Positions 1 to 64,000 of a stretch of DNA of 64,000 nt are shown here, one piece after another; positions within the stretch are counted from its first letter, which is position 1, and every line of letters begins with the position of its first letter. Below the pieces are notes generated by a model. That model ran no database searches, was not told the DNA's origin, and worked only from the letters and a program-made list of their open reading frames with translations. The translations under genes were made by a program, and so were the position numbers. The stretch comes from Sphingobacteriales bacterium 44-15 (GTDB lineage Bacteria; Bacteroidota; Bacteroidia; Chitinophagales; Chitinophagaceae). Where the stretch lies: the NCBI GenBank assembly GCA_001899685.1, contig MKWG01000006.1:80010-144009 (forward strand), read 5' to 3'.

Positions 1-435
1 GCTCCATTGCAGTACTTCGTCTCCGTATATATCCGGCGCAAAAGTAGAAAAATGAAAAGTCACCAGTCCGCAGCCCCTCTTCATTTGCTTTTCTATTACA
101 GGCACACGTTCCGGCACCAGGAAAGAGGCATCCCGGAATAAAGTCCCGTCTCTCCCGTCGGAGATGCACACGATGGCATCAGCATTGTCAAGCGCAGTCT
201 CATCAGCAGGCCAATCGTAAAAAATGTCAACAGTAAATTCAGGCGGTCCGTTATGCTCCAGCATCGCTTTTATCAGGCGGGCAGATTTGATATATTCATG
301 AAAGCCGGCAGGATGGCTTTTCGCTCCGGCTAAAATGACAATTTTTTTTGTCCGTGGTCTTGCCTCGCCCAGCACAACGGTTAAACCCGCAAGGCATACA
401 CAAAAAAGTATCAGACATTTGCGCATAGTAGTCAT
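1..435 (-). CDS. ThuA-like domain protein (C-terminus cut by window edge)
   Basis: The first 145 codons of a longer gene read from an ATG at 435. The protein starts with a signal peptide (MTTMRKCLILFCVCLAG, then an alanine-rich end) and continues with KIVILAGAKSHPAGFHEY, the opening of ThuA-like domains (glutamine-amidotransferase-like fold, trehalose-utilisation family). FDYDWPADE-like and CISDGRDG-like segments follow, consistent with that family, and it still reads in frame at base 1. ThuA-like proteins in Bacteroidota often sit in sugar-use clusters and are sometimes fused to heme-binding or PmoA domains. Whether this one is fused cannot be seen. It lies 197 bp downstream of rhaT and may be the next gene of that operon or have its own promoter. 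Its biochemical role is unknown. Confidence 0.75.
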   Translation of the reverse strand, partial: MTTMRKCLILFCVCLAGLTVVLGEARPRTKKIVILAGAKSHPAGFHEYIKSARLIKAMLEHNGPPEFTVDIFYDWPADETALDNADAIVCISDGRDGTLFRDASFLVPERVPVIEKQMKRGCGLVTFHFSTFAPDIYGDEVLQWS

Positions 436-632
436 AATGAGTATTGCTTGATGGGAACAAAATTGCACAATAAAAAACCACACATTGATTTTATAAATTA
501 TAAAAGATCTTCGTATTGTCATCTAATACCTGTTCTTCTCTGAAAAGCCTGCTGATCAGCGTCCGCGTGCTCACACACCTGGTCGTAGGATAAACCCGGT
601 TAAACAAACGAACAAATTTATTTATAAATGAT

Positions 633-1682
633 TTATAACTCACTTCCTATTTTATTGCTCACCCCGATCAATACTACTGAAATGATCAATAGAATAATTC
701 CTGTCCATAAAAAAAGTTTTGTTTTTCGATTGATATTCTCCCACTCCTTGAGATAAATACCCCACAGGTTGCTGAATATGATGATTGTTGCCAGATGCAG
801 CGTCCAACTGGCAAAATCATATTGCCCCATCTTGGTTGCACCCATGCCATAAAAGAAATACTGGCAATACCACATAATGCCTGCCAATGCAGACAACAAA
901 AAGTTTTTTGCCAGCAATCCCGGTTCTTTGAGTTGAAAATCTGAAATTGTTTTTTTTCTGGTAGTTAGAATGGCTGCATAAATAAAATTAGTGGTAAATC
1001 CACCTGCAAGGGCAAGTACAAAAATGGGTATATTCACAAATACCTTTTGTGTACCTGCCCGAAACGCTTCAACGGCAATAGGGCTACCGGCATTAATGGC
1101 AAGTGCCATAAAGGAACTCATCACTCCTCCTGCAACAGCCATTACTAACCCCCTAACTGCCGAAAACTCTTTTACCGATACATACTTTTGTGCTCCTGCC
1201 GGGAGATTTTTATCTTTCAATACGCCTGCATAACCGCAGAAAATAATACCTAATAAACATATCAGGAAACCTAGCAGAATAACAAGACCTGGCGTTGTAT
1301 TAAACAGCAATCCGAGTTTATGATCCATTGCCGCTGGAACAATGGTTCCAATAATGACACATACGCCCAAGCAAATAGACTGTCCAAGTGCCAAACCAAG
1401 GTATCGTATCCCTAAACCTGCCATTAAGCCGCCAAAACCCCACAATACACCATAGAAATAGGTAAGAAACTTGGCTCCAAATGACGCACCAGATAATATA
1501 TCGAACAAGCCTGAAGTAGTGATCCATCCTCCAATGGAGGGCATGATCATCCAGGCAACAAAGCCCAGCATGATCCAGTACGTTTGCCAGTGCCATTGCT
1601 TTATTTTGTATGTGGGAACATAATAACTGGCAGAAGAAAAACCGCCGATAGAATGAAACAAAATACCTAAAAAATATTCCAT
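633..1682 (-). CDS. rhaT: L-rhamnose/proton symporter RhaT-like
   Basis: A 349-residue, very hydrophobic protein with about ten predicted membrane segments, the length expected for RhaT (about 344 residues in enterobacteria). The N-terminus MEYFLGILFHSIGG(F)SSASYYVP and the WHWQTYW segment are typical of the RhaT family in the drug/metabolite transporter superfamily. It should import L-rhamnose or a related 6-deoxy sugar across the inner membrane with protons. It follows rhaM by 29 bp, and the pairing of mutarotase and symporter strengthens the assignment. Known family function is rhamnose uptake; specificity here is inferred. Confidence 0.85.
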   Translation of the reverse strand: MEYFLGILFHSIGGFSSASYYVPTYKIKQWHWQTYWIMLGFVAWMIMPSIGGWITTSGLFDILSGASFGAKFLTYFYGVLWGFGGLMAGLGIRYLGLALGQSICLGVCVIIGTIVPAAMDHKLGLLFNTTPGLVILLGFLICLLGIIFCGYAGVLKDKNLPAGAQKYVSVKEFSAVRGLVMAVAGGVMSSFMALAINAGSPIAVEAFRAGTQKVFVNIPIFVLALAGGFTTNFIYAAILTTRKKTISDFQLKEPGLLAKNFLLSALAGIMWYCQYFFYGMGATKMGQYDFASWTLHLATIIIFSNLWGIYLKEWENINRKTKLFLWTGIILLIISVVLIGVSNKIGSEL

Positions 1683-1711
1683 ACCGGTTAATTTCCGTAA
1701 TTAATAATTGT

Positions 1712-2038
1712 TCAATTCCTGAAAAAGAAAACTTCTCCCAACATTTCTTCTTTTCCTTTATCACTATACTCATTTTCACATACCAGCACTTCCGCCATAT
1801 ACTTCCACCATCTTTTACAAACATCATAGTCGCCTATAGCATTGAATCTTTCCTCATCTTCGGTCTCAATATAACCAAATAAAAAGCCTGTAGGTTCGTG
1901 CAAATGGATTGAAAAAATGCGAACGCCCTGTTGTCTAAAAAGCACTATCAGCTCCGGCCAAATATTATTGTGCCTGCATTCATATTCTTCAGCCATCCCA
2001 TCCTTTACCTGTATCAGAAAAGATTTTCGGATCATCAT
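1712..2038 (-). CDS. rhaM: L-rhamnose mutarotase
   Basis: A 108-residue protein that matches RhaM/YiiL throughout: the start IRKSFLIQV, the segment RHNNIWPEL carrying the catalytic-site His, and VCKRWWKYM near the end. RhaM interconverts the alpha and beta anomers of L-rhamnose so that the isomerase receives its preferred form. Family length is 104-110 residues. The start codon directly follows the stop of the upstream deacetylase gene, which indicates one transcript. No rhamnose isomerase, kinase or aldolase (rhaABD) is in the window, so the mutarotase may serve uptake of a rhamnose-like sugar that is degraded by a different route. Confidence 0.9.
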   Translation of the reverse strand: MMIRKSFLIQVKDGMAEEYECRHNNIWPELIVLFRQQGVRIFSIHLHEPTGFLFGYIETEDEERFNAIGDYDVCKRWWKYMAEVLVCENEYSDKGKEEMLGEVFFFRN

Positions 2039-2959
2039 TTATGCTTTAGCATTTACAGATTTTGCTATATCCCCGGCCGCAAGAAACCTGCCTCCTTTTT
2101 GTTTTAACAATCCACAGAGGATATCGAATTCCTTCAATGCTTTCTCTCCGCAATTCTTTACTATGAAAGGCAAGGGCTTTACACTACATTCTCCAAAGTC
2201 AATTGTACCCTGTGGCATTTTATAAAACTCCCATGGATGCAGGTAAAAACATACTACCGGGCGATGTCCATTCGATTGCACAAATTCAATATATCCCTCT
2301 ACTTTTTTCATCAAATGTTTTGCAGATTGGGTACGGAACAACGGCCACTGATCTCTGTCTCTATTGTATGGATCTTTACTTTTCATCATAAGGTCACAAA
2401 AGTTGGGAATTTCAACAATTTTCATCTTACCTGGCCTTGTCCAGTCGGCGGATGAAGGATTATAAGGTATAAACGGCTTTTGATAAAAATACAACGGAAA
2501 GGAGGCGTCTGAGATATAGCCTAATTGCTCAAGCACATTCACAACAGTGGTGCTGCCCCACAGCCGTGGACATCTGAAGCTTACCGGTTTTTTTCCACTG
2601 ATCTTTTTGATGATATTGGTAGCGATCCGGAGGCGGCCTTCTACCTCTGACGGTAAAATCGGCCAGTTGTTTGGTAAAGGGAACAACGCGTCTCCCAGCG
2701 TTTCGTGAAACAATCCATGACAGCCTGTTTCATGTCCCTCATTGCTTACATGCAAAAGCATGTCGGGATTATTTTCGGCAGCGTGCCCGGTCCAGTAAAA
2801 TGTTGAACGGGCATTATATTTTTTTAAAATTTTTAGCAGCGGCAGCGTTCCTTTTTTTACTCCTTCGTAAAAAGGAGTAAAGGAGCCAATATCCGTTTCC
2901 ATATCAAAACCGAGTACAATATCGAAAGATGTCTCGGTATTAGATCTATTTTTTGTCAT
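2039..2959 (-). CDS. Polysaccharide deacetylase family protein (NodB-like)
   Basis: A 306-residue protein with the NodB-type carbohydrate esterase fold. Motif 1 is seen as GFDMETDIG near residue 18, the metal-binding His pair as GCHGLFH near residue 98, and the FRCPRLWG segment corresponds to motif 3 (RxPxG-like). A later FYLHPWEF matches the region with the catalytic His. No signal peptide is evident, so it probably acts in the cytoplasm on a small substrate rather than on polymer, as do the allantoinase-like members of the family. Its position among sugar catabolic genes suggests removal of an N- or O-acyl group. The exact substrate is not deducible. Confidence 0.75.
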   Translation of the reverse strand: MTKNRSNTETSFDIVLGFDMETDIGSFTPFYEGVKKGTLPLLKILKKYNARSTFYWTGHAAENNPDMLLHVSNEGHETGCHGLFHETLGDALFPLPNNWPILPSEVEGRLRIATNIIKKISGKKPVSFRCPRLWGSTTVVNVLEQLGYISDASFPLYFYQKPFIPYNPSSADWTRPGKMKIVEIPNFCDLMMKSKDPYNRDRDQWPLFRTQSAKHLMKKVEGYIEFVQSNGHRPVVCFYLHPWEFYKMPQGTIDFGECSVKPLPFIVKNCGEKALKEFDILCGLLKQKGGRFLAAGDIAKSVNAKA

Positions 2960-3009
2960 AATGGTTTCTCTTTAATAGTTTGAACAGGTTTACCTGAAAT
3001 AGCTCCCCA

Positions 3010-4311
3010 TTACAATATTTCAAAAACCTCTTTTGCCTTTTCTATAGCGATATCTATATCTGCTTCGGTATGCGCCGCACTGATATACCACAAGCCGCGT
3101 CCAATAATCCGTATACCACGGTTATGCATTTCTGATATGAACTTCCCCAACAAAGGTTTATTAAAAGAAAAAGTATCCCTGTAATTTTTGGCAGCAACCA
3201 AGTCGGTAAACGACAGATTGAACATTGGACCCGGGCCCTGTATAAGTATCTTATGTCCTGCTGCAGTAGCTGCATCTTCCAAACCTTTCATCAGTTTCCT
3301 CCCATATTGAAACATGCGCTCATAGGGTTTTTCATTCTCCAGCACTTCTATGGTAGCCAGGGCAGCAGCAACTGTTGGATTCCCGGAGTTCATCGTTCCT
3401 GCATGAATAACAGTGCCTTCCTCTATCAGGTGCATCCAATCCCTTTTACCCACCACTGCGCTGATCGGATAACCACTTGCCATAGCCTTGGCAAAAATGG
3501 AGATGTCAGGTGTAACGTTAAAGTACTGCTGAGCTCCGCCCAATCCCAACCGGAAGCCCGTAATCACTTCATCAAAAATGCAGGCAATTCCATATTGGTC
3601 GCATACCTTCCTGACCCCCTCAAGAAAACCTTCTGCAGGAAGGATACAACCGTTGTTGCACATCACCGGTTCAGTGATAATCGCACAGATATGCGCTTTA
3701 TTGTCTTCCACGATTTTTTGCAACAGCCCCAGATCATTCCAGGGGATCACAATAGATTCATCCCGTGTTTGCGCAGGTAACCCGGCAGACCAGGGAAACA
3801 CTTCAGGATTCTCGGGGCTTCCCAAAGCATCTCTCGAAGGAGCGGAGATACCCCAACATACATTATCCAGCCAGCCGTGATAGTGGCCTTCAAAGCGAAT
3901 GAATTTTGTTTTGCCTGTTTTAGCTCTTGCAACCCTGAACGCTGTTTGTACCGCCTCTGAACCATCCAGGCAAAAACGCATTAACGCAGCAGAAGGGATG
4001 ATAGCATTTAATTTTTCAGCAAGCTCAACTTCTTTTATGTGTTGACCGGCATACAACTGACCGGATGCAGAATAATCCTGCACACTCCGAAGCACATGGG
4101 GGTGTGAATGGCCAAGAATCAATGGGCCCTGGCTAAGTGTGAAATCAAGATATTCATTTCCATCCGCGTCATATACCAGACTGCCTTTTCCATGAGTGTA
4201 GAAAAGTGCGTGTGGGTAGTTGTACTTTCTGAATTCTGAGGACACGCCCCCTGCAAGCACTTTCCTGGACCTTTCCAACAATTGTGCAGATCGACTATAA
4301 TGAAATTTCAT
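3010..4311 (-). CDS. Class III aminotransferase, glutamate-1-semialdehyde aminomutase-like
   Basis: A 433-residue PLP enzyme of fold type I. It resembles HemL: GGVSSEFR at the start, LGHSHPHV, a CLDGSEAVQTAFRVARA segment that binds the cofactor phosphate, EGHYHGW, the PLP-contacting Asp in FDEVITGFR and the Schiff-base Lys in FAKAMASGYP. HemL proper makes 5-aminolevulinate, but this gene sits in a catabolic operon between a symporter fusion and a deacetylase and lacks neighbours of heme synthesis. It more likely transfers or moves an amino group on a sugar-derived aldehyde or keto compound. The family and PLP use are clear; the substrate is inference. Confidence 0.85.
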   Translation of the reverse strand: MKFHYSRSAQLLERSRKVLAGGVSSEFRKYNYPHALFYTHGKGSLVYDADGNEYLDFTLSQGPLILGHSHPHVLRSVQDYSASGQLYAGQHIKEVELAEKLNAIIPSAALMRFCLDGSEAVQTAFRVARAKTGKTKFIRFEGHYHGWLDNVCWGISAPSRDALGSPENPEVFPWSAGLPAQTRDESIVIPWNDLGLLQKIVEDNKAHICAIITEPVMCNNGCILPAEGFLEGVRKVCDQYGIACIFDEVITGFRLGLGGAQQYFNVTPDISIFAKAMASGYPISAVVGKRDWMHLIEEGTVIHAGTMNSGNPTVAAALATIEVLENEKPYERMFQYGRKLMKGLEDAATAAGHKILIQGPGPMFNLSFTDLVAAKNYRDTFSFNKPLLGKFISEMHNRGIRIIGRGLWYISAAHTEADIDIAIEKAKEVFEIL

Positions 4312-4334
4312 AGACTGAAATTTTAATACTCATT

Positions 4335-6833
4335 TTATTTTTTGTTTCTCATTTTCTTCATTGATGCATAACTCAATCCCTTCCCGTTATTTGTTTTTGG
4401 AAAAAACAAGCTAGACAGAAATCCCACCATAATACAGGCTATTATGCTAATGGCTCCATATAAATAAACACTTACTGAAGTATTCGTTTTTACCCACCAC
4501 ACAGCAACCACTCCCCCTATCAACCCCATAATTACGCCCGGTGCATTTGATCTTTTTGTAAAAATGCCGAGGATAAATACTCCTGCAAGACTACCGCCCA
4601 AAATCCCCAGTACTTCCTGGAATAAATCGAATGCAAAACGAACATTCAGCGCTACAATAAGCATAGCGCTTATTGTTCCGAATAACCCGGCGAACACTGT
4701 TGTCACCCTTGCCACTTTCAATGTTGAACGGGCATCTGCATATTTATTGAACCGCTGGTAGATATCTGAAAAATAAGATGCGGAAATGCTGTTAATGCTG
4801 CCACTGAGGGTAGATTGACTTGCGGCAAAAATACCAGCAATCACCAACCCCGATAATCCAACCGGCAGTTGTTGCACTACAAAATAGGGTAATATCTCAT
4901 CTATCTTGTCAGAAGCTATTACAAAAGGATTTTGATTATAAAAAACGTACAGTACCGTACCCAATCCAAAGAAAAACAAGGTACCGGGCATTGTGACCCA
5001 TGCATTTACCCAGAGACTTCTCTCAGCCTGCTTTTCATCTTTTACAGTAAGATAACGCTGTACTATTGCCTGGTCGGATGTATAAGGGATAATGTTCAGG
5101 AAGAAGAAACCCACAATACATACCCACAACACCGTATCACAATAATCCCAGCCTAATTTAAATAAAGTGAACTTGTGATCCTCCATTCCTTTTTTAAAAA
5201 CAGTTTCCAGCCCACCATCAATATTCATTATTGCAACAATAAGGCAAAGTATTGCACCTCCCATCAGAATGATTACCTGAGCAACATCTGTCCACACAAC
5301 AGCTTCAATTCCCCCCAATACGGTATAAATAATACAGATTATACCCATAATGGTAATCAGCACATATATATTGATGCCGGTTACTGATGCAATGGCTACA
5401 GCCGGCAGGTACAGAACAATGCCCATTCTTCCCATTTGGAACAGAATGAAAGATATACTTCCCAGCAACCTAACATTTTTGCTAAACCTGTGTTCCAGGT
5501 ATTCATATGCCGAAGTAACACTAAGCTTCCGAAAAAAGGGTACATAGTAACGCGATACAATCGGTACTGTAGCCAATATCAGCACCGACCCTATCATCAG
5601 TGTCCAGTCAGTAGCATATACCAGCGCAGGCATAGCCATAAAAGTAATAGCGCTGATCTGGGTACCATATATACTCAGACCGGCAGCCCATGAGGGAATT
5701 TTACCTCCGGCTGTAAAGAAATTGCTCGTCGTTTGTCCTTTCCTGTTAGTAGCAAAGCCAATCCATAGCATAAAAGCGAGGTATGCAGCAAGCGTCAGCC
5801 AGTTCACTATGCCAAAGCCCAGATTCTTTTCCAATTTGTAAACAGGTAATCCGCCGGTATCTTTTGAGCTTCCATTAATTATTACCCAGCCATTTTGAAA
5901 ATTGACGGCATTTGAAAATCCTTCCGGATTTGTGACCTCCAGCTTTCCATAGTTCATCCAGGTATCGCTTTCCTTATTGTAGGCGAAGAGTGAGTCTGGT
6001 GTTCCAGCGCCTGCTCCGGGAAATAAAATATGGTTCAATCCTGTAACAGGGAGAATGGATGGGGTATGGTTTATAAGGATAGGGGAAGATGCTATTTTAG
6101 TCCACCAGCCTCCTGTTAACTTGCTTCCTTTAAATTCAGGTGTAAACTTGTATGCATCCAACAAATCAGCATATACTGTATCGCTGCTATTGTTTGTTTT
6201 TTTCTGAAGCCCCCCGAACAAATAAAATTGATTATCTATCACAGCAGATTTGGCATGAGTCCGCGGCTCACCATCCCAGGGGCTAAGCGTTATCCAATCA
6301 GTGTGCTTGTCTGAAAGATCATAGGCAATAAAGTTCTTAGCCGGTAGTGAATCGTTGGCACCTGCACCTGCAATATATAAATAATTATTTATAACAGCGG
6401 CGGTGATACCTTTGAGCGGGGTTGGCAAGGATGGCAAACCGTCTATGACGATTTTTCCGTTCATTTCATATAGCCTGTATACTTTTGAGACTCCTGTAAT
6501 GTTGTTATTTACTCCAATTAATATTGTAGAATTCCTGTACGACACGGCATGTTCAATAATAAATTTGTCAGGTAGTTTTTGTTCTGACAATTTCCATTCT
6601 TTATGTCCTTCCAGCACATATATATATCTGTAAACTTTTCCTTCCGCATCAACTCCCCCCATAACATACAACTTGTCATTTACAACTCCTGCATAAGCCC
6701 CCGAAACATATTTCACGTATGGCACCGGTGGGAGGTACTCCCATTTGAGCTGTTGCTGTATTTGCGAAAAAGAATAACCAGGCAGGATCAGCAGGATCAG
6801 AACCCTATATAGTATGACGCGAAATTGTCTCAT
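4335..6833 (-). CDS. Kelch beta-propeller fused to sodium:solute symporter
   Basis: An 832-residue fusion. An N-terminal signal sequence (MRQFRVILYRVLILLILPG) leads into a Kelch-type propeller of about 320 residues with blade motifs such as KLYVMGGVDAEG and QFYLFGGLQKK, resembling cyclically permuted YjhT/NanM sialic-acid mutarotases. From about residue 345 a sodium/solute symporter domain of roughly 13 membrane helices follows (FATNRKGQTTSNFFTAGG, GLSIYGTQISAITFMA). The propeller would sit in the periplasm and present the right anomer to the transporter. An upstream in-frame ATG at 6866 overlaps the previous gene; the ATG at 6833 gives a cleaner signal peptide and a 17-bp gap and was preferred. 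Likely cargo is a sialic-acid-like or other amino sugar (inference). Confidence 0.85.
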   Translation of the reverse strand: MRQFRVILYRVLILLILPGYSFSQIQQQLKWEYLPPVPYVKYVSGAYAGVVNDKLYVMGGVDAEGKVYRYIYVLEGHKEWKLSEQKLPDKFIIEHAVSYRNSTILIGVNNNITGVSKVYRLYEMNGKIVIDGLPSLPTPLKGITAAVINNYLYIAGAGANDSLPAKNFIAYDLSDKHTDWITLSPWDGEPRTHAKSAVIDNQFYLFGGLQKKTNNSSDTVYADLLDAYKFTPEFKGSKLTGGWWTKIASSPILINHTPSILPVTGLNHILFPGAGAGTPDSLFAYNKESDTWMNYGKLEVTNPEGFSNAVNFQNGWVIINGSSKDTGGLPVYKLEKNLGFGIVNWLTLAAYLAFMLWIGFATNRKGQTTSNFFTAGGKIPSWAAGLSIYGTQISAITFMAMPALVYATDWTLMIGSVLILATVPIVSRYYVPFFRKLSVTSAYEYLEHRFSKNVRLLGSISFILFQMGRMGIVLYLPAVAIASVTGINIYVLITIMGIICIIYTVLGGIEAVVWTDVAQVIILMGGAILCLIVAIMNIDGGLETVFKKGMEDHKFTLFKLGWDYCDTVLWVCIVGFFFLNIIPYTSDQAIVQRYLTVKDEKQAERSLWVNAWVTMPGTLFFFGLGTVLYVFYNQNPFVIASDKIDEILPYFVVQQLPVGLSGLVIAGIFAASQSTLSGSINSISASYFSDIYQRFNKYADARSTLKVARVTTVFAGLFGTISAMLIVALNVRFAFDLFQEVLGILGGSLAGVFILGIFTKRSNAPGVIMGLIGGVVAVWWVKTNTSVSVYLYGAISIIACIMVGFLSSLFFPKTNNGKGLSYASMKKMRNKK

Positions 6834-6850
6834 AGAATCATTTATTAAGC

Positions 6851-7654
6851 TTACCAACTTGTCCAACCACCATCTACCAATAAATTATGTCCGGTGATAT
6901 ATGAGGAGGCTGTAGAAGCAAGAAACACCACAGGACCTTTTATATCGTTATCCTCTGCAAATCTTCCAAGCGGAGTCAGGCGTTTATAGTTCTCCGTAAA
7001 TTCATTTTCACCAAAACTTTGACTGATACCCGGACCATATCCGCCCGGGCTTATACAGTTACATCGGATATTATTTTTTCCGTAACGATTTGCAATCCAT
7101 TTGGTAAACCCTATCATTGCCCACTTATCATAAGTATAGTTCAAGGGGCTCGTCATTCCGGTACTTCCATATACGGGGAAATTAGGACCTACCGCACCCT
7201 GGATAGAGCCGATGTTTATAATATTACCTGATTGTTTTTCCAGCATTACCTGCAATACTTCCTGTGTTAGCAAAACCATGCCCGTAGAATTGACAGCCTG
7301 CGATTTTTCCCAATCTGCTTTTCCAATTTCTCCCAAATCCTTATATCCTTCCCGAGAGACAGCGTTGTTAACCAACACATCTATTCTTCCATATTTTTGC
7401 TTTACACGCGATACAAATTGCCTGATAGAATCTTCCTTCCCTAAATCAAACGACATTCCATCTGCCTTCAATTTATCTTCAATAAGTGCTGAAGCAGTCG
7501 ATTTGCATTCATTTTCATTCCGTGATGCGATAATGACCTGCGCGCCTGCTTCTGCCAGAGCTGTAGAAATAGGTTTCCCGTACAGACCGGCTCCACCCGT
7601 CACTATCACCACCTGATCATCCAGTCGAAACATCTTTGTCATTGTATTGCTCAT
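6851..7654 (-). CDS. SDR-family NAD(P)-dependent oxidoreductase
   Basis: A 267-residue short-chain dehydrogenase. It shows the cofactor motif VTGGAGLYG (TGxxxGxG type), NNAVS, the catalytic Ser in IGSIQG, the YxxxK pair in NYTYDKW, and CISPGG after it. An insert between Ser and Tyr (NFPVYGSTGMTSP) is longer than in classical SDRs but is common in a group that oxidises or reduces sugars and sugar acids. It is co-transcribed with an aldo/keto reductase (12 bp gap) and the symporter fusion. Probable role: oxidation or epimerisation of the imported sugar. Confidence 0.85.
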   Translation of the reverse strand: MSNTMTKMFRLDDQVVIVTGGAGLYGKPISTALAEAGAQVIIASRNENECKSTASALIEDKLKADGMSFDLGKEDSIRQFVSRVKQKYGRIDVLVNNAVSREGYKDLGEIGKADWEKSQAVNSTGMVLLTQEVLQVMLEKQSGNIINIGSIQGAVGPNFPVYGSTGMTSPLNYTYDKWAMIGFTKWIANRYGKNNIRCNCISPGGYGPGISQSFGENEFTENYKRLTPLGRFAEDNDIKGPVVFLASTASSYITGHNLLVDGGWTSW

Positions 7655-7666
7655 AGAGGTATTTTA

Positions 7667-8608
7667 TTACATTACCCAATTGCCAGGTGTAACAATATCT
7701 TCAGGAACACTGCTAAAAATTTCCTTTATTCGATCCATAACATTGTTTCCCAACGCCGGAAAATTCATCAGTCGAATATTCTGGGTCACTTGTTCAACAC
7801 TTTCCGCTCCAAATACGATGCTTGTTATAGGCGGCATATGCCTAATATAGGAGAATGCCAGCTCAGCTATAGTCAGCCCTTCTTTTTTTGCAAGTGAATG
7901 CAATTGCAGCAGATAAGGTCTTGCCGCTGTTAAAGTTCCTTGCAGTTGATCAGGGTTCAAAAAAAACAATCCCTGTAGAAAAACACTCCGAGCAAAAATC
8001 AATTTTCCATTACGATGAACACGATATAGAATATCGTCTTGCATTAAACGGTGATCAAAAATATTGACAGGTACCTGGTAAGCACTGATCACGCTTTCAT
8101 CTTCAAACCATTCCAGCTCATTGGGATGATCTACGGAAATACCAGCTATATCAATCATATTTTCCGCTATCAACTCTCTGAATATGATCGGAACGTGTTT
8201 TCGTATCAATCGCCCGTCCAGTTTCCTGCTCATATGTAACAGGCAAACAGGCAGCCTGGATAACTTCAGCTTTTTCAGAGAGCATCTTACGCTTTTAAAG
8301 GCTTCTTCTCTCACAGCATCATAACTATTCAGGTTTTCACCGCTGATCTTAAACTTTGAAATAATATTAAAGCAATGCCATGAGTTATTTTCTTCCATGT
8401 AATCACCTATGGTTTGTTCAGCAGTACCATAGGTTCTTGCCGTATCCAAAGTATTGATACCAGCATCCCGGGCCCTGGAAAGCACGTCAAAGCGCTGACT
8501 GATATCCGGCTGGCCCACGGCATTACTGATACCATAATTCATTCCAAGGGCTACTGTGCCAAGTATGAGCTTTGATATACGATAATCTTTTGTTATTGTA
8601 TATTCCAT
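7667..8608 (-). CDS. Aldo/keto reductase
   Basis: A 313-residue (alpha/beta)8 oxidoreductase. The N-terminal LILGTVALGMNYG, the AGINTLDTARTYGTAEQTIG segment with the catalytic Asp and Tyr, the Lys in ISKFK and a His in LLHMS match the aldo/keto reductase tetrad. The length is normal. The C-terminal half (ELAFSYIRHMPPITSIVFGAES) carries the usual NADPH-binding pattern. In this operon it could reduce or oxidise a deoxy-sugar or its aldehyde cleavage product. The substrate cannot be read from the sequence. Confidence 0.85.
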   Translation of the reverse strand: MEYTITKDYRISKLILGTVALGMNYGISNAVGQPDISQRFDVLSRARDAGINTLDTARTYGTAEQTIGDYMEENNSWHCFNIISKFKISGENLNSYDAVREEAFKSVRCSLKKLKLSRLPVCLLHMSRKLDGRLIRKHVPIIFRELIAENMIDIAGISVDHPNELEWFEDESVISAYQVPVNIFDHRLMQDDILYRVHRNGKLIFARSVFLQGLFFLNPDQLQGTLTAARPYLLQLHSLAKKEGLTIAELAFSYIRHMPPITSIVFGAESVEQVTQNIRLMNFPALGNNVMDRIKEIFSSVPEDIVTPGNWVM

Positions 8609-8616
8609 TACAGGAA

Positions 8617-9444
8617 TTAGATAGTGATTTTAATAATTTTTCCGGGTCCCGGCTCTCCGGAACCACCGGTAACCATTACCGTTTTATTATCTGAAAAAAT
8701 TAAATTACTCGTTAAAGGCATACCGGTTAGTATGGTTGTCTTATATACCCCTTCCTGAGAATATTGATGAATACAACCCATTCCATAGTGGGCCACCCAA
8801 ATATTGCCAAAGCTGTCTATCGTTAACCCGTCAGGCAGGTTATCTGTTTTCCTGCCGGATGGATGTTTAGGCAGCTCCGCAAAAACAGAAAAACTTCCGT
8901 TGACGTTCCAGGGGTCCGATATATCAAAAGTTAATATCCTGTTTTGATAACTTTCGGCCACATATAATCGCCTGCCATTAGCTGAAACCGCCAAGCCGTT
9001 TGGATAATCCAGATTGTCCGCCAAAATCTTCTCCCGGTCACCGGAAACAATAAATACTTTCCCGTTATATCTTACAGAATCTGTGAAAAACAAATTGCCC
9101 CATGGCCCTGTTATCAAATCATTCGGAACAGATATTTTTTCTCCGGCGCACCTGTCTTTTATCACGTCGTTTATAAAGTTTCCCTCACTGTCAAACCTTC
9201 TCACAGCCGGCAGCTGGCTGTCGCAGACAAGGTGATCGCCATCAGGCAAAATAATCTGTCCGTTAGGGCATCCCGATCGCCCCCAGGTACTTACCCTGCC
9301 CTGCAGATCAATCTTTACAATTTCTCCTCCGCTTAATGTTGTGGCATATACATTACCGTACATATCGACAGCCGGGCCTTCCGTATAGAAATCAAGCTTC
9401 GCCAGTTCATATATGCCGTTGTTTTGTTCAGATAACTGCCGCAT
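8617..9444 (-). CDS. SMP-30/gluconolactonase/LRE family protein
   Basis: A 275-residue six-bladed propeller of the gluconolactonase type. The metal-ligand segments are visible: Glu in FYTEGPAVD near the start, Asn in SVPNDLI, PNGLAVS, and DNLPDGLTID. Such enzymes open sugar lactones made by a preceding dehydrogenase, and two SDRs and an aldo/keto reductase are in the same operon. The frame stays open upstream to an ATG at 9528 inside the M81 gene. The ATG at 9444 is preferred since it gives a 17-bp overlap with that gene's stop and begins where family homology begins. No signal peptide is seen. Confidence 0.82.
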   Translation of the reverse strand: MRQLSEQNNGIYELAKLDFYTEGPAVDMYGNVYATTLSGGEIVKIDLQGRVSTWGRSGCPNGQIILPDGDHLVCDSQLPAVRRFDSEGNFINDVIKDRCAGEKISVPNDLITGPWGNLFFTDSVRYNGKVFIVSGDREKILADNLDYPNGLAVSANGRRLYVAESYQNRILTFDISDPWNVNGSFSVFAELPKHPSGRKTDNLPDGLTIDSFGNIWVAHYGMGCIHQYSQEGVYKTTILTGMPLTSNLIFSDNKTVMVTGGSGEPGPGKIIKITI

Positions 9445-10909
9445 AACATTCTTCAATGGATTCAAAGGGAAACATAGGCTTTTTTCTTTTTTTATAGGCA
9501 AAACGGGTCGCATCTGCCTGGGTAACACCAGGAGTATCCACCTGCACTACTGAAGGGCATACTTTGCTGTAAGTTGCCAAAGGCGCATTCACACCTTTCG
9601 CCACGATAATATCAAAGTCATGTGGTTGTATATCAAATTGTGTTAACTGTTTTAAGCTAAATGGCGGCGTTCTCAGGGATGTAAAAAGAATAATGCTGGT
9701 GCCTGCTGTTTCCACTATGGCAATATGTCCCATGTCAAATTGAATTTTGCCGCCGTGCACGGGCTTGTCTTCCTTGAATTTCCCATCGCCTGTTCTGATC
9801 ATTTTAACTTCGCAGGTATAGTTGTCTTCTTTGTTTTTAAACTCGTTGATGGTAATGGTAAAGACACTTCCCCGGGAATACTTTGCAGCTTCTTTAACTA
9901 CTTCAGGATCATATATGCATATAAAAAAACGGTATTTTTTATATGTACTCAGCAAACGGAGCAAAATAGTGCTGTTTCCCGGAGATCCGCCACCAATATT
10001 ATCGCCCATATCTAAAAACAATACAGGTCTTATCGCATGGGCAGTCATAGCAATAGCTTCCATTGCAGTGATTTTGTATCCACTGTAAGCATCCGGATGG
10101 CGGCACATTTCGGACTTTATTTGATAGGCGATATCCTTCGCATGATCCAAATTACTGTCTGTCACAACCACCAGCGAACTTCCCATTTCGGCAACGTCCG
10201 CGTAAGGAAATCCCAGAAATATATTTATACATACAGTACCATACTGATCATTTATACGCTGTGCCAGTGCATACAAGCCTTTGCATGGCTCCAGATAGGT
10301 GCATTGCTGCTCTATACTTATTGACAATGGCAGTTCAAGCAGGAATTGCACAGGACTGATTAATCCCTTAAGAGTGTTCACCATCAAATGTGCGGCTCGT
10401 TTACCCGTATCGCGCTGGTCAATATGCGGATTGGTCTTATACGCTATCAAAGCATTTGTAGCACTCACCATTTGAGCGCTTACATTGGCATGCGGATCTA
10501 AAGTAGCAATAAGAGGTATATCATTACCCAAAAGCTCTCTGACACAATGGAACCAATGCCCGTCTATATCATCAATAGATTCGCTCACAGCAGCACCATG
10601 TCCTATCAGTATACAGCCATTCAATGGAAGATTTCGCTTAAGTCCCAACAGCAATTCATTTAAAAGAATATGATATGTCTCAGCGCTTATTTTTCCTCCC
10701 GGCGTAGCATCGGCGAAAAATATCTCTACAATTTCAATATCCTCCTTATCAAATACCTCATATACGCCACCAATTTCATGGTGAGCATCTGCAAACATTT
10801 TCCTGATCTCTTCTCCCTTGGCACAATGAAAATCTTTGAGCAGGAGCATGTCCTCGACGAAAGTATTTGTTTCGTGGTATATTCCAAGTATGGCTACTCT
10901 TGCCGGCAT
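9428..10909 (-). CDS. M81 family metallopeptidase / MlrC-like protein
   Basis: A 493-residue protein that matches the MlrC (microcystinase C) family: the start RVAILGIYHETNTF, LIGHGAAV, a likely zinc-binding TLDPHANVS, and DMGDNIGGGSPGNST near residue 290. MlrC itself cleaves small peptides from microcystin. Many relatives lie in catabolic operons with DapA-like lyases, RidA and amidohydrolases, where their role is not established. Here it starts 14 bp after the RidA gene and overlaps the lactonase gene. It may hydrolyse an amide or amino-acid-decorated sugar. Family assignment is firm, substrate unknown. Confidence 0.85.
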   Translation of the reverse strand: MPARVAILGIYHETNTFVEDMLLLKDFHCAKGEEIRKMFADAHHEIGGVYEVFDKEDIEIVEIFFADATPGGKISAETYHILLNELLLGLKRNLPLNGCILIGHGAAVSESIDDIDGHWFHCVRELLGNDIPLIATLDPHANVSAQMVSATNALIAYKTNPHIDQRDTGKRAAHLMVNTLKGLISPVQFLLELPLSISIEQQCTYLEPCKGLYALAQRINDQYGTVCINIFLGFPYADVAEMGSSLVVVTDSNLDHAKDIAYQIKSEMCRHPDAYSGYKITAMEAIAMTAHAIRPVLFLDMGDNIGGGSPGNSTILLRLLSTYKKYRFFICIYDPEVVKEAAKYSRGSVFTITINEFKNKEDNYTCEVKMIRTGDGKFKEDKPVHGGKIQFDMGHIAIVETAGTSIILFTSLRTPPFSLKQLTQFDIQPHDFDIIVAKGVNAPLATYSKVCPSVVQVDTPGVTQADATRFAYKKRKKPMFPFESIEECYAAVI

Positions 10910-10923
10910 ATTTTATACGTGTA

Positions 10924-11304
10924 TTATTTTTTTCTGGCTACAGCTTCAACTTCAAATTTAAGTATATCACCCAGGCACCCCATAATCGTTGTCCGTGCCG
11001 GATAGGGTACTTTAAAATATTCCCTGTATATCTGGTTGAAAGATGCGAGGTCTTCCTGACCGCCCAGGTAATTTCTCACCTGAACAACATCTTCAAAATC
11101 CAATCCCGCGGCATGAAGTATACTTCCTAAATTTTCAAACGACCGCCTGCATTCTTCCTCAAATGTTCCGGCAACTATATTTCCGTTCATATCAACAGAG
11201 GCCTGACCGGATATGAACAGAAAATCTCCTGAAAAAATGGCTGGCGAAAATGGTAATCCGGATTTGGGAATTCCATCCCCGGTTACTGTCTTTTTATCAC
11301 TCAT
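10924..11304 (-). CDS. RidA family reactive imine deaminase
   Basis: A 126-residue protein of the YjgF/YER057c/UK114 family. It shows KSGLPFSPAIFSGDFLFISGQ at the start, then QVRNYLGG and VPYPARTTIM, where the Arg is the one that binds the carboxylate of the substrate imine. RidA proteins hydrolyse enamines and imines released by PLP enzymes. This fits the two PLP enzymes in the same operon. An earlier ATG at 11349 would add 15 residues without family match, so the ATG at 11304 was chosen; family length is 125-130 residues. Confidence 0.87.
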   Translation of the reverse strand: MSDKKTVTGDGIPKSGLPFSPAIFSGDFLFISGQASVDMNGNIVAGTFEEECRRSFENLGSILHAAGLDFEDVVQVRNYLGGQEDLASFNQIYREYFKVPYPARTTIMGCLGDILKFEVEAVARKK

Positions 11305-11359
11305 GTAATTTGTTTTTAGAGCAAACAATTGTATCGACATTATTCTCAATATTGTTGAA

Positions 11360-12268
11360 CTACTTTTGTATCACCGTATCCGTAATTCTTTCAAGCTTAT
11401 CCATCATCTTTAATACATCTTCATTTTCCCAGGGACGATGGGTATTAGCTAAAGGGGGTTTTGTTTGACCGATATCAATATTATACTTGAGCCTCATAGC
11501 AGATCTTAAGAACGTCCATATGTTCGGCATAATCGTTTGAATGATATTTTGAAACTCTAACATGAATTTTTTAGTAAGCTTATAATTACCCTGTAAAAAT
11601 TCTTCCATTACATATTTGCACTGAGGTCCCCATAAATTATAAAAGGAGCCAATGGCACCTACTGTACCACACAGTGAAGCATGACAGAATAATTCATCGG
11701 AGCCGCTGAATAATTTCAGTCTCTCTCCTGCGTAATTATGAATGAGGCTGATATCCAACAGTTGGTTGGTAGTGAGCTTCATGCCTGTCACGTTGGGTAT
11801 ATCCATGAGTCGTTTTACAAAAGTGATGGTATCACCGGGAATGGAATGGTCGCCTAACTGGTAGGGGAAAAAAGGCAGGACGGTAGCTTCAGCTATTTGC
11901 CTGTAGTGTGCTATTGCCATATCAGAAGATGCAGCATAGTAAATGGGGCCTACAGAAGAGATTCCATCCACACCCATCTTCTCTGCATGTGTGGCAAGCT
12001 GTATAGAGTCAGCGGTGGTAAGGGCCCCCACCTGTACCATAACCGGAATCCTTTTTGCGACCGTCTGCATAACAACTTCTGTTACCTTCTTCCGTTGCTC
12101 AATTGTAAATAATATTCCCTGACCCGTTGAGCCCAGTATATACAGACCGGACTGGTCCTGCGAAATCAGTAGCTCTACCAGCTTTTCTAACTCATCATAT
12201 GCAGGCTCGCCTTTTTCATTAACGGGTGTAAACATTGCCGGCCAGATTCCTTTAAATCCATTTTCCAT
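11360..12268 (-). CDS. Dihydrodipicolinate synthase / N-acetylneuraminate lyase family aldolase
   Basis: A 302-residue class I aldolase. The LGSTGQGI loop binds the carboxylate of pyruvate, the Schiff-base Lys is in VTGMKLTT, and a Tyr in FFPYQLG takes the place of the catalytic Tyr. The family includes DapA, NanA and 2-keto-3-deoxy-sugar-acid aldolases, which release or add pyruvate. Lysine synthesis is unlikely in this context; cleavage of a keto-deoxy sugar acid or a nonulosonate fits better, given the sialidase-like gene, the NanM-like symporter fusion and the lactonase nearby. This is inference from family and neighbours. Confidence 0.85.
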   Translation of the reverse strand: MENGFKGIWPAMFTPVNEKGEPAYDELEKLVELLISQDQSGLYILGSTGQGILFTIEQRKKVTEVVMQTVAKRIPVMVQVGALTTADSIQLATHAEKMGVDGISSVGPIYYAASSDMAIAHYRQIAEATVLPFFPYQLGDHSIPGDTITFVKRLMDIPNVTGMKLTTNQLLDISLIHNYAGERLKLFSGSDELFCHASLCGTVGAIGSFYNLWGPQCKYVMEEFLQGNYKLTKKFMLEFQNIIQTIMPNIWTFLRSAMRLKYNIDIGQTKPPLANTHRPWENEDVLKMMDKLERITDTVIQK

Positions 12269-12283
12269 GTTGTACCTGATTTT

Positions 12284-13384
12284 TCACACATTTGAGCGAA
12301 TGAACTCAAATGTTTCATTGATTGTTTTAAAATAATTATATGCAGTCCCCGACGCCATTCTTTTCATGCTGTCGGGATCCTTGAATCCACTGCCGGTAAC
12401 AAGGCAAACAACAGGGTCTTCTTTTTTTATTTCTCCTGCTCTTAATGCTTCTATTACCCCGGCAAATGCCACTGCTCCTGCTGGTTCACAAAAAATTCCC
12501 TCCCTTGAGCTTAATAAACGCTGTGCGTTGTATACAGCATCATCGGTAACCACAAAACCTGTTCCCCCTGATTTACTACAAGCGCTTATTACATCATCAC
12601 CATCTAATATATTGGGCACCTGTAAACCGCTGATAGCAGTTGTACTTTCATTCAATGCCTGTGCATGTTTTTTTTGGCTACGCAAAGGTGTTGCAATTGT
12701 ATCATTACCTTCCGGTTGTACACAATGCACTTTTGGCATCCCATGGCGCGAATCTCCAGACGCTATATGATTAAACCCTTTAGCCAATGCAAATAGTAAA
12801 CCACCTCCACCTGCGGGACTGAATATATGTAGTTGTTGTAAGGAAAGTTCTTCTGCAATTTCATAAGCGATCGTTTGAACTCCGCTCATACCCATGGGGC
12901 TGTGTTTATATGCGCTGATCTGAACAGGAGAGCCAAGGCACTCCGCTGTTTCAGCATACAATCGCATTAATTCGCTGGTGGTTGTCAAATCTTTTCCAAA
13001 TCCTTTTACCATTAATACGTGAGCTCCGTAGCATAACATCTGTTCAAGTTTTCCTATAGGGGCGCCATCCACCACCATCACAAAACATTGTATTGCTGAA
13101 GCCGCACAATACGCTGCCAATGCAGCCCCCGTATTTCCGCTGGAAGTGGCAAAGCAGTTTTTTATACCGCCACTCATCAAGCCGGACACTGCAACCGCAG
13201 CAAACCTGTCTTTGTAAGAACCGGTGGGGTTTACATTTTCCAGCTTAAAAAATAATTTTTTCAGCCCTATCTCTTTAGAGAGCAATTTTGATTCGATCAG
13301 GGGCGTTTGTCCTTCACCCAGTGTGACCTGTGCTTGCTCTTCTACAGCAGGAAGCCATTGATTATATTTCCAGATACCTTTCAA
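12284..13384 (-). CDS. Threonine synthase-like PLP-dependent enzyme
   Basis: A 366-residue fold-type II PLP enzyme. The cofactor Lys lies in PTGSYKDRF (about residue 58), the substrate loop in TSSGNTGAALAAY, and the phosphate-binding glycines in SPAGGGGLL. Threonine synthases and threonine dehydratase-like enzymes share this layout. Its stop overlaps nothing, but its start overlaps the upstream SDR stop by four bases (ATGA), which indicates translational coupling. Together with RidA downstream, which detoxifies enamines, a beta-elimination (ammonia lyase) role is as likely as threonine synthesis. A biosynthetic thrC would normally lie with thrA and thrB, which are absent here. Confidence 0.82.
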   Translation of the reverse strand: MKGIWKYNQWLPAVEEQAQVTLGEGQTPLIESKLLSKEIGLKKLFFKLENVNPTGSYKDRFAAVAVSGLMSGGIKNCFATSSGNTGAALAAYCAASAIQCFVMVVDGAPIGKLEQMLCYGAHVLMVKGFGKDLTTTSELMRLYAETAECLGSPVQISAYKHSPMGMSGVQTIAYEIAEELSLQQLHIFSPAGGGGLLFALAKGFNHIASGDSRHGMPKVHCVQPEGNDTIATPLRSQKKHAQALNESTTAISGLQVPNILDGDDVISACSKSGGTGFVVTDDAVYNAQRLLSSREGIFCEPAGAVAFAGVIEALRAGEIKKEDPVVCLVTGSGFKDPDSMKRMASGTAYNYFKTINETFEFIRSNV

Positions 13385-14193
13385 AACTGTTTTGGGAATT
13401 GAAGTTTCTTTAATGAGTATGCATTAAAATTGTGCGTAAAGCCGCCATCTGCCACTACAGAAGTTCCTGTAACGAACGATGACTTTTTAGAAGCCAGCCA
13501 GCAGATAACGTTTGCTATTTCTTCCCGATCAGCAAATCGCTTTAATGGCGTTTGATCTATCATGGCATCTGTAAATACACTACTCACATTTTCATTCTCT
13601 TCGTTAGTTATATCATTTGATAATGCCGTATTTACTGCGCCGGGAAGCACAACATTTACCCTGATGCCAGACGGACCATATAATACAGCAGCCTCGTATG
13701 TAAGGCTTTCCAATCCTGCTTTGCAGACTGTGTAAGCCGGGCTTGTTCCTCCCGCAAAGAATGATTGTATGCTCGATACGTTTACGATTGCTCCCTGTAT
13801 ATTTTTTTCCTCCATTACATTCGCCACCTGTTTTGTAAGAAATGCCGGAGCAGTAAGACAAACCCTTATCGTTCTTTCCCAATCCTCTATGGAAACCGTC
13901 CTGAGTGTCTCCCGGGTGCGCCATGCAGCGTTGTTGACCAGCACATCAATACGGTCGTATTTCTTTAGTGTATTGGCTGTAATATGTTCAAGAAATGATA
14001 TATCTTCCAGGTTGCCCGCTATAAGAGAATGCTCAAATTTCCGGCGGGACAAGAATTCCCCCGTCTTCATCAAGCCTTCGTTATCTATATCCGTTAAAAC
14101 AGGAAGAAACCCATCTTCTGCGAACCTGGAAGCAGTTGCACTGCCAATACCTCCTGCAGCACCTGTTATGATAACAACCGGTTTTGTGCTCAT
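13381..14193 (-). CDS. SDR-family oxidoreductase
   Basis: A 270-residue classical short-chain dehydrogenase: the cofactor motif TGAAGGIGSA at residue 11, LTDIDNE after beta-2 (an acidic residue here suggests NAD preference), NNAAWR, Ser in VSSIQS, and YTVCK carrying the catalytic Tyr and Lys. It overlaps by four bases both the PLP-enzyme gene downstream and the deacylase gene upstream, so these three are tightly coupled. Likely role: oxidation of a sugar or hydroxy-acid intermediate. It is clearly a different SDR subgroup from the one at 6851-7654. Confidence 0.86.
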   Translation of the reverse strand: MSTKPVVIITGAAGGIGSATASRFAEDGFLPVLTDIDNEGLMKTGEFLSRRKFEHSLIAGNLEDISFLEHITANTLKKYDRIDVLVNNAAWRTRETLRTVSIEDWERTIRVCLTAPAFLTKQVANVMEEKNIQGAIVNVSSIQSFFAGGTSPAYTVCKAGLESLTYEAAVLYGPSGIRVNVVLPGAVNTALSNDITNEENENVSSVFTDAMIDQTPLKRFADREEIANVICWLASKKSSFVTGTSVVADGGFTHNFNAYSLKKLQFPKQF

Positions 14194-15119
14194 ACAATTT
14201 GTATTTTACCGGGTTTTGTAATGGGTAACACTCCTCCGAGCGCATCATTTTTATGCACGAATGATGTACATCTTTGAAACAATACCATTCCCTCTTCTTC
14301 TGTCTCAATCCGCCATTCCTTCTTTTCTGCCAGATCAATAATCCGGCCCCAACCGGATCCTTTTAAAACAATGTCTCCGGGTTTTACTGTGGGTATAAAT
14401 ATGCCATCTGAAGGTGCAGGCATTTTGGATTGAAGATGCCCTTTGTCAGGAGTATTGTCTTCTACCCAATATAAGGGATTGTTCAGCTTAAACGTATCAT
14501 CAATAATTTGTAATCCGGCAAGGATATTCAGGCAGCCGGCAACATATGCCTCTACTACAGTATCATTAAAAGGGTCTCCACCTCCATACTCTACATAAAT
14601 GGCAGGCACATTGGCGTCTCTTGCAACAGAAAGTGTTCGGCCGTTTAGTGCACTGTCCGTTCCCCACACCACGGGAAGCCCGAAAGCCGCAGCCATCCAC
14701 TGTTGCTTTTGCAAAACTTCGGGAGAAGCGTGTAACATATATCCACTCAGGGGGTAAATGTTCAGCACTTTACCGCCGGTATGCAAATCAATATAATAAT
14801 CTGCCTTTTTAATTAAACTGCTTACCCGGAATGCTGCCCTTTCGGATCCTGTTCCATCTGCTTTACCGGGACATATCCGCGCCAGGTCAAGTCCGTCGCT
14901 ACCCAATCGGCTACAGGATCGGTAAGCATCGGGGCTGGCTACAGGAACAATGATCAATTTTCCTTTCTTCACTTGCCCCTGGATTTTTTCAATCAAGTTA
15001 AATGCAGCTGTCATCGGCTCATATTCATCCCCATGCACCCCTGCGGTGATTACAACAGAAGGCCCAGTTGCGCCGGAGTCGGCTACAAACGGGTGATATA
15101 TGTCGTAAGATAATTGCAT
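14190..15119 (-). CDS. Succinylglutamate desuccinylase/aspartoacylase family deacylase
   Basis: A 309-residue zinc carboxypeptidase-like enzyme. The zinc ligands are visible as HxxE in AGVHGDEYE and as His in DLHTGG; the catalytic Glu is probably the one in YVEYGGG. Family members cleave N-acyl groups from amino acids (AstE, aspartoacylase). In this operon a role in stripping an N-acyl group from an amino sugar or amino acid is plausible. There is no signal peptide, so action is cytoplasmic. It follows the sialidase-like gene by 22 bp. Confidence 0.83.
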   Translation of the reverse strand: MQLSYDIYHPFVADSGATGPSVVITAGVHGDEYEPMTAAFNLIEKIQGQVKKGKLIIVPVASPDAYRSCSRLGSDGLDLARICPGKADGTGSERAAFRVSSLIKKADYYIDLHTGGKVLNIYPLSGYMLHASPEVLQKQQWMAAAFGLPVVWGTDSALNGRTLSVARDANVPAIYVEYGGGDPFNDTVVEAYVAGCLNILAGLQIIDDTFKLNNPLYWVEDNTPDKGHLQSKMPAPSDGIFIPTVKPGDIVLKGSGWGRIIDLAEKKEWRIETEEEGMVLFQRCTSFVHKNDALGGVLPITKPGKIQIV

Positions 15120-15141
15120 TCCATTCTTTATTTTTTGCTCA

Positions 15142-16260
15142 TCAAGATAATTCCACTTTTACCCAGCGGATGTTAGAAACCATTTTTTCGTAACACCAGA
15201 AAGTGATGAATAAAGTTTTCTCTGACAACTTTGTTATACATGGAGCACCAAATTTCAATTCGTTAAATTCAGTTACCATATTCTCTCTTTTGTTGTTTGG
15301 TACCTGTACGCCATTCCAAAGACATGCTGAATCCTCTGTATTCAAAGTAGCATCACTCAGACTCAATACACTTAACCATAATCCTGCAACATCCATTCTT
15401 CTGTATACTACAACAATGCGACCGTCGTCCAATTGTACCGTTGCCATCGTTTGACCGACAATGTTCATGGAAAGCGGAGGTGTCCAGTTTTTTCCTTTAT
15501 CATAACTGACAGCATAATGATTAGGCAGGTCCATACCATTTTTCTCATCAAATACCCATGCTGTTGCCAGCATGTTCCCATTATTCAGCTCAGTGATCTT
15601 TCCTTCCCAATGAATAATTTGCTGGCTCGTATTATCCATTACCGTCAAATAATCTTTCCATGTTTTTCCCTGGTCATATGAAACCAAGGCCACCATCTTC
15701 ATTCCGTTGGGGCAGTATCCATCCCATCCTCTCCATGTTGATGTCGGCCATAGCCATGTGCCGTCGCGAAGCACAAGGATGGGGCTACAGGCCTCGAAAG
15801 AAGGGCCAATTAATGGTGCTTCAACTTTATCTGTTTTATTCCAGGTATTCCCGTTATCAAAAGAATGAATTACCAAAAGATCGGTAGGTACAAAACCCAT
15901 GTTTTCAGGATTTGCAAGCCCTTCTTCAGGATGACCTGACCTGTCAGAGAGCACCATCATAGTAACTAAATGGCCATTTCCCATATCTGTAATGCGCGCG
16001 CAATTGGATCGTAGTACCAGAGCTGATGAAGGAATGATAGCTACAGGCTCCGACCATGTCATCCCTTTATCCGTTGAGCGGCTGATATAGGTATTGGAGT
16101 CAACAGATTCAAAAGCCTGAGCCAAAACAAAAGATGCAATAAGCTCATTGTTGCTGGTATAAACTACCCAGGGGAAGTAGGCATGCCTGCTCCTTACATG
16201 AGGTTTAGGATTACGATAAACTATTCCCCCACCGGTTATTTCCATCTTTTGCTTCACCAT
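15142..16260 (-). CDS. Sialidase-like (BNR/Asp-box) protein, first gene of the catabolic operon
   Basis: A 372-residue six-bladed propeller with four Asp boxes: SRSTDKGMTW, HSFDNGNTW, SYDQGKTW and SYDKGKNW. An Arg-rich start (NPKPHVRSRHAYFPW) could supply part of the Arg triad of exo-sialidases. No signal peptide or lipobox is visible, which is unusual for a sialidase and suggests it acts in the cytoplasm, or that it is not a sialidase but one of the many uncharacterised Asp-box proteins. A TTG / TATATTTG promoter and an 18-bp palindrome lie upstream (16385-16434). The 138-nt leader has no other feature. Confidence 0.78.
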   Translation of the reverse strand: MVKQKMEITGGGIVYRNPKPHVRSRHAYFPWVVYTSNNELIASFVLAQAFESVDSNTYISRSTDKGMTWSEPVAIIPSSALVLRSNCARITDMGNGHLVTMMVLSDRSGHPEEGLANPENMGFVPTDLLVIHSFDNGNTWNKTDKVEAPLIGPSFEACSPILVLRDGTWLWPTSTWRGWDGYCPNGMKMVALVSYDQGKTWKDYLTVMDNTSQQIIHWEGKITELNNGNMLATAWVFDEKNGMDLPNHYAVSYDKGKNWTPPLSMNIVGQTMATVQLDDGRIVVVYRRMDVAGLWLSVLSLSDATLNTEDSACLWNGVQVPNNKRENMVTEFNELKFGAPCITKLSEKTLFITFWCYEKMVSNIRWVKVELS

Positions 16261-16384
16261 AATGCTGTTAAAAATTTGAACAAAGGATCCAGGCTTATAA
16301 CTATTTTCTCTATTTCATATTTTTTGTTGTCAAGCCCGAGATATTCTTTTTGGGCCATGATATATTAAATATGTATTTTTAAAT

Positions 16385-16402
16385 ATGTCATACATATGAC
16401 AT
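16385..16402. promoter_or_regulatory. Palindromic operator, probable GntR-family site
   Basis: A perfect inverted repeat: ATGTCATA, two central bases CA, then TATGACAT. It begins two bases after the -7 element of the promoter of the 16260 operon, so it would cover the transcription start. The same ATGTMATACATAT core occurs twice in the gap between susC and the GntR-type regulator gene. Binding by that regulator is inferred. Confidence 0.65.
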
Positions 16403-16404
16403 GA

Positions 16405-16434
16405 CAAATATAATTTTTTTGCTGAAACAAACAA
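16405..16434 (-). promoter_or_regulatory. Bacteroidota-type promoter of the 16260 catabolic operon
   Basis: On the minus strand TTG (16434-16432), a 19-base spacer and TATATTTG (16412-16405) match the Bacteroidota -33 / -7 pattern TTG ... TAnnTTTG. The expected start of transcription near 16398 falls inside the palindrome at 16385-16402. Confidence 0.6.
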
Positions 16435-16506
16435 GTTATTTATCAGGAAATATTAATTCGCAGGTATTGTTTTTAAAAAAAATATTGATTCAATAAACTA
16501 TAAAAA

Positions 16507-17337
16507 ATGAATACCCTACTCATTGTTCCAACGCTCTTACTGCTGCTGTCTCAGCAGAGCCCGGACCTGTCCTTGCCTCTCATCCCAGCACAAAAGAATC
16601 AGGATTTCATAAATCAGGAAACTGTATGGAAAGGATTTAAAAGAAGAGACACCATTATTGCAGGCCGCGATGCACTGGTCATATATCCCCACAAAAAGGC
16701 GAAAGGCACCCCATGGATATGGAGAACTGAGTTCTTTGGGCATGAGCCCCAGGCCGATAGTGTTTTGCTCACTAAGGGTTTTCACCTGGTATATATAGAT
16801 GTGCAAAATATGTATGGGGCTCCTAAGGCATTGAATATAATGACGGACTTTTATAACTACCTCGTAAACGAAGAACACCTGCATAAAAAACCTGTGCTGG
16901 AAGGTTTCAGCCGCGGTGGATTATTTGCCATGAACTGGGCAGCGCAAAATCCAGACAAGACCGGTTGTATTTATTTAGATGCACCCGTATGTGATTTTAA
17001 AAGCTGGCCAGGCAGCAATAAAGACTTCGCCGAAGACTGGAAACTGCTGAAAAAAGCATACGGTTTTCAGTCGGATGAAGAAGCCATGAAATATCCCTTT
17101 AACCCCATAGACAATTTACAACCGCTCGCCGATCATAACATCCCTATTTTAAGCATATGCGGGACGGAAGACGTTCTCGTTCCGATCAGCAATAATAGTG
17201 GTTTAATGAAAACCAGATATAAAAAATTGGGGGGGAAAATGACCATCATTGAGAAAAGGGGAGTGGGGCATCATCCGCATAGCCTCAAAGATCCCTCACC
17301 CATTGTTAAATTTATTTTGAAAAAAAGATTAAGATGA
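16507..17337 (+). CDS. Alpha/beta hydrolase, secreted
   Basis: A 276-residue hydrolase with an N-terminal hydrophobic signal (NTLLIVPTLLLLLS). The nucleophile elbow is GFSRGG, the acid Asp lies in CGTEDVLVP, and the base His in GVGHHPHS, giving a full Ser-Asp-His triad. HGxP-type start motifs of lipases are absent; the fold resembles esterases of the prolyl-oligopeptidase type. It is the only plus-strand gene inside the glycan locus and is transcribed away from the 16260 promoter, sharing the 246-bp control region. It meets the SGNH hydrolase gene tail to tail with three bases between stops. Probably removes ester groups from glycan; inference. Confidence 0.8.
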   Translation: MNTLLIVPTLLLLLSQQSPDLSLPLIPAQKNQDFINQETVWKGFKRRDTIIAGRDALVIYPHKKAKGTPWIWRTEFFGHEPQADSVLLTKGFHLVYIDVQNMYGAPKALNIMTDFYNYLVNEEHLHKKPVLEGFSRGGLFAMNWAAQNPDKTGCIYLDAPVCDFKSWPGSNKDFAEDWKLLKKAYGFQSDEEAMKYPFNPIDNLQPLADHNIPILSICGTEDVLVPISNNSGLMKTRYKKLGGKMTIIEKRGVGHHPHSLKDPSPIVKFILKKRLR

Positions 17338-17340
17338 TTG

Positions 17341-18441
17341 TTACCTGGCAGGTATTTTCTTCAGTAGTTGCTCATATGCATCGGCATATTGTTTCATCCC
17401 AAGGTCACTGGGATGCTGACCATCAACGGTGCTTTCGTTGGTCAGCCCAATTGCTGCAGCAGATAAAAAGTAAATGTTTTGTACAGATTTTGATTTCAGT
17501 TTTTTGAATGCTCGATCAACAAAGTCGTTTACTTTTTTAAAGCTTTTGTCAAGCGAAGTGTTCATCTGGTTGATATTTGCATCTGCATGCTGTGCAATAA
17601 TGATGGGTATAAGAGGGTGCCTGGATCTTATGATGTTTACCGTTTGCTCCAGCCGGGATGTTATTTCCGCTTCACTGAAGCTATGCATATTAGGCATGCA
17701 GTCGAGGATGATCATACCTGCATCGAGCTCGCTGATCAAGTCTGCCACAGGTCGTTCCAACTGGCCGTTACTGGAAAACCCTATATTGATAACGGGCATA
17801 TGCAATCTTCTTCCCAGTATAGCCGTCCAGGCCATGCCGGGCCTTGATGCACACCCTCCCTGTGCTATAGAAGTACCATAAATCACGAGACTGCCTTTGT
17901 CATTTCCATCTACAGGAGTAAATGAAGCAGTTGTAGGAACACCGATCTCAAGCCAGTCTACCCTGTTATATAACGGAAGATACAGATAGTAGGTTTTATT
18001 CCCGACTGGAGCCAGGTTATTATAAAAATATTGAACCGTATCTGCAAAGATATAGTCAGCGCCGGCCCAGCTCCATCCGCCATTCTTATTCAGCGCATAC
18101 AAATCAAGCCCGCTTACTCCTGTAGACGGCATATGCTCAAAGAATAATGTATCTTTTACTTTATATCGTATATGAATATACGTTGCATCGGTGCGGAACT
18201 TTATGATGAGCCCTGTGCTTTGCTGCGATTTGAACCAAACCACTTCCCGTACATTTTTCTTAGCTCTGGCAGGGAAACGATCGTATGGATATAAAACTTC
18301 CGAAGGCCATCCCTGACCTTCCGGCTTATAATGCGTCGCTGCCGGGTTCCACCATTTAAGTGTTTCCTGCTGTCCGCGGGATGTACAAAAACAAAAGCAT
18401 GCTATTATTACCCAACCGGCTCGTATGCTCATATCTGTCAT
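17341..18441 (-). CDS. SGNH/GDSL hydrolase with N-terminal beta-sandwich domain
   Basis: A 366-residue protein with a signal peptide (IRAGWVIIACFCFCTSRGQ). Residues 25-170 form a jelly-roll-like domain seen in SsfX3-type esterases. The SGNH domain follows: nucleophile Ser in YGTSIAQGG, Asn in GFSSNGQ, and DGQHPSD near the end with catalytic Asp and His. It is probably an exported carbohydrate esterase, such as a deacetylase, acting on the glycan handled by the SusC/SusD pair. It is the last gene of the susC operon, two bases after the 983-residue lipoprotein gene. Confidence 0.83.
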   Translation of the reverse strand: MTDMSIRAGWVIIACFCFCTSRGQQETLKWWNPAATHYKPEGQGWPSEVLYPYDRFPARAKKNVREVVWFKSQQSTGLIIKFRTDATYIHIRYKVKDTLFFEHMPSTGVSGLDLYALNKNGGWSWAGADYIFADTVQYFYNNLAPVGNKTYYLYLPLYNRVDWLEIGVPTTASFTPVDGNDKGSLVIYGTSIAQGGCASRPGMAWTAILGRRLHMPVINIGFSSNGQLERPVADLISELDAGMIILDCMPNMHSFSEAEITSRLEQTVNIIRSRHPLIPIIIAQHADANINQMNTSLDKSFKKVNDFVDRAFKKLKSKSVQNIYFLSAAAIGLTNESTVDGQHPSDLGMKQYADAYEQLLKKIPAR

Positions 18442-18442
18442 A

Positions 18443-21394
18443 TTATTTATACTTAATTATGGCATCGCCGTAAGTAATGGCAGTTATCTGGATCCTTGGC
18501 TTTATGGCGTCTGCACTTTCACATTCAAAGCTCAGTTGATTTTTCCCGGGTTGCATTTGCGGCAATTCACTCTTAATCCTTACCTGCTCAATAAAGCCTC
18601 CGTTAGGATCATACAGCCTGCAATCATCTGGAGATAACAATTCGAGGTACATACCGCTCTCCATAGTCACATCGAATGTAACTCTCTTACCATCGAGTAT
18701 AACCGAGGGATTTTTTATTTTCTCTTTTACCATGGATAAGGCTTTTACGGGACTTATCAATACTGATATTTCTTCATTGGCAGGAATATTATTTAACCAG
18801 AACTTCAGCTTATTGATCTCTTTAAAACTTACGCTATGCCTGTAAGAATCGTAGACATGTAAATCGGATACCGGCCATATGTAGTCAGTAAAACGGGATG
18901 ATTCCATTTCTACCAGGTCAAAGTATTTCCAACCTGTAAAATCGAGCAGGATATACCGGTCGCCTCTGGCGCCATGAGAAATATGTTTGGGGCTTTCCAA
19001 ACGAATATTTAAAACAGCACCTTTCCCATCTCCTTTTATCCACACACCCAGGGCCTGGTTGTTGATGATATCTAAGCTGGGACTGTAATTCTTTTCGGCC
19101 ATAATCCAGCTTCCCCTGGCCGGCGATTCACCATTGCTTCTGCCTGAAAAAGATATGGATGGTACTCCGGCTTTGTATCCTTCTGCTTCAAATGCCATAT
19201 TACCGCTTACACCTTGAGCAGAAGCAGCTATTTTGTACATATTTTCTTTGCTAAAATCTGTAATGGTCACAGATGATGGATCATCATATGGTTTTACAGC
19301 CATCAATGCTTCCAGCCTGAGTTTGAGCGGTTGAACGCCAAATGAGTTCATTATTTCGCATTTTGTATCTGCGGCTGCGCTCCCCGAAATCTTTTGTTTA
19401 TCATATACTGCTTTCCTGAAATTCCATTTTCCGTTGACCTCCTTTATAAGCTTGAACTCTTTTCCGGGCTGCCGCAGCATCGCCAATACTGAATCATCAA
19501 AATATTTTGTATGACGCAAATCTTCATATAATCTTATAATGGAATCAAGCTTTTGAAACAAAGGTATCCTAATTAAAGTACCTTTATCATATCCCCCTAC
19601 CATAGCCGTACCGGCATTATTACCCAGCATTTTTGCAGCGAGGTATTCTACATCATCAGTAAATGTTGTCTCTGTTTGTGGGGATATGCCAATCTGGTTA
19701 CCATACCATCCCAAATTCAAAGGCAGCATTAAGGCACCATTCGGCAACGCGGCATATTTATTGATCAGAGCAGTATCTCCGGGCCAAACGCCATGCTCAA
19801 AATCATTTGATTTAATATGTGGGGTGAGAAAAATATTCGGAGATTTAATAGCAGCGAGGTGAATATCTGTAAAGCGTTTATATCCTCTGAGCGGGGTATC
19901 CCATGCCTGCCATCGCGATCTGTAATGCCACCAAAAATGTGACATTGAAGCCATTTCCATTCCTACAGGTTCTTTCAGGTTCCTTGCAATCTCAAAAATA
20001 AATTTCGAAGGATAATACCAAAAGTTTTCAGTCCCACCCAATACATCTCCTCCGTCTACAGCATCAAGGTATATCCCACTGAATTCTGCTTCATTCACAA
20101 CATCCGCCGTTTTTTTTGCAATTTCTTTGAACAACGCGGATTCCGGATCAGGAATAAATCTTCCATATACCTCCTTCATGTGGTATACCTTTTCACCTGT
20201 CGGATGCGCTCTTTTATAAGTTCCTGCTACACCTCGTTTACAACCGGTGAACTTATAAGGAGGTGTTTTGGTAACTCCGGTAAATTCAATCAGCTCTCCT
20301 CCCACACTTAGCGACACACTATTCCTTACAAAAAAACCGATGATGGTCGAAATGTCAGCCGTGGACTCATTCACATAAACGGTGGTATCATTTTCATCAA
20401 TGGGACGGGATAATGTATAAGCGTTAAAGTATCCGAGATCCGGATGCATTACGGGTGTTACATATTTGGAGTTCTTATCAATAAAATAAGCGTAAGTATG
20501 TAATATGGAAGATATACCTGCTGCTTTTAGCTTCCTGTTGACCTTTCTGAAATCAGACCAGCCATTAGGATATGTAACAGGATCAATCTTCAATTCACCG
20601 AAGTTAAAAAAGCCCCCGCCATGATTGTCAATCTGATTAAATCCTAAGTTTTTACACATTCCTATCCATTCATCCACGGTTTGCTCCGTTATGCCGCCAA
20701 AGCTCATGATATACGATCCATAGCCCTCTTTATTATCCTGTGCCCATGCGCCGCCTTTGGTTGATTTAGGAATATCAGGTGTGTTGCTCATTATATCCCT
20801 GATCAGCGCAAGCATGTTACCAGGCTTTGTTCCGAGTAAAGCAACTCGTGCTCCTTTGATATTAAAACGTGCATATGCATTTGCCCAAAGATGTGTTTGC
20901 AGTGCAGGAAGCTGCCGGACATGCGTGAACGGATTCAGGGCCAGTACGCATCCGGCAAAAGGCTCATCAAGCATGCCATTCAGCTTTAAGGGAATATTCA
21001 TAAAGTTCAACGACGCTGCTTTACCGGTAATGTCAGCCACTTCAAAAAAGATGTGATCATTTTGCTTTTCTATGCGAAGCGTGGCTGAAGTGCCCGTATC
21101 TCCAAACCATACCCGAACTTCATTTGCGGCAGGCATTTCAACCCTGGTAGCATGAATCGTTTTCCCATCAATAACAACAGACGCACAATAAGAAGAATCC
21201 CCAGTTCTCAGGTAATCAACATTATTCAGCTTATCAACAAAACCCAGGTTTCTTCCTGACTTGTCAATAGTATACATGAATGTTTTATTACTAATGATGA
21301 TTTTATCATTTACCCTGCAGGACACCAAAGCAAGAAGCAGTAATACGATCGGGATAACCCATAAAGTAGTTGGGGTGCTGTTTGCTTTCTTCAT
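18443..21394 (-). CDS. Large lipoprotein with TIM-barrel-like core, probable glycoside hydrolase
   Basis: A 983-residue protein I cannot place in a named family. It begins with a lipoprotein signal (PIVLLLLALVSC, Cys26). Residues 30-190 look like a beta-rich domain. A barrel-like section from about 215 to 640 has WIGMCKNLGFNQIDNHGG, AGISSILHTYAY and FSGIYLDAVDGGD, the last resembling the strand-end Asp of glycosidase barrels. It is broken by a beta insert near 320-390 (GGELIEFTG ... GCKRGVAGTY). A C-terminal beta-sandwich resembles carbohydrate-binding modules. It lies between the GH20 gene and an SGNH gene in the susC operon, which supports a glycan-degrading role at the cell surface or in the periplasm. 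The exact activity is unknown. Confidence 0.7.
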   Translation of the reverse strand: MKKANSTPTTLWVIPIVLLLLALVSCRVNDKIIISNKTFMYTIDKSGRNLGFVDKLNNVDYLRTGDSSYCASVVIDGKTIHATRVEMPAANEVRVWFGDTGTSATLRIEKQNDHIFFEVADITGKAASLNFMNIPLKLNGMLDEPFAGCVLALNPFTHVRQLPALQTHLWANAYARFNIKGARVALLGTKPGNMLALIRDIMSNTPDIPKSTKGGAWAQDNKEGYGSYIMSFGGITEQTVDEWIGMCKNLGFNQIDNHGGGFFNFGELKIDPVTYPNGWSDFRKVNRKLKAAGISSILHTYAYFIDKNSKYVTPVMHPDLGYFNAYTLSRPIDENDTTVYVNESTADISTIIGFFVRNSVSLSVGGELIEFTGVTKTPPYKFTGCKRGVAGTYKRAHPTGEKVYHMKEVYGRFIPDPESALFKEIAKKTADVVNEAEFSGIYLDAVDGGDVLGGTENFWYYPSKFIFEIARNLKEPVGMEMASMSHFWWHYRSRWQAWDTPLRGYKRFTDIHLAAIKSPNIFLTPHIKSNDFEHGVWPGDTALINKYAALPNGALMLPLNLGWYGNQIGISPQTETTFTDDVEYLAAKMLGNNAGTAMVGGYDKGTLIRIPLFQKLDSIIRLYEDLRHTKYFDDSVLAMLRQPGKEFKLIKEVNGKWNFRKAVYDKQKISGSAAADTKCEIMNSFGVQPLKLRLEALMAVKPYDDPSSVTITDFSKENMYKIAASAQGVSGNMAFEAEGYKAGVPSISFSGRSNGESPARGSWIMAEKNYSPSLDIINNQALGVWIKGDGKGAVLNIRLESPKHISHGARGDRYILLDFTGWKYFDLVEMESSRFTDYIWPVSDLHVYDSYRHSVSFKEINKLKFWLNNIPANEEISVLISPVKALSMVKEKIKNPSVILDGKRVTFDVTMESGMYLELLSPDDCRLYDPNGGFIEQVRIKSELPQMQPGKNQLSFECESADAIKPRIQITAITYGDAIIKYK

Positions 21395-21405
21395 TTTATA
21401 GCGGT

Positions 21406-23307
21406 TTATTTTTCTAATCTGTTTGACAATTCTTTTAATGGGAAATTGATCTGCTGACCTACAGGAAGATCACCCCTATAGGTCCTTACCCTTATCTGAG
21501 AAGCACCTTTGGGAACCTCCAATGGCTGCCCCTGATATTTATTTTGGAACGGATCAGGATTTGTTCCGTCAAAAGTGTAGTAAATATCAAGACCGTCGAT
21601 TTCGGTTGCCAGCTTTACTTTCAAAGAATCATCAGGACCTTTAGCACCTGTAATGATCGCGTCATACATACTGCGGGCATATAATGTCTTTGACTTATTC
21701 AGGTATTCAAAATTCTTTTCCGTTCTTGTAATAAAGCTTTGCCAGTTGTGCTTTTCTCTGGGAGACCAGAATACTTCGGATAAAGCAAATGCTCTCGGCC
21801 AGGTCATATACTCCGCCTGACGCCCATGAGGTACGGACTCTGTCCAGAGATTGCCCTGTCCTCCCAATATCAGATCGGGAGTAACTCCTTCCGGAACAGG
21901 CTCAAAATCATAGCAATGCTTAAGGCGCAGCGTACTATAGGTCTCGGGTTCGACCAGAGGATCTCCCTGGTAAAGATCAAGATATGCATAGCTTGCAGGC
22001 GTCATCACCACATGATGCCCCATTTTAGCAGATTTTATACCACCTTCCATTCCCCGCCAGCTCATCACCGTGGCATCTTCAGCAAGCCCACCTTCTAAAA
22101 TTTCATCCCAGCCTATCAATTGCTTACCTTTTGCCTGCAATATTTTTTCCAGTCTTTTTATAAAGTAGCTCTGCAATTCCTCTTCGGTTTTAACCCCATT
22201 TTGTTTCATGAAATTCTGCACTTTTGCAGACTTGCGCCAAAACAACTTTGTACATTCATCTCCTCCGATATGAATGTATCTAAAGGGAAACAATCCGGCG
22301 ATTTGAGTGAATACAGTATCCAAAAAACTGTATACTCTTTCATCAGCAGGGTTTAATGTATTATCTTCAATATTATAAAACCGGCTTCCCGGGTTTACAT
22401 TGGTAATATATTGTGTAGCTGATAAATAGGGATAGGCGGCAATAGCTGCTAACGAGTGCCCCGGCACGTCAATTTCAGGGAGAATATCAATGTGTCTTTC
22501 TCTGGCATAGGCTATTATTTCTTTAATATCTTCCTGCGTATAGAAACCGCCAAAATCAGCTTTTTCACCAGGTTGCGGGGGCAGGAAAGACCACCAGCTT
22601 CCCTGGCGTGGAACTCGCCATGCACCTACCTCTGTTAACCTGGGCAACCCTTTTATTTCAATGCGCCAGCCCTGGTCGTCTGAGAGGTGCATGTGAAATA
22701 CATTAAATTTATATCGGGCCATTTGATCAATATAGCGCTTTACAAATGCTTTGGGAAAAAAGTGGCGGCTTACATCCAGCATCAATCCTCTCCATCCGAA
22801 CCTGGGATAATCGGTAATGTCAGCGCAGGGAATTGTCCACTGCATGTTTTTTATCGCTACGGGTGATGCTGCATCCGGTGGAAGCATTTGAAAAATAGTC
22901 TGTACCGCGTAAAAAAGCCCTTTGGGGTCATTGGCCCTGATGGTAATATGCTTTGCAGTAACCCTGAGAATATATCCTTCTTTGCCAATCTCTTTATCCT
23001 GTGTTTCATTAACATACAGGGAAATAATACTTTGGGTGCCGGCTATCTTTTTTTGTTGAACGGCGATTGAATAGCCGGTGGGTGTGTTCAGCATTTCTGC
23101 AAGCATTTTTGCTACCTGCGCTGCATTCTTATTTTCTGCTACAATGCAGGTTTGAGGCTGTAATACAAACACTCCCGTTTTTGACTTAATCGAAACAGGC
23201 TCTGGAATGATATGAAATGTATTGAGAGACTGCGCATGGATGGACATTGATAGTACGCATCCAAGGACTCCAAGAAATATTTTCCTTAGGATTGATTTGG
23301 TTTTCAT
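21406..23307 (-). CDS. GH20 beta-N-acetylhexosaminidase, secreted
   Basis: A 633-residue enzyme. The signal peptide KTKSILRKIFLGVLGCVLS ends in IHAQ. A GH20b-like domain (IIPEPVSIKSKTGVF to FYAVQTIFQMLP) precedes the catalytic barrel, which has RGLMLDVSRHF, HMHLSDDQGWR, the catalytic pair in HIGGDECTK, and a Trp-rich WDEILEGG. A C-terminal beta domain follows. GH20 releases terminal GlcNAc or GalNAc by substrate-assisted catalysis, so the target glycan contains an N-acetylhexosamine. An in-frame ATG at 23331 is possible; the ATG at 23307 gives the better signal peptide. Confidence 0.92.
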   Translation of the reverse strand: MKTKSILRKIFLGVLGCVLSMSIHAQSLNTFHIIPEPVSIKSKTGVFVLQPQTCIVAENKNAAQVAKMLAEMLNTPTGYSIAVQQKKIAGTQSIISLYVNETQDKEIGKEGYILRVTAKHITIRANDPKGLFYAVQTIFQMLPPDAASPVAIKNMQWTIPCADITDYPRFGWRGLMLDVSRHFFPKAFVKRYIDQMARYKFNVFHMHLSDDQGWRIEIKGLPRLTEVGAWRVPRQGSWWSFLPPQPGEKADFGGFYTQEDIKEIIAYARERHIDILPEIDVPGHSLAAIAAYPYLSATQYITNVNPGSRFYNIEDNTLNPADERVYSFLDTVFTQIAGLFPFRYIHIGGDECTKLFWRKSAKVQNFMKQNGVKTEEELQSYFIKRLEKILQAKGKQLIGWDEILEGGLAEDATVMSWRGMEGGIKSAKMGHHVVMTPASYAYLDLYQGDPLVEPETYSTLRLKHCYDFEPVPEGVTPDLILGGQGNLWTESVPHGRQAEYMTWPRAFALSEVFWSPREKHNWQSFITRTEKNFEYLNKSKTLYARSMYDAIITGAKGPDDSLKVKLATEIDGLDIYYTFDGTNPDPFQNKYQGQPLEVPKGASQIRVRTYRGDLPVGQQINFPLKELSNRLEK

Positions 23308-23337
23308 TTGAATAAGCTGTTTTTTATACAAATAATA

Positions 23338-24090
23338 TTATTTTCTTCCTGAGCAGGTAAATGAATTTTCATCAAATATGTCTATCGCCTTAAAAAACAG
23401 GCGAGCCATCTGCACATGTCCTTCTACGTTAGGATGCAAAGGATCATCCAGCCAGCTTAATGTTCTTTCAGGGCTTTCATTTTTCCAATAATCCCAATGA
23501 TTGATCAGGATGCATTGTTGTTGCCGGGCTATTTCTTCCATCACTTTTACATACTCCGGCAATTTTGATCTTGAGGCTGTTTTCATCAGCAACATGCCTT
23601 TCATGTCAATTCCGTTGGGGGTATGTATAACCGGTATGGCATTTTGATTCCGCACCAGCCGGATGATCTCTGTAAGATTCTGTGCAAAGAGCGCCATCGT
23701 TATGCTCATTTCCTGACAATCATTGATACCATACATCACGGATACTACCGATGGACGGAACCGACTAACATACCATTCAAAATTTTCAAGCAGGTATTTT
23801 GTATTGGTTCCATTCACACCACTATTGATTACTACATCACTTACCCTTCTGAGCTCCCATCTTACCCGTTCTGCTATGATCTCAGGATAGCATCTTCCTC
23901 CATAAGTATGATGCGCCCCCTGCGTAACACTGTCGCCTGCAAAAACCCATGTCATGGGTTCTCCCTCTTTTAATCTCGCGGAAAGCCTTTCAGGATCTGG
24001 CAGGACTGGTAAATTTAATGTACCAGGCATCCATAACGGCAATGAAAATGTCTGAACGAAATCGCGTCTTGAATATATTTTTTCTGCCAC
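23338..24090 (-). CDS. SGNH/GDSL hydrolase with Tat-type signal
   Basis: A 250-residue protein. The start has SRRDFVQTF followed by a short hydrophobic stretch, a twin-arginine export signal. The SGNH blocks are GDSVTQG (nucleophile Ser), GVNGTNTK, MYGINDCQE (Asn), and DPLHPNVEGH (Asp and His). It is probably an acetyl- or other acyl-esterase acting on the glycan in the periplasm. It differs from the other SGNH protein of the operon in lacking an N-terminal sandwich domain. The gap to the upstream gene is 122 bp and holds a GTGAAA/GTGAGA hairpin repeat. Confidence 0.82.
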   Translation of the reverse strand: MAEKIYSRRDFVQTFSLPLWMPGTLNLPVLPDPERLSARLKEGEPMTWVFAGDSVTQGAHHTYGGRCYPEIIAERVRWELRRVSDVVINSGVNGTNTKYLLENFEWYVSRFRPSVVSVMYGINDCQEMSITMALFAQNLTEIIRLVRNQNAIPVIHTPNGIDMKGMLLMKTASRSKLPEYVKVMEEIARQQQCILINHWDYWKNESPERTLSWLDDPLHPNVEGHVQMARLFFKAIDIFDENSFTCSGRK

Positions 24091-24138
24091 GCCTTATTAT
24101 ACTACTGTTAAGTCAAGCAAATTATGTCTGTGTGTGAT

Positions 24139-24195
24139 CGTGAAAAGTGAGAAGATAAAGGTGAAAAAATGTTTCACGTCTCACATTTCACTTTT
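24139..24195. repeat. GTGAAAnGTGAGA hairpin repeat, copy 1
   Basis: The left arm GTGAAAAGTGAGA pairs with TCTCACATTTCAC at 12 of 13 positions, leaving a loop of about 25 bases. The first 35 bases are nearly identical, in the opposite orientation, to the copy at 48131-48193. It lies between two genes of the susC operon. Confidence 0.65.
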
Positions 24196-24212
24196 GGCAT
24201 AACACCATCTGT

Positions 24213-25802
24213 TTATTTAAATATAAATGAATACAAATCCGCATCTTTCATCACAAATTTTAAACGCACAGGCAAGCCCTGTAAGGAAGATACATTGTAA
24301 TTATTTTTCCAGCTTATCCTTCTTTCTACGGTATCTCCAAAAACCTCGTCGCATTCTTCCAATCTGAAACCAGGTATGGGATTACCCTCGATATCCTGTA
24401 TTTCTATCAAAATACTACCGGCCGCCGCTGCTGAAAAGTTTAAATGTAAAGCAGTTCCTTTAAATGTAAAAGCTTTGGTAACCATCGTACCTCCATTCAT
24501 AGAAGCATTTACTGAAACAAAGCCATCAAGCCTTAGCGTATAACGGCGCAGTAATGTGCTGCTGTCAGTCCAGCAGCTTTCCGGGGCATAAAAGGATAGC
24601 TCATTGGGCGCTCCGGGAAGATCGGATTTTGTTTCCACCATCGTCCACCCGATAAACTGGTGCCCATAATTCCATGTGCCGGGACGTTCTATACCAGGTC
24701 TCAAAAAAGCTTCGTTCCACCGGTTGAATAATACGCCATCGCGGCTCGTCATAAACAAGCCTTCAGTGAGCGCCTCGCCAAACCGCTTTACAGAAGACGA
24801 ACGGAGTTTCCTGTGCTCCGGTTCCGGCAATGCATCCATGGCTGCATCAGACCATTCCCTTTCCACATACCGGATAGGAAATCCCATGATAATTTGCGGT
24901 GCACGGTAATACGTTTTAATCACGTTGTTATACAAGTGCTCTTCGGGAGAGGATATATACTTCAGATCAGCAATATTACTCCAATGAATAAAATCAGGTG
25001 ATGAGGCAGTACGTATAGAACGTATGTGCTTTTCACCAGCCATATAACGCCAGTATGCATGATATTGCTTTTTGTAGACATCCCAGAAGCCAAGGTTTTG
25101 GGAATCAAAAGAGCCGCCGCTGACCACAGGCTTGTTGTGCATAGGTACCCAATGAACAGCATCCCTTGATTTAAAAGCAAGTACTCCCTGCGGTACACCT
25201 CCCGCAGGAGTATAGTCACTTATGATGGCTTTATATTTTGCATCAGGAGCAGCATCAGGTTTTTCATCAATAAATACAGCAGCAGAACTGGCAGCAGCTT
25301 TCACAGCGCCGATACTGTCTTCCGTCATAATAATGTTGTTATTTTTTGAACCACGGAATTCATATAATCCCAGGTTCGGTTTTCGCCAATGGATACCATC
25401 CTCGCTTTCCGCGTAGCACAAATAAAATCCGTGTTCATCATCAATAACTTTTCCCTGCTGCACATTGTAATGAACACCCGCATAGTACATCCTGTATAAA
25501 TCTCCGTCTTTAAAAATACTATGATTGTTGCAATAGCTTCCCTCCCATGGAGCACCATGTTCCATTACGATTTCTTTGGGAACAGGATGATGCATTTTTT
25601 TTCTTGCTTCACCTGATAAATTTTCTATTAAAAAATCATCAACAAATAACTGCCGGTATCCCGCAATATCGAACGGAGATCGGGTAGTATCACCTACTGC
25701 CATTTCTTTTTTCGTATCCATAGCACCCGCCATTATTCCGGACTGTAAAACCAAACTGCACAAGAGCAGAACTATATGCTTATTTTGCAAAGGCATCGTC
25801 AA
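24213..25802 (-). CDS. Secreted five-bladed beta-propeller glycosidase-like protein (paralog 1)
   Basis: A 529-residue protein with a signal peptide (HIVLLLCSLVLQSG). The body resembles GH32/GH43-like five-bladed propellers: HGAPWEGSYCNNHSIFKDG, YRMYYAG, LCYAESEDGIHW, AFKSRDAVHW, MTSRDGVLFNRW and FLRPGIERPGTW. The C-terminal 110 residues look like a beta-sandwich (DGFVSVNASMNGG, GTALHLNFSA), as in GH32 enzymes. It is closely similar along its whole length to the next upstream gene, so the two arose by tandem duplication. The activity is not known; hydrolysis of a glycosidic bond is inferred from fold and operon. Confidence 0.72.
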   Translation of the reverse strand: MTMPLQNKHIVLLLCSLVLQSGIMAGAMDTKKEMAVGDTTRSPFDIAGYRQLFVDDFLIENLSGEARKKMHHPVPKEIVMEHGAPWEGSYCNNHSIFKDGDLYRMYYAGVHYNVQQGKVIDDEHGFYLCYAESEDGIHWRKPNLGLYEFRGSKNNNIIMTEDSIGAVKAAASSAAVFIDEKPDAAPDAKYKAIISDYTPAGGVPQGVLAFKSRDAVHWVPMHNKPVVSGGSFDSQNLGFWDVYKKQYHAYWRYMAGEKHIRSIRTASSPDFIHWSNIADLKYISSPEEHLYNNVIKTYYRAPQIIMGFPIRYVEREWSDAAMDALPEPEHRKLRSSSVKRFGEALTEGLFMTSRDGVLFNRWNEAFLRPGIERPGTWNYGHQFIGWTMVETKSDLPGAPNELSFYAPESCWTDSSTLLRRYTLRLDGFVSVNASMNGGTMVTKAFTFKGTALHLNFSAAAAGSILIEIQDIEGNPIPGFRLEECDEVFGDTVERRISWKNNYNVSSLQGLPVRLKFVMKDADLYSFIFK

Positions 25803-25878
25803 AAACTTAATAAGAAAAATCCGTTAAAGGCCATCTGTCTGGGGTTAGGTTTGCGCATTACTTTTCTGTCAACAAAAA

Positions 25879-27459
25879 TTAACGAAACCGAAATGCATAC
25901 AAATCGGCATCCTTCAGCACGAAACGCAGTTTGACCGTTTTACCTTTCAGTTTGCTTAAGTCTGCGCCGGATTTCCAGAAAACAGTACGTTCAATTGTAT
26001 CACCAAATACTGGTTCGCAGTCATCTGCTGAAAAACCAGATAGAGGCTTACCATTTTTATCCTGCAACTCTGCTTTGATCTCACCTGCCGCACTGCTGGA
26101 GAAATTGAGCAACAGGTTTTTTCCGGTAAACAGAAATGGCTTTGTGACTATTTCCCCACCACTCATTGGTGCATTCACCGAAACAAACCCATCCTGGCGG
26201 ATAGTATACCTTCTTAAAACATCTTTTCCTTTTTCTATTGTTCCCCAAAAACCTTCTACAGCATATAATGAAATTTCCGGTGGCGCTCCGGGCAATGCTG
26301 AAGCTGTTTCTACCATAGACCAGGCAATATACTGTTGCCCGTAGTTCCATGTACCGGTGCGCTCAATTCCGGGACGTAAAAAGGCTTCCTCCCATCTTTT
26401 AAAATTTACCCTGTCCCGGCTGGACATAACCAGGCTTTCCGTAAGTGCAGTGCCAAACCTTTCTTCTCCTGTTGCTCTTAATTCCCGGTTGGCAAGATCA
26501 GGAAGCTGCCTGTGTGAAGCAGACCATTTTCTGCTTACATACCGAACAGGAAAACCTATCACCATTTGGGGTGCCCGGTAATATGTTTTGATTACATTGG
26601 TATATAGTTGTGTTTCCGGAGCCTTGTTTCCATAGTACAGGTCATGTTGATCAGTCCAGTTGATAAAGTCTTTTGACCGGGCCGTGCGTATGGAGCGGAT
26701 CGCTTCTTTTCCTGCCATATACCGCCAATAGGCCCTATATTCCTTTTTATATTCATCCCAAAATGCCAGGTTCTGAGAGTCGAAAGCGCCATCGGTAAGC
26801 ACTGCTTTTTCATGCATCAAAGTCCAGTGAATACCGTCAGGAGATTTAAACGCCAGCATTCCCCTCATACCGCTGGCCGGCGACCAGTCTCGGATCAACG
26901 CTTTATACTTAGCATCTGCAGGTGCATCGGGGTTGGCATCCTTAAATACAGAAGGATGTCCGAGGTCGGGATATACATCACCCAGCTTTCCACTTATCAT
27001 TAAAATGTTGTTGTCTTTTGAGCCATTGAACGCGACTAAACCCAGGTTAGGCTTATGCCAGGTTATTCCGTCATTGCTTTCAGCATAGCACAGGTTATAA
27101 GGATGGGAATCATCTGTAACTTTTCCCTGCTTAATGGTAAAATCCCAGGCGCTGTAATACATCCGGTAGGTATCCCCATCCTTAAATACACTATGAAAAC
27201 TTGAGCCGCTGCCTTCCCAGGGAGCATCGTGTTCAATAGCAATTTCACGGGCTTCTGGATGATGCAATTCATATTTTATATTGCCACTGGTCTTTTCTAC
27301 AATATAGTCATCAATAAAAAGCTGCAGTTCGCTTCCTATATTTAGAGTAGGACCTGAACGTGAAGGAACGGTATCCTTTCTATTGTTTTCAAATGCCTTG
27401 CTATCAAAGCACGTAATCATCATTATGATAACCAATACACTGATTTTATGTCGCATCAA
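25879..27459 (-). CDS. Secreted five-bladed beta-propeller glycosidase-like protein (paralog 2)
   Basis: A 526-residue paralog of the 24213-25802 product. Shared segments include HDAPWEGSGSSFHSVFKDG, YRMYYSA, LCYAESNDGITWHKPNLGL, SFDSQNLAFWD-like and FLRPGIERTGTWNYG. The signal peptide is SVLVIIMMITCFDS. It has the same C-terminal sandwich (DGFVSVNAPMSGG). Differences are concentrated in loops, which fits two enzymes acting on related linkages or anomers. It lies directly after susD. Family naming is tentative; GH32/43-like is inferred from repeat pattern only. Confidence 0.72.
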   Translation of the reverse strand: MMRHKISVLVIIMMITCFDSKAFENNRKDTVPSRSGPTLNIGSELQLFIDDYIVEKTSGNIKYELHHPEAREIAIEHDAPWEGSGSSFHSVFKDGDTYRMYYSAWDFTIKQGKVTDDSHPYNLCYAESNDGITWHKPNLGLVAFNGSKDNNILMISGKLGDVYPDLGHPSVFKDANPDAPADAKYKALIRDWSPASGMRGMLAFKSPDGIHWTLMHEKAVLTDGAFDSQNLAFWDEYKKEYRAYWRYMAGKEAIRSIRTARSKDFINWTDQHDLYYGNKAPETQLYTNVIKTYYRAPQMVIGFPVRYVSRKWSASHRQLPDLANRELRATGEERFGTALTESLVMSSRDRVNFKRWEEAFLRPGIERTGTWNYGQQYIAWSMVETASALPGAPPEISLYAVEGFWGTIEKGKDVLRRYTIRQDGFVSVNAPMSGGEIVTKPFLFTGKNLLLNFSSSAAGEIKAELQDKNGKPLSGFSADDCEPVFGDTIERTVFWKSGADLSKLKGKTVKLRFVLKDADLYAFRFR

Positions 27460-27514
27460 TATCCTTTTTTTATGTATGACGTCTATTATATGGAATCAAG
27501 CCTTAGTAATCAAC

Positions 27515-28999
27515 TCAGTAACCTGTATTCTGAGAAACCAGTGGTTCCAATGATAAAGTTGATGTAGGAATGGGAAACAACAACAAATGTCCATCACCTT
27601 CTCTTCCATTCAACGACGGTACGAGATCAAATGCTTTTCCAAAGCGAACGAGATCCCACCAGCGCTTTCCTTCAAACATCAATTCTCTAAAGCGTTCATC
27701 CAGTATCTCAGCATCATTCGCATCTTTTGTACTACTTGTAAATTCATGACCTGAGAATTGGTCTCCATATGCGCGCTGCCTTACCTGGTTGATTTCTGAT
27801 GACGGATTCTGATTCAATGCATTTTTGGCCTCCGCCTTCATTAATATTACATCTGCATACCTGTAAAGAATGAAATTGTCTAAGAAATATCGCTGACCCG
27901 ACACGATAGTTCCATTGAATTTGGTTACTATGGATGAATGGAAAACCGGGCCAGAGCCATCATTGCCGTAAATTTCTGTAAGTGTTTCTTTTTTGCGTTT
28001 GTCATCCGCGTCGAACTTATTGCGTGCAATCTCAGATGGCCCCCAAAATGGCACGCCTGCATAAGGCCTGATGTAATCGAGAGTTGCCTGGTCAACACCG
28101 GCCGGCATAAAAACATCAGAAGCATACATCCATGAATATATTGTACTTGCCGTTGTTTCCTCGTATTTAAAGGTTACAGCCATCAATATTTCCTTGTTAT
28201 TCTTATTCGTATAATTAAAAATATCACCAAATGAGGGAAGCAATTGAAGATCGGCATCTCCAATCCTGTTCAATGCAGTGAGCGCTGTATTAAAGTCTGC
28301 ATCGCCTCCATTCATCCTTTTACCGGTCCAAAGGTATACATCTGCTTTAAGAGCAAGTAAAGAAGGAAGCGACCACATATCCCGTCCATCCTGAAAATTC
28401 ATATCGGCAAATAGCGATTCAGCTTCACTGATATCTGATTTAATCTTCGAAAACACATCTCCAACGGATGATCTTTCCCGCTGGATGTTCGAAAGATCAG
28501 ACGTTGGTTCAGTAACAAGGGGTAATGCGCCCCAGGTCTTGCTCATCGTAAAGTAGGCAAAAGCCCTCATAGCATGAGCATGTGCGAGGATATTGTTCTT
28601 TTTAGCTTCTGATCCGAAGCTAATACCCGGAACATACTTCAATAAAAGATTGGCGTGGTGTATAAGATTATACATGCCTGCCCAGGTGGTGGGAGACCCG
28701 GAAAAAATAGCGCCTGAATTGTCGGCCGTAAGCAGGTTTTCATACCAGTTCTGGAATACAGCAGCACCGGCATTTTGCCCCATGGCGTCACTTCTTCCTT
28801 CACCCCATAAAAAAAGATTATTAACGGCTTCATTCCGCAGGATGGTATACATTCCGTTCATTGCACCCTGCGCGTCAGATTCTGATTTCCAGAATGAAGC
28901 ATTGGATATCTGACTGACCGGTGCAAGATTGAGTTCCTTTTTACAGGAAAAATTGATCATTCCTGCTATGAACACCAGTATGGTTAAATGTTTTTTCAT
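27515..28999 (-). CDS. RagB/SusD family nutrient-binding outer membrane lipoprotein
   Basis: A 494-residue SusD homolog. The lipobox Cys lies in GMINFSCKKELN; then SNASFWKSESDAQGAMNGMY and AHAMRAFAYFTM (TPR-like helices) follow, and the end has RFRELMFEGKRWWDLVRFG, the signature of the C-terminal SusD domain. SusD proteins are surface lipoproteins that cap the SusC pore and bind the oligosaccharide. It starts 23 bp after susC. Conserved closing segment LLLFPIPTS is present. Confidence 0.95.
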   Translation of the reverse strand: MKKHLTILVFIAGMINFSCKKELNLAPVSQISNASFWKSESDAQGAMNGMYTILRNEAVNNLFLWGEGRSDAMGQNAGAAVFQNWYENLLTADNSGAIFSGSPTTWAGMYNLIHHANLLLKYVPGISFGSEAKKNNILAHAHAMRAFAYFTMSKTWGALPLVTEPTSDLSNIQRERSSVGDVFSKIKSDISEAESLFADMNFQDGRDMWSLPSLLALKADVYLWTGKRMNGGDADFNTALTALNRIGDADLQLLPSFGDIFNYTNKNNKEILMAVTFKYEETTASTIYSWMYASDVFMPAGVDQATLDYIRPYAGVPFWGPSEIARNKFDADDKRKKETLTEIYGNDGSGPVFHSSIVTKFNGTIVSGQRYFLDNFILYRYADVILMKAEAKNALNQNPSSEINQVRQRAYGDQFSGHEFTSSTKDANDAEILDERFRELMFEGKRWWDLVRFGKAFDLVPSLNGREGDGHLLLFPIPTSTLSLEPLVSQNTGY

Positions 29000-29022
29000 A
29001 TCTAAAATATTTTCAGTATTAG

Positions 29023-32000
29023 TTACAGAGATATTGTTGCACCGAATAAAAAATTGCGAGATATTGGATACGATCCGTTATCCGTTCCACCATTTTCGGG
29101 ATTAATACCTTTATACTTGGTAAAGTAATGTAGGTTTTGTCCGGAGACGTTTATCCGGAGACCTTTAAGTCCGGTTCTTTTTAATAATGTTGCAGAGAGA
29201 TCATATGAGAAAGTAACTTCTCTAAGTGCCAGATAGTTTCCTTTTTCGTAATAGGGCGAAGTCCCACGCCCTATATTATACTGCCAGTCACCATAATACA
29301 ATCTCGGTATATCTGTTTGATCCCCTTCCTTCAGCCACGAATGTGCAACATCAGAATTAAGTCCAAGATCACCGGCAAGTTGTGCAGTGGTAGTAGCGCG
29401 CATGTAATTATAAATTGTTTGACCTGTCATGTAATCCAATCTCACAATAAATGAAAATCCTTTGTATGACACAGTACTACTAATGCCACCTGTCCAGGTT
29501 GGATAAATATTCCCCATATATATCCTGTCACGGTTATCTATAGTATCATTTTTATCATTATCCAGAAATATTACATCGCCTGCAAACTTAGTTTTGTCGG
29601 TGCCTTCCGGCAGTATGTCGTAAGGAGCCTTAGCCGCTTCTGCATCTGTTTGATATATACCAATTTGTTGAAAGGCGTACAGTTCACCCATTACGCCGCC
29701 TTCCTGTAATCCACCCAGCCATTCATATGAGTTGGTTTTATTATCCCACACATACTCCCCTCCGATCCTGTTTTTAGGGGCACCGTTTTCCGGAAGTTTG
29801 ACGATTTTGTTTTTTACATATGCTGCATTAAAGGAAAGATTCCACTGGAAATTTTTGGTAGGCTTTATAGGTTGAACGTATGCAGCAAGTTCAATACCCT
29901 TGTTTTGCAATGTACCTAAATTGGTAAGGATACTTCCAAATCCTGTTGACTGAGGTAATGTGCGGCTGCTGAGCAGATTGCTGGTAACCCTTTTGAAATA
30001 ATCAGCCGTAACACCAACCCTGTTGTTGAGAAAACTGAGATCAACGCCAAGATCAAATGTTTTAGTTTGCTCCCATTTTAGTTCGTCATTACTTAAGCCG
30101 GTATTAAGTATACCTGCACGTCCGCCATATACCGCACCCCCGCTATAAGAGCCCTGTGCCTGGTATGCACCCAGCGCATTTACATTACCATTAACACCAT
30201 AGCTTGCTCTGAATTTCAGCTGATTAATTGCATCAGCCAACGGAGCCCAGAAATTTTCTTTGTGAACATTCCAACCTACTGATATTCCGGGGAAATAGCC
30301 CCATTTATGTTTTGTACCCAGGTTCGAAGAAGCGTCATATCTCGAATTAAGAGACACGAGATATTTTTGATCATAGTTATAATTGATCCTTCCGAAAAAA
30401 CCCATATAGGTATAATATGTTCTGGCACTGCTTACCCCCACAGGTATTGCAGATGCATTCAGAGTGGGAATCAGATCAGTAGCAGCGCCTCGTCCAGATG
30501 CACTTAGAGAAGTCTCTTCCGTTTTGAGGTAAGAATATCCTGCAGTTACTTCAAGGTTATGAACGCCTGAGAAGGATTTGTTATAAGCAAATACCGCGTC
30601 AGCTCCTTGTTGTTTATACCCTTTCCTTGACTCTGAGGCTGAACGGGTTTGATCATAATTAAGTCCATCATAGTTTGACTTTACAAATAGCCGATTTGTG
30701 GAATTTCTCGTTAACAGGGAGACTTGCGGCATAAAAGAAAGACCGGGAATAATATCCCATTGCCCGCCAACAGTAAAAGCAGCATTGGTAGCTTCCGACC
30801 CCCCAACGAAAAGACCTGTCCTGTATAACGGATTACCTTTGCCTCCATTTTGTCCCTGCGATAAGGTACCATCCTCAAATGCATACTTCACGGTAGGCGC
30901 CACCTGCAGCATCCTGCCAAATATGTTAGATTCATCCGATACTTTATCCGACATATCACCGGCATACCTGATATTAGAAAATACTTTAAGGTTATCCCTC
31001 AACTTTAGTTCTCCCTTTGTATTTAGCGAAAGCCGCTTATAACCGGTTTGAATAGCTACCCCTTTAACGTCCATGTATCCCACAGAAATGCTGTAATTAC
31101 CCTTGTCAGATCCGCCAGAAGCCGTAATATTATGGTTATTCGTAACACCGGTTCTGAACATTACGTCACGCCAGTCGGTACCTTTAAAAATAATCGTCTT
31201 GGTTGGATCTATCGGATCGGGCATGCTTTCCCAGCCCTCATTGAGTTTATGCTGATTCTCAGGAGTAAGGTATTGGGTAGTGTAAAAAGTATTATTAGTA
31301 AGATCATTTCCCGTTCCGGCGCTTAAGGGACTTGAAAGGATCGCTTCAAAGAACGGCCATTTTACCGCAGCCATCTGAATGCCAAGCCTGTTATAGTAGA
31401 TAAAATCCCGGGCGTCCAGCATCTTCATTTTTGAGGTATAGTTGGAAAAGCCCAGATTATAATTATAGGTGATCTGTGCTCTGCCTGCCTTTCCCGACTT
31501 TGTTGTGACAATGACCACACCATTCGATCCGCGTGCACCATAGATAGCTGTAGAAGCTGCGTCTTTCAATACCTGGATAGACTCTATATCATTAGAATTG
31601 ATTGCGGTCAGATCAGGGGAAATAACCCCGTCAATAACATATAAAGGATAAGAAGTATTAGGGTCAAAGGAAGTCCCGCCCCGCACCACTATCAATGGTG
31701 CCGCACCAGGCTGGCCCGATGTGGAGGTTACCCTTACCCCGGGCAAGGTACCCTGTAGTGCATATGCCGGGTTAGTAAAAGGCACATTTTTTAAAACCGT
31801 TGTATCAAGCTTGGAAATTGCAGTAGTAACCAGTTCTCTTGACTGTTTTCCGTAACCAACTACCACTACACCGCTTAAACTCGACTGATCAGTGAGCATT
31901 TTTACAGAAAGCTGAGATTGGCTGGAGATAGTTATTTCCTGTTCTTGAAATCCAACATGTGAAAAAATTAGTACCCCGGATTGTACAGGAATAGAAAACT

Positions 32001-32205
32001 TCCCTCTGTCATCAGACACAACAACTGTGGTGGTACCTTTAAGGGTTATGGTCGCTCCCTCAAGTGGATTTCCACCTGCATCTGTTATTGTACCTGAAAC
32101 CTGTTTTTGGGCTATCGCTCCCAGCCAAATCAATTGGAAAATCAGCAGAGGGAGCAGACGCCAGATGATAAGCCGGTTCTCCCTTTTTTCAAATAGACTT
32201 CTCAT
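29023..32205 (-). CDS. SusC/RagA family TonB-linked outer membrane transporter
   Basis: A 1060-residue TonB-dependent transporter of the SusC type. A signal peptide (LLPLLIFQLIWLGAIAQ) is followed by a carboxypeptidase-regulatory-like domain (VSGTITDAGGNPLEGATI), the TonB-box-like VVVVGYGKQ, the plug with GTLPGVRV, LIVVRGG and LYVIDGVI, and a 22-strand barrel that ends in an aromatic strand (NFLFGATISL). It imports oligosaccharide together with SusD. There is no anti-sigma or hybrid two-component regulator beside it; control seems to be by the divergent GntR-type gene. Confidence 0.95.
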   Translation of the reverse strand: MRSLFEKRENRLIIWRLLPLLIFQLIWLGAIAQKQVSGTITDAGGNPLEGATITLKGTTTVVVSDDRGKFSIPVQSGVLIFSHVGFQEQEITISSQSQLSVKMLTDQSSLSGVVVVGYGKQSRELVTTAISKLDTTVLKNVPFTNPAYALQGTLPGVRVTSTSGQPGAAPLIVVRGGTSFDPNTSYPLYVIDGVISPDLTAINSNDIESIQVLKDAASTAIYGARGSNGVVIVTTKSGKAGRAQITYNYNLGFSNYTSKMKMLDARDFIYYNRLGIQMAAVKWPFFEAILSSPLSAGTGNDLTNNTFYTTQYLTPENQHKLNEGWESMPDPIDPTKTIIFKGTDWRDVMFRTGVTNNHNITASGGSDKGNYSISVGYMDVKGVAIQTGYKRLSLNTKGELKLRDNLKVFSNIRYAGDMSDKVSDESNIFGRMLQVAPTVKYAFEDGTLSQGQNGGKGNPLYRTGLFVGGSEATNAAFTVGGQWDIIPGLSFMPQVSLLTRNSTNRLFVKSNYDGLNYDQTRSASESRKGYKQQGADAVFAYNKSFSGVHNLEVTAGYSYLKTEETSLSASGRGAATDLIPTLNASAIPVGVSSARTYYTYMGFFGRINYNYDQKYLVSLNSRYDASSNLGTKHKWGYFPGISVGWNVHKENFWAPLADAINQLKFRASYGVNGNVNALGAYQAQGSYSGGAVYGGRAGILNTGLSNDELKWEQTKTFDLGVDLSFLNNRVGVTADYFKRVTSNLLSSRTLPQSTGFGSILTNLGTLQNKGIELAAYVQPIKPTKNFQWNLSFNAAYVKNKIVKLPENGAPKNRIGGEYVWDNKTNSYEWLGGLQEGGVMGELYAFQQIGIYQTDAEAAKAPYDILPEGTDKTKFAGDVIFLDNDKNDTIDNRDRIYMGNIYPTWTGGISSTVSYKGFSFIVRLDYMTGQTIYNYMRATTTAQLAGDLGLNSDVAHSWLKEGDQTDIPRLYYGDWQYNIGRGTSPYYEKGNYLALREVTFSYDLSATLLKRTGLKGLRINVSGQNLHYFTKYKGINPENGGTDNGSYPISRNFLFGATISL

Positions 32206-32242
32206 AATACTTCAGTTGAGGTTTAAAGTGTGTAAAAGTAAT

Positions 32243-32260
32243 ATGTAATACATATGTATA
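32243..32260. promoter_or_regulatory. Operator-like half-palindrome at the susC promoter
   Basis: ATGTAATACATATGTATA. It shares 11 of the first 13 bases and more with the perfect palindrome at 16385-16402 and has the same position relative to the -7 element. The right arm is degenerate. Probable site of the divergent GntR-type regulator. Confidence 0.55.
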
Positions 32261-32289
32261 AAAGTATGTAGTTTAATTATCACTTCCAA
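32259..32289 (-). promoter_or_regulatory. Putative promoter of the susC operon
   Basis: On the minus strand TTG (32289-32287), 20 bases, then TACTTTTA (32266-32259), close to TAnnTTTG with the last base different. Transcription would start near 32252, within the operator-like element. Confidence 0.45.
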
Positions 32290-32300
32290 TTTTTTTTAAA

Positions 32301-32326
32301 ATGTAATACATATTTATATATTACAT
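32301..32326. promoter_or_regulatory. Inverted repeat before the GntR-type regulator gene
   Basis: ATGTAATA (32301-32308) and TATTACAT (32319-32326) form a perfect inverted repeat with a 10-base spacer. The left half continues as ATGTAATACATAT, the same core as the other two sites. It abuts TATTTTTG (32326-32333), a possible -7 element for the plus-strand regulator gene, so it suits autoregulation. Confidence 0.5.
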
Positions 32327-32376
32327 ATTTTTGTACCGCGCGATAACATCTTTTATCTTTTATATTTGCATGAGAA

Positions 32377-33090
32377 ATGAGTTATATGAAAAGTTCCTTG
32401 TCCAAACTACAGCCTATTACGACACTTACCCAGGTTGATAAGATTGAAAAGACTCTTCAGGAATACTTCCGGAAGGAAAATTTTTTACCAGGAGATTCTA
32501 TTCCCAAAGAGATTGAGCTTGCCCAGGCACTTGGCGTCAGCAGAACTGCCATAAGGGAAGCACTATCGCGCTTCAAAACACTTGGTATAATCGAATCCAG
32601 AAAAAATAAAGGCATGACTATCTCAAAGCCCGATGTATTTAACAATATGAAACGGGTGATGGATTCGCAATTATTAGATAGCGATACGTTACAGGAAATA
32701 TTCGAGATGCGCCTGGTATTGGAAATGGGTATTTGCGATTTGCTGTTTGCCAGGAAGGACGATGAGAAAATAGTGATGCTTGAGGAAATAGTAGATAAGG
32801 AGGAAAACTCGCGTAATAAAAATGACAAGCTTAAATTTGATGTGGATTTTCACTCTATGCTCTATAAAATTTCCGGCAATAATACCATATTAAGGTTTCA
32901 AAAGATTCTCCTTCCGGTATTTGATTATGTATATAATAATCTGCACGTGCCAAGCCAGATAGAGAATGAAACTTTTGTTTCACACAGAGTACTGCTGGAA
33001 ACGTTGAAAAATGGCACGCCTGAAACTTTCAGAAGTAAAATGAAAATGCATTTAATGAACTACTTTAAGATAATTGAAGATAACAAGTAA
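32377..33090 (+). CDS. FadR-subfamily GntR transcriptional regulator
   Basis: A 237-residue regulator. Residues about 25-90 form the winged helix of the GntR family (FLPGDSIPKEIELAQALGVSRTAIREALSRFKTLGIIESRKNKG). The rest is an all-helical FCD domain with the metal-binding pattern typical of FadR types: Asp and His in DVDFHSMLYKISGN and a late His in VSHRVLLETL. These proteins usually sense carboxylated sugars or acids, such as hexuronates or gluconate. It is divergent from susC with palindromes between them. It most likely represses both glycan operons until an acid sugar catabolite binds. Confidence 0.87.
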   Translation: MSYMKSSLSKLQPITTLTQVDKIEKTLQEYFRKENFLPGDSIPKEIELAQALGVSRTAIREALSRFKTLGIIESRKNKGMTISKPDVFNNMKRVMDSQLLDSDTLQEIFEMRLVLEMGICDLLFARKDDEKIVMLEEIVDKEENSRNKNDKLKFDVDFHSMLYKISGNNTILRFQKILLPVFDYVYNNLHVPSQIENETFVSHRVLLETLKNGTPETFRSKMKMHLMNYFKIIEDNK

Positions 33091-33366
33091 AATATCAAAA
33101 AGACGGGCTACCCGCTTACTATTAATTTTGAGGCTGGAATAAAAAGGTCATCCGCGCAACGAGTACCACCAATGGAAAAAATCATCTCTATAGAGTAGTG
33201 CTCTGCCACCTCCAAAGATTTTTATTAGCTCTTGTTGTTTGCGAAATTTTGGGGGAAATAAGTTAAGTATATGTAAAAAATGGAGAATTATTCTGGTTCC
33301 TTTAAAAATTATTTATCACCTATCTGGCCGCTCGTTTAGGATTCCGGTCATTCAAACAGCCCATCC

Positions 33367-34185
33367 TCAAATCGCCACCGGGTTGATATCAGACGCCGCC
33401 GCTGCGCCCACCGGCAGTCCCAAAAACCATGTCTGACGGTCATTTTCCTGCCAGGAATTGGCAGGCGCTGTGATCTTTGCCCCATCGGCAATGTAAATGA
33501 TCGTCATCACTTCTCTCATTTTATCCGAATTGTTAGACGGTGCATTATGTATAGTAAATCCGTAATGCCAGGTGGCATCGCCCGCCTTCATAATTGTTGC
33601 ACGTGAAATTTCAAAACTGTTTTCTTTTACATAATGGTCAAATTCTTTTTCTGATTCGTCAGATATCTCATAATCGAATATAGCGCCCCTGGTATGAGAG
33701 CCTGTTGCAAAAGTGAGCATTCCCATATCAATGGTAATATCAACAAGCGGCATCCACATCGTTACGGTATTCGTAGTGTCTACCGGCCAATAATACTGAT
33801 CCTGGTGCCACGGCGTAGGTCCTCCTCCCGGCTCCTTAAACAAAGCCTGATCGTGGTATATGCGTACATGTTCCACACCGAGAAGATCTGCGGCAATTCT
33901 GGCAAGCCGTTTTGCCAGTACAAATTGCCTCACCTTTTCATCAGCACGCCAGAGATTCATGATCTGAAGAAAAGCTTTACCATAAGTATCGCGGTCTTCC
34001 ATTTTTCTTTTCTCCGTATTATAACGCTCCGCGGCGCCTACCAGCACATTCCTGTATACAGCTACTTCCTCCGGAGACAATACATGCCTTATAAGCGTAT
34101 GCCCGTCTCGGCGAAAATCTTTTATTTGAGACTGATCCAATGTGCGGAAATCATTAAGTGCAGGTAATTGTTCTATAGCAGGCAT
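33367..34185 (-). CDS. Phytanoyl-CoA dioxygenase (PhyH) family oxygenase
   Basis: A 272-residue Fe(II)/2-oxoglutarate oxygenase. The facial triad is seen as HxD in PWHQDQYYW and a distal His in WHYGFTIHNAP. The Arg of REVMTIIYI may bind the carboxylate of 2-oxoglutarate. An upstream in-frame ATG at 34230 adds 15 residues that do not fit the family, so the ATG at 34185 was taken. The gene lies alone between the GntR regulator (tail to tail) and a DUF535 gene. The substrate is unknown. Relatives hydroxylate small metabolites, and a link with the glycan locus is possible but not shown. Confidence 0.82.
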   Translation of the reverse strand: MPAIEQLPALNDFRTLDQSQIKDFRRDGHTLIRHVLSPEEVAVYRNVLVGAAERYNTEKRKMEDRDTYGKAFLQIMNLWRADEKVRQFVLAKRLARIAADLLGVEHVRIYHDQALFKEPGGGPTPWHQDQYYWPVDTTNTVTMWMPLVDITIDMGMLTFATGSHTRGAIFDYEISDESEKEFDHYVKENSFEISRATIMKAGDATWHYGFTIHNAPSNNSDKMREVMTIIYIADGAKITAPANSWQENDRQTWFLGLPVGAAAASDINPVAI

Positions 34186-34298
34186 ATCTGTGATTTTGTT
34201 GAAAAAGGTATCCGGTAAGGTACAAAACAATATTCTTTTACACTAAAATTTTCCATCCTCCCCTGATATTCAAACAGCATCACAGAACGAAATAGAGG

Positions 34299-35243
34299 CT
34301 AATGTTCCGCTAAGTCATAGCAACAATCCATATGCTGCATACTCTTGAATATTTCAGCAGAAACAGCATCCATCATTTCGTATCGTCTTCTGTATATGGC
34401 ACGTTTATGACTTTTTATTTCATTCAAAGCCTTTCGCTTTGGCACAAGAGGTAAAGCAAACCAGCCATCCTTTTCTGATGTCCCTCCTGATTCCAGCCAC
34501 ATATCGTTATAGTTTTGATTTATCGTATGCAGTATCGGGATATGAATGAGATGCTTGCGGCGAAATGCCTGAATAGACTGTCCTGCCCCGTAAATAGCTT
34601 CCATACCTAATTGACGTGCAAATTCCTGAACGAGGAAGATCATGAATGATTTTGGTCTGAGCCCATGCATCAGGTGCTGAGCAGTTTTAGCAACATTTTC
34701 ATCCCCGGGCTTATTCCCCTGAACACAGCCAACCCTGCAAATCCATTTATTTGCAGCGCTCTGTTCAAAGGAAAATGAAGCCGCTGCCACAACACCGCCT
34801 AATTGTTCACAGACAAAAAACAATACCAGTTCACCTTCTTTTCTATATCGTTCATCATATCCCAGTACGACAGAAGCAGGTGTATTATCTTTCAACCTGA
34901 AACAGGCAAGAGGAAGACCGCCTTTCTCTGTAATTATCTGCGCAAATGCTTTACCGGCAGTGTCAATGAAATGATATGTATCCAGGATCACTTTCATCTT
35001 ACGATGCTTATCCCACCTGCTTGACATGTATACCCTGAATGGCTTAACATATAACCTTGGTCGGTGTATAACGACCTTATTATGCTCCGGCAAATACAAA
35101 GTATTAAACCACCTTCTGGCAAACAAGGGATTCAGGAATGTGTACAAAAATATCTTATACTGTTGTTTACGACGATAACCTTTTCTTTCTCCGGAAAAAG
35201 CATCCGCAGCTAATCGCCATCCTTTAATGCAGGCAGGAAGCAT
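34299..35243 (-). CDS. VirK/YbjX family (DUF535) protein
   Basis: A 314-residue protein that matches DUF535: NPLFARRWFNTL near residue 38, RPRLYVKPFRVYM, HYHFI-like repeats, and the C-terminal KSHKRAIYRRRYEMMD. Family members (YbjX, VirK) are linked in enterobacteria to resistance to antimicrobial peptides, but no biochemical activity is known. No signal peptide or membrane helix is visible. It appears to be a single-gene unit. Confidence 0.8.
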   Translation of the reverse strand: MLPACIKGWRLAADAFSGERKGYRRKQQYKIFLYTFLNPLFARRWFNTLYLPEHNKVVIHRPRLYVKPFRVYMSSRWDKHRKMKVILDTYHFIDTAGKAFAQIITEKGGLPLACFRLKDNTPASVVLGYDERYRKEGELVLFFVCEQLGGVVAAASFSFEQSAANKWICRVGCVQGNKPGDENVAKTAQHLMHGLRPKSFMIFLVQEFARQLGMEAIYGAGQSIQAFRRKHLIHIPILHTINQNYNDMWLESGGTSEKDGWFALPLVPKRKALNEIKSHKRAIYRRRYEMMDAVSAEIFKSMQHMDCCYDLAEH

Positions 35244-35399
35244 CTGAGCTCAATTTTACTGTTAGTATTGGTTTATTGGTACAATTTATCACAGGTGAGC
35301 AACTTTCGCTCCCTTTTACTAAAAAACAAAAGTCTGCAAGTTTTGTTTTATTTTTTGAGTATTAACCAAATTTTAAGTTATTACAGCGGGACAATATTT

Positions 35400-37307
35400 T
35401 TAGAGGATAGTCAGTTCTGTCCTCCTGTTTTGTGCGCGCCCTTCCTCTGTAGCATTATCCGCCACAGCCCGGGTAGACCCAAAACCTTTATACTGCAGCC
35501 GGGAAACTTCTATGCCTTTTGCAATGAGATAGTTAACGACGGACTTAGCGCGGTTTTCGGAGAGTTTGAGATTGTCGGTTGCTTTGCCCTTATTATCGGT
35601 ATGACCGCTGATCAGTATTTTCACTCCGGGATTATCATTCAGCAGTTCCACTACTTTATCTAATTCCGATATGGATTCAGTTTTCAGCTCATATTGATTT
35701 ACATCAAAGAAAATATTATTCAGCACTACCGATGCATTTGCCTCAACAGGTTGCAAGCCGATATTGATAGTGTAAGTGGAATCAACAGGAGCTGTACGGA
35801 AAGGGAAATTCCGCGAATAAAAAAGATACCCCTTACGGTTAACGTTAAACGCATAATCTTTTCCCAGCGGTAAGGTTATCAGGTAATCACCCGATTCATT
35901 GGTTTGCACCTTTTGCAATGTTTTTTCAGCAGCAATATCAATCAGTTCTACTGCTGATGGTAACCCCTTGCCTGTTTTCTTATCATATACGTTCCCTTTT
36001 ACCCAAAGCGTTTTACTCGGGCGGATATCTTCCCTCATTTCAAAGCTGTATATATCCAGCCCACCCCTGGTATCTGCACGGTCGCTGGCATAGTAAGCCG
36101 TTTTACCGTCTGCCGCTACCACCAGGCTGCCTTCATTATCCGTGGTATTGAGCGGATAACCCAGGTTGGTAACACTATCCCATCCGCCATCCGGTTGCCG
36201 GCGCGCAAGAAACAGATCATCGCCCCCATAACCGGTAAGCCCATTGGAAGTAAAATACATGGTTTGATTATCCGCATGGATAAACGGGCAGCTTTCATCA
36301 CCGGCAGTATTAATTTTCGGTCCGAGATTTTCAGGAGCGCCCCACTGTCCATTCGGCATCCGGTGCGTTACATATATATCCTTCCCTCCATACCCGCCGG
36401 GGCGGTTACTTGAGAAATACAACTCGCGTTTATCCGGCGACAAACAAGGCGAGGATTCCCAAAACTCGGTATTTACCGGGGAGCCGATATTTTCAGGACT
36501 GCTCCATCCTTTTTTTGTACGCAGGGAAAGAAACAGGTCGCAACTGCCGAGACCTTCAGGAAAATTACAACCGGTAAATATTAACCATTCTCCATCCTGC
36601 GAAATATTCTGGGCGCCTTCATTAAAATTACTATTGATATCCCCGTCCATCCCCCTGGCTTTCGTCCATGCACCTCCTTTTCGCGTACTTACGAAAAAGT
36701 CTTCATTCATTCCTTTCAGTCGCCGGGTAAAAACAAGTGTACTGTCATCTATAGTAACAGAGGGATAGTATTCCAGATCCGCAGTATTGATGCTGTCGCC
36801 TGCATTCCGGGGAGCAAATACATACTGCTTTGTATCGTGATCCTTATCATATTGCACCGCAAATTCAAAACAGCGTTTACGGTATTCACCTGCCTTTATG
36901 CTCTGGGAGTTGAGATTAGGATTGGATAAAAATTCATTTACAGCATCCAGCGCTTTCTGAAAATGACCTGCGCCGGCAAGGTTAATGGCATAAGGTAATT
37001 TATAATCTTTACTGTATTGCAGGTCTCTGGCAAATGCAGTTTCGTAGGCCGCCACGCAATTTTCGTATTGCTTCATTTCTCCGTAAATACCTGCACGGGT
37101 AAGCCAGGCATCCACAAACCCCTCATCCTGCTGTATAGCTTTTTCCATAAAGGCGAGCGCCTCTTTATAGTTGCCATTCTGCGCCTGGTCAAGCCCCAGG
37201 TTATAGAAATTCACTGCTTTCTTACTGACCTTTTCGGGATTATACTGCTGACCCCAACAGATGTTCACACAACCTATATAAAACAATATGATTATCCGGT
37301 ATTTCAT
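35400..37307 (-). CDS. porE: PorE-like OmpA-family protein (TPR, PD40, CRD, OmpA)
   Basis: A 635-residue protein with the domain order of PorE of the type IX secretion system. After a signal peptide (MKYRIIILFYIGCVNICWGQ) come two or three TPRs (residues 28-130), a WD40-like PD40 propeller (about 165-420: YFSSNRPGGYGGKDIYV, MYFTSNGLTGYGGDDLF), a carboxypeptidase-regulatory-like domain (about 430-500) and an OmpA domain with the peptidoglycan-binding HTDNKGKATDNLKLSENRA. PorE is thought to tie the outer membrane complex to peptidoglycan. Similar proteins with PD40 and OmpA exist in several copies in this phylum, so it may be a paralog. Confidence 0.78.
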   Translation of the reverse strand: MKYRIIILFYIGCVNICWGQQYNPEKVSKKAVNFYNLGLDQAQNGNYKEALAFMEKAIQQDEGFVDAWLTRAGIYGEMKQYENCVAAYETAFARDLQYSKDYKLPYAINLAGAGHFQKALDAVNEFLSNPNLNSQSIKAGEYRKRCFEFAVQYDKDHDTKQYVFAPRNAGDSINTADLEYYPSVTIDDSTLVFTRRLKGMNEDFFVSTRKGGAWTKARGMDGDINSNFNEGAQNISQDGEWLIFTGCNFPEGLGSCDLFLSLRTKKGWSSPENIGSPVNTEFWESSPCLSPDKRELYFSSNRPGGYGGKDIYVTHRMPNGQWGAPENLGPKINTAGDESCPFIHADNQTMYFTSNGLTGYGGDDLFLARRQPDGGWDSVTNLGYPLNTTDNEGSLVVAADGKTAYYASDRADTRGGLDIYSFEMREDIRPSKTLWVKGNVYDKKTGKGLPSAVELIDIAAEKTLQKVQTNESGDYLITLPLGKDYAFNVNRKGYLFYSRNFPFRTAPVDSTYTINIGLQPVEANASVVLNNIFFDVNQYELKTESISELDKVVELLNDNPGVKILISGHTDNKGKATDNLKLSENRAKSVVNYLIAKGIEVSRLQYKGFGSTRAVADNATEEGRAQNRRTELTIL

Positions 37308-37591
37308 CGAACTATGCAGATTGATAAACGAAGCTATTCAAATTTTATTCCGCGAAAGGCAATAAAATGTTAAGGAGAAGAATTAAAACAAGAGTAAAAG
37401 CGATCAGATAGCAGCATTTTCAAAAAACGCCTGATTTTCTTTATATCCTTCGCTTTTCAAGCGGAACAGATACAATATATCCTACGCCTGTCATGAATGA
37501 CCTGTAAATGTTCATCTCTTATGGCCTGTTGTTGGCACTAAAGATATTTAAACCGGGAAATGCTTTAAGAACCAGTTAGATGAAAAAACCT

Positions 37592-37945
37592 TTACGGGTT
37601 GCATTTTAAAATAAGCAATGCTGAATCATCGCTTATAATATAAGCAGCGTTGGTTTGAATAGCAAGATCAAACAAATAATTATCTTTTGGGTCAGGACTG
37701 ATGCGATAAACAGCCTGTTCTGTTTTTATCACTACAATTGATTTTATAAAATCAATAACTTTCAGGCTTTGTGCCTCTGTCATCCATTCATTTCTTACAA
37801 GTACTTTGAAAATTTCTGTAAGCATATAGGAGTTTACTACAGGCATCAGGTCGTATGCCTCTATTCTTGCAAACAGAGGTTCTATTCCCTTATTGCGGGC
37901 AAACCGTATCCATGTGTTAGCATCTAAAACAATCAGTGTTGTCAT
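37592..37945 (-). CDS. PIN-domain ribonuclease, putative toxin
   Basis: A 117-residue PIN protein of the type found in toxin-antitoxin systems: acidic residues in VLDANTWIRF (Asp8), TEIFKVL (Glu), DPKDNYLFDLA (two Asp) and SDDSALL form the usual Mg-binding set. It would cleave RNA when free of antitoxin. Its ATG overlaps the stop of the small upstream gene by four bases. The stop codon lies within a weak hairpin followed by a T-run on the minus strand. Confidence 0.82.
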   Translation of the reverse strand: MTTLIVLDANTWIRFARNKGIEPLFARIEAYDLMPVVNSYMLTEIFKVLVRNEWMTEAQSLKVIDFIKSIVVIKTEQAVYRISPDPKDNYLFDLAIQTNAAYIISDDSALLILKCNP

Positions 37946-38172
37946 TGGTTTTCATAACGTTCCTTTTGTATGGCATCCTGTATCTCTTTATCAGTAACTT
38001 TACTAAAATCAGCTTCTTTGGTGATGTTTTTCCATTCTTCCTCTAGTTCTTTCCTGAACAATTTTATATACGCCAGCTTCAGCTCCGCCTCATCCATGTA
38101 TCGGAGCTTATCTACAATCAGGGCAAAAACCGAAGGTTCCTGCCTGGCGGCTTGCTTCGTTTCCATACTCAA
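37942..38172 (-). CDS. Small antitoxin-like protein paired with the PIN gene
   Basis: A 76-residue, charged, helical protein with no family I can name. The N-terminal half (SVFALIVDKLRYMDEAELKLAYIKLF) could form a long amphipathic helix and the C-terminal half (FSKVTDKEIQDAIQKERYENQ) is acidic and basic in turn, which suits binding into the PIN active site. There is no visible ribbon-helix-helix or AbrB motif. The antitoxin role is inferred from size, order (antitoxin first) and the ATGA overlap. Confidence 0.65.
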   Translation of the reverse strand: MSMETKQAARQEPSVFALIVDKLRYMDEAELKLAYIKLFRKELEEEWKNITKEADFSKVTDKEIQDAIQKERYENQ

Positions 38173-38373
38173 CGTTTATATGCAATATACAAATTATTTG
38201 CAGAGTTATAACCCTGGAAGAAACTGCAGGCATTGATTTTAAATACCAATAATTTAAATCACGGCGGTTTAATTTAAAAGATAATCTTCTTGTTTCCGTG
38301 CAGCTGATTATTTCTGTCTAAATTACACGTCATATTACAGCAATGCTGTTGAACAATAAATAAGATTACCGGT

Positions 38374-39096
38374 ATGCCAGCGCTCCGTATTCATTATTTT
38401 CAGCATGTCCATTTTGAAAGCCCCGGGTATATTGAACAATGGGCCGGGCAACACAATCATGCACAGACGTTCACCCGCTTTTACGCAGGGGATGAGCTTC
38501 CCCTCATTGCTGATATAGACTGGCTGATAGTGATGGGTGGGCCAATGGGCGTATATGATATGGCACAATATCCCTGGCTTGACGATGAAAAGGATTTTAT
38601 ACGGCAATGTATAAACGAAAAAAAGCTGGTGACCGGTATTTGCCTTGGTGCCCAATTGATCGCTGCGGCGCTGAACGCAGCAGTATATCCGCATACCAGC
38701 AAAGAGATCGGCTGGTACCCGGTTCACCTGACAGAAGCAGGAAAAGCTGACAGCATTTTTTCGGAACTGCCGGATACCTTTACCGTGCTGCATTGGCATG
38801 GCGATACCTTTGATCTCCCCAAAGGCGCCACGCTGCTTGCTTCAAGCAGCGTCTGCCGCAATCAGGCTTTCCTTTTTGAAGAAAAAACCCTGGGACTTCA
38901 GTTTCATTTTGAAGCCACCCCTGCAACGCTTTCTCTTATGATAGACAATTGCCGGAGTGAGCTCATCCCTTCTGTAACAGTACAGGATGCAGATACCATA
39001 GCCTCCGGAACAGGCTTTATAGAAAATGCCAATACATGGCTTGCCAAACTGCTCGACAAAATTTCGCTTTTAACAAACCATAAGGAGCCGGGATAG
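38374..39096 (+). CDS. Type 1 glutamine amidotransferase
   Basis: A 240-residue class I amidotransferase domain protein. The nucleophile Cys is in TGICLGAQLIAAAL, the His and Glu of the triad in LQFHFEAT, and VMGGPMGVYD forms the oxyanion loop. Stand-alone members resemble GMP-synthase glutaminase domains and gamma-glutamyl peptidases that act on glutamylated metabolites. No synthase partner lies beside it. It is 82 bp upstream of msrA on the same strand. Confidence 0.85.
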   Translation: MPALRIHYFQHVHFESPGYIEQWAGQHNHAQTFTRFYAGDELPLIADIDWLIVMGGPMGVYDMAQYPWLDDEKDFIRQCINEKKLVTGICLGAQLIAAALNAAVYPHTSKEIGWYPVHLTEAGKADSIFSELPDTFTVLHWHGDTFDLPKGATLLASSSVCRNQAFLFEEKTLGLQFHFEATPATLSLMIDNCRSELIPSVTVQDADTIASGTGFIENANTWLAKLLDKISLLTNHKEPG

Positions 39097-39178
39097 CCGG
39101 TCACCACTTATATACACTGTTATTATCAGTAACTTTGTATGCCGACGGATCAGGCAACAGGAACAAAAATTATTTCGC

Positions 39179-39835
39179 ATGATGCGGTATCTTTTTTTAG
39201 CAATGCCGGTCAGCATATTGCTGTCCTGCGTACAAAATAATAATTCCCTTAAAGCAAATTATATGAGCCAGGACAAAGACGCAATTGTTTATTCAGGAGA
39301 AAAGGATACTGCCACATTTGGCACAGGATGTTTTTGGTGCTCCGAGGCAGTATTCCAGGAATTGAAAGGTGTAATAAAAGTTACCAGCGGTTATAGCGGA
39401 GGGCATGTTGCCAATCCTACCTACGAGCAGGTCTGCAGCAAAACCACCGGGCACGCCGAAGTGGTGGAAGTGATATATGATCCTTCTGTCATAACGTATG
39501 ATGAATTGCTGGAAGTATTTTGGCAAACCCACGATCCCACCACATTGAACAGGCAGGGAAACGATATCGGTCCTCAATACAGGAGTGTAATATTTTATCA
39601 CAACGATGAGCAAAAGCAAAAAGCCGGGCACTATAAGGATGCGCTTGACAGGAGCGGCGCATGGGCTAACCCAATAGTTACAGCTATCGAGCCTTTCAGG
39701 AATTTCTACCCGGCAGAGAATTACCACCAGGATTATTACAGGCTTAACGGACAGGCGCCATATTGCTATTATGTAATCCGTCCCAAGCTTGAAAAATTTG
39801 AAAAGGTATTTAAGAATAAGCTGAAAGGGCATTAA
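39179..39835 (+). CDS. msrA: Peptide-methionine (S)-S-oxide reductase, exported lipoprotein form
   Basis: A 218-residue MsrA. The catalytic Cys lies in GTGCFWCSEAVF, followed by VTSGYSGGHVANPTYEQVC, GHAEVVEV and HDPTTLNRQGNDIGPQYRS, all conserved in MsrA. The first 20 residues form a lipoprotein signal (FLAMPVSILLSC), so the enzyme should be anchored on the periplasmic side and repair oxidised surface or periplasmic proteins. A second in-frame Met before SQDKDAI could yield a cytoplasmic form. No msrB is adjacent. Confidence 0.92.
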   Translation: MMRYLFLAMPVSILLSCVQNNNSLKANYMSQDKDAIVYSGEKDTATFGTGCFWCSEAVFQELKGVIKVTSGYSGGHVANPTYEQVCSKTTGHAEVVEVIYDPSVITYDELLEVFWQTHDPTTLNRQGNDIGPQYRSVIFYHNDEQKQKAGHYKDALDRSGAWANPIVTAIEPFRNFYPAENYHQDYYRLNGQAPYCYYVIRPKLEKFEKVFKNKLKGH

Positions 39836-39851
39836 CAAGGACGACTCCGGT

Positions 39852-40820
39852 CTATTTCTTCTTTTTTTCTGTTTTTTTAGACGCGGTTTTCTTTTTAGTA
39901 TATGTGCCGTCAAAGCTGCACTTTATACCCCGGTAATTGCCACAGGCCTGTTCCTCGCTCAGTGTGACCTTATTCCCCGAGAAAAATAACCTGAGCACAC
40001 AGGCATCCCCTACCCTGCGGTACTGGGCGAGATTTGGTTTGATCAATGTCGCTTCTCCTTTTAATTCGCCCGAACAATCATCATTGGTTTCAAAATGCAC
40101 AAAAAACAAAATCTTTTTTGCATTCTTTCCATCGCGAACTGATACAAAATTTTTACTGTTCACTATATAGTCGCCGGAAAGCTTGTTTTCTTTTGAAAGG
40201 GTATCTATTGGATTGTATACCGCCTGGGGCACGACCGGCTCATTAGATTCAATTTTAATCAGCGTAAACACACCTGCTGTATTATAAACATAGGCATTCA
40301 ATTTATAATATTGCTGGCCATCCTTTGTTTTCCGGGTCTCCGTTTTGGTGATCGTCAGTCTCCTGTCAATACTGCCCGTCATAGCATTTCTTTTGTCAGG
40401 ATTATTACGGATCAGTTCCATGGCTGCCTTAAACTTATGATCTTTATCAAAGCAAAGTACATATCCGATCTGCTTTTCCAGGGTAGCGGCCTTAAGTAAA
40501 AGATAGGTCTCTTTTCCGGGATCTGTTATTTTGCCGACAGCATATAGTTTGGGCTTGATTTTCTGGGGATAATCGTTACCATATACAGAATCAGGCACAA
40601 ACTGGGAAAAAATCTTTTCGCTGATCAGCAGCGAATCCGGCAGCTTACGGTTGATCTGGGTATCAGCAATATTAAAAGGTAAGGAGGTATCCGGGAAAAA
40701 GGCAATAAAGTCTTCAATCGTAACAGGATCTTCCCCTGTCATGCTTTTTTTCCGGCTTTTACAAGCAGTAAATAATATAACCAGCACTAAACACAAACTT
40801 AAAGCTCGTCGCATACACAT
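39852..40820 (-). CDS. Hypothetical lipoprotein
   Basis: A 322-residue protein with no family I recognise. MRRALSLCLVLVILFTACKS is a clear lipoprotein signal, so starts at 40820 or 40814 are favoured over the longer reading from 40889. The mature part has an N-terminal section rich in short hydrophobic strands, a central YKLNAYVYNTAGVFTLIKIES strand pair, and a Lys-rich tail (KKKTASKKTEKKKK). One Cys pair in the C-terminal part (DDCSGELKG, DACVLRLFF, QACGNY, IKCSF) could form disulfides. It meets msrA tail to tail. Confidence 0.7.
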   Translation of the reverse strand: MCMRRALSLCLVLVILFTACKSRKKSMTGEDPVTIEDFIAFFPDTSLPFNIADTQINRKLPDSLLISEKIFSQFVPDSVYGNDYPQKIKPKLYAVGKITDPGKETYLLLKAATLEKQIGYVLCFDKDHKFKAAMELIRNNPDKRNAMTGSIDRRLTITKTETRKTKDGQQYYKLNAYVYNTAGVFTLIKIESNEPVVPQAVYNPIDTLSKENKLSGDYIVNSKNFVSVRDGKNAKKILFFVHFETNDDCSGELKGEATLIKPNLAQYRRVGDACVLRLFFSGNKVTLSEEQACGNYRGIKCSFDGTYTKKKTASKKTEKKKK

Positions 40821-40932
40821 TGTTTCGGCATGTAAAGTATTAAATTTTTGCTTTCTTTCATAAAAGCGGGTATACGAGGACATAAACATGATAAAAAATA
40901 ATGCCAGTCATTAACAGGATACAAAAAATATT

Positions 40933-40950
40933 TTTTAGATTTGCCTAAAA
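40933..40950. promoter_or_regulatory. MntR-type operator overlapping the mntR promoter
   Basis: An 18-bp palindrome with arms TTTTAG and CTAAAA around six bases. DtxR/MntR-family boxes have this form (TTTAG ... CTAAA). It contains TAGATTTG (40936-40943), an exact match to the -7 consensus TAnnTTTG, so a bound regulator would block transcription of mntR and mntH. The start codon is 16 bases downstream. Confidence 0.7.
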
Positions 40951-40965
40951 ATAAAATTAGATAGA

Positions 40966-41634
40966 TTGAATTATTCAATTAGTGAAGAAAATTATATCAA
41001 AGCCATTTATCGCCTGCAAAGCACCAGGGAACCGGTCAGTACGAATGCACTGGCTGTGGAGCTGGACACCAAACCTGCTTCTATAACGGATATGCTCAAG
41101 AGACTGAAAGTGAAAAAGCTGGTGATTTATTACCCCTACCAGGGGTGCAGGCTTAGCGCAGAAGGTACAAGACTTGCGCTTGGTATAGTGAGAAGGCACA
41201 GGCTCTGGGAATATTTCCTGGCAGAGAAATTAAAGTTCAACTGGAATGAGGTGCACGACATTGCCGAAGAGCTTGAACATGTAAGCAACGGGCAACTGAT
41301 AGAACGGCTGGATGCTTTTCTCGGATTTCCCAGGTTTGATCCGCACGGAGATCCTATACCGGACAGCTCCGGGAAAATAGCAACGCCCAGCCAGGTAAAG
41401 CTTACCACACTCGGGGCCCATACCAAAGCAAAAGTAAGCGGGCTTGCAGATCAGTCCCAGGATATGCTGAATCTTTTGCAGCAAAGGAATATCACTATTG
41501 GAACCATAGTGGAAATAAATAAAAAGTTCGGTTTCGACCACTCCCTGGAAATCAAGATCCCGGGAAACCCGCCGTTTATCATGAGTGAGCAGGCGGCACA
41601 AAATATTTTAGTACATCATGAACTTGAAGCTTAA
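40966..41634 (+). CDS. mntR: MntR/DtxR-family metal-dependent repressor
   Basis: A 222-residue regulator read from a TTG start. Domains: winged helix (residues 1-65; ENYIKAIYRL, ASITDMLKRLKVKKLVIY), the dimerisation and metal-binding domain (RRHRLWEYFL, EELEHVS, FPRFDPHGDPIP), and a C-terminal FeoA/SH3-like domain (IGTIVEINKKFG). Glu and His residues at the two metal sites are present. Coupling to an Nramp transporter gene points to manganese, though iron is possible. The operator upstream indicates self-control. The TTG start is favoured since homology begins at NYSISEENYIKAI and no ATG lies nearby. Confidence 0.88.
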   Translation: MNYSISEENYIKAIYRLQSTREPVSTNALAVELDTKPASITDMLKRLKVKKLVIYYPYQGCRLSAEGTRLALGIVRRHRLWEYFLAEKLKFNWNEVHDIAEELEHVSNGQLIERLDAFLGFPRFDPHGDPIPDSSGKIATPSQVKLTTLGAHTKAKVSGLADQSQDMLNLLQQRNITIGTIVEINKKFGFDHSLEIKIPGNPPFIMSEQAAQNILVHHELEA

Positions 41635-43507
41635 TTCAGACGCATCGCTGAGTGAAGTGCACGGTAGCATTGATGCTACCAGGATACAGCATAAACCCCG
41701 GTGGAAAAGGTTTTTGGCTTTTATTGGCCCGGCCTACCTTGTAGGAGTTGGCTATATGGACCCCGGCAATTGGGCAACCGATCTTGCCGGTGGCAGTAAG
41801 TTTGGCTATACGCTTATATGGGTGCTGCTCATGAGCAACCTGATGGCGCTCCTGTTGCAAAGCCTTTCTGCGAGGCTTGGTATAGTGAGAGGAAGAGATC
41901 TTGCTCAGGCTAACAGGGAAACCTACCCTAAGTATGTAAATTTTATACTCTACCTGCTGGCAGAGATTGCCATAGCTGCTACGGACCTTGCGGAAGTACT
42001 GGGGATGGCTATTGGGCTGCACCTGCTAACCGGCATCCCATTGATATGGGGTGTAGCCATTACCGTTTTAGATACATTCCTGCTGCTGTTCTTACAGCGG
42101 CTTGGCATGCGCATGATGGAAGCTTTTATTATTTGCCTTGTTGCTGTGATAGGTATTTCATTCCTGGTGGAGATCATCCTGGCCAGACCCGCACTTTCCG
42201 AAGTGGCTACCGGACTGATCCCTTCTCTGCCTAATGAGGAAGCCCTGTATATCGCTATCGGGATCATCGGCGCCACGGTGATGCCTCATAATCTTTACCT
42301 GCATTCTTCGCTGGTACAAACCCGCAAGATCCGACGGGATGAAGCCGGCATACGGCAGGCGATCAAAATGAACGTGATAGACAGTACTATCGCCTTGAAC
42401 CTCGCCTTTCTCGTGAATGCGGCGATACTGGTGCTTGCCGCTACCACCTTTTTTAAGGCAGGCCGCACTGAAGTAGCACAGATAGAAGAGGCACATCAGT
42501 TGCTGTCTCCCTTACTGGGGACTGACCTCGCTTCAACGCTTTTCGCTATTGCCCTTATCGCCGCCGGGCAAAGCTCCACGGTAACGGGTACCCTCGCAGG
42601 ACAAATCGTAATGGAAGGGTATTTGCGGCTCCGGATCAACCCTCTTCTGCGGAGACTGATCACCCGGCTGATTGCCATAATACCGGCACTGGTAGTACTA
42701 ATGATCTATGGCGATAAAGAGCTTGACGCACTGCTCATACTGAGCCAGGTAATACTCAGCCTGCAACTGGGCTTTGCCATAATACCCCTTATACATTTTG
42801 TAAGCGATAAAAAGACAATGGGGAGATTCGCCATTAAGCCTGTTACCAAAATTTTTGCATGGGCAATTACAATACTGCTGGTATATCTTAACATCAGGAT
42901 GGTGCTGGGCGAAGTATTACCGGTATTTAATGCACCCGGCAACGGGTTACTGAAGCTGATCATTATCATCGCAGGCATTTTCTTTATAGCATTATTATTA
43001 TACATAACGGCGCATCCTGTCATCATCCGGAATGGTAAAAAGGTGACCTCCCCTATTCACCCCGCAACTAAAGAAAAGCTTGAGCTGGAAATACCGCGTT
43101 TTAACAGGATAGCCATCGCACTCGACTTCAGCGATAATGACAAAAAGCTATTGTCATTTGCTATTGCCCAGGGCAATACCCATGCTACTTACATTCTTAT
43201 ACACGTTGTAGAAAGTGTATCTGCAAGGTTATTAAGGCAGGAATCCGGCGACTATGAAACGCAGGAAGATCAAAAGCGATTACAACATTACAGCGACAAC
43301 CTAAAGGTGGAAGGATACACGGCAATTACACAATTAGGGTTTGGCAGGAGATCCGGTGAGATCAGCCGGATCGTAAATGAGCAGGAAGCTGATATGCTCG
43401 TAATGGGCGCTCACGGGCATAAAGGTGTAGAAGACTTCATTCATGGTGAAACGGTAAACTCAGTAAGGCATAAGGTGAAAATTCCTGTGCTGATCGTAAA
43501 TGTATAG
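41618..43507 (+). CDS. mntH: Nramp divalent metal transporter with C-terminal universal stress domain
   Basis: A 629-residue fusion. Residues 30-470 are an Nramp transporter: GYMDPGNWATD (metal-binding Asp and Asn in TM1) and ATVMPHNLYLHS (TM6 MPH motif), about 11 helices. Residues 490-629 are a UspA domain that starts IAIALDFSDNDKKLLS and ends with the ATP-binding GAHGHKGVEDFIHGETV, of the nucleotide-binding type. The ATG overlaps the mntR stop by 17 bases. The UspA part lies in the cytoplasm and could sense ATP or gate the transporter. Such fusions occur in Bacteroidota and some other phyla but the joint function is not established. Confidence 0.9.
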   Translation: MNLKLNSDASLSEVHGSIDATRIQHKPRWKRFLAFIGPAYLVGVGYMDPGNWATDLAGGSKFGYTLIWVLLMSNLMALLLQSLSARLGIVRGRDLAQANRETYPKYVNFILYLLAEIAIAATDLAEVLGMAIGLHLLTGIPLIWGVAITVLDTFLLLFLQRLGMRMMEAFIICLVAVIGISFLVEIILARPALSEVATGLIPSLPNEEALYIAIGIIGATVMPHNLYLHSSLVQTRKIRRDEAGIRQAIKMNVIDSTIALNLAFLVNAAILVLAATTFFKAGRTEVAQIEEAHQLLSPLLGTDLASTLFAIALIAAGQSSTVTGTLAGQIVMEGYLRLRINPLLRRLITRLIAIIPALVVLMIYGDKELDALLILSQVILSLQLGFAIIPLIHFVSDKKTMGRFAIKPVTKIFAWAITILLVYLNIRMVLGEVLPVFNAPGNGLLKLIIIIAGIFFIALLLYITAHPVIIRNGKKVTSPIHPATKEKLELEIPRFNRIAIALDFSDNDKKLLSFAIAQGNTHATYILIHVVESVSARLLRQESGDYETQEDQKRLQHYSDNLKVEGYTAITQLGFGRRSGEISRIVNEQEADMLVMGAHGHKGVEDFIHGETVNSVRHKVKIPVLIVNV

Positions 43508-43565
43508 CAGGGAGAATATTGCTTTACCACATCCTATGCATTTCAAAAAAATTCTCTCAGCGCGA

Positions 43566-43712
43566 TCAGGTGATCTTTATTTTTTTACTGGAGCTGCTGC
43601 CGCCTTTTGCCACCTCCCCTCTGAGCAACATAGCAGGCTGCTTTTCACCATGAGCTTTTCGTCCGCTCTTGTGTTTGGCCGGAGTTTGCTTTTTCGCTTT
43701 TGCTTTCTGCAT
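43566..43712 (-). CDS. 48-residue basic protein downstream of the CHAT gene
   Basis: A small open frame from ATG at 43712, 23 bp after the stop of the TPR-CHAT gene and on the same strand. The first half is very basic (MQKAKAKKQTPAKHKSGRK), with no signal peptide. The second half has MLLRGEVAKGGSSSSKK. The same string, GEVAQGGSSSKKK, occurs in the subtilisin-like protease of this operon at residues 118-130, just before its catalytic domain. Chance similarity over 12 matched positions between two genes of one operon is unlikely. It may be a substrate, inhibitor or effector of one of the two proteases. Expression is not proven. Confidence 0.6.
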   Translation of the reverse strand: MQKAKAKKQTPAKHKSGRKAHGEKQPAMLLRGEVAKGGSSSSKKIKIT

Positions 43713-43735
43713 AATTGTAGATTTATTGTATAATA

Positions 43736-46552
43736 TCAAATGTAAGACCTATTTCTATAACGATATAAAAGAATAAATCCTCCTCCTGCCAATGCAATTA
43801 TGGCGATCCATGGCCATATCCCGGCTTTAGTGTGCTGATGGGTAAGATTTATAGGATCGCCCTTACCAACAAGTATCATATTTGCCCAGAAATAAGGCAG
43901 CAATTTTTCTTTTCCTCCCTTTTGCATAAGGAAGAGCTTTGCTTTCTGCAACGCATCATCCTTTCGCATTCCCGCAGCAAGATATTCATTCATCTTTTGA
44001 GATATAAGATAAATAGCTTCTTCATCCGCTTTCCATAATGTAGCAGATACAGCTGGGATCCCTGCTGCTGCAAAGCCTCTTGCCAGGCTATATATCCCCT
44101 CTCCTGTGGCATTACGTCCTACGTTCGTTTGGCAGGCGCTCAACATTACCAGTTGAGTTGCTGTATGATTGATCAGTTGCAATTCCTGCAGATGAATTAC
44201 AGAATCCTGCATATATAAAACAGGTTCCATGCTCGCAGTATCCGCCAGCGCATGAGAAAATACGTTCACTACACTATAACAGGACATCTCTTTTAAAAAA
44301 TTACTCCTGCTGGCCGCTGCATCCGTGAATAGAACAGCATCGTCATAGCCCTCCGCCGCGCTTTTAAGGGACTTTGCCGCATGCTTCAGGTCGGGTACCC
44401 TGAGACCCTTCCTGAATGAAACAGGTGCAAAACCGATAAAGCTGCCTGAAGAAGGATATACTTTAGAACCATGTAACAGGTAACCTGCTGAATAGGTATA
44501 GCTGAAGGTATAATGATATACTAGAAAATCCCTGCCATTACCGTCTGTTGTCAGTGCTTCAAAAGGAATGAGAAAGTTATCCGGGCAAAGGATCACCCTT
44601 CCGTAGGGAATATGCAGATCAGCAAAAAGGGTATGGTAAAGCTTATGCGAAAGCTCTGCAAAGCCGGCATAGCTGTTATTTAACGCCTGCTTGTTGCTGC
44701 AGTATTTCAAAAAACCAGCGACGTCATTCATATTAAAATTACTTCTGTCTACTTTAATCATGTGAGATGTCTCAGGGGCAATAGCAAGAATATATGCTGC
44801 TGTATCCTGTATAAAATAGTGCACAAAATAACTTTTTGTGCTCTTCAGCCATTCCTGCAGCACAGACATCTTTGGTACCACATCAGCATATTTGTATTGA
44901 TAATACAGCGGGTACTTCTGTTCAAGAGATTTTACGAAATATTCAAAATCAGATTTTACTTTCAAAAGCTCCATCTGCTGCATACCATATGCCCCTGAAT
45001 CAGGATCAGTTGAGCTGAGCTTTTGCCTGCAGGCTGCCATACGGCTAATAAAATCCTGCTCAGTTGCAGCCTCAGCATTGGGAAGATGCACCAGCGCATT
45101 CAGCTCATTGATCTTATCATTCAGCAAAACAGCCCTGCTTTTTTCCATAAAATAGAAAGCAAGGCTGTCATTATCCGCTAAATAGCAGGCCTCGATTGCA
45201 TTCACAAAAAAGCTTCTTGTACTGTTGCGCCAGTAAAGCTTACTTTGTTCGCCAATTTGCAGCCTCCTTGCCTGTGTAATAGCAGAATCCATCACCATTG
45301 CCGATTGCAGGCAGGCATCTATATATGCTTTATTATTATCGTGCTTATACATGTTAAGCAACCATTCTGTTCTGTTACCCAGTAGTACAAGGAGAAGATC
45401 AATGTTCCGGATGGAAGATAATCCCGCCAATGACTGGCTTTTAAAAAAGTCGTTGCTATGAATGCCATATACATTTAATGCCTCGGAATAATATTGTTTC
45501 GACCGGGTATAATTGCTTTGCCTGTCCCACTGAAACTCCAGTTCACCGAGATTAATATATGCCTTGCATAAACGTTCTGCATTACCGGATTTCCCGGCGT
45601 ATTTAATAGTATGCAAGTAGCACTGTTCAGCCTGGCTATATGCTTTCCGCTTTTGTAAATAATAATTGCCAAGATCGGTATAATCATCCGCTATCTGCTC
45701 ATTCTCGTTTGTTTTAAGCCGCATCCGTATAGACTGGTTAAAATAATCAACCGCTTTTGCCCAGTCCTCCTGAGCAGCATATAGTTGCGCTTTGATCTTT
45801 AAGGAAGTAGCCATTTCAAAATCCGAGTGAAGGCTTTTGGCATACTTTAACGCTGAATCCGCATCACTGAATGCATTTTCTTTGTTACCAAGATAAGCAT
45901 ACGACTGGGCTCTCCGGTTAAAGGCTGCCATCACTGATTCGTGCCTTGAAATACGCTCCGCTTCTGCAATAGCGAAAGAAGCTTCATCAATACATTTCTG
46001 AAAGTCGCCGTATTTAAAAAAAATATCAGACCTGATTATCCTGCTGCCGATAGCATAATCATCAACAACAGCATTTCGTTTTTTAATCAAAATCACACTG
46101 TCGTAAAAGGCCAGCGCTTTGTTGTTTTGATTGAGCGTTTTGTAAAAAGTTGCAAGATTGTAGTAACTGTTTACCAGGTATTGCGGGCAGGCATTCTTTT
46201 GCCCGCTGCTATTGATCCTGATAGATTCAAGAACATCATGTATAGCCCGGGGCGTAGCTACATAATCGTTTTTGAGATATTCCAATGCGGCTATACGATG
46301 AAGCAGCCTTGCATATACAGAGTCTTCAGGATAGTTGCAGTTAATCAATGCTTTCAGCAATCCATTTGCGTTTTGCAGCTTATCTGCAACAACAGACAGA
46401 TCATCTGCCTCAATCGCCATGATCCTGCGCCATGCTTCTGCAGAGGTGATACACTGGGCAAAAGCGCTACGGGTAAAAGCTGTTGCGGCAATGATAAAAA
46501 ACATCATCCTGACCAGGATACTATTACGTAGATCAAGCATCTGAGAGATCAA
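43736..46552 (-). CDS. TPR-CHAT protease, membrane anchored
   Basis: A 938-residue protein. An N-terminal signal (MMFFIIAATAFTRSAFAQ) is followed by at least six TPRs (residues 60-400) and a linker, then a CHAT domain (about 600-900) of the caspase-like clan. The catalytic dyad is His767 (VFSHALAD) and Cys807 (MLSACQTN), followed by the conserved GEGIYSLARGF and SATLWKADE. One transmembrane helix at about 911-930 and a short basic tail (RYRNRSYI) end the chain, so TPR and CHAT parts face the periplasm. It starts three bases after the stop of the subtilisin gene. TPRs probably sense a partner or signal that unlocks proteolysis. Confidence 0.88.
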   Translation of the reverse strand: MISQMLDLRNSILVRMMFFIIAATAFTRSAFAQCITSAEAWRRIMAIEADDLSVVADKLQNANGLLKALINCNYPEDSVYARLLHRIAALEYLKNDYVATPRAIHDVLESIRINSSGQKNACPQYLVNSYYNLATFYKTLNQNNKALAFYDSVILIKKRNAVVDDYAIGSRIIRSDIFFKYGDFQKCIDEASFAIAEAERISRHESVMAAFNRRAQSYAYLGNKENAFSDADSALKYAKSLHSDFEMATSLKIKAQLYAAQEDWAKAVDYFNQSIRMRLKTNENEQIADDYTDLGNYYLQKRKAYSQAEQCYLHTIKYAGKSGNAERLCKAYINLGELEFQWDRQSNYTRSKQYYSEALNVYGIHSNDFFKSQSLAGLSSIRNIDLLLVLLGNRTEWLLNMYKHDNNKAYIDACLQSAMVMDSAITQARRLQIGEQSKLYWRNSTRSFFVNAIEACYLADNDSLAFYFMEKSRAVLLNDKINELNALVHLPNAEAATEQDFISRMAACRQKLSSTDPDSGAYGMQQMELLKVKSDFEYFVKSLEQKYPLYYQYKYADVVPKMSVLQEWLKSTKSYFVHYFIQDTAAYILAIAPETSHMIKVDRSNFNMNDVAGFLKYCSNKQALNNSYAGFAELSHKLYHTLFADLHIPYGRVILCPDNFLIPFEALTTDGNGRDFLVYHYTFSYTYSAGYLLHGSKVYPSSGSFIGFAPVSFRKGLRVPDLKHAAKSLKSAAEGYDDAVLFTDAAASRSNFLKEMSCYSVVNVFSHALADTASMEPVLYMQDSVIHLQELQLINHTATQLVMLSACQTNVGRNATGEGIYSLARGFAAAGIPAVSATLWKADEEAIYLISQKMNEYLAAGMRKDDALQKAKLFLMQKGGKEKLLPYFWANMILVGKGDPINLTHQHTKAGIWPWIAIIALAGGGFILLYRYRNRSYI

Positions 46553-46555
46553 TTA

Positions 46556-48058
46556 TTACTTTCCCCGGTACGCCTGCTGCTTTCCGGCTCCCGTGTGATC
46601 TATTACTTTTCCTTCCTTTATTCTGGAACGTAACGCTCCAATATTAGTAAGAAAAGCCGGAGAAGCATTTGTTTTTAACAATGAAAAAATACTGTCTCTT
46701 ATTTCTTTTGTTATGGGCGTTCCCTGAAGCAGCGGATGGTATAAGTGATACCATGCTGCCATTTTACCCGTAAGAACAGGCGTGGCGAAGGATGAGCCTG
46801 ATACCGGAGGTAAGCTGCTGTTAACAGGATTGACAAATACAAAATTGCCTGCAGCATCAATATAGTCTGCGGCTACTCCTGCATCTACCACATTGGCCGA
46901 AAAGTTTTGTGTCGGGCTCACCAGGTCTTTATATACTGTTGTTACGGCAACTACATTAGGCAATACCGGTGATAATGATGCCGGGTAAAAATGAACACTG
47001 TCCAGGTTTCTTTTTTGCAGGCTGTCTGCAGGATCGTATTCCTGGTCTTCAATAGCATCGTCCTTATTCCCGGCAGCCGCCAGCAGCAGGATGTTGTTTT
47101 GAGTAAGATAATGTTCTATAAAAGCTTTCAGCATAACAGGGGAAGTAAATGCCTCTAATGCATTCCCGTTGCTGTCATATTTGTGCAATGGCTCGTAAAA
47201 GCCAAAGCTTGCATTGATGATATTCACCTTCCTGTTCTGTGCATAAGCAAAGCCGCAAAGTATAGTGAACAGATCGCCTGTGCCATCGCCGGCAAAAACT
47301 TTTACCGGTAAAATTTCGACACTATTATTTTTATAAAACCCGGCTTCATTAGTAATAAAGCTGGTTACGGTTGTGCCATGCCGCTGCGGGTTATCATCAG
47401 AAAAGTCATTTTTGTTCTCTATGAAGTTCCAGCCTGCATTTCCACCTGGTATACATGCGCTGTCGGCAGATTGATATAACGAAAAATAAGAGCTGACCAA
47501 AGCCGAGTCGAGTCCCGTATCAAAAACAGCTACTTTCACCGGAGCATCGCTATAAGTCACTTTTGGCAATTCAGCCCTTCTTCTTTCCGTTGCCAGAGTT
47601 TTATCCGGGAAAAATACCGGAAGGTTAGTGCCGAAATAAACAGGACCGCTTTCCCCTGTCACCGGGATCTTTTTTTTACTGCTGCTGCCACCCTGTGCCA
47701 CTTCACCCTGCATAAATACTTCAATGGCTTTGCCTTCCAGCAAAAAAAGTGTAGAATCGCAACTGCCACATACGAAGCTGATATTAATCTCTTCGCTTTT
47801 CCCTTTTTTTATAATGCTGTCGTATATCCACTGGCTGAACTGTACATCGGTGCTGCCCGGTTTCAGCCACACCATCAATTGCTTATATGGATCTTTTTTT
47901 TCAGGTTTTGATGGCTTGTAATAGACATGCCAGTCCGGGGGCCGGTCTGTTTGCTTATTGTGATTGCACATGCACCCGGGGAAAACGATCAAGAACAGAA
48001 AAGATGCAAAACAGATAAAAGACAATGGAACACAAACTTTACGAACAGAAACTTCCAT
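46556..48058 (-). CDS. Subtilisin-like S8 serine protease, secreted
   Basis: A 500-residue protein (ATG at 48058; an ATG at 48085 would add nine residues before the signal). A long hydrophobic signal ends near VFPGCMCN, a weak lipobox. The peptidase S8 domain has the whole triad: Asp180 (AVFDTGLD), His227 (QRHGTTV), Ser423 (GSSFATP), with oxyanion Asn331 (AAAGN). Residues 30-115 would be a pro- or regulatory domain, and the motif GEVAQGGSSSKKK (118-130) lies between this and the catalytic domain, a likely processing site. It is followed by the CHAT gene after three bases. A gap of 145 bp with a hairpin repeat separates it from the TPR gene upstream. Confidence 0.88.
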   Translation of the reverse strand: MEVSVRKVCVPLSFICFASFLFLIVFPGCMCNHNKQTDRPPDWHVYYKPSKPEKKDPYKQLMVWLKPGSTDVQFSQWIYDSIIKKGKSEEINISFVCGSCDSTLFLLEGKAIEVFMQGEVAQGGSSSKKKIPVTGESGPVYFGTNLPVFFPDKTLATERRRAELPKVTYSDAPVKVAVFDTGLDSALVSSYFSLYQSADSACIPGGNAGWNFIENKNDFSDDNPQRHGTTVTSFITNEAGFYKNNSVEILPVKVFAGDGTGDLFTILCGFAYAQNRKVNIINASFGFYEPLHKYDSNGNALEAFTSPVMLKAFIEHYLTQNNILLLAAAGNKDDAIEDQEYDPADSLQKRNLDSVHFYPASLSPVLPNVVAVTTVYKDLVSPTQNFSANVVDAGVAADYIDAAGNFVFVNPVNSSLPPVSGSSFATPVLTGKMAAWYHLYHPLLQGTPITKEIRDSIFSLLKTNASPAFLTNIGALRSRIKEGKVIDHTGAGKQQAYRGK

Positions 48059-48130
48059 GCTGATATGATATTTAGAATAAGCCAAAACCGGTTACCCGGG
48101 GGTGTGAATAACATCCTGGGCTATGTCAAA

Positions 48131-48193
48131 CGTGAAATGTGAGACGTGAAATGTGAGATATTCTTTCACTTTTATCTTCTCACTTTTCACGAC
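48131..48193. repeat. GTGAAAnGTGAGA hairpin repeat, copy 2
   Basis: Two tandem CGTGAAATGTGAGA units followed, after a loop, by TCTCACTTTTCACG, which pairs with 12 of 13 bases. It is the inverted relative of the copy at 24139-24195. It lies between the TPR gene and the subtilisin gene of the sigma operon, where it could terminate, attenuate or process the transcript. Confidence 0.65.
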
Positions 48194-48203
48194 TTTAGGA
48201 CTG

Positions 48204-48971
48204 CTACCAGCTTTTCAGCCATTGCTCGGCCGCCGTGCTTCCCTCCTGCTTATCCTCCACTATCTCCTCTAAGATTGCTTTTGCTGCGGCTTTATCTCCT
48301 GTACTATTTCGCTGCAGCAATGTAACAGCTTTCAAAAAGGGTCCGGCATTGCTGAATAGCTCTTTCTTTGCAGCGAGGTCATCAAATTTCTCAAGGGCTT
48401 TATCATATTCTTTAGTAACGAGATATACTGTACCCACGTACCTGAGCGCATCACTGTTATCGGGATGAGTGGCGTAAACAGCTTCAAACAATTGAAGCGC
48501 CTTTTCATATTCTTTATTATTATACGCCGCTATGCCTTGCTGGAGACTGTCTTTGGCGCCATCCATTGTTTGGCTGAGGTGCATAAGCTCTTGCTTTACA
48601 TATTGATCTGCAAGCCGGGTTGGAGTATTTCTGTTACTGAAAAAAGCAAAATATGCAACGAGTATCAATATCAGGCCTGCAGCCACAGCCATCATCCTTC
48701 TGGGGAAACTGTTTTTTTGCCGCATGGGGATTACAGGGGCGGATGGCTCCTTAAAATACTTCCCGTTAAGCTGGCTTAATGTATTTTTCAGCGCTGCTTC
48801 CCGATCACTGTATTTTTCTGCATTATACATTTCAGTGTTGATAGTGCCGTATAAGTTGAACAACTGCTGTAACTCATTATTTTCTGCAAGTTCTTTTTCA
48901 AAGCGGCTTTTTTCTTCAGCCGTCATGCTTCCATTAAGGTAACTCTCAATCTTTTCAAAGTTGTCATTCAT
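48204..48971 (-). CDS. Membrane TPR protein in anti-sigma factor position
   Basis: A 255-residue protein. The first 35 residues (FEKIESYLNGSMTAEEKSRFEKELAENNELQ) match the N-terminal pattern of anti-sigma-factor-like proteins of this phylum. A single membrane helix follows at about 92-112 (MMAVAAGLILILVAYFAFF), then a periplasmic part with two or three TPRs (KDSLQQGIAAYNNKEYEKALQLFEAVYATHPDN and the next). No zinc-binding HxxxCxxC is present. It starts four bases after the stop of the ECF sigma gene. Likely role: hold the sigma factor at the membrane until a periplasmic cue reaches the TPRs. Confidence 0.8.
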   Translation of the reverse strand: MNDNFEKIESYLNGSMTAEEKSRFEKELAENNELQQLFNLYGTINTEMYNAEKYSDREAALKNTLSQLNGKYFKEPSAPVIPMRQKNSFPRRMMAVAAGLILILVAYFAFFSNRNTPTRLADQYVKQELMHLSQTMDGAKDSLQQGIAAYNNKEYEKALQLFEAVYATHPDNSDALRYVGTVYLVTKEYDKALEKFDDLAAKKELFSNAGPFLKAVTLLQRNSTGDKAAAKAILEEIVEDKQEGSTAAEQWLKSW

Positions 48972-48975
48972 AAGA

Positions 48976-49551
48976 TCACCATTTCAACGAGTTAAATTTG
49001 GGAGACTGCTTTACAAGTGTAATCAATTTTGCCATGCATTCAGATTTCTTTTTCCGCGCATAAGCATAGCTAACCTTAAGCTTTTTTGCTACTTCGTCCA
49101 TTGATAAGCCACTCCAGCTTAATTTCAACAAATTTTTGCAACTCTCTCCCATCTCAGACAGTTTTTCAGCAAGCAGGGCGCTTCGCTCCTGGTGCATTAC
49201 ACAATCTTCTGCCAGCCTGAAGCTGTCTTCTCCGATATAGTTAAATCCTTCAGTGTCGGTATTTGTTACCTTTTGAGTTTTCCTTTTATTCAGCACATTC
49301 AGCCACTTATTCTTACAAATAAGGTAAAGGAATGCTTCCATCGGGCAGGTGAGCTCAAAATCGCCTGTTTTGGCTTTGTTATATATAGACATCAATGCAT
49401 CCTGGAAAATATCTGCGGCGTCTGTTTCCGTGCCGCTGTTCTGCAGGATCATCCATTTTATTCTGGCTGAAAATTTTTCGTAAAGCTCCTCCAACACCAA
49501 AGGATCGTTGTTTAATAAAGCCTCAACATATTTCTGATCAGGATGCTGCAT
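48976..49551 (-). CDS. ECF-type RNA polymerase sigma-70 factor
   Basis: A 191-residue ECF sigma factor. Region 2 lies at residues 20-90 (LEELYEKFSARIKWMI, DAADIFQDALMSIYNKA, CKNKWLNVLNKR), region 4 at 130-180 (LSWSGLSMDEVAKKLKVSYAYARKKKSECMAKL) with the helix-turn-helix. A long linker between them holds the segment DTEGFNYIGEDSF. It is the first gene of the operon with the membrane TPR protein, and upstream are three repeats of the TACAGG ... TCATRT kind. It probably drives its own operon, including both proteases. Confidence 0.92.
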   Translation of the reverse strand: MQHPDQKYVEALLNNDPLVLEELYEKFSARIKWMILQNSGTETDAADIFQDALMSIYNKAKTGDFELTCPMEAFLYLICKNKWLNVLNKRKTQKVTNTDTEGFNYIGEDSFRLAEDCVMHQERSALLAEKLSEMGESCKNLLKLSWSGLSMDEVAKKLKVSYAYARKKKSECMAKLITLVKQSPKFNSLKW

Positions 49552-49783
49552 GACAGATGCAAAAAATTAATTCTGAAAAAAACTGTTTACAGGGGTATCA
49601 TGTTTCAGAGAAGACGGATATATCGCTATGATGAAATTCTAAAACAAAAAAAGCCAAAATTTGTGATAATCAGGAAATTATTTACAGGTTTTCATATATG
49701 ACTACAGGGTTCTCATGTATACCATTCCGTGATGATACAGCAGTGAGTCGGGTACATTGTTGCTATCAGCGGAAAATTAAACT

Positions 49784-49815
49784 GCCGCTTAAAACCATGG
49801 TTTTAGCGGCTTTTT
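49784..49815 (+). terminator. Plus-oriented intrinsic terminator without a known gene
   Basis: Arms GCCGCT-t-AAAAC and GTTTTAGCGGC form a stem of 11 pairs with one bulge and a four-base loop (CATG), followed by TTTTT at 49811-49815. No plus-strand gene ends before it. It may end a small RNA or shield the neighbouring operons. Confidence 0.6.
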
Positions 49816-49842
49816 AATGATGTGATCTCGTGTATTTTGTAT

Positions 49843-49868
49843 AAAAAACCCCTTGTTATACAAGGGGG
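49843..49868 (-). terminator. Intrinsic terminator of the FAH-family gene
   Basis: On the minus strand CCCCTTGT, loop ATA, ACAAGGGG, then TTTTTT (plus positions 49848-49843). It lies 24 bases after the stop codon of the 49892-50503 gene and is a strong hairpin. Confidence 0.8.
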
Positions 49869-49891
49869 CATATATGACAGTAAAATAATTT

Positions 49892-50503
49892 TTATTTAAT
49901 AGAAAGCTCAAACATGCTCTCATCTTCTATAAAGCCTTCCAGATCATCCCCTACCACGCATTCTCCCACGCCGGCAGGAGTGCCTGTAAAAATAATATCC
50001 CCTATATTCAGAGAAAAATAATTAGAAATATGAGATACTATACTGTCGAAGCTGAAGACCATTTGCTTTGAATTGCCCTGCTGCACCAGTTCCTTATTTT
50101 TATACAGGCAAAAATTGATATCATTCTTTTTCAGTTCTGGTGTAATATCAAGCCATTTGCCTATAACAGTGGAGTTGTCCCAGGCTTTTGCTTTTTCCCA
50201 GGGCAATCCCTTTTCCTGTAATTCATTTTGAATATCACGCGCAGTGAAATCTATACCTACGGTAATACCATTATAATATTTTGAGGCATGCTTTTCCTGG
50301 ATATACTTACCGTTTTTACTCACTCTTAATACCAGTTCTACTTCGGAATGCAGCTCATTGGTAAATTCCGGATAATAAAAAGGGGTATGAGACTGCAATA
50401 AAGCACTCTTAGGTTTCATAAAAATAACCGGTTCCGAGGGTACTTCATTACCTAGCTCTTTTGCATGATCAACATAGTTACGGCCAATACAGAATATTTT
50501 CAT
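49892..50503 (-). CDS. Fumarylacetoacetate hydrolase family protein
   Basis: A 203-residue protein close in length to FAHD1-type acylpyruvases and oxaloacetate decarboxylases. It has IFCIGRNYVDHAKELGN at the start, VIFMKPKSALL, the metal-ligand Glu residues in HSEVELVLRV, GIDFTARDIQ and GDIIFTGTPAGVG at the end. The substrate is likely an acylpyruvate or oxaloacetate. The gene is a single unit with its own terminator. Confidence 0.88.
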   Translation of the reverse strand: MKIFCIGRNYVDHAKELGNEVPSEPVIFMKPKSALLQSHTPFYYPEFTNELHSEVELVLRVSKNGKYIQEKHASKYYNGITVGIDFTARDIQNELQEKGLPWEKAKAWDNSTVIGKWLDITPELKKNDINFCLYKNKELVQQGNSKQMVFSFDSIVSHISNYFSLNIGDIIFTGTPAGVGECVVGDDLEGFIEDESMFELSIK

Positions 50504-50711
50504 ACTTGATTATGAGTTCAATAAGGTTTATAAATGTGGGTAAACGATATGAACATGTGCTTTTTTATTAGATTCTCGGGCAGTTCAAGGAAAGTGGATA
50601 ATAAATCAGGGGTGAAAACACTTGTAAAACGCTAATTTAATGCAAACAAATTGAAACTTATAAAGTTAGTATAATTTTTTAGCGAATGTTATCCAGCACT
50701 ATTCCTTCTGT

Positions 50712-51287
50712 TCATATAAACTCCATTTGATTTACGATGTTCATGGTACGTTCCAGTCCCATAACAGCTACATTTTCAATAGCTTCAACGCAAAAAATCA
50801 TTTTCCTTTGCACTACTTCAAGCTCTTCAGGAAACCATTTGCCCAATACAAAGTCCACCTGCATGCCTTTAGAAAAATTATTACCTATACCAAATCTCAG
50901 CTTAGGATATTTATCCGTGCCCAGCGCCTGCTGGATGTCTGTCAGGCCGTTATGCCCCCCTGAGCTACCGCCAGCCCGCAGTCTCAATTTACTGAGGGGC
51001 AGCGCCAGGTCATCTACGATCGTAAGTGTTTGCGCGGGGCTAAGCTTTTCCTTATCCATCCAGTATCTGAAAGATCTGCCGCTCAGGTTCATATAAGTGG
51101 TAGGCTTGATGCAGGTAAACATCTTCCCCTTCCACCTGACCTCAGCAACATCAGCCAGGCGTCCGCTGCTGAAATATGTGCCGTGCTTTTCAACAAATGC
51201 ATCTACCACATCAAACCCTATATTATGCCTTGTATGTGCATATTCAGCACCAGGGTTCCCTAAACCGACTATGAGGTATCTACTCAT
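50712..51287 (-). CDS. pth: Peptidyl-tRNA hydrolase
   Basis: A 191-residue bacterial Pth. The catalytic His lies in TRHNIGFDVVD; KPTTYMNLSG, DDLALPLSKLRLRAGGSSGGHNGL and RFGIGNN are the other conserved stretches. It recycles peptidyl-tRNA released from ribosomes. The ATG at 51287 (MSRYLIVGLGNPG) fits the family better than the one at 51293. It follows rplY, with an intrinsic terminator between the two. Confidence 0.95.
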   Translation of the reverse strand: MSRYLIVGLGNPGAEYAHTRHNIGFDVVDAFVEKHGTYFSSGRLADVAEVRWKGKMFTCIKPTTYMNLSGRSFRYWMDKEKLSPAQTLTIVDDLALPLSKLRLRAGGSSGGHNGLTDIQQALGTDKYPKLRFGIGNNFSKGMQVDFVLGKWFPEELEVVQRKMIFCVEAIENVAVMGLERTMNIVNQMEFI

Positions 51288-51302
51288 GATCAAAAGCGTA
51301 AC

Positions 51303-51331
51303 AAAAAACCCAATCCTTAATGAATTGGGTG
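51303..51331 (-). terminator. Intrinsic terminator between rplY and pth
   Basis: On the minus strand CCCAAT, loop TCATTAAGG, ATTGGG, then TTTTTT (plus positions 51308-51303). It lies 35 bases after the rplY stop and 16 bases before the pth start codon. It may lower expression of pth relative to rplY. Confidence 0.7.
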
Positions 51332-51365
51332 ATTTTTATGACATTCAGGCTAACCACCTGTTGTA

Positions 51366-51956
51366 TTATTTTTTTGCTGGTGCAGCAGGTGCAGTAGATT
51401 CTTCCTGCTTCAACTGACGGGTCATTACTACAGAAGCTATCGGGATACGGGGAGAGTTCAGTATCTCGTAATGCTCTTCCTTCACGTCTTCCACCCGTAC
51501 ATTGCCATTAAGCTCCAGCGCGGAAAGATCTACCTCAATATTTTCCTTCAAATATTTAGGATAGGTTTTTACTTTCAGGGATTTCATCTTGGTTACCAGC
51601 TTGCCGCCGGCCTTTACCCCTGCTGCCGTTCCCGTAAATTTCAACGGAATGTCAGCTACAACTTTTTTATCTTCAACGAGTTGAAGAAAATCCAGGTGAT
51701 TAAGCGCGTCAGAAACCTTATCCAATTGTATATCTTTCAGGATACAATTGTATGATTTACCATCTACCCTGATCTCAGCCTGCTGGAATTCAGAGGTATA
51801 TACAATAGATTTAAAAGCCAGAACGGGAGCCTGAAAGTTCACTTCCGTTGTACCACCGTAAATTACAGCAGGCACCAATCCCTGAGAGCGGAGTTCGCGG
51901 GTGGCTTTTTTACCCCTTCCGGTCCTCAGTTGTCCTTCGATTGTAATTGTTTTCAT
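51366..51956 (-). CDS. rplY: 50S ribosomal protein L25/general stress protein Ctc
   Basis: A 196-residue long-form L25 (TL5/Ctc type). The 5S rRNA-binding N-terminal domain spans residues 1-95 (GQLRTGRGKKATRELRSQGLVPAVIYGG), the C-terminal beta domain follows (IPLKFTGTAAGVKAGGKL). The chain ends with an Ala/Pro-rich tail (STAPAAPAKK). It lies 29 bp after prs, an order widely kept in Bacteroidota. Confidence 0.95.
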   Translation of the reverse strand: MKTITIEGQLRTGRGKKATRELRSQGLVPAVIYGGTTEVNFQAPVLAFKSIVYTSEFQQAEIRVDGKSYNCILKDIQLDKVSDALNHLDFLQLVEDKKVVADIPLKFTGTAAGVKAGGKLVTKMKSLKVKTYPKYLKENIEVDLSALELNGNVRVEDVKEEHYEILNSPRIPIASVVMTRQLKQEESTAPAAPAKK

Positions 51957-51985
51957 TTGTTTTATTTTGAAATTAAAATTTACCC

Positions 51986-52936
51986 TTATTTATCTCTGAG
52001 CTGGCTATGAATAAACAAGCTCGTAATACTCTGATTTTCATAAGCATTTCTTATGGCAGCCGCAAACAGTTCTGCCACGCTCAATACTTTGATCTTATCG
52101 CTGTGTTCCCTCAGCGGCAAGGTATCACAAACTACCAGCTCTTCCAGCACGCTATTGGCAATATTTACATAAGCATTACCGCTCAGCACAGGATGGGTGC
52201 ACAGTGCTCTCACGCTTTTTGCTCCCTTTTCCATCAGCAACCCGGCAGCTTTGGCCAGCGTTCCGCCGGTATCGCATATATCATCTATAAGAACTATATT
52301 CCTGTCGGTTACATCGCCAATTACCACCATGCTCGCAATTTCATTAGCACGTTTTCTGTGCTTATCACAAATCACCATTTCTCCGTTAAAATAGCTGGCA
52401 ATTTCACGTATCCTGTTGGCACTTCCCACGTCAGGGGCGGCAAAGGTAAGGTTTTCCAGATTAAGTTGTTCAATATAAGGAATGAAAATGGCTGAGCTGT
52501 CAAGATGGTCTACCGGTATATCGAAATACCCCTGGATCTGGGGAGCGTGCAGGTCCATAGTGATCACCCTGTCGGCGCCTGCCGCTGTTAAAAGATTAGC
52601 TACCAGCTTACTGCCAATAGCAACCCGGGGCTTATCCTTGCGATCCTGGCGGGCATAACCATAATAGGGTAAAACAGCAATGATCTTATACGCCGAAGCC
52701 CTGCGGGCTGCATCTATCATAAGCAACAGCTCCATGATATTATCACCCGGGGAAAAAGTGCTCTGGATGAGAAAAACATAATCGCCCCTGATGCTTTCAA
52801 GGAAAGTAGGCTGAATTTCCCCATCGCTGAAACGCTGAATACTTATCTTGCCTAAGGGTTGTCCGAACTGCTGGGCTATCTTTTCCGCCAGATAGCGGGA
52901 ACCTGTTCCTGAGAATAATTTCGCCTTCGGTTGCAT
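51986..52936 (-). CDS. prs: Ribose-phosphate pyrophosphokinase
   Basis: A 316-residue PRPP synthetase: KLFSGTGSRYLAEKIA, RFSDGEIQP, DLHAPQIQGYFDIPVDHL, the catalytic region CDKHRKRANEIAS and the PRPP-binding loop VLIDDICDTGGTLAKAA. It makes PRPP from ribose 5-phosphate and ATP for nucleotide, His and Trp synthesis. The open frame extends upstream to 53041, but homology begins at the ATG at 52936 and the family length is 310-320 residues. Confidence 0.95.
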   Translation of the reverse strand: MQPKAKLFSGTGSRYLAEKIAQQFGQPLGKISIQRFSDGEIQPTFLESIRGDYVFLIQSTFSPGDNIMELLLMIDAARRASAYKIIAVLPYYGYARQDRKDKPRVAIGSKLVANLLTAAGADRVITMDLHAPQIQGYFDIPVDHLDSSAIFIPYIEQLNLENLTFAAPDVGSANRIREIASYFNGEMVICDKHRKRANEIASMVVIGDVTDRNIVLIDDICDTGGTLAKAAGLLMEKGAKSVRALCTHPVLSGNAYVNIANSVLEELVVCDTLPLREHSDKIKVLSVAELFAAAIRNAYENQSITSLFIHSQLRDK

Positions 52937-53064
52937 AAATTGGTGGATATGCGGCGAAGATAGAAATAAGCCTTTAGTAATGAGCAGGTGCAACAAAAAA
53001 TTGCTGCCTGCAACATATAATCTGCTGCATATTGCATACAACGCGAATCCCTGATCAGCTTAGC

Positions 53065-53277
53065 CTATTGCTTCAGAGCTGCAGCCCCGGAATGTTCGAA
53101 ATTGGCAACCGAAGCGGTTTGTGTTTCCGTTATGGTAGCTTTATTACCGGTTTTAAAGGCATTGTATATGGAGGAACATAAAAAGACCGATATAAAAAGA
53201 ATAACACAATACATGGCTATACAAAACAATAATGGCTGAAGAGAGCCAAGGATAAGCTGGCGGTTTGACAGTTTCAT
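53065..53277 (-). CDS. Small single-pass membrane protein, hypothetical
   Basis: A 70-residue frame with one strong hydrophobic segment (residues 12-40, PLLFCIAMYCVILFISVFLC) flanked by a basic N-terminus (MKLSNRQ) and a polar, Thr-rich tail. It lies 128 bp upstream of the prs start. I do not recognise a family. The balanced composition of its tail argues for a real gene but coding evidence is limited. Confidence 0.45.
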   Translation of the reverse strand: MKLSNRQLILGSLQPLLFCIAMYCVILFISVFLCSSIYNAFKTGNKATITETQTASVANFEHSGAAALKQ

Positions 53278-53332
53278 AGAAGTAGATTTTTATGGTTATT
53301 ACAAGGATTTTAGATATATTACGCTATAACGA

Positions 53333-54046
53333 ATGAAAATCACCAAAATTATGCTACCCGATAAGAAAAAAGCTATCAAAGACTGGCTTATAGATGACCG
53401 TCCCAGGGAAAAGCTCCGTACCAAAGGCCCCGAAAGCCTGAGCCATTCTGAGCTCATAGCCATTCTGCTTCAGAATGGTACACATAATAAATCAGCTCTT
53501 GATCTTGCCAAAGAAATCCTGCTGCTCGGCAAAAACAACCTCAATGAACTGGGTAAAATTTCTGTCAAGGAATTGACTAAGATCAAAGGTATTGGTGAGG
53601 CTAAAGCCGTGACTATTGCAGCCGCTATGGAGCTGGGCAGGAGACGACAGGCGGCGGGATTTATAGAAAAGCCTTATGTAACCGACAGCACAAGCATAGC
53701 CGGGTACCTGCAGGGCGTACTAAAAGATTATGAGCTGGAAGTATTTATTGTACTGTTCCTGAACCAGGCAAATAAAGTCAATCATACGGAAGTGATCAGC
53801 AAAGGTGGTATCACAGGCACTGTAGCGGATACCAGGGTAATACTTAAAAAAGCCCTGGAAGAAGATGCCGTGAGCATTGTGCTTTGCCACAATCATCCTT
53901 CCGGAAGGGTCAGACCCAGCCGGGCAGACGAGATACTTACACAAAAAATAAAGGAAGCGGCAAAATATTTCGACATCCGGGTGCTGGATCATATCATCGT
54001 AAGCGAAGAAGGTTTTTACAGCTTTGCCGATGAAGGTTTGCTTTAA
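53333..54046 (+). CDS. radC: RadC family JAB-domain protein
   Basis: A 237-residue RadC homolog. Residues 15-100 hold a helix-hairpin-helix (LTKIKGIGEAKAVTIAAAMELGRR) and residues 115-237 the JAB metal-dependent domain with the motif LCHNHPSGRVRPSRAD (HxH...D). Despite the name, a role in DNA repair is unproven; the JAB fold suggests a metal peptidase or isopeptidase. Initiation at the ATG at 53351 is also possible. Confidence 0.92.
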   Translation: MKITKIMLPDKKKAIKDWLIDDRPREKLRTKGPESLSHSELIAILLQNGTHNKSALDLAKEILLLGKNNLNELGKISVKELTKIKGIGEAKAVTIAAAMELGRRRQAAGFIEKPYVTDSTSIAGYLQGVLKDYELEVFIVLFLNQANKVNHTEVISKGGITGTVADTRVILKKALEEDAVSIVLCHNHPSGRVRPSRADEILTQKIKEAAKYFDIRVLDHIIVSEEGFYSFADEGLL

Positions 54047-54088
54047 GCCAATCCGGATAATTCCATACCTTTCGCAAAACAACTGTCC

Positions 54089-55018
54089 ATGAAATATTGC
54101 TTAAGCCTTTTGTTATTTTTGACATTATGCGTTTTTAAAGGCATCGCTCAATCCAGGCAAATGGAGATCTCATTATACAGCGACAAACAAATCCCCAATG
54201 ATATACCGGGGGCTGATGAAGAAAAATCGGAAACCTCGGGTAATATTCTGCGCATAAGCAATATCCGAAATCCCACACTTAGTATTTTTCTTCCAGGCAA
54301 GGAAAAGGCAAACGGCGCCGCCGTAGTAATATGCCCGGGCGGGGGCTACGGCATAGTAGCTGCAGGACATGAAGGCTATGATGTGGCAAAACGGTTTAAT
54401 GAAATGGGCGTGGCAGCTTTCGTTTTAAAGTACCGGATGCCAAATCCTAAAAACCAGCCGGATCCCTCCATCGCCCCGTTGCAGGATGCGCAGCAGGCAA
54501 TACTGCTGGTAAGAAAAAATGCATCAAAATGGTATGTGGATCCTTTAAGAGTGGGCATAATGGGCTTCTCGGCAGGAGGACATCTTGCGTCTACTGCAGG
54601 CACTCATTTTACAAAAGCCGTGATTGATAATCCCGACAATATAAACCTGCGCCCCGATTTTATGATGCTCATTTATCCTGTGATCAGCGCCGATAAGCAA
54701 ATCACTCATGCCGGGTCTTTCAGAAACCTGCTGGGCCAAAACCCAACAGCAGACCAGCTAAATGAATTTTCAAACGAAAAACATATCACTGCACAAACAC
54801 CCCCAACTTTCCTGGTGCACGCCTCAGACGATAAGGGCGTAAGCCCCGAGAACAGTATTGTCTTTTATGAAGGACTATTAAGGAATAAGATTCCGGCAGA
54901 GCTCCATATTTATCAAAACGGAGGTCATGGCTTCGGCATGCACAATAGCACCACCAAAGAAGAATGGATAGACCGCTGCATGAACTGGATGGCTGCCAAC
55001 GGCTGGCTAAAAAAGTAG
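54089..55018 (+). CDS. Secreted alpha/beta hydrolase (esterase)
   Basis: A 309-residue protein with a signal peptide (MKYCLSLLLFLTLCVFKGIAQ). Oxyanion loop CPGGGYG, nucleophile elbow GFSAGGH, acid Asp in VHASDDKGV and base His in GGHGFGMH are all present. Such enzymes are often xylan or acetyl esterases (BD-FAE-like family). Its stop overlaps that of the convergent histidine kinase gene by 12 bases. It may be linked to radC only by chance of location. Confidence 0.88.
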   Translation: MKYCLSLLLFLTLCVFKGIAQSRQMEISLYSDKQIPNDIPGADEEKSETSGNILRISNIRNPTLSIFLPGKEKANGAAVVICPGGGYGIVAAGHEGYDVAKRFNEMGVAAFVLKYRMPNPKNQPDPSIAPLQDAQQAILLVRKNASKWYVDPLRVGIMGFSAGGHLASTAGTHFTKAVIDNPDNINLRPDFMMLIYPVISADKQITHAGSFRNLLGQNPTADQLNEFSNEKHITAQTPPTFLVHASDDKGVSPENSIVFYEGLLRNKIPAELHIYQNGGHGFGMHNSTTKEEWIDRCMNWMAANGWLKK

Positions 55019-56353
55019 GGAAAAAACAGTGCCCTCTCCTTCTGTGCTTTGCACCTGCACATTGCCTTTATGCAGCATCATTATCTGCTTGCACAGGCTC
55101 AGCCCGATACCGCTGCCGCTTTTCTTGGTGCTGAAAAAAGGAATAAATATTTTATCCAGCACATCTTCCGGGATACCACTGCCGTTGTCTGCAATTTTTA
55201 TTATCACTTTTTGATTAGGACTGCGTGTTGCAGATAAAACGATATGAGGATCTTGGGTATCTTTTATCGCCTCAATAGCATTTACCATTAAATTGATCAG
55301 TACCTGCTCTACCAGGTTGGTATCTGCCTCCAGAATGAGATCGGTGTCTTTGAGTATTACATCTATATCAATATTTTTTTGCTGAAGGGTGGGCTGCATT
55401 AACAGCGACAGGTTTTCAAAAAGGTCGCGCACATATACACGGGTAAGATTTAGCGTAGTGATCTTGTTGAGGTTGCGGTATGTCTCGGCGAATTTTAAAA
55501 GTCCCTCGCTTCTCCGCTTAATGGTAATGATCCCCAATTCAAGATCTTCTACGGTGCCATCTGTATCTTCCAGGTCTTTTGCTGCCATCTGCAGCCTGTT
55601 CTTCAAAGTATCTGCAAGTGAGGATATAGGCGCTACAGAATTCATGATCTCATGAGTCATTACACTCAGCAGCCTTTGCCATGCTTTTGCCTCATTTTCA
55701 TCCAGCGCTTCATTTACATTCTGAATAGCTATCAGTTTATATATTTTGTTGTCTGTTTGGAACGCTGTAGCAGAGAGCAGCAGCTTAATGATGTTTTTGT
55801 CACTGGTTATTGCCACCACCTCGTTTTCGCCGGGACGCAATTTCATGATCGCTTCATACAGGACTTTATTCCTTTTTTCTAATGAATGGATTGTTTTAAG
55901 ATAGGGAATACCCAGCATTTTTTTGAGCGACTCATTCATCCAGCCCGTTTCTCCGCTTTCATTATTATAAGATAATATACCGGTATCTACCAGTTCAAGT
56001 ATCTTTTGAATATAGTGGTATTGTGTTTCACGCTCCTTACTGATGACCTTAAAAGTATCATTGATATCATTAAACCCGCGGCGCAGGGGCTGAAGCTCCA
56101 GAGGCGCCTGCTTTACATCGAAATGACGGGAGAAATCTCTGTAATGCACAGACTCGACAAACTGCGATACCTCATCCTGGGCTTTTTTGTGAAACCGGAA
56201 GAAATCAATGAGCTCATATACCAGGAGAGGAATTGTTAGTGTAAAATACACATACCAGCCCTTCCCCTTCACTAAAATGAAGGAAGTTATGCTGAGCGTA
56301 ACAAAGAGCAGCATAACTCTTACCACTAATCGCCATTCATATTTCCTGAACAT
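55007..56353 (-). CDS. Sensor histidine kinase (NtrY-like)
   Basis: A 448-residue kinase. Two membrane helices lie at residues 9-45 with almost no periplasmic loop, so the signal is probably intracellular or within the membrane. A PAS-like domain (about 95-210, ILELVDTGILSYNNESG) precedes HisKA with the phosphorylated His in SVMTHEIMNSVAPIS, then HATPase_c with NLVEQVLINLMVNAIEA, DNGSGIPEDVL and GSGIGLSLCKQI. It is encoded downstream of the sigma-54-type response regulator and is its likely partner. Confidence 0.9.
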   Translation of the reverse strand: MFRKYEWRLVVRVMLLFVTLSITSFILVKGKGWYVYFTLTIPLLVYELIDFFRFHKKAQDEVSQFVESVHYRDFSRHFDVKQAPLELQPLRRGFNDINDTFKVISKERETQYHYIQKILELVDTGILSYNNESGETGWMNESLKKMLGIPYLKTIHSLEKRNKVLYEAIMKLRPGENEVVAITSDKNIIKLLLSATAFQTDNKIYKLIAIQNVNEALDENEAKAWQRLLSVMTHEIMNSVAPISSLADTLKNRLQMAAKDLEDTDGTVEDLELGIITIKRRSEGLLKFAETYRNLNKITTLNLTRVYVRDLFENLSLLMQPTLQQKNIDIDVILKDTDLILEADTNLVEQVLINLMVNAIEAIKDTQDPHIVLSATRSPNQKVIIKIADNGSGIPEDVLDKIFIPFFSTKKSGSGIGLSLCKQIMMLHKGNVQVQSTEGEGTVFSLLF

Positions 56354-56394
56354 AGTTTCGGGGTTACAGGTTACAGATATCAGGTTTCAGCACA

Positions 56395-56445
56395 CCTCTC
56401 ACATTTCACGTTTTGCGTTTCACGTCTTACCACTTATCCCTTACC
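56395..56445. repeat. GTGAAAnGTGAGA-family repeat, copy 3
   Basis: CTCTCACATTTCACG followed by CGTTTCACGTCTTACCACTT, the same family as at 24.1 and 48.1 kb but without a clear left arm. Just before it are two GGTTACAG units (56361-56376) like those at 62042-62060. It fills the gap between the response regulator and kinase genes. Confidence 0.5.
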
Positions 56446-56449
56446 ACTT

Positions 56450-57808
56450 CTAAATATCATACTTGCTTAATCTCCTGTACAAGGCTGTGCGGGTGAGTCC
56501 CAGTTCTTTTGCAGCTTTTGTGATATTCCCGTTGTGTTTTTCTATCACCTTGAGAATGGCATTCTTCTCAATCGCGCTCAGGTTCAGCTCAGCAGGTTCG
56601 TCAGAAGAAGCCGCATTGGATTCAATAGGTGAAAAAATAAGATCCGTTCCGTGAAGCGATTCCCCATCCGACATGATCACAGCCCGCTCGATAGTATACT
56701 GGAGCTCTCTGACATTGCCGGGATAGTGATAATGTCTGAGCTTTTCCAGCGCTGAATTATCCAGGCTAAGCGATGGCCTTAAATATTTGGTAGCATAAAG
56801 CTGTACAAAATGCCTGGCAAGCACAACAATATCTTCTTCACGCCTGCGTAACGGGGGCACCATGATCTCAACAGTATTGATCCTGTATACCAGGTCTTTT
56901 CTGAACCTGTTTTCGTTGGCAAGTTCCTGCAGCGGAAGATTGGTGGCACAAATAAGCCTGATATCCACCGGTGCCGGCTGGTTGGAGCCAAGGCGTATCA
57001 CCTGCCGGTTTTGCAGTACAGATAACAGTTTTGCCTGCTGCTGCAGGGATATATTTCCTATCTCATCAAGGAATACGGTGCCGCCATCGGCTGCTTCAAA
57101 CCGTCCCGTCCTGTCTTCCCTGGCATCAGTAAAAGCTCCCTTTTTATGACCAAACAATTCGCTCTCAAACAACGACTCCGTTAAAGCGCCGACATCCACC
57201 TTTACAAATGCCTTGTCTGCGCGAAGAGAAAGCTGGTGGATCGCTTTTGCAATGAGATCTTTGCCGGTACCATTCTCCCCGAGTATCAGGATATTGGCAT
57301 CGGTAGGAGCGATCTTCTTTATTTTATAAAAGATATCCTGCATCGGCTCGGAATTCCCCAGCAGTTCTGTACCGATTATGCTATCGCCTGCACCAGGCTG
57401 TACTGCAGGTTGGTTTCTACCTTTCTGCTTTAGTGTTTCCCTGATCGCGCTGATCAGCTTTTCATTATGCCAGGGTTTGACCATAAAATCCGCAGCGCCT
57501 TCCTTTAGTGAGCGAACAGCCAGGTCAATATCGCCATAGGCTGTTATCATTATTATTGCCGCATCCGACCCGAACTCCTTGATTTTCCGGAGCCAGAACA
57601 ATCCTTCATTGCCTGTATTGATTGAGCTGTTAAAATTCATATCAAGCATAATCAGATCAAAGGATTGCTTTGATAACAGCCATCGTATATTTTCAGGATT
57701 CTTTTCAGTAACCACGTTTGCGGCTTCTGTCTTCAGCAGCAGCCTTACCGCCGTAAGCACGTCCTGGTCATCATCTATTACCAGTATGGATGCGTTCTTT
57801 AAATTCAT
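56450..57808 (-). CDS. Sigma-54-dependent response regulator (NtrC family)
   Basis: A 452-residue protein: receiver domain (1-125) with phospho-acceptor Asp in IMLDMNF, AAA+ domain (150-385) with Walker A GENGTGKD, GAFTDA loop and Walker B GGTVFLDEIG, and a Fis-type helix-turn-helix at the end (NGNITKAAKELGLTRTALYRRL). The sigma-54-contacting loop is GAFTDA rather than GAFTGA, a variant seen in many Bacteroidota. It would activate sigma-54 promoters on a cue from the kinase encoded next. Confidence 0.93.
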   Translation of the reverse strand: MNLKNASILVIDDDQDVLTAVRLLLKTEAANVVTEKNPENIRWLLSKQSFDLIMLDMNFNSSINTGNEGLFWLRKIKEFGSDAAIIMITAYGDIDLAVRSLKEGAADFMVKPWHNEKLISAIRETLKQKGRNQPAVQPGAGDSIIGTELLGNSEPMQDIFYKIKKIAPTDANILILGENGTGKDLIAKAIHQLSLRADKAFVKVDVGALTESLFESELFGHKKGAFTDAREDRTGRFEAADGGTVFLDEIGNISLQQQAKLLSVLQNRQVIRLGSNQPAPVDIRLICATNLPLQELANENRFRKDLVYRINTVEIMVPPLRRREEDIVVLARHFVQLYATKYLRPSLSLDNSALEKLRHYHYPGNVRELQYTIERAVIMSDGESLHGTDLIFSPIESNAASSDEPAELNLSAIEKNAILKVIEKHNGNITKAAKELGLTRTALYRRLSKYDI

Positions 57809-58042
57809 TATTTGACAATGTTAATAGCAGGTCATTATGCTAAATTAACTCTAAACAGGGGAAAGAGAACAATGTTGCATGGTTAAACCCTGCAAATAGG
57901 AAAAACTTATCAGGGCGCCGGTTGCCAAAACAACCTTTTCACGCAGAGGCGTAAAAAAAGAACCAGGGAACGCAATATAATTCCTTAAATGAAGGACATT
58001 GTCCCCGCATCGTTTTCAGTACAGCTATTGTTTAGAAAGCTA

Positions 58043-58924
58043 TTACCAGTATTGAGCAATTTTTTTTCTTAAAAAGGCAACGCTTCTTTCCAGTTGTTCC
58101 ATACCGTCAACACCGTCTTCTATACTGATCCAGCTATCAAAACCCACCCTTTTTAATTCTGTAAATATAGCGTCATAATCATTCAGCCCCTTTCCGATCT
58201 CACCATGACTTAATCTTTTAGCATACCCGAGAGCGCCACCCTCCTCTTTTCTCAGATCTTCTATCGTGCCTTCTTTCAGATAGCGGTCGCTCGCATGCAT
58301 GGTAACCACCCGGTCAGATACTTTATACAACAGGTCAAGCGGGTCTTCGCCGGCCAGGTAGGTGTTACTGGGATCGTAGTTCACCCCAAAATTTGGATGA
58401 TGTATGGCATCTACCAGCTTACAGAACACATCCATCTTTTGCGCAAATTCAGGATATTCCCAAAAATCATCTTTGTAATGGTTCTCTAAGATAAGGGTAA
58501 TACCCCTTTCCTGGGCGTAAGGCAGGCATTCACGGATGCTGTCGGCGGCAAGCTTTACTCCTTCTTCTATGGAAAGCTCAGGGCGGCGCTGACCTGATAA
58601 GACCCTGCAATACGACCCGCCCAACGCATATGTCATATCTATCCAGCCTTTCTGCTTTTCTATTTCTCTTGCACGGAAATTACTGTCAGGATGTGTAAAA
58701 TCCGGGGAACAGCACATCATTGGGATCGTTTTTCCATGATCTTCTACTCTCCTGCGAAATTCACTCCAGTTCTTTTTGTCCGACATTTCAAGGAAACCGG
58801 CATACCATTCTAGTCCGTCAATGTCCAGCTTTACCGCCAGGTCAATCCATTCTGCTACTGTCATTGTTCCATCCTTACAAAGAGCCTGCATAAATGCTTT
58901 GGGAAACGCTGCTAAGCGGGGCAT
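58043..58924 (-). CDS. Sugar phosphate isomerase/epimerase (xylose isomerase-like TIM barrel)
   Basis: A 293-residue barrel of the AP-endonuclease 2 superfamily. Conserved pieces are IDGLEWYAGFLEMS at the N-terminus, MMCCSPDFTHPDS, LILENHYKD (metal-ligand Glu), VNYDPSNTY, VVTMHASDRY and a terminal WISIEDGVDG. Members isomerise keto sugars and inositols with a divalent metal. The substrate cannot be named. It has a 234-bp gap before the response regulator gene and is probably a single unit. Confidence 0.85.
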   Translation of the reverse strand: MPRLAAFPKAFMQALCKDGTMTVAEWIDLAVKLDIDGLEWYAGFLEMSDKKNWSEFRRRVEDHGKTIPMMCCSPDFTHPDSNFRAREIEKQKGWIDMTYALGGSYCRVLSGQRRPELSIEEGVKLAADSIRECLPYAQERGITLILENHYKDDFWEYPEFAQKMDVFCKLVDAIHHPNFGVNYDPSNTYLAGEDPLDLLYKVSDRVVTMHASDRYLKEGTIEDLRKEEGGALGYAKRLSHGEIGKGLNDYDAIFTELKRVGFDSWISIEDGVDGMEQLERSVAFLRKKIAQYW

Positions 58925-59052
58925 AGTTATTTAATTTGAAATTTAAGATTTGAGATTACTTCGTAATACTTAAAGATATCATTTATGGTTTAGAAGAGCG
59001 AAAAGTAGTGACTTTATACTATGCAAAAAGGAGTTGCCGTGTTTCTCTGTGA

Positions 59053-59787
59053 CTATTCTTCTGTCTTACCCAGCCCCAGCTTTTCCACTGCGATCTGGGA
59101 AGCGATCTGGCTGGCGTCTTTTTTATTGAATGCTTTGCCTTCAGCTATCAGTTCCCCGTCTACTACCGCCCCAACAGTAAAGAGCCTGCGCCCGTTCTCA
59201 AAACGTTCGTCGAGGGTTTCAAATTCAAGGTTTTTGCCATTCTTGTTTGCCCACCCGTAAAGCTTGTTTTTATGATTGATCTCAAGGGTCTCGAGATCTT
59301 CTATAAACATGTGCGGGATAATGATATGCCTGAGCACCCACTGTTTGGTAGGGTTGAATCCCTTATCTACATAGATCGCTCCCACCAGTGCCTCAAGGGT
59401 ATTGCCAAATATCTGGCTTACTTTCAGAGAACCGTCATTTTTATTATATATCGTGATTTTTTTGAGCCCCATTTTTACGGCAATGTCATTGAGGGTTTGC
59501 CGGTTAACCATTTTGCTGCGCATTTCCGTAAGAAACCCCTCCCCTTTGTAAGGGTATCTTTTAAATAAATAATCAGCCACAACTCCGCTAAGAATGGCAT
59601 CGCCGAGGTATTCGAGGCGTTCATTGTTTTCATCTGTCCCTTCTTTTACGGAACGATGGCTCAATGCAGTTTTATACAAAGACAAAGCCCCCGGGACGAA
59701 GCCCAGCACATTGCATAATTGCTTATAAAAGGAGCGGCTCGTTTTGTCAATTCCAAGGTATTGAATAAAATAACGGACTAATGCCAA
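59053..59787 (-). CDS. rnc: Ribonuclease III
   Basis: A 244-residue RNase III. The catalytic signature NERLEYLGDAILSG is at about residue 58, the second acidic site in QIFGNTLEALVGAIYVD, and the double-stranded RNA-binding domain spans about 165-240 (KNKLYGWANKNGKNLEFE, KKDASQIASQIAVEKL). It processes rRNA and other structured RNA. It is the third gene of acpP-fabF-rnc, after an 81-bp gap. Confidence 0.94.
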   Translation of the reverse strand: MALVRYFIQYLGIDKTSRSFYKQLCNVLGFVPGALSLYKTALSHRSVKEGTDENNERLEYLGDAILSGVVADYLFKRYPYKGEGFLTEMRSKMVNRQTLNDIAVKMGLKKITIYNKNDGSLKVSQIFGNTLEALVGAIYVDKGFNPTKQWVLRHIIIPHMFIEDLETLEINHKNKLYGWANKNGKNLEFETLDERFENGRRLFTVGAVVDGELIAEGKAFNKKDASQIASQIAVEKLGLGKTEE

Positions 59788-59868
59788 AGGATCAGATTTT
59801 CATTAATGAATAACAAATGTAAGTAACTCCCCGAAGAGTTGCAGCGAATAAAATAGTTAACGGAAAAA

Positions 59869-61122
59869 TCAGGCGGAATATTTCTTTACTATAACCGAGG
59901 CATTATGTCCCCCAAAGCCAAAGGTATTGCTGAGCGCCGCCCTTACCGTTCTTTGCTGGGCTTTGCAGAAAGTAAAATTTAACGCGGGATCCAAACCGGG
60001 ATCATCTGTAAAATGATTAATGGTGGGAGGAACAACATCGTGCTTTACAGCCATTACACAGGCAATTGCCTCAATAACGCCGGCGGCGCCAAGCAGGTGA
60101 CCTGTCATAGACTTGGTAGAGCTGATATTGAGATGGTAGGCGTGTTCGCCAAAAACCTGTTGTATGGCTTTTACTTCTGAAATATCTCCGAGCGGAGTAG
60201 AAGTGCCGTGCACGTTGATATAGTCAATATCTTCGGGCTTCATGCCCGCATCATTAAGCGTAGCCAGCATTACATTTCTCGCTCCTAATCCTTCGGGATG
60301 AGGAGCTGTGATATGATATGCATCTGCGCTGGCCCCGGCTCCCGCAATTTCACAAATAATATTCGCACCGCGCGCTACAGCATGCTCCAGGTTCTCCAGC
60401 ACCAGCATACCGGCACCTTCTCCTATTACAAAGCCATCCCTGTCCTTATCAAAAGGACGGGAAGCTGTTTTAGGATCGTCATTGCGCTCGCTAAGTGCCT
60501 TCATGGCATTGAAACCACCTACGCCGGCCTCCCGGATCACGCTCTCACTGCCACCCGCAAGGATTATTTCCGCTTTCCCCAGCCGTATCAGGTTGAAGGC
60601 GTCCATAATAGCATGAGTGGAAGATGCGCATGCAGAAACCACGGCATAGTTTGGCCCGCGAAAACCATGTCGCATTGATATCTGCCCTGCGGCAATATCA
60701 AGTATCATTTTGGGGATAAAGAAAGGATTGAAACGCGGGGTACCATCCCCGAGTGCAAATTCGGTCACTTCCTGCTGGAAAGTGATCAATCCCCCGATAC
60801 CGCTTGAAAAGATCACTCCTACCCTGTCGGGATTGACCAGTTCTTTGCTTATGCCTGCGCTTTTAACAGCTTCATCGCTGCAGACGAGGGCTGTTTGGGT
60901 AAAACGGTCAATTTTACGGGCTTCCTTTTTATCAAGGAACTGAGTGGGGTCGAAATTTTTTAATTCGCAGGCAAACCTTGTTTTGAACTTTGACGCATCA
61001 AATAATGTAATTGCATCAGCCCCCGAAACACCATTAACAAGCCCCTGCCAGTATTCCGGCACGGAATTTCCTAAAGGAGTTAAGGCACCAATGCCCGTTA
61101 CAACTACACGTTTTAAGTTCAT
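59869..61122 (-). CDS. fabF: 3-oxoacyl-[acyl-carrier-protein] synthase II
   Basis: A 417-residue condensing enzyme. The triad is Cys in VVSACASSTHA, His in INVHGTSTPLGD and His in KSMTGHLLGAAG, with GFGGHNAS at the end. It extends acyl chains on ACP in fatty acid synthesis. The ATG at 61122 (MNLKRVVVTG) was taken over the ATG two codons before. It lies 37 bp after acpP. Confidence 0.95.
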   Translation of the reverse strand: MNLKRVVVTGIGALTPLGNSVPEYWQGLVNGVSGADAITLFDASKFKTRFACELKNFDPTQFLDKKEARKIDRFTQTALVCSDEAVKSAGISKELVNPDRVGVIFSSGIGGLITFQQEVTEFALGDGTPRFNPFFIPKMILDIAAGQISMRHGFRGPNYAVVSACASSTHAIMDAFNLIRLGKAEIILAGGSESVIREAGVGGFNAMKALSERNDDPKTASRPFDKDRDGFVIGEGAGMLVLENLEHAVARGANIICEIAGAGASADAYHITAPHPEGLGARNVMLATLNDAGMKPEDIDYINVHGTSTPLGDISEVKAIQQVFGEHAYHLNISSTKSMTGHLLGAAGVIEAIACVMAVKHDVVPPTINHFTDDPGLDPALNFTFCKAQQRTVRAALSNTFGFGGHNASVIVKKYSA

Positions 61123-61159
61123 AAGCAAGTTTGCCTGCGATCAGCGAAATAGAAAGAAA

Positions 61160-61396
61160 TTACTTTGCATGCTCCTCAAGATACGCAATAGACTGACCTA
61201 CAGTAGTTATGGTTTCAGCCTGTTCGTCGGGGATGGAAATATTAAATTCTTTTTCAAATTCCATGATCAGTTCAACTGTGTCTAATGAATCAGCTCCCAG
61301 ATCATTGGTGAAAGATGCTTCGGGGGTAACCTCAGCTTCATCAACACCTAATTTGTCAACAATTATCTTTTTAACTCTTGTTGCAATGTCGGACAT
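61160..61396 (-). CDS. acpP: Acyl carrier protein
   Basis: A 78-residue ACP with the phosphopantetheine Ser37 in [13 protein letters not shown] and the acidic helix II that docks to FabF. It begins [18 protein letters not shown], the standard form. It is the first gene of acpP-fabF-rnc and has a good promoter at 61425-61453. Confidence 0.96.
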
Positions 61397-61424
61397 GGTT
61401 GTAAAATTTGGTTAATACTGGGTG

Positions 61425-61453
61425 CAAAAATATAGTTTTTGAGATAAAAACAA
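61425..61453 (-). promoter_or_regulatory. Promoter of acpP-fabF-rnc
   Basis: On the minus strand TTG (61453-61451), an 18-base spacer and TATTTTTG (61432-61425), an exact fit to TAnnTTTG. Transcription would begin near 61418, about 20 bases before the acpP start codon. Confidence 0.65.
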
Positions 61454-61598
61454 TATCTATTTGAAATTGTGTGAAAAAGATGGCTGGGCGTGTTTAATTA
61501 TGGCGCCTCCGCCCCTCTTTTATTGCCCTGTGGATAAGGTGGTTTTTGTACAGCTTTTTTCGTATTTTTAAGTTTAAGCCCGTTTAAAAGTCCAACTA

Positions 61599-62033
61599 AT
61601 GCCACTTAAGTTCATAGATCATGATTCTCAGGAATATGCGCAGATGATCCAGCTAAGAGACAGTATTCTGCGTAAACCGCTGGGCTTATATTTTGATCCC
61701 GAAGAACTCACCCGCGAAAAAGACGATGTGCTTATAGGCGCGTTTGAAGATGATAATAAACTGATAGGCTGCTGCCTGCTCACAAGAACGGGCAATCACA
61801 CCTGCAGGCTGAGGCAGATGGCGGTGAGCAGCAATCTTCAAAAAAAGGGGATAGGGGCATCGTTAATGACATTCGCGGAAAATGTAGCCCGTGACCGCGG
61901 CTATGAAACACTTACGATGCATGCCCGGAAATCGGCCGTAGGCTTCTACCAGAAATTCGGATACACTATAGCAAGTGATGAGTTTTTTGAAGTAACCATT
62001 CCCCATTATGTGATGGAAAAGAAGCTGAGATAG
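61599..62033 (+). CDS. GNAT family N-acetyltransferase
   Basis: A 144-residue acetyltransferase of the ElaA/YitH-like type. The acetyl-CoA loop is in RQMAVSSNLQKKGIGASLM (Q/RxxGxG/A), preceded by IGCCLLTRTGNHTCRL, and the end has KSAVGFYQKFGYTIASDEFFE. The acceptor is not known. It is divergent from acpP and lies tail to tail with the rhamnosidase gene. Confidence 0.9.
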   Translation: MPLKFIDHDSQEYAQMIQLRDSILRKPLGLYFDPEELTREKDDVLIGAFEDDNKLIGCCLLTRTGNHTCRLRQMAVSSNLQKKGIGASLMTFAENVARDRGYETLTMHARKSAVGFYQKFGYTIASDEFFEVTIPHYVMEKKLR

Positions 62034-62088
62034 ATGCGGGGTTTCAGGTTACAGGTTGTGCAGGTTAATAGCAGCAACATATGGGAGA

Positions 62089-62173
62089 TAAAATGTGAGC
62101 CGGGAAACGTAAATCGTGAGGTGATCTTTCACATTTGGCGTCTCACGACTCACTTCTCACTTTTCGCCGCCTC
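62089..62173. repeat. GTGAAAnGTGAGA-family repeat, copy 4 (degenerate)
   Basis: Left side with AAATGTGAGC, AACGTAAATCGTGAGGTGA and right side with TTTCACATT, GCGTCTCACGACTCACTTCTCAC. The units are the same as at 24.1 and 48.1 kb but diverged. It lies between the stops of the convergent GNAT and rhamnosidase genes and may act as a bidirectional hairpin. Confidence 0.5.
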
Positions 62174-64000
62174 TCACGGCCGCCGGCGCACTTCAAAACT
62201 ATATTTCCCGGAACCCGTTTCAAAAACAGCATAATGCTTTTCCCTGCGTAGCAGCCTGATATCCTTTACCGCCTCCACAGGCTGTCCGTCCTCCGTGATA
62301 GTATCGTTTTCTGCTGCACTAACCCATATCTCAGCAATGGTATTGCCCGGCACCGCTACCTCCAGTAAAAAAATACCTCCCGACAATTTCCAGTTGCTCA
62401 CGATATTCCCCTTTACAGACCGGTAGGAGCCGGCTGCATAGGTAAGGTCTCCTGCAGGCTGCGGTTTAATAATAATTTTTTCAAAACCGGGTGCAGCAGG
62501 ATTGATCCCCAGCAATGACCGGTAAAACCATTCTCCTACAGACCCGAACATAGGATGGTTTTGGGAGTATACATTATCCGAATATGCCCAGGTTTCCCAG
62601 AGCGTGGTGGCTCCTTTGTCTATCATATACTTCCAGCCGGGAAAAGTTTTTTGAGCTGCCACCCGCCAGGCCACGTCATTGCTGTCGAGGTCCCTCAATA
62701 CATCAAACATCATTTTGGTGGAAAAGATGCCGGTAGAAAGATGCCAGTCGTGACGGGCAAACTCATCCATTAATACTTTCACTGCCCGCTCCTTTTCTTT
62801 TTCCGGAACTATTTTGTACCACAAGGCGAGTATCTGTGCAGACTGGGTAGCATTGTCAAACCTGCCGGTGTTGTTCACAAGATACCTGCTAATGATAGCA
62901 TTTCTTATCTGTGCAGCGGAAGATGCGTATTCTTTGGCTTCATTTCCCTTTCCCAGGATATCAGCAAACTCTGCCATCAGCATAATATGATGATAATAAA
63001 AAAGCGCTGCGCTGAATGATTCCGGCTTGGTATCCAGCGCTTCATGGTCGCTGATATCAATCCAGTGCAGTCCTTCCACAGCCGTTTGCTTTAAGAATGC
63101 AGCCTGCCTTGCCAGCGCCGGGTAATTATCTTCAATGATCCGCTTATCACCATAAAATTCATACAATTGCTGAATAAGGAACGGATAAGCGAGCTGCCAT
63201 CCCAGCGGCCCCGACCCGTCACCGGGGCCACGGTCTGCTATACCCACATAAGGAGCGGTTTCCGTTATACCTCCCGGCGGCCGCTGGTCATTGACAAAAT
63301 CACGTATTGTCTTCCGGTAAAAATTAGCCATATCAAAATGATAGATGAAGGCATTGGCTGTGGCTACCATATCACCGCCATAGCCTAATTTTTCGCGCCC
63401 GGGACAATCGGATTGTACACTGAAAATATTACTGAGAAATGTCCATTGTATGTTTTGATCAAGCTTATTAAATATAGTGTCTGAACATGAGAACTCTCCT
63501 GTGGGCAATACATCTGAATTCATTCTCAGCCCTTCTATATCACCCGTCTGCGGTATCCCCGGCCATCCTTTTATTTCAACATAGCGAAACCCATGGAAGG
63601 TGAACCGTGGCGCCCAGGTTTCAATCCCCTCTCCTTTCAGGATATAGCTGTCTTCCTGCCAGGCTACCTTAGGCACTCCGGGACCGCCATTGCCATTTTT
63701 GATCTGCCCCGCAACAGTTGTCATTACATCAATTGTTCCGTCTGCATATTTATCCTCTCCGTATCTCATCACGATTTTTGTCCCCGCTTTCCCACGTACA
63801 CGTATCCGCGCCACACCGGCAAAGTTCTGCCCCATATCCACCAGGAATGTTCCGGGTGAAGTTTGGGCAATGCTGATAGGTTTGATCACTTTGGTTATCC
63901 TGACAGGAGGTTGCACCTGGGCGCTCAATATACCATCCGGTCCCTTCACTTCCTCCGCTTGCTTCACCAGAGATGAAGATTGCCCAAACTTTGTATTCCA
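62174..64000 (-). CDS. GH78 alpha-L-rhamnosidase (N-terminus cut by window edge)
   Basis: The last 608 codons of a larger gene, in frame to base 64000. The visible part begins in the N-terminal beta domains (VDMGQNFAGVARIRV, YVEIKGWPG), then the (alpha/alpha)6 barrel with SDCPGREKLGYGGD (catalytic acid Glu) and ATTLWETWAYSDN (probable base Glu), and the C-terminal beta domain (VAVPGNTIAEIWV). GH78 enzymes release terminal L-rhamnose. The full protein is usually about 900 residues. It is about 60 kb from rhaM/rhaT, so joint control cannot be claimed. Confidence 0.93.
   Translation of the reverse strand, partial: WNTKFGQSSSLVKQAEEVKGPDGILSAQVQPPVRITKVIKPISIAQTSPGTFLVDMGQNFAGVARIRVRGKAGTKIVMRYGEDKYADGTIDVMTTVAGQIKNGNGGPGVPKVAWQEDSYILKGEGIETWAPRFTFHGFRYVEIKGWPGIPQTGDIEGLRMNSDVLPTGEFSCSDTIFNKLDQNIQWTFLSNIFSVQSDCPGREKLGYGGDMVATANAFIYHFDMANFYRKTIRDFVNDQRPPGGITETAPYVGIADRGPGDGSGPLGWQLAYPFLIQQLYEFYGDKRIIEDNYPALARQAAFLKQTAVEGLHWIDISDHEALDTKPESFSAALFYYHHIMLMAEFADILGKGNEAKEYASSAAQIRNAIISRYLVNNTGRFDNATQSAQILALWYKIVPEKEKERAVKVLMDEFARHDWHLSTGIFSTKMMFDVLRDLDSNDVAWRVAAQKTFPGWKYMIDKGATTLWETWAYSDNVYSQNHPMFGSVGEWFYRSLLGINPAAPGFEKIIIKPQPAGDLTYAAGSYRSVKGNIVSNWKLSGGIFLLEVAVPGNTIAEIWVSAAENDTITEDGQPVEAVKDIRLLRREKHYAVFETGSGKYSFEVRRRP

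Follow-up and report, generated by a model that had tools for sequence, protein, structure and literature searches.

The question raised by this locus is whether the two proteases encoded beside an ECF sigma factor may form, together with it, one signalling chain, and by which site one protease could act on the other. The locus lies in the stretch of 64,000 nucleotides that was analyzed as a whole, hereafter the window. The five genes reported for it in a preliminary description were all found on the minus strand, from 49551 to 43566, with these features:

49592..49622, minus strand: putative promoter or operator, the conserved element TATATCCG-N14-TGATACCCC ahead of the operon.
48976..49551, minus strand: ECF sigma factor, 191 aa (TIGR02937, E 2.5e-17; Sigma70_r2).
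48204..48971, minus strand: anti-sigma-like TPR protein, 255 aa, with an N-terminal domain, one TM helix and TPR.
46556..48058, minus strand: putatively membrane-tethered subtilase (S8) with a prodomain, ATG start taken (Peptidase_S8).
47657..47707, minus strand: prodomain loop GEVAQGGSSSKKKIPVT, the shared peptide, residues 118-134 counted from the ATG.
43736..46552, minus strand: TPR-CHAT protease with an N-terminal signal-like segment and a C-terminal TM helix.
43566..43712, minus strand: lysine-rich protein, 48 aa, without recognisable signal peptide (syntenic homologues; third-position excess).
43569..43619, minus strand: GEVAKGGSSSSKKIKIT, the small protein's version of the shared peptide, with 13 of 17 residues equal to the S8 loop.

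The assignment of the first gene to the ECF sigma factors held, with a TIGR02937 score of 63 bits versus a cut-off of 42.9 and a Sigma70_r2 match barely above cut-off. The second product had been described as a one-pass TPR protein in anti-sigma position, which agrees with a TPR_16 match above cut-off and a hydrophobic segment at residues 95-111. Hydropathy placed a TM segment in 45 of 45 TPR proteins, and 30 rows were aligned. An NCBIfam anti-sigma model matched residues 9-126 with an E of 1.6e-4, far under the cut-off of the model. From its position, its topology and this sub-threshold match, we infer how the TPR protein would be oriented in the membrane and that it would bind the sigma factor. 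Concerning the element upstream of the operon, TATATCCG was counted by eye in 8 of 12 aligned loci and TACCCC in 9 of the 12, while L018 and L167 had neither half. The pattern, which was built from the window's own element, occurred once in the window versus none in 100 shuffles, and once in the whole genome of origin; it could correspond to a promoter or operator, and its single occurrence is compatible with autoregulation as well as with its absence.

A neighbourhood search had been proposed as a check, and its result was affirmative: the order sigma factor, TPR protein, S8, CHAT recurs in other Bacteroidota. A search with only the subtilase, at a score of at least 100 bits, gave 31 non-duplicate loci, and 28 of them have all first four genes. 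In 30 of these 31 the CHAT gene lies just downstream of the subtilase, and the anti-sigma-like TPR gene is likewise present in 30. This recurrence indicates that the operon is more than chance. Within the genus, S8 was present in 11 of 12 genomes. An apparent lack of conservation, obtained when the single window S8 was searched phylum-wide at E 1e-20 and matched only its own genome (1 of 395), was discarded as a matter of sensitivity, because the alignment-based scan recovered the relatives.

The subtilase frame is open from a TTG at 48085, with an internal ATG at 48058. The full triad claimed for it, D189/H236/S432 in TTG numbering (D180/H227/S423 from the ATG), was the same in 41 of 41 aligned sequences, as was the oxyanion Asn, and the protein can be classed as an S8 subtilase (PF00082; Peptidase_S8 match with E 1e-17); the identities of the catalytic residues are those read from motifs. 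The alignment comprised the 43 S8 proteins minus L062 and L086, before the later loci of the genus were added. In the AlphaFold2 model (mean pLDDT 84.9), the prodomain displays the order b1-a1-b2-b3-a2-b4 ahead of the catalytic domain, which is the I9-prodomain fold; Pfam I9 was matched neither by the window S8 (E 0.1; only Peptidase_S8 appeared) nor by four relatives (E 1). Foldseek aligned the model nearly at full length (465-502 columns, TM-scores around 0.5) with PvSUB1, Pf SUB1, ProN-Tk-SP, EpiP and pro-subtilisin E, SUB1 being the best match (TM-score 0.51). The shared peptide falls in the disordered loop between a2 and b4, residues 121-128 of which have pLDDT values below 50. Among 12 S8 proteins (those of the genus plus L023), mean conservation was 0.74 in the loop, 0.73 in the prodomain core and 0.35 in the linker. 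So, the loop is unstructured and yet conserved like the folded core, which is the mark of a linear motif; the idea of a fast-evolving loop was ruled out within the genus. Outside it (Dyadobacter, Pedobacter, Spirosoma) the loop can be without GG, and this is also the case of L024.

Concerning the CHAT protein, His767 and Cys807 had been read rightly and were unchanged in 39 of 39 aligned sequences (41 CHATs minus L056 and L062, before the later genus loci). Its PF12770 match, 126 bits versus a cut-off of 24, together with this dyad, places it among the His/Cys-dyad TPR-CHAT proteases. The AlphaFold2 model (mean pLDDT 88.9) contains helices at 2-30 and 912-937; the latter agrees with the C-terminal membrane helix described before, and hydropathy gave a C-terminal TM segment in 43 of 45 CHATs. 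At the N-terminus, 39 of these 45 CHATs and 34 of 48 S8 ORFs have a hydrophobic segment. These hydropathy results are in favour of the view that both proteases face the periplasm, a location which is predicted. When searched by sequence, the CHAT domain had no relative among solved structures, the two matches having E values of 0.79 and 1.2 and unrelated names.

The small protein (43712-43566) was confirmed as basic, its 48 residues including 14 K+R versus 2 D+E. What the first reading had missed is that its C-terminus repeats the VAxGGSSSxKK of the subtilase prodomain loop; of the 13 identical residues, 7 have a changed codon. When the window ORFs of at least 30 aa were ranked for S8-like segments, S8 itself excluded, the small protein was first of 588, with a score of 69 versus 33 for the next. 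Compared with L023, the window gene showed 8/8/26 differences at the three codon positions over 46 codons, and this third-position excess makes it look coding. The peptide occurs in seven small genes located directly after CHAT, from 6 of the 11 S8-positive genomes of the genus and from one MAG, with overlap of the CHAT end in L017, L168 and G606. When 12 genomes of the genus were searched with a profile built from six small proteins, the 16 matches at E below 0.5 were six small genes (five of them in the profile) and ten S8 loops. Five of the 11 S8-positive genomes of the genus yielded no small gene, and similarity searches did not reveal it in other families either, one doubtful case apart; the gene can therefore not be essential. 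These negative searches are weak, since one search missed small genes that do exist (G028/L018 and L024). When the S8-loop segments of other clades were compared with their own genomes, they recovered S8 itself and weak matches at E of at least 0.18. The doubtful case, not counted among the seven, is an ORF of Larkinella rosea (L046, minus strand, 4991-4773), where the loop peptide VDGRELADGTRPSGGVS stands versus ISGKEMASNTRPSGGVEG; it has a lipobox-like LLSC but lacks an ATG start, and might represent either a second case, independent of the others, or a gene in decay. Separately, L027 contains a GG-containing frame after CHAT.

The pairing of both peptide copies within genomes was then considered. 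Different codons for identical residues were often seen in all five clade pairs compared, out of seven, and the L018 pair had one same codon, eight synonymous and six non-synonymous ones; recent DNA copying is thus not the cause of the identity. With six pairs, 4 of 720 re-pairings reached the observed own-pair sum, and with seven pairs 9 of 5040 did so. A joint change of the two copies is seen in L018 (AKGGNG..DPE; own score 58, next 34) and, less clearly, in L168 (GGST.KT; 58 and 55). On the other hand, four of the seven own pairs were not the best, as those of the window, L017, L024 and G606 scored higher with the S8 of another genome, and with 90-residue segments from 43 loci the L017 and L024 pairs (43) were not above the chance matches of other loci (51 and 46). 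So, the peptide of the small protein partly co-varies with its own subtilase, not in every genome. The simplest cause would be a third party that reads both copies, and CHAT is the product of the adjacent gene.

On this basis, we tentatively favour, as possible though short of probable, the reading that the operon is a membrane-bound protease relay which controls the ECF sigma factor through a loop putatively read by CHAT. The earlier suggestion that one protease may activate the other is kept as such, and gains a candidate site, the prodomain loop whose peptide recurs in the small protein. At rest, the sigma factor would be retained at the membrane by the TPR protein, and the subtilase would be a zymogen whose I9-like prodomain exposes a bait loop (A-x-GG, rich in S/G and flanked by lysines). 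CHAT, switched on through its TPRs, would recognise the loop and probably cut in it or beside it, destroying the inhibition by the prodomain and unleashing the subtilase. The freed subtilase would attack the TPR anti-sigma protein, a target proposed from position alone, on its periplasmic side, and the sigma factor would become free. The small protein would offer its copy of the peptide to this reader too, and its likeliest role is that of a competing substrate, by which a threshold would be set or the signal terminated. As no signal peptide is recognisable in it, whereas CHAT and S8 are predicted to be periplasmic, the peptide copies would need a further step to meet.

The proteases of the RseA/DegS and RsiW type belong to families other than S8 and CHAT. 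As in those systems, a membrane anti-sigma factor would be cut by a protease with release of the sigma factor (PMC10028731). The relay also resembles Csx29-Csx30-CASP-sigma of type III-E CRISPR ('Craspase'), where a TPR-CHAT protease and an ECF sigma factor are encoded together, the ECF inhibitor Csx30 is cut by Csx29 in a small flexible loop, and sigma is released from its inhibitor, as proposed here (PMC10028731). Craspase differs in being RNA-triggered by Cas7-11 and in that the inhibitor Csx30 itself is the substrate, and the accessible part of that source mentions no subtilase (PMC10028731). The six flanking genes scanned around the window operon (iron-dependent repressor, Nramp/Usp transporter, FAA hydrolase, peptidyl-tRNA hydrolase, L25 and PRPP synthetase) included no cas gene, and the Cas7-11 effector with Csx30/Csx31 that characterizes a Craspase locus was not found among them. 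The destruction of an inhibitory propiece by a second, unrelated protease has a counterpart in Plasmodium, where plasmepsin X activates the subtilase SUB1 by destroying its prodomain (PMC10128010); that pair differs in its aspartic-protease activator, with neither a sigma factor nor a second bait protein. In the ECF54 neighbourhoods of Actinobacteria, an ECF sigma factor is near subtilase and CHAT genes and proteolytic control has been proposed, but in the accessible part of the source they are described without an anti-sigma factor and with a carboxypeptidase, and neither a bait peptide nor a small protein is mentioned (PMC8999054). Unlike them, the Bacteroidota operon has a conserved one-pass TPR protein adjoining sigma. 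In the open-licence PubMed Central literature, as judged from listings, neither the operon in Bacteroidota nor the shared peptide was found to be the subject of a paper.

The shared peptide could instead be a binding ligand: the loop would sit in the TPR groove of either CHAT or the anti-sigma protein until the small protein displaces it, in the manner of peptide pheromones acting on TPR receptors. This is unlikely, even if the shared stretch, of 15-17 residues as compared, is long for a protease site. Many TPR structures, including Rap phosphatases and NprR, were matched by the TPR half of the CHAT profile, but this similarity is generic, common to TPR proteins at large, and no TPR known to bind peptides in this way was identified. 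In the model, moreover, the zymogen loop appears short and near the prodomain core.

Subtilase zymogens process their own prodomains. SUB1 is an example of it (PMC10128010), and the match of the small protein spans both sides of the GG. So, the reader might be the subtilase, with the loop as a secondary autoprocessing site, the small protein as a substrate or competitive inhibitor, and CHAT acting elsewhere. We consider this improbable: the expected place of primary autoprocessing is the end of the prodomain, here the poorly conserved linker (0.35), and not the a2-b4 loop, and the small gene stands behind CHAT, in three loci overlapping its end. The peptide as the primary autoprocessing site was set aside, its position preceding b4 of the prodomain.

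CHAT and caspase-like proteases serve in cell-death and anti-phage systems, and the operon might be such a module, in which CHAT activates the subtilase, the infected cell is killed and the sigma factor amplifies the response. An S8-CHAT relative in L019 adjoins genes matching TssD and a T6SS/phage baseplate hub, and one TPR-CHAT with a sigma factor sits on a plasmid. Against this rather doubtful reading, the PADLOC defence models, compared at E 0.01, gave no match to the four large proteins other than a weak one of the TPR protein to a Csx1 model (E 8e-4), and the housekeeping neighbours and the presence of S8 in nearly all genomes of the genus are the pattern of a resident stress system.

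Very unlikely, in our estimation, is a compartment tripwire, in which the small protein would be cytoplasmic and its reader (CHAT or the subtilase) periplasmic. A breach of the inner membrane by phage, toxin or T6SS would release the peptide, which would engage the reader and fire the protease relay and the sigma factor, while, through the copy in the subtilase prodomain, recognition of the strain's own 'self' peptide by the reader would be assured. If true, it would be a bacterial damage-signal system, with an encoded alarm peptide that co-varies with its sensor. Finally, that the small gene is a relic, an old S8-gene fragment idle in the pathway, is hardly credible: the peptide is short and partly of low complexity, the gene is not found in 5 of 11 genomes and most own pairs are not the best, but the third-position excess, the residues kept under changed codons and the concerted change in L018, less clearly in L168, speak against it.

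Returning to the protease relay, if true, it would be a bacterial counterpart of a protease activation cascade, in which a caspase-like enzyme licenses a subtilase through a cut in the prodomain, wired to transcription. The shared peptide offers a sequence-defined guess at what a periplasmic TPR-CHAT may recognise, which is testable with a synthetic peptide.

The genes noted in the preliminary description as a same-strand set are present as follows:

49551 to 43566, minus strand: five-gene operon of ECF sigma factor, TPR protein, subtilase, TPR-CHAT protease and 48-residue basic protein

Ordinary genes flank it: on one side are those for an iron-dependent repressor and for an Nramp/Usp transporter, and on the opposite side those for FAA hydrolase, peptidyl-tRNA hydrolase, L25 and also PRPP synthetase. 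Pfam and NCBIfam confirmed the families of the four large proteins, while the small protein gave no match in Pfam. The catalytic residues proposed for both proteases were borne out by alignment with relatives: His767 and Cys807 of the CHAT protease were intact and invariant in 39/39 aligned rows, and the triad of the subtilase, with its oxyanion Asn, in 41/41. The alignments left out fragments or sequences with doubtful starts (L056 and L062 for CHAT, L062 and L086 for the subtilase) and those loci of the host's genus that were obtained later. By hydropathy, the TPR protein has one transmembrane segment (residues 95-111), and such a segment occurred in 45/45 TPR proteins; a C-terminal one was found in 43/45 CHATs, and an N-terminal hydrophobic segment in 39/45 CHATs and 34/48 subtilase ORFs, with starts uncurated. 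A lipobox-like motif was seen in 21/48 of these subtilase ORFs, likewise with uncurated starts. On hydropathy and the usual topology rules, both proteases are thus predicted to be periplasmic. In the prodomain of the subtilase (gene at window 46556-48058) there is a conserved CxxCD motif (C106, C109 and D110 in the numbering from the TTG start), invariant in 7/7 sequences, which may serve as a disulfide or as a redox switch.

Concerning gene order, the window subtilase as a lone query matched 7/195 family genomes at E 1e-20 and, phylum-wide, 1/395 genomes, its own. An alignment of the seven family subtilases had far greater reach: scanned against genome contigs, in a search in which gene order played no part, it yielded at least 163 relatives, of which the best 80 loci were examined. 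Thirty-five of these 80 contained a subtilase of at least 100 bits; four were duplicates of other loci, leaving 31. Among these 31 loci, drawn from the best 80 of at least 163, a CHAT gene lay directly downstream of the subtilase in 30, and upstream were a TPR gene in 30 and a sigma gene in 29. All four large genes stood together in 28/31, so the gene order is conserved, a check that the preliminary description had proposed. The sole locus without a downstream CHAT (L030) is on a contig of only 4,971 bases; in L051 both upstream genes are missing, and the contig of L056 starts just ahead of the TPR gene. Below 100 bits, in the rest of the best 80 of at least 163, CHAT was found in 4/45 loci, and one locus (L096) had matches to TPR and sigma genes and none to CHAT. 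According to locus titles, the loci range over Chitinophagaceae, Pedobacter, Mucilaginibacter, Dyadobacter, Larkinella, Spirosoma and Fibrisoma, with Neolewinella more remote. The subtilase was found in 11/12 genomes of the host's genus, the twelfth (G609) being 88% complete.

Several variants were also observed. The Larkinella loci have a second TPR gene: the anti-sigma-like gene is doubled in L044-L047 and L050, and in L044, L045 and L050 a response-regulator-like ORF (family assigned by reading only) lies between the copies on the opposite strand. Chitinophagaceae bacterium DXS (L019, duplicate L028; 7042-14011) has a subtilase-CHAT pair that lacks the sigma and TPR genes; after it come genes with matches to TssD (Hcp) and to a T6SS/phage baseplate hub. 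In the Emticicia oligotrophica plasmid pEMTOL03 (L193, 3815-10358), a TPR-CHAT gene has a sigma factor and a TPR protein encoded nearby on the opposite strand; no subtilase is annotated in the stretch. The host genome encodes four CHAT proteins; inspection by eye of the ORFs surrounding the other three revealed no subtilase-sigma set. One of these paralogues (L007, 6088-9895, contig C2) adjoins a 306-residue lipoprotein-like protein with no Pfam match at E 0.1.

The small protein ends C-terminally in RGEVAKGGSSSSKKIKIT, and in the subtilase MQGEVAQGGSSSKKKIPVTG lies between the first and the catalytic domain. When the window subtilase loop was used as query, the small ORF ranked first of 588 ORFs (at least 30 aa) with a score of 69, the next scoring 33; the own small ORF was also first in five further small-gene loci, each of 100 to 144 ORFs (G606 left out). 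In a wider scan of 90-residue segments, the pairs standing out were L023 (71), the window (69), L046 (60) and L018 (58), and those of L017 and L024 (43) were not above chance matches at other loci, which scored up to 51. The small gene immediately follows CHAT, partly overlapping its end, in the window, L017, L018, L023, L024, L168 and G606. It is present in 6/11 subtilase-positive genomes of the genus and was not found in the other five (G602, G603, G607, G608 and G610). Searched against the 12 genus genomes, a profile of six small proteins gave 16 matches at E below 0.5, namely six small genes, five of which had gone into the profile, and ten subtilase loops; the eleventh loop came at E 0.87, amid seven unrelated matches at E 0.8 to 1.9. 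The small gene looks coding, since the window and L023 copies differ by 8/8/26 at the three codon positions over 46 codons.

Two other small ORFs were noted. In Larkinella rosea (L046, 4991-4773, minus), an ORF with a lipobox-like LLSC and no ATG start carries the loop peptide of the Larkinella subtilase (GRELADGTRPSGGVS), its best match being the subtilase of another Larkinella (L047). Behind CHAT, L023 (10695-10835) and L164 (8117-8257) share a lipoprotein-like ORF of 47 residues whose tail is Gly/Ser-rich, with 68% mutual identity; the other loci examined gave only matches at E 0.65 or worse.

The two copies of the peptide were compared codon by codon within five genomes, L168 and G606 being left out. 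Same, synonymous and non-synonymous codons numbered 6, 7 and 4 in the window, 7/6/4 in L023, 5/4/7 in L017, 1/8/6 in L018 and 2/6/8 in L024. Many identical residues thus have different codons, and the likeness is therefore maintained at the protein level. Independent drift from one ancestor predicts that own pairs match no better than swapped ones. Own pairs had a summed score of 342 where the mean was 269.5, and 4/720 pairings reached it (with G606, 373 against 301.7, 9/5040; without L018, 9/720; without two close relatives, 2/120), in a test covering few genomes that are related to one another. L018 is the clear case of concerted change, with AKGGNG..DPE in both copies; L168 is weaker. This argues against independent drift, although the window, L017, L024 and G606 each match a relative's subtilase better than their own.

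AlphaFold2 modelled the subtilase from 41 sequences at a mean pLDDT of 84.9. In this model the N-terminal domain comprises b1 61-65, a1 71-86, b2 92-96, b3 104-108, a2 110-116 and b4 140-144, and AQGGSSSK (residues 121-128) is one of three stretches with pLDDT below 50. Foldseek aligned the model to SUB1 (4tr2, 8pol) and EpiP (3t41) over 496 to 502 columns, and to ProN-Tk-SP (3afg) and to pro-subtilisin E (3whi) over 465 to 468, all at TM-scores of about 0.5; these entries include prodomains, as some of their titles indicate. A sequence profile also matched 8pol, at profile positions 74 to 444. Over 12 subtilases, conservation was 0.74 in the loop, 0.73 in the prodomain core and 0.35 in the linker to the catalytic domain. 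That the stretch is conserved although predicted to be disordered suggests a recognition motif. In other families the position of the loop is kept and its content altered, being Gly/Ser-rich in Chitinophaga and Pro-containing in Dyadobacter, while in Spirosoma and Fibrisoma a Pro-rich unit is duplicated. Tandem Pro-rich repeats at this position are seen in L048 and L049 (YSPGTDTPPPTVVSSS, YSPDTEQPPPPPP).

ECF sigma neighbourhoods with subtilase and CHAT have been described for ECF54 of Actinobacteria, there without an anti-sigma factor (PMC8999054). For the Bacteroidota operon and the shared peptide, no earlier report was found in the open-licence literature, where subscription papers are mostly missing.

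The most economical reading is that a single reader would recognise the peptide in both the subtilase and the small protein. Since the small gene is tied to CHAT, and by analogy with Csx29, CHAT is the candidate reader and would cut the subtilase prodomain. Csx29, a TPR-CHAT protease, cuts a small flexible loop of a partner inhibiting an ECF sigma factor, and none of the partner's residues is by itself essential for cleavage (PMC10028731). Plasmepsin X, which cuts the SUB1 prodomain, offers a subtilase precedent for cleavage by a second protease (PMC10128010). The subtilase would then act on the TPR anti-sigma protein, a step that we infer from gene order and the RseA/RsiW paradigm of regulated anti-sigma proteolysis. 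The small protein has no recognisable signal peptide and is thus presumably cytoplasmic, a place that does not fit a relay with proteases predicted to be periplasmic. It could be active only once the compartments have mixed; alternatively, it could enter the periplasm by a route invisible in the sequence.
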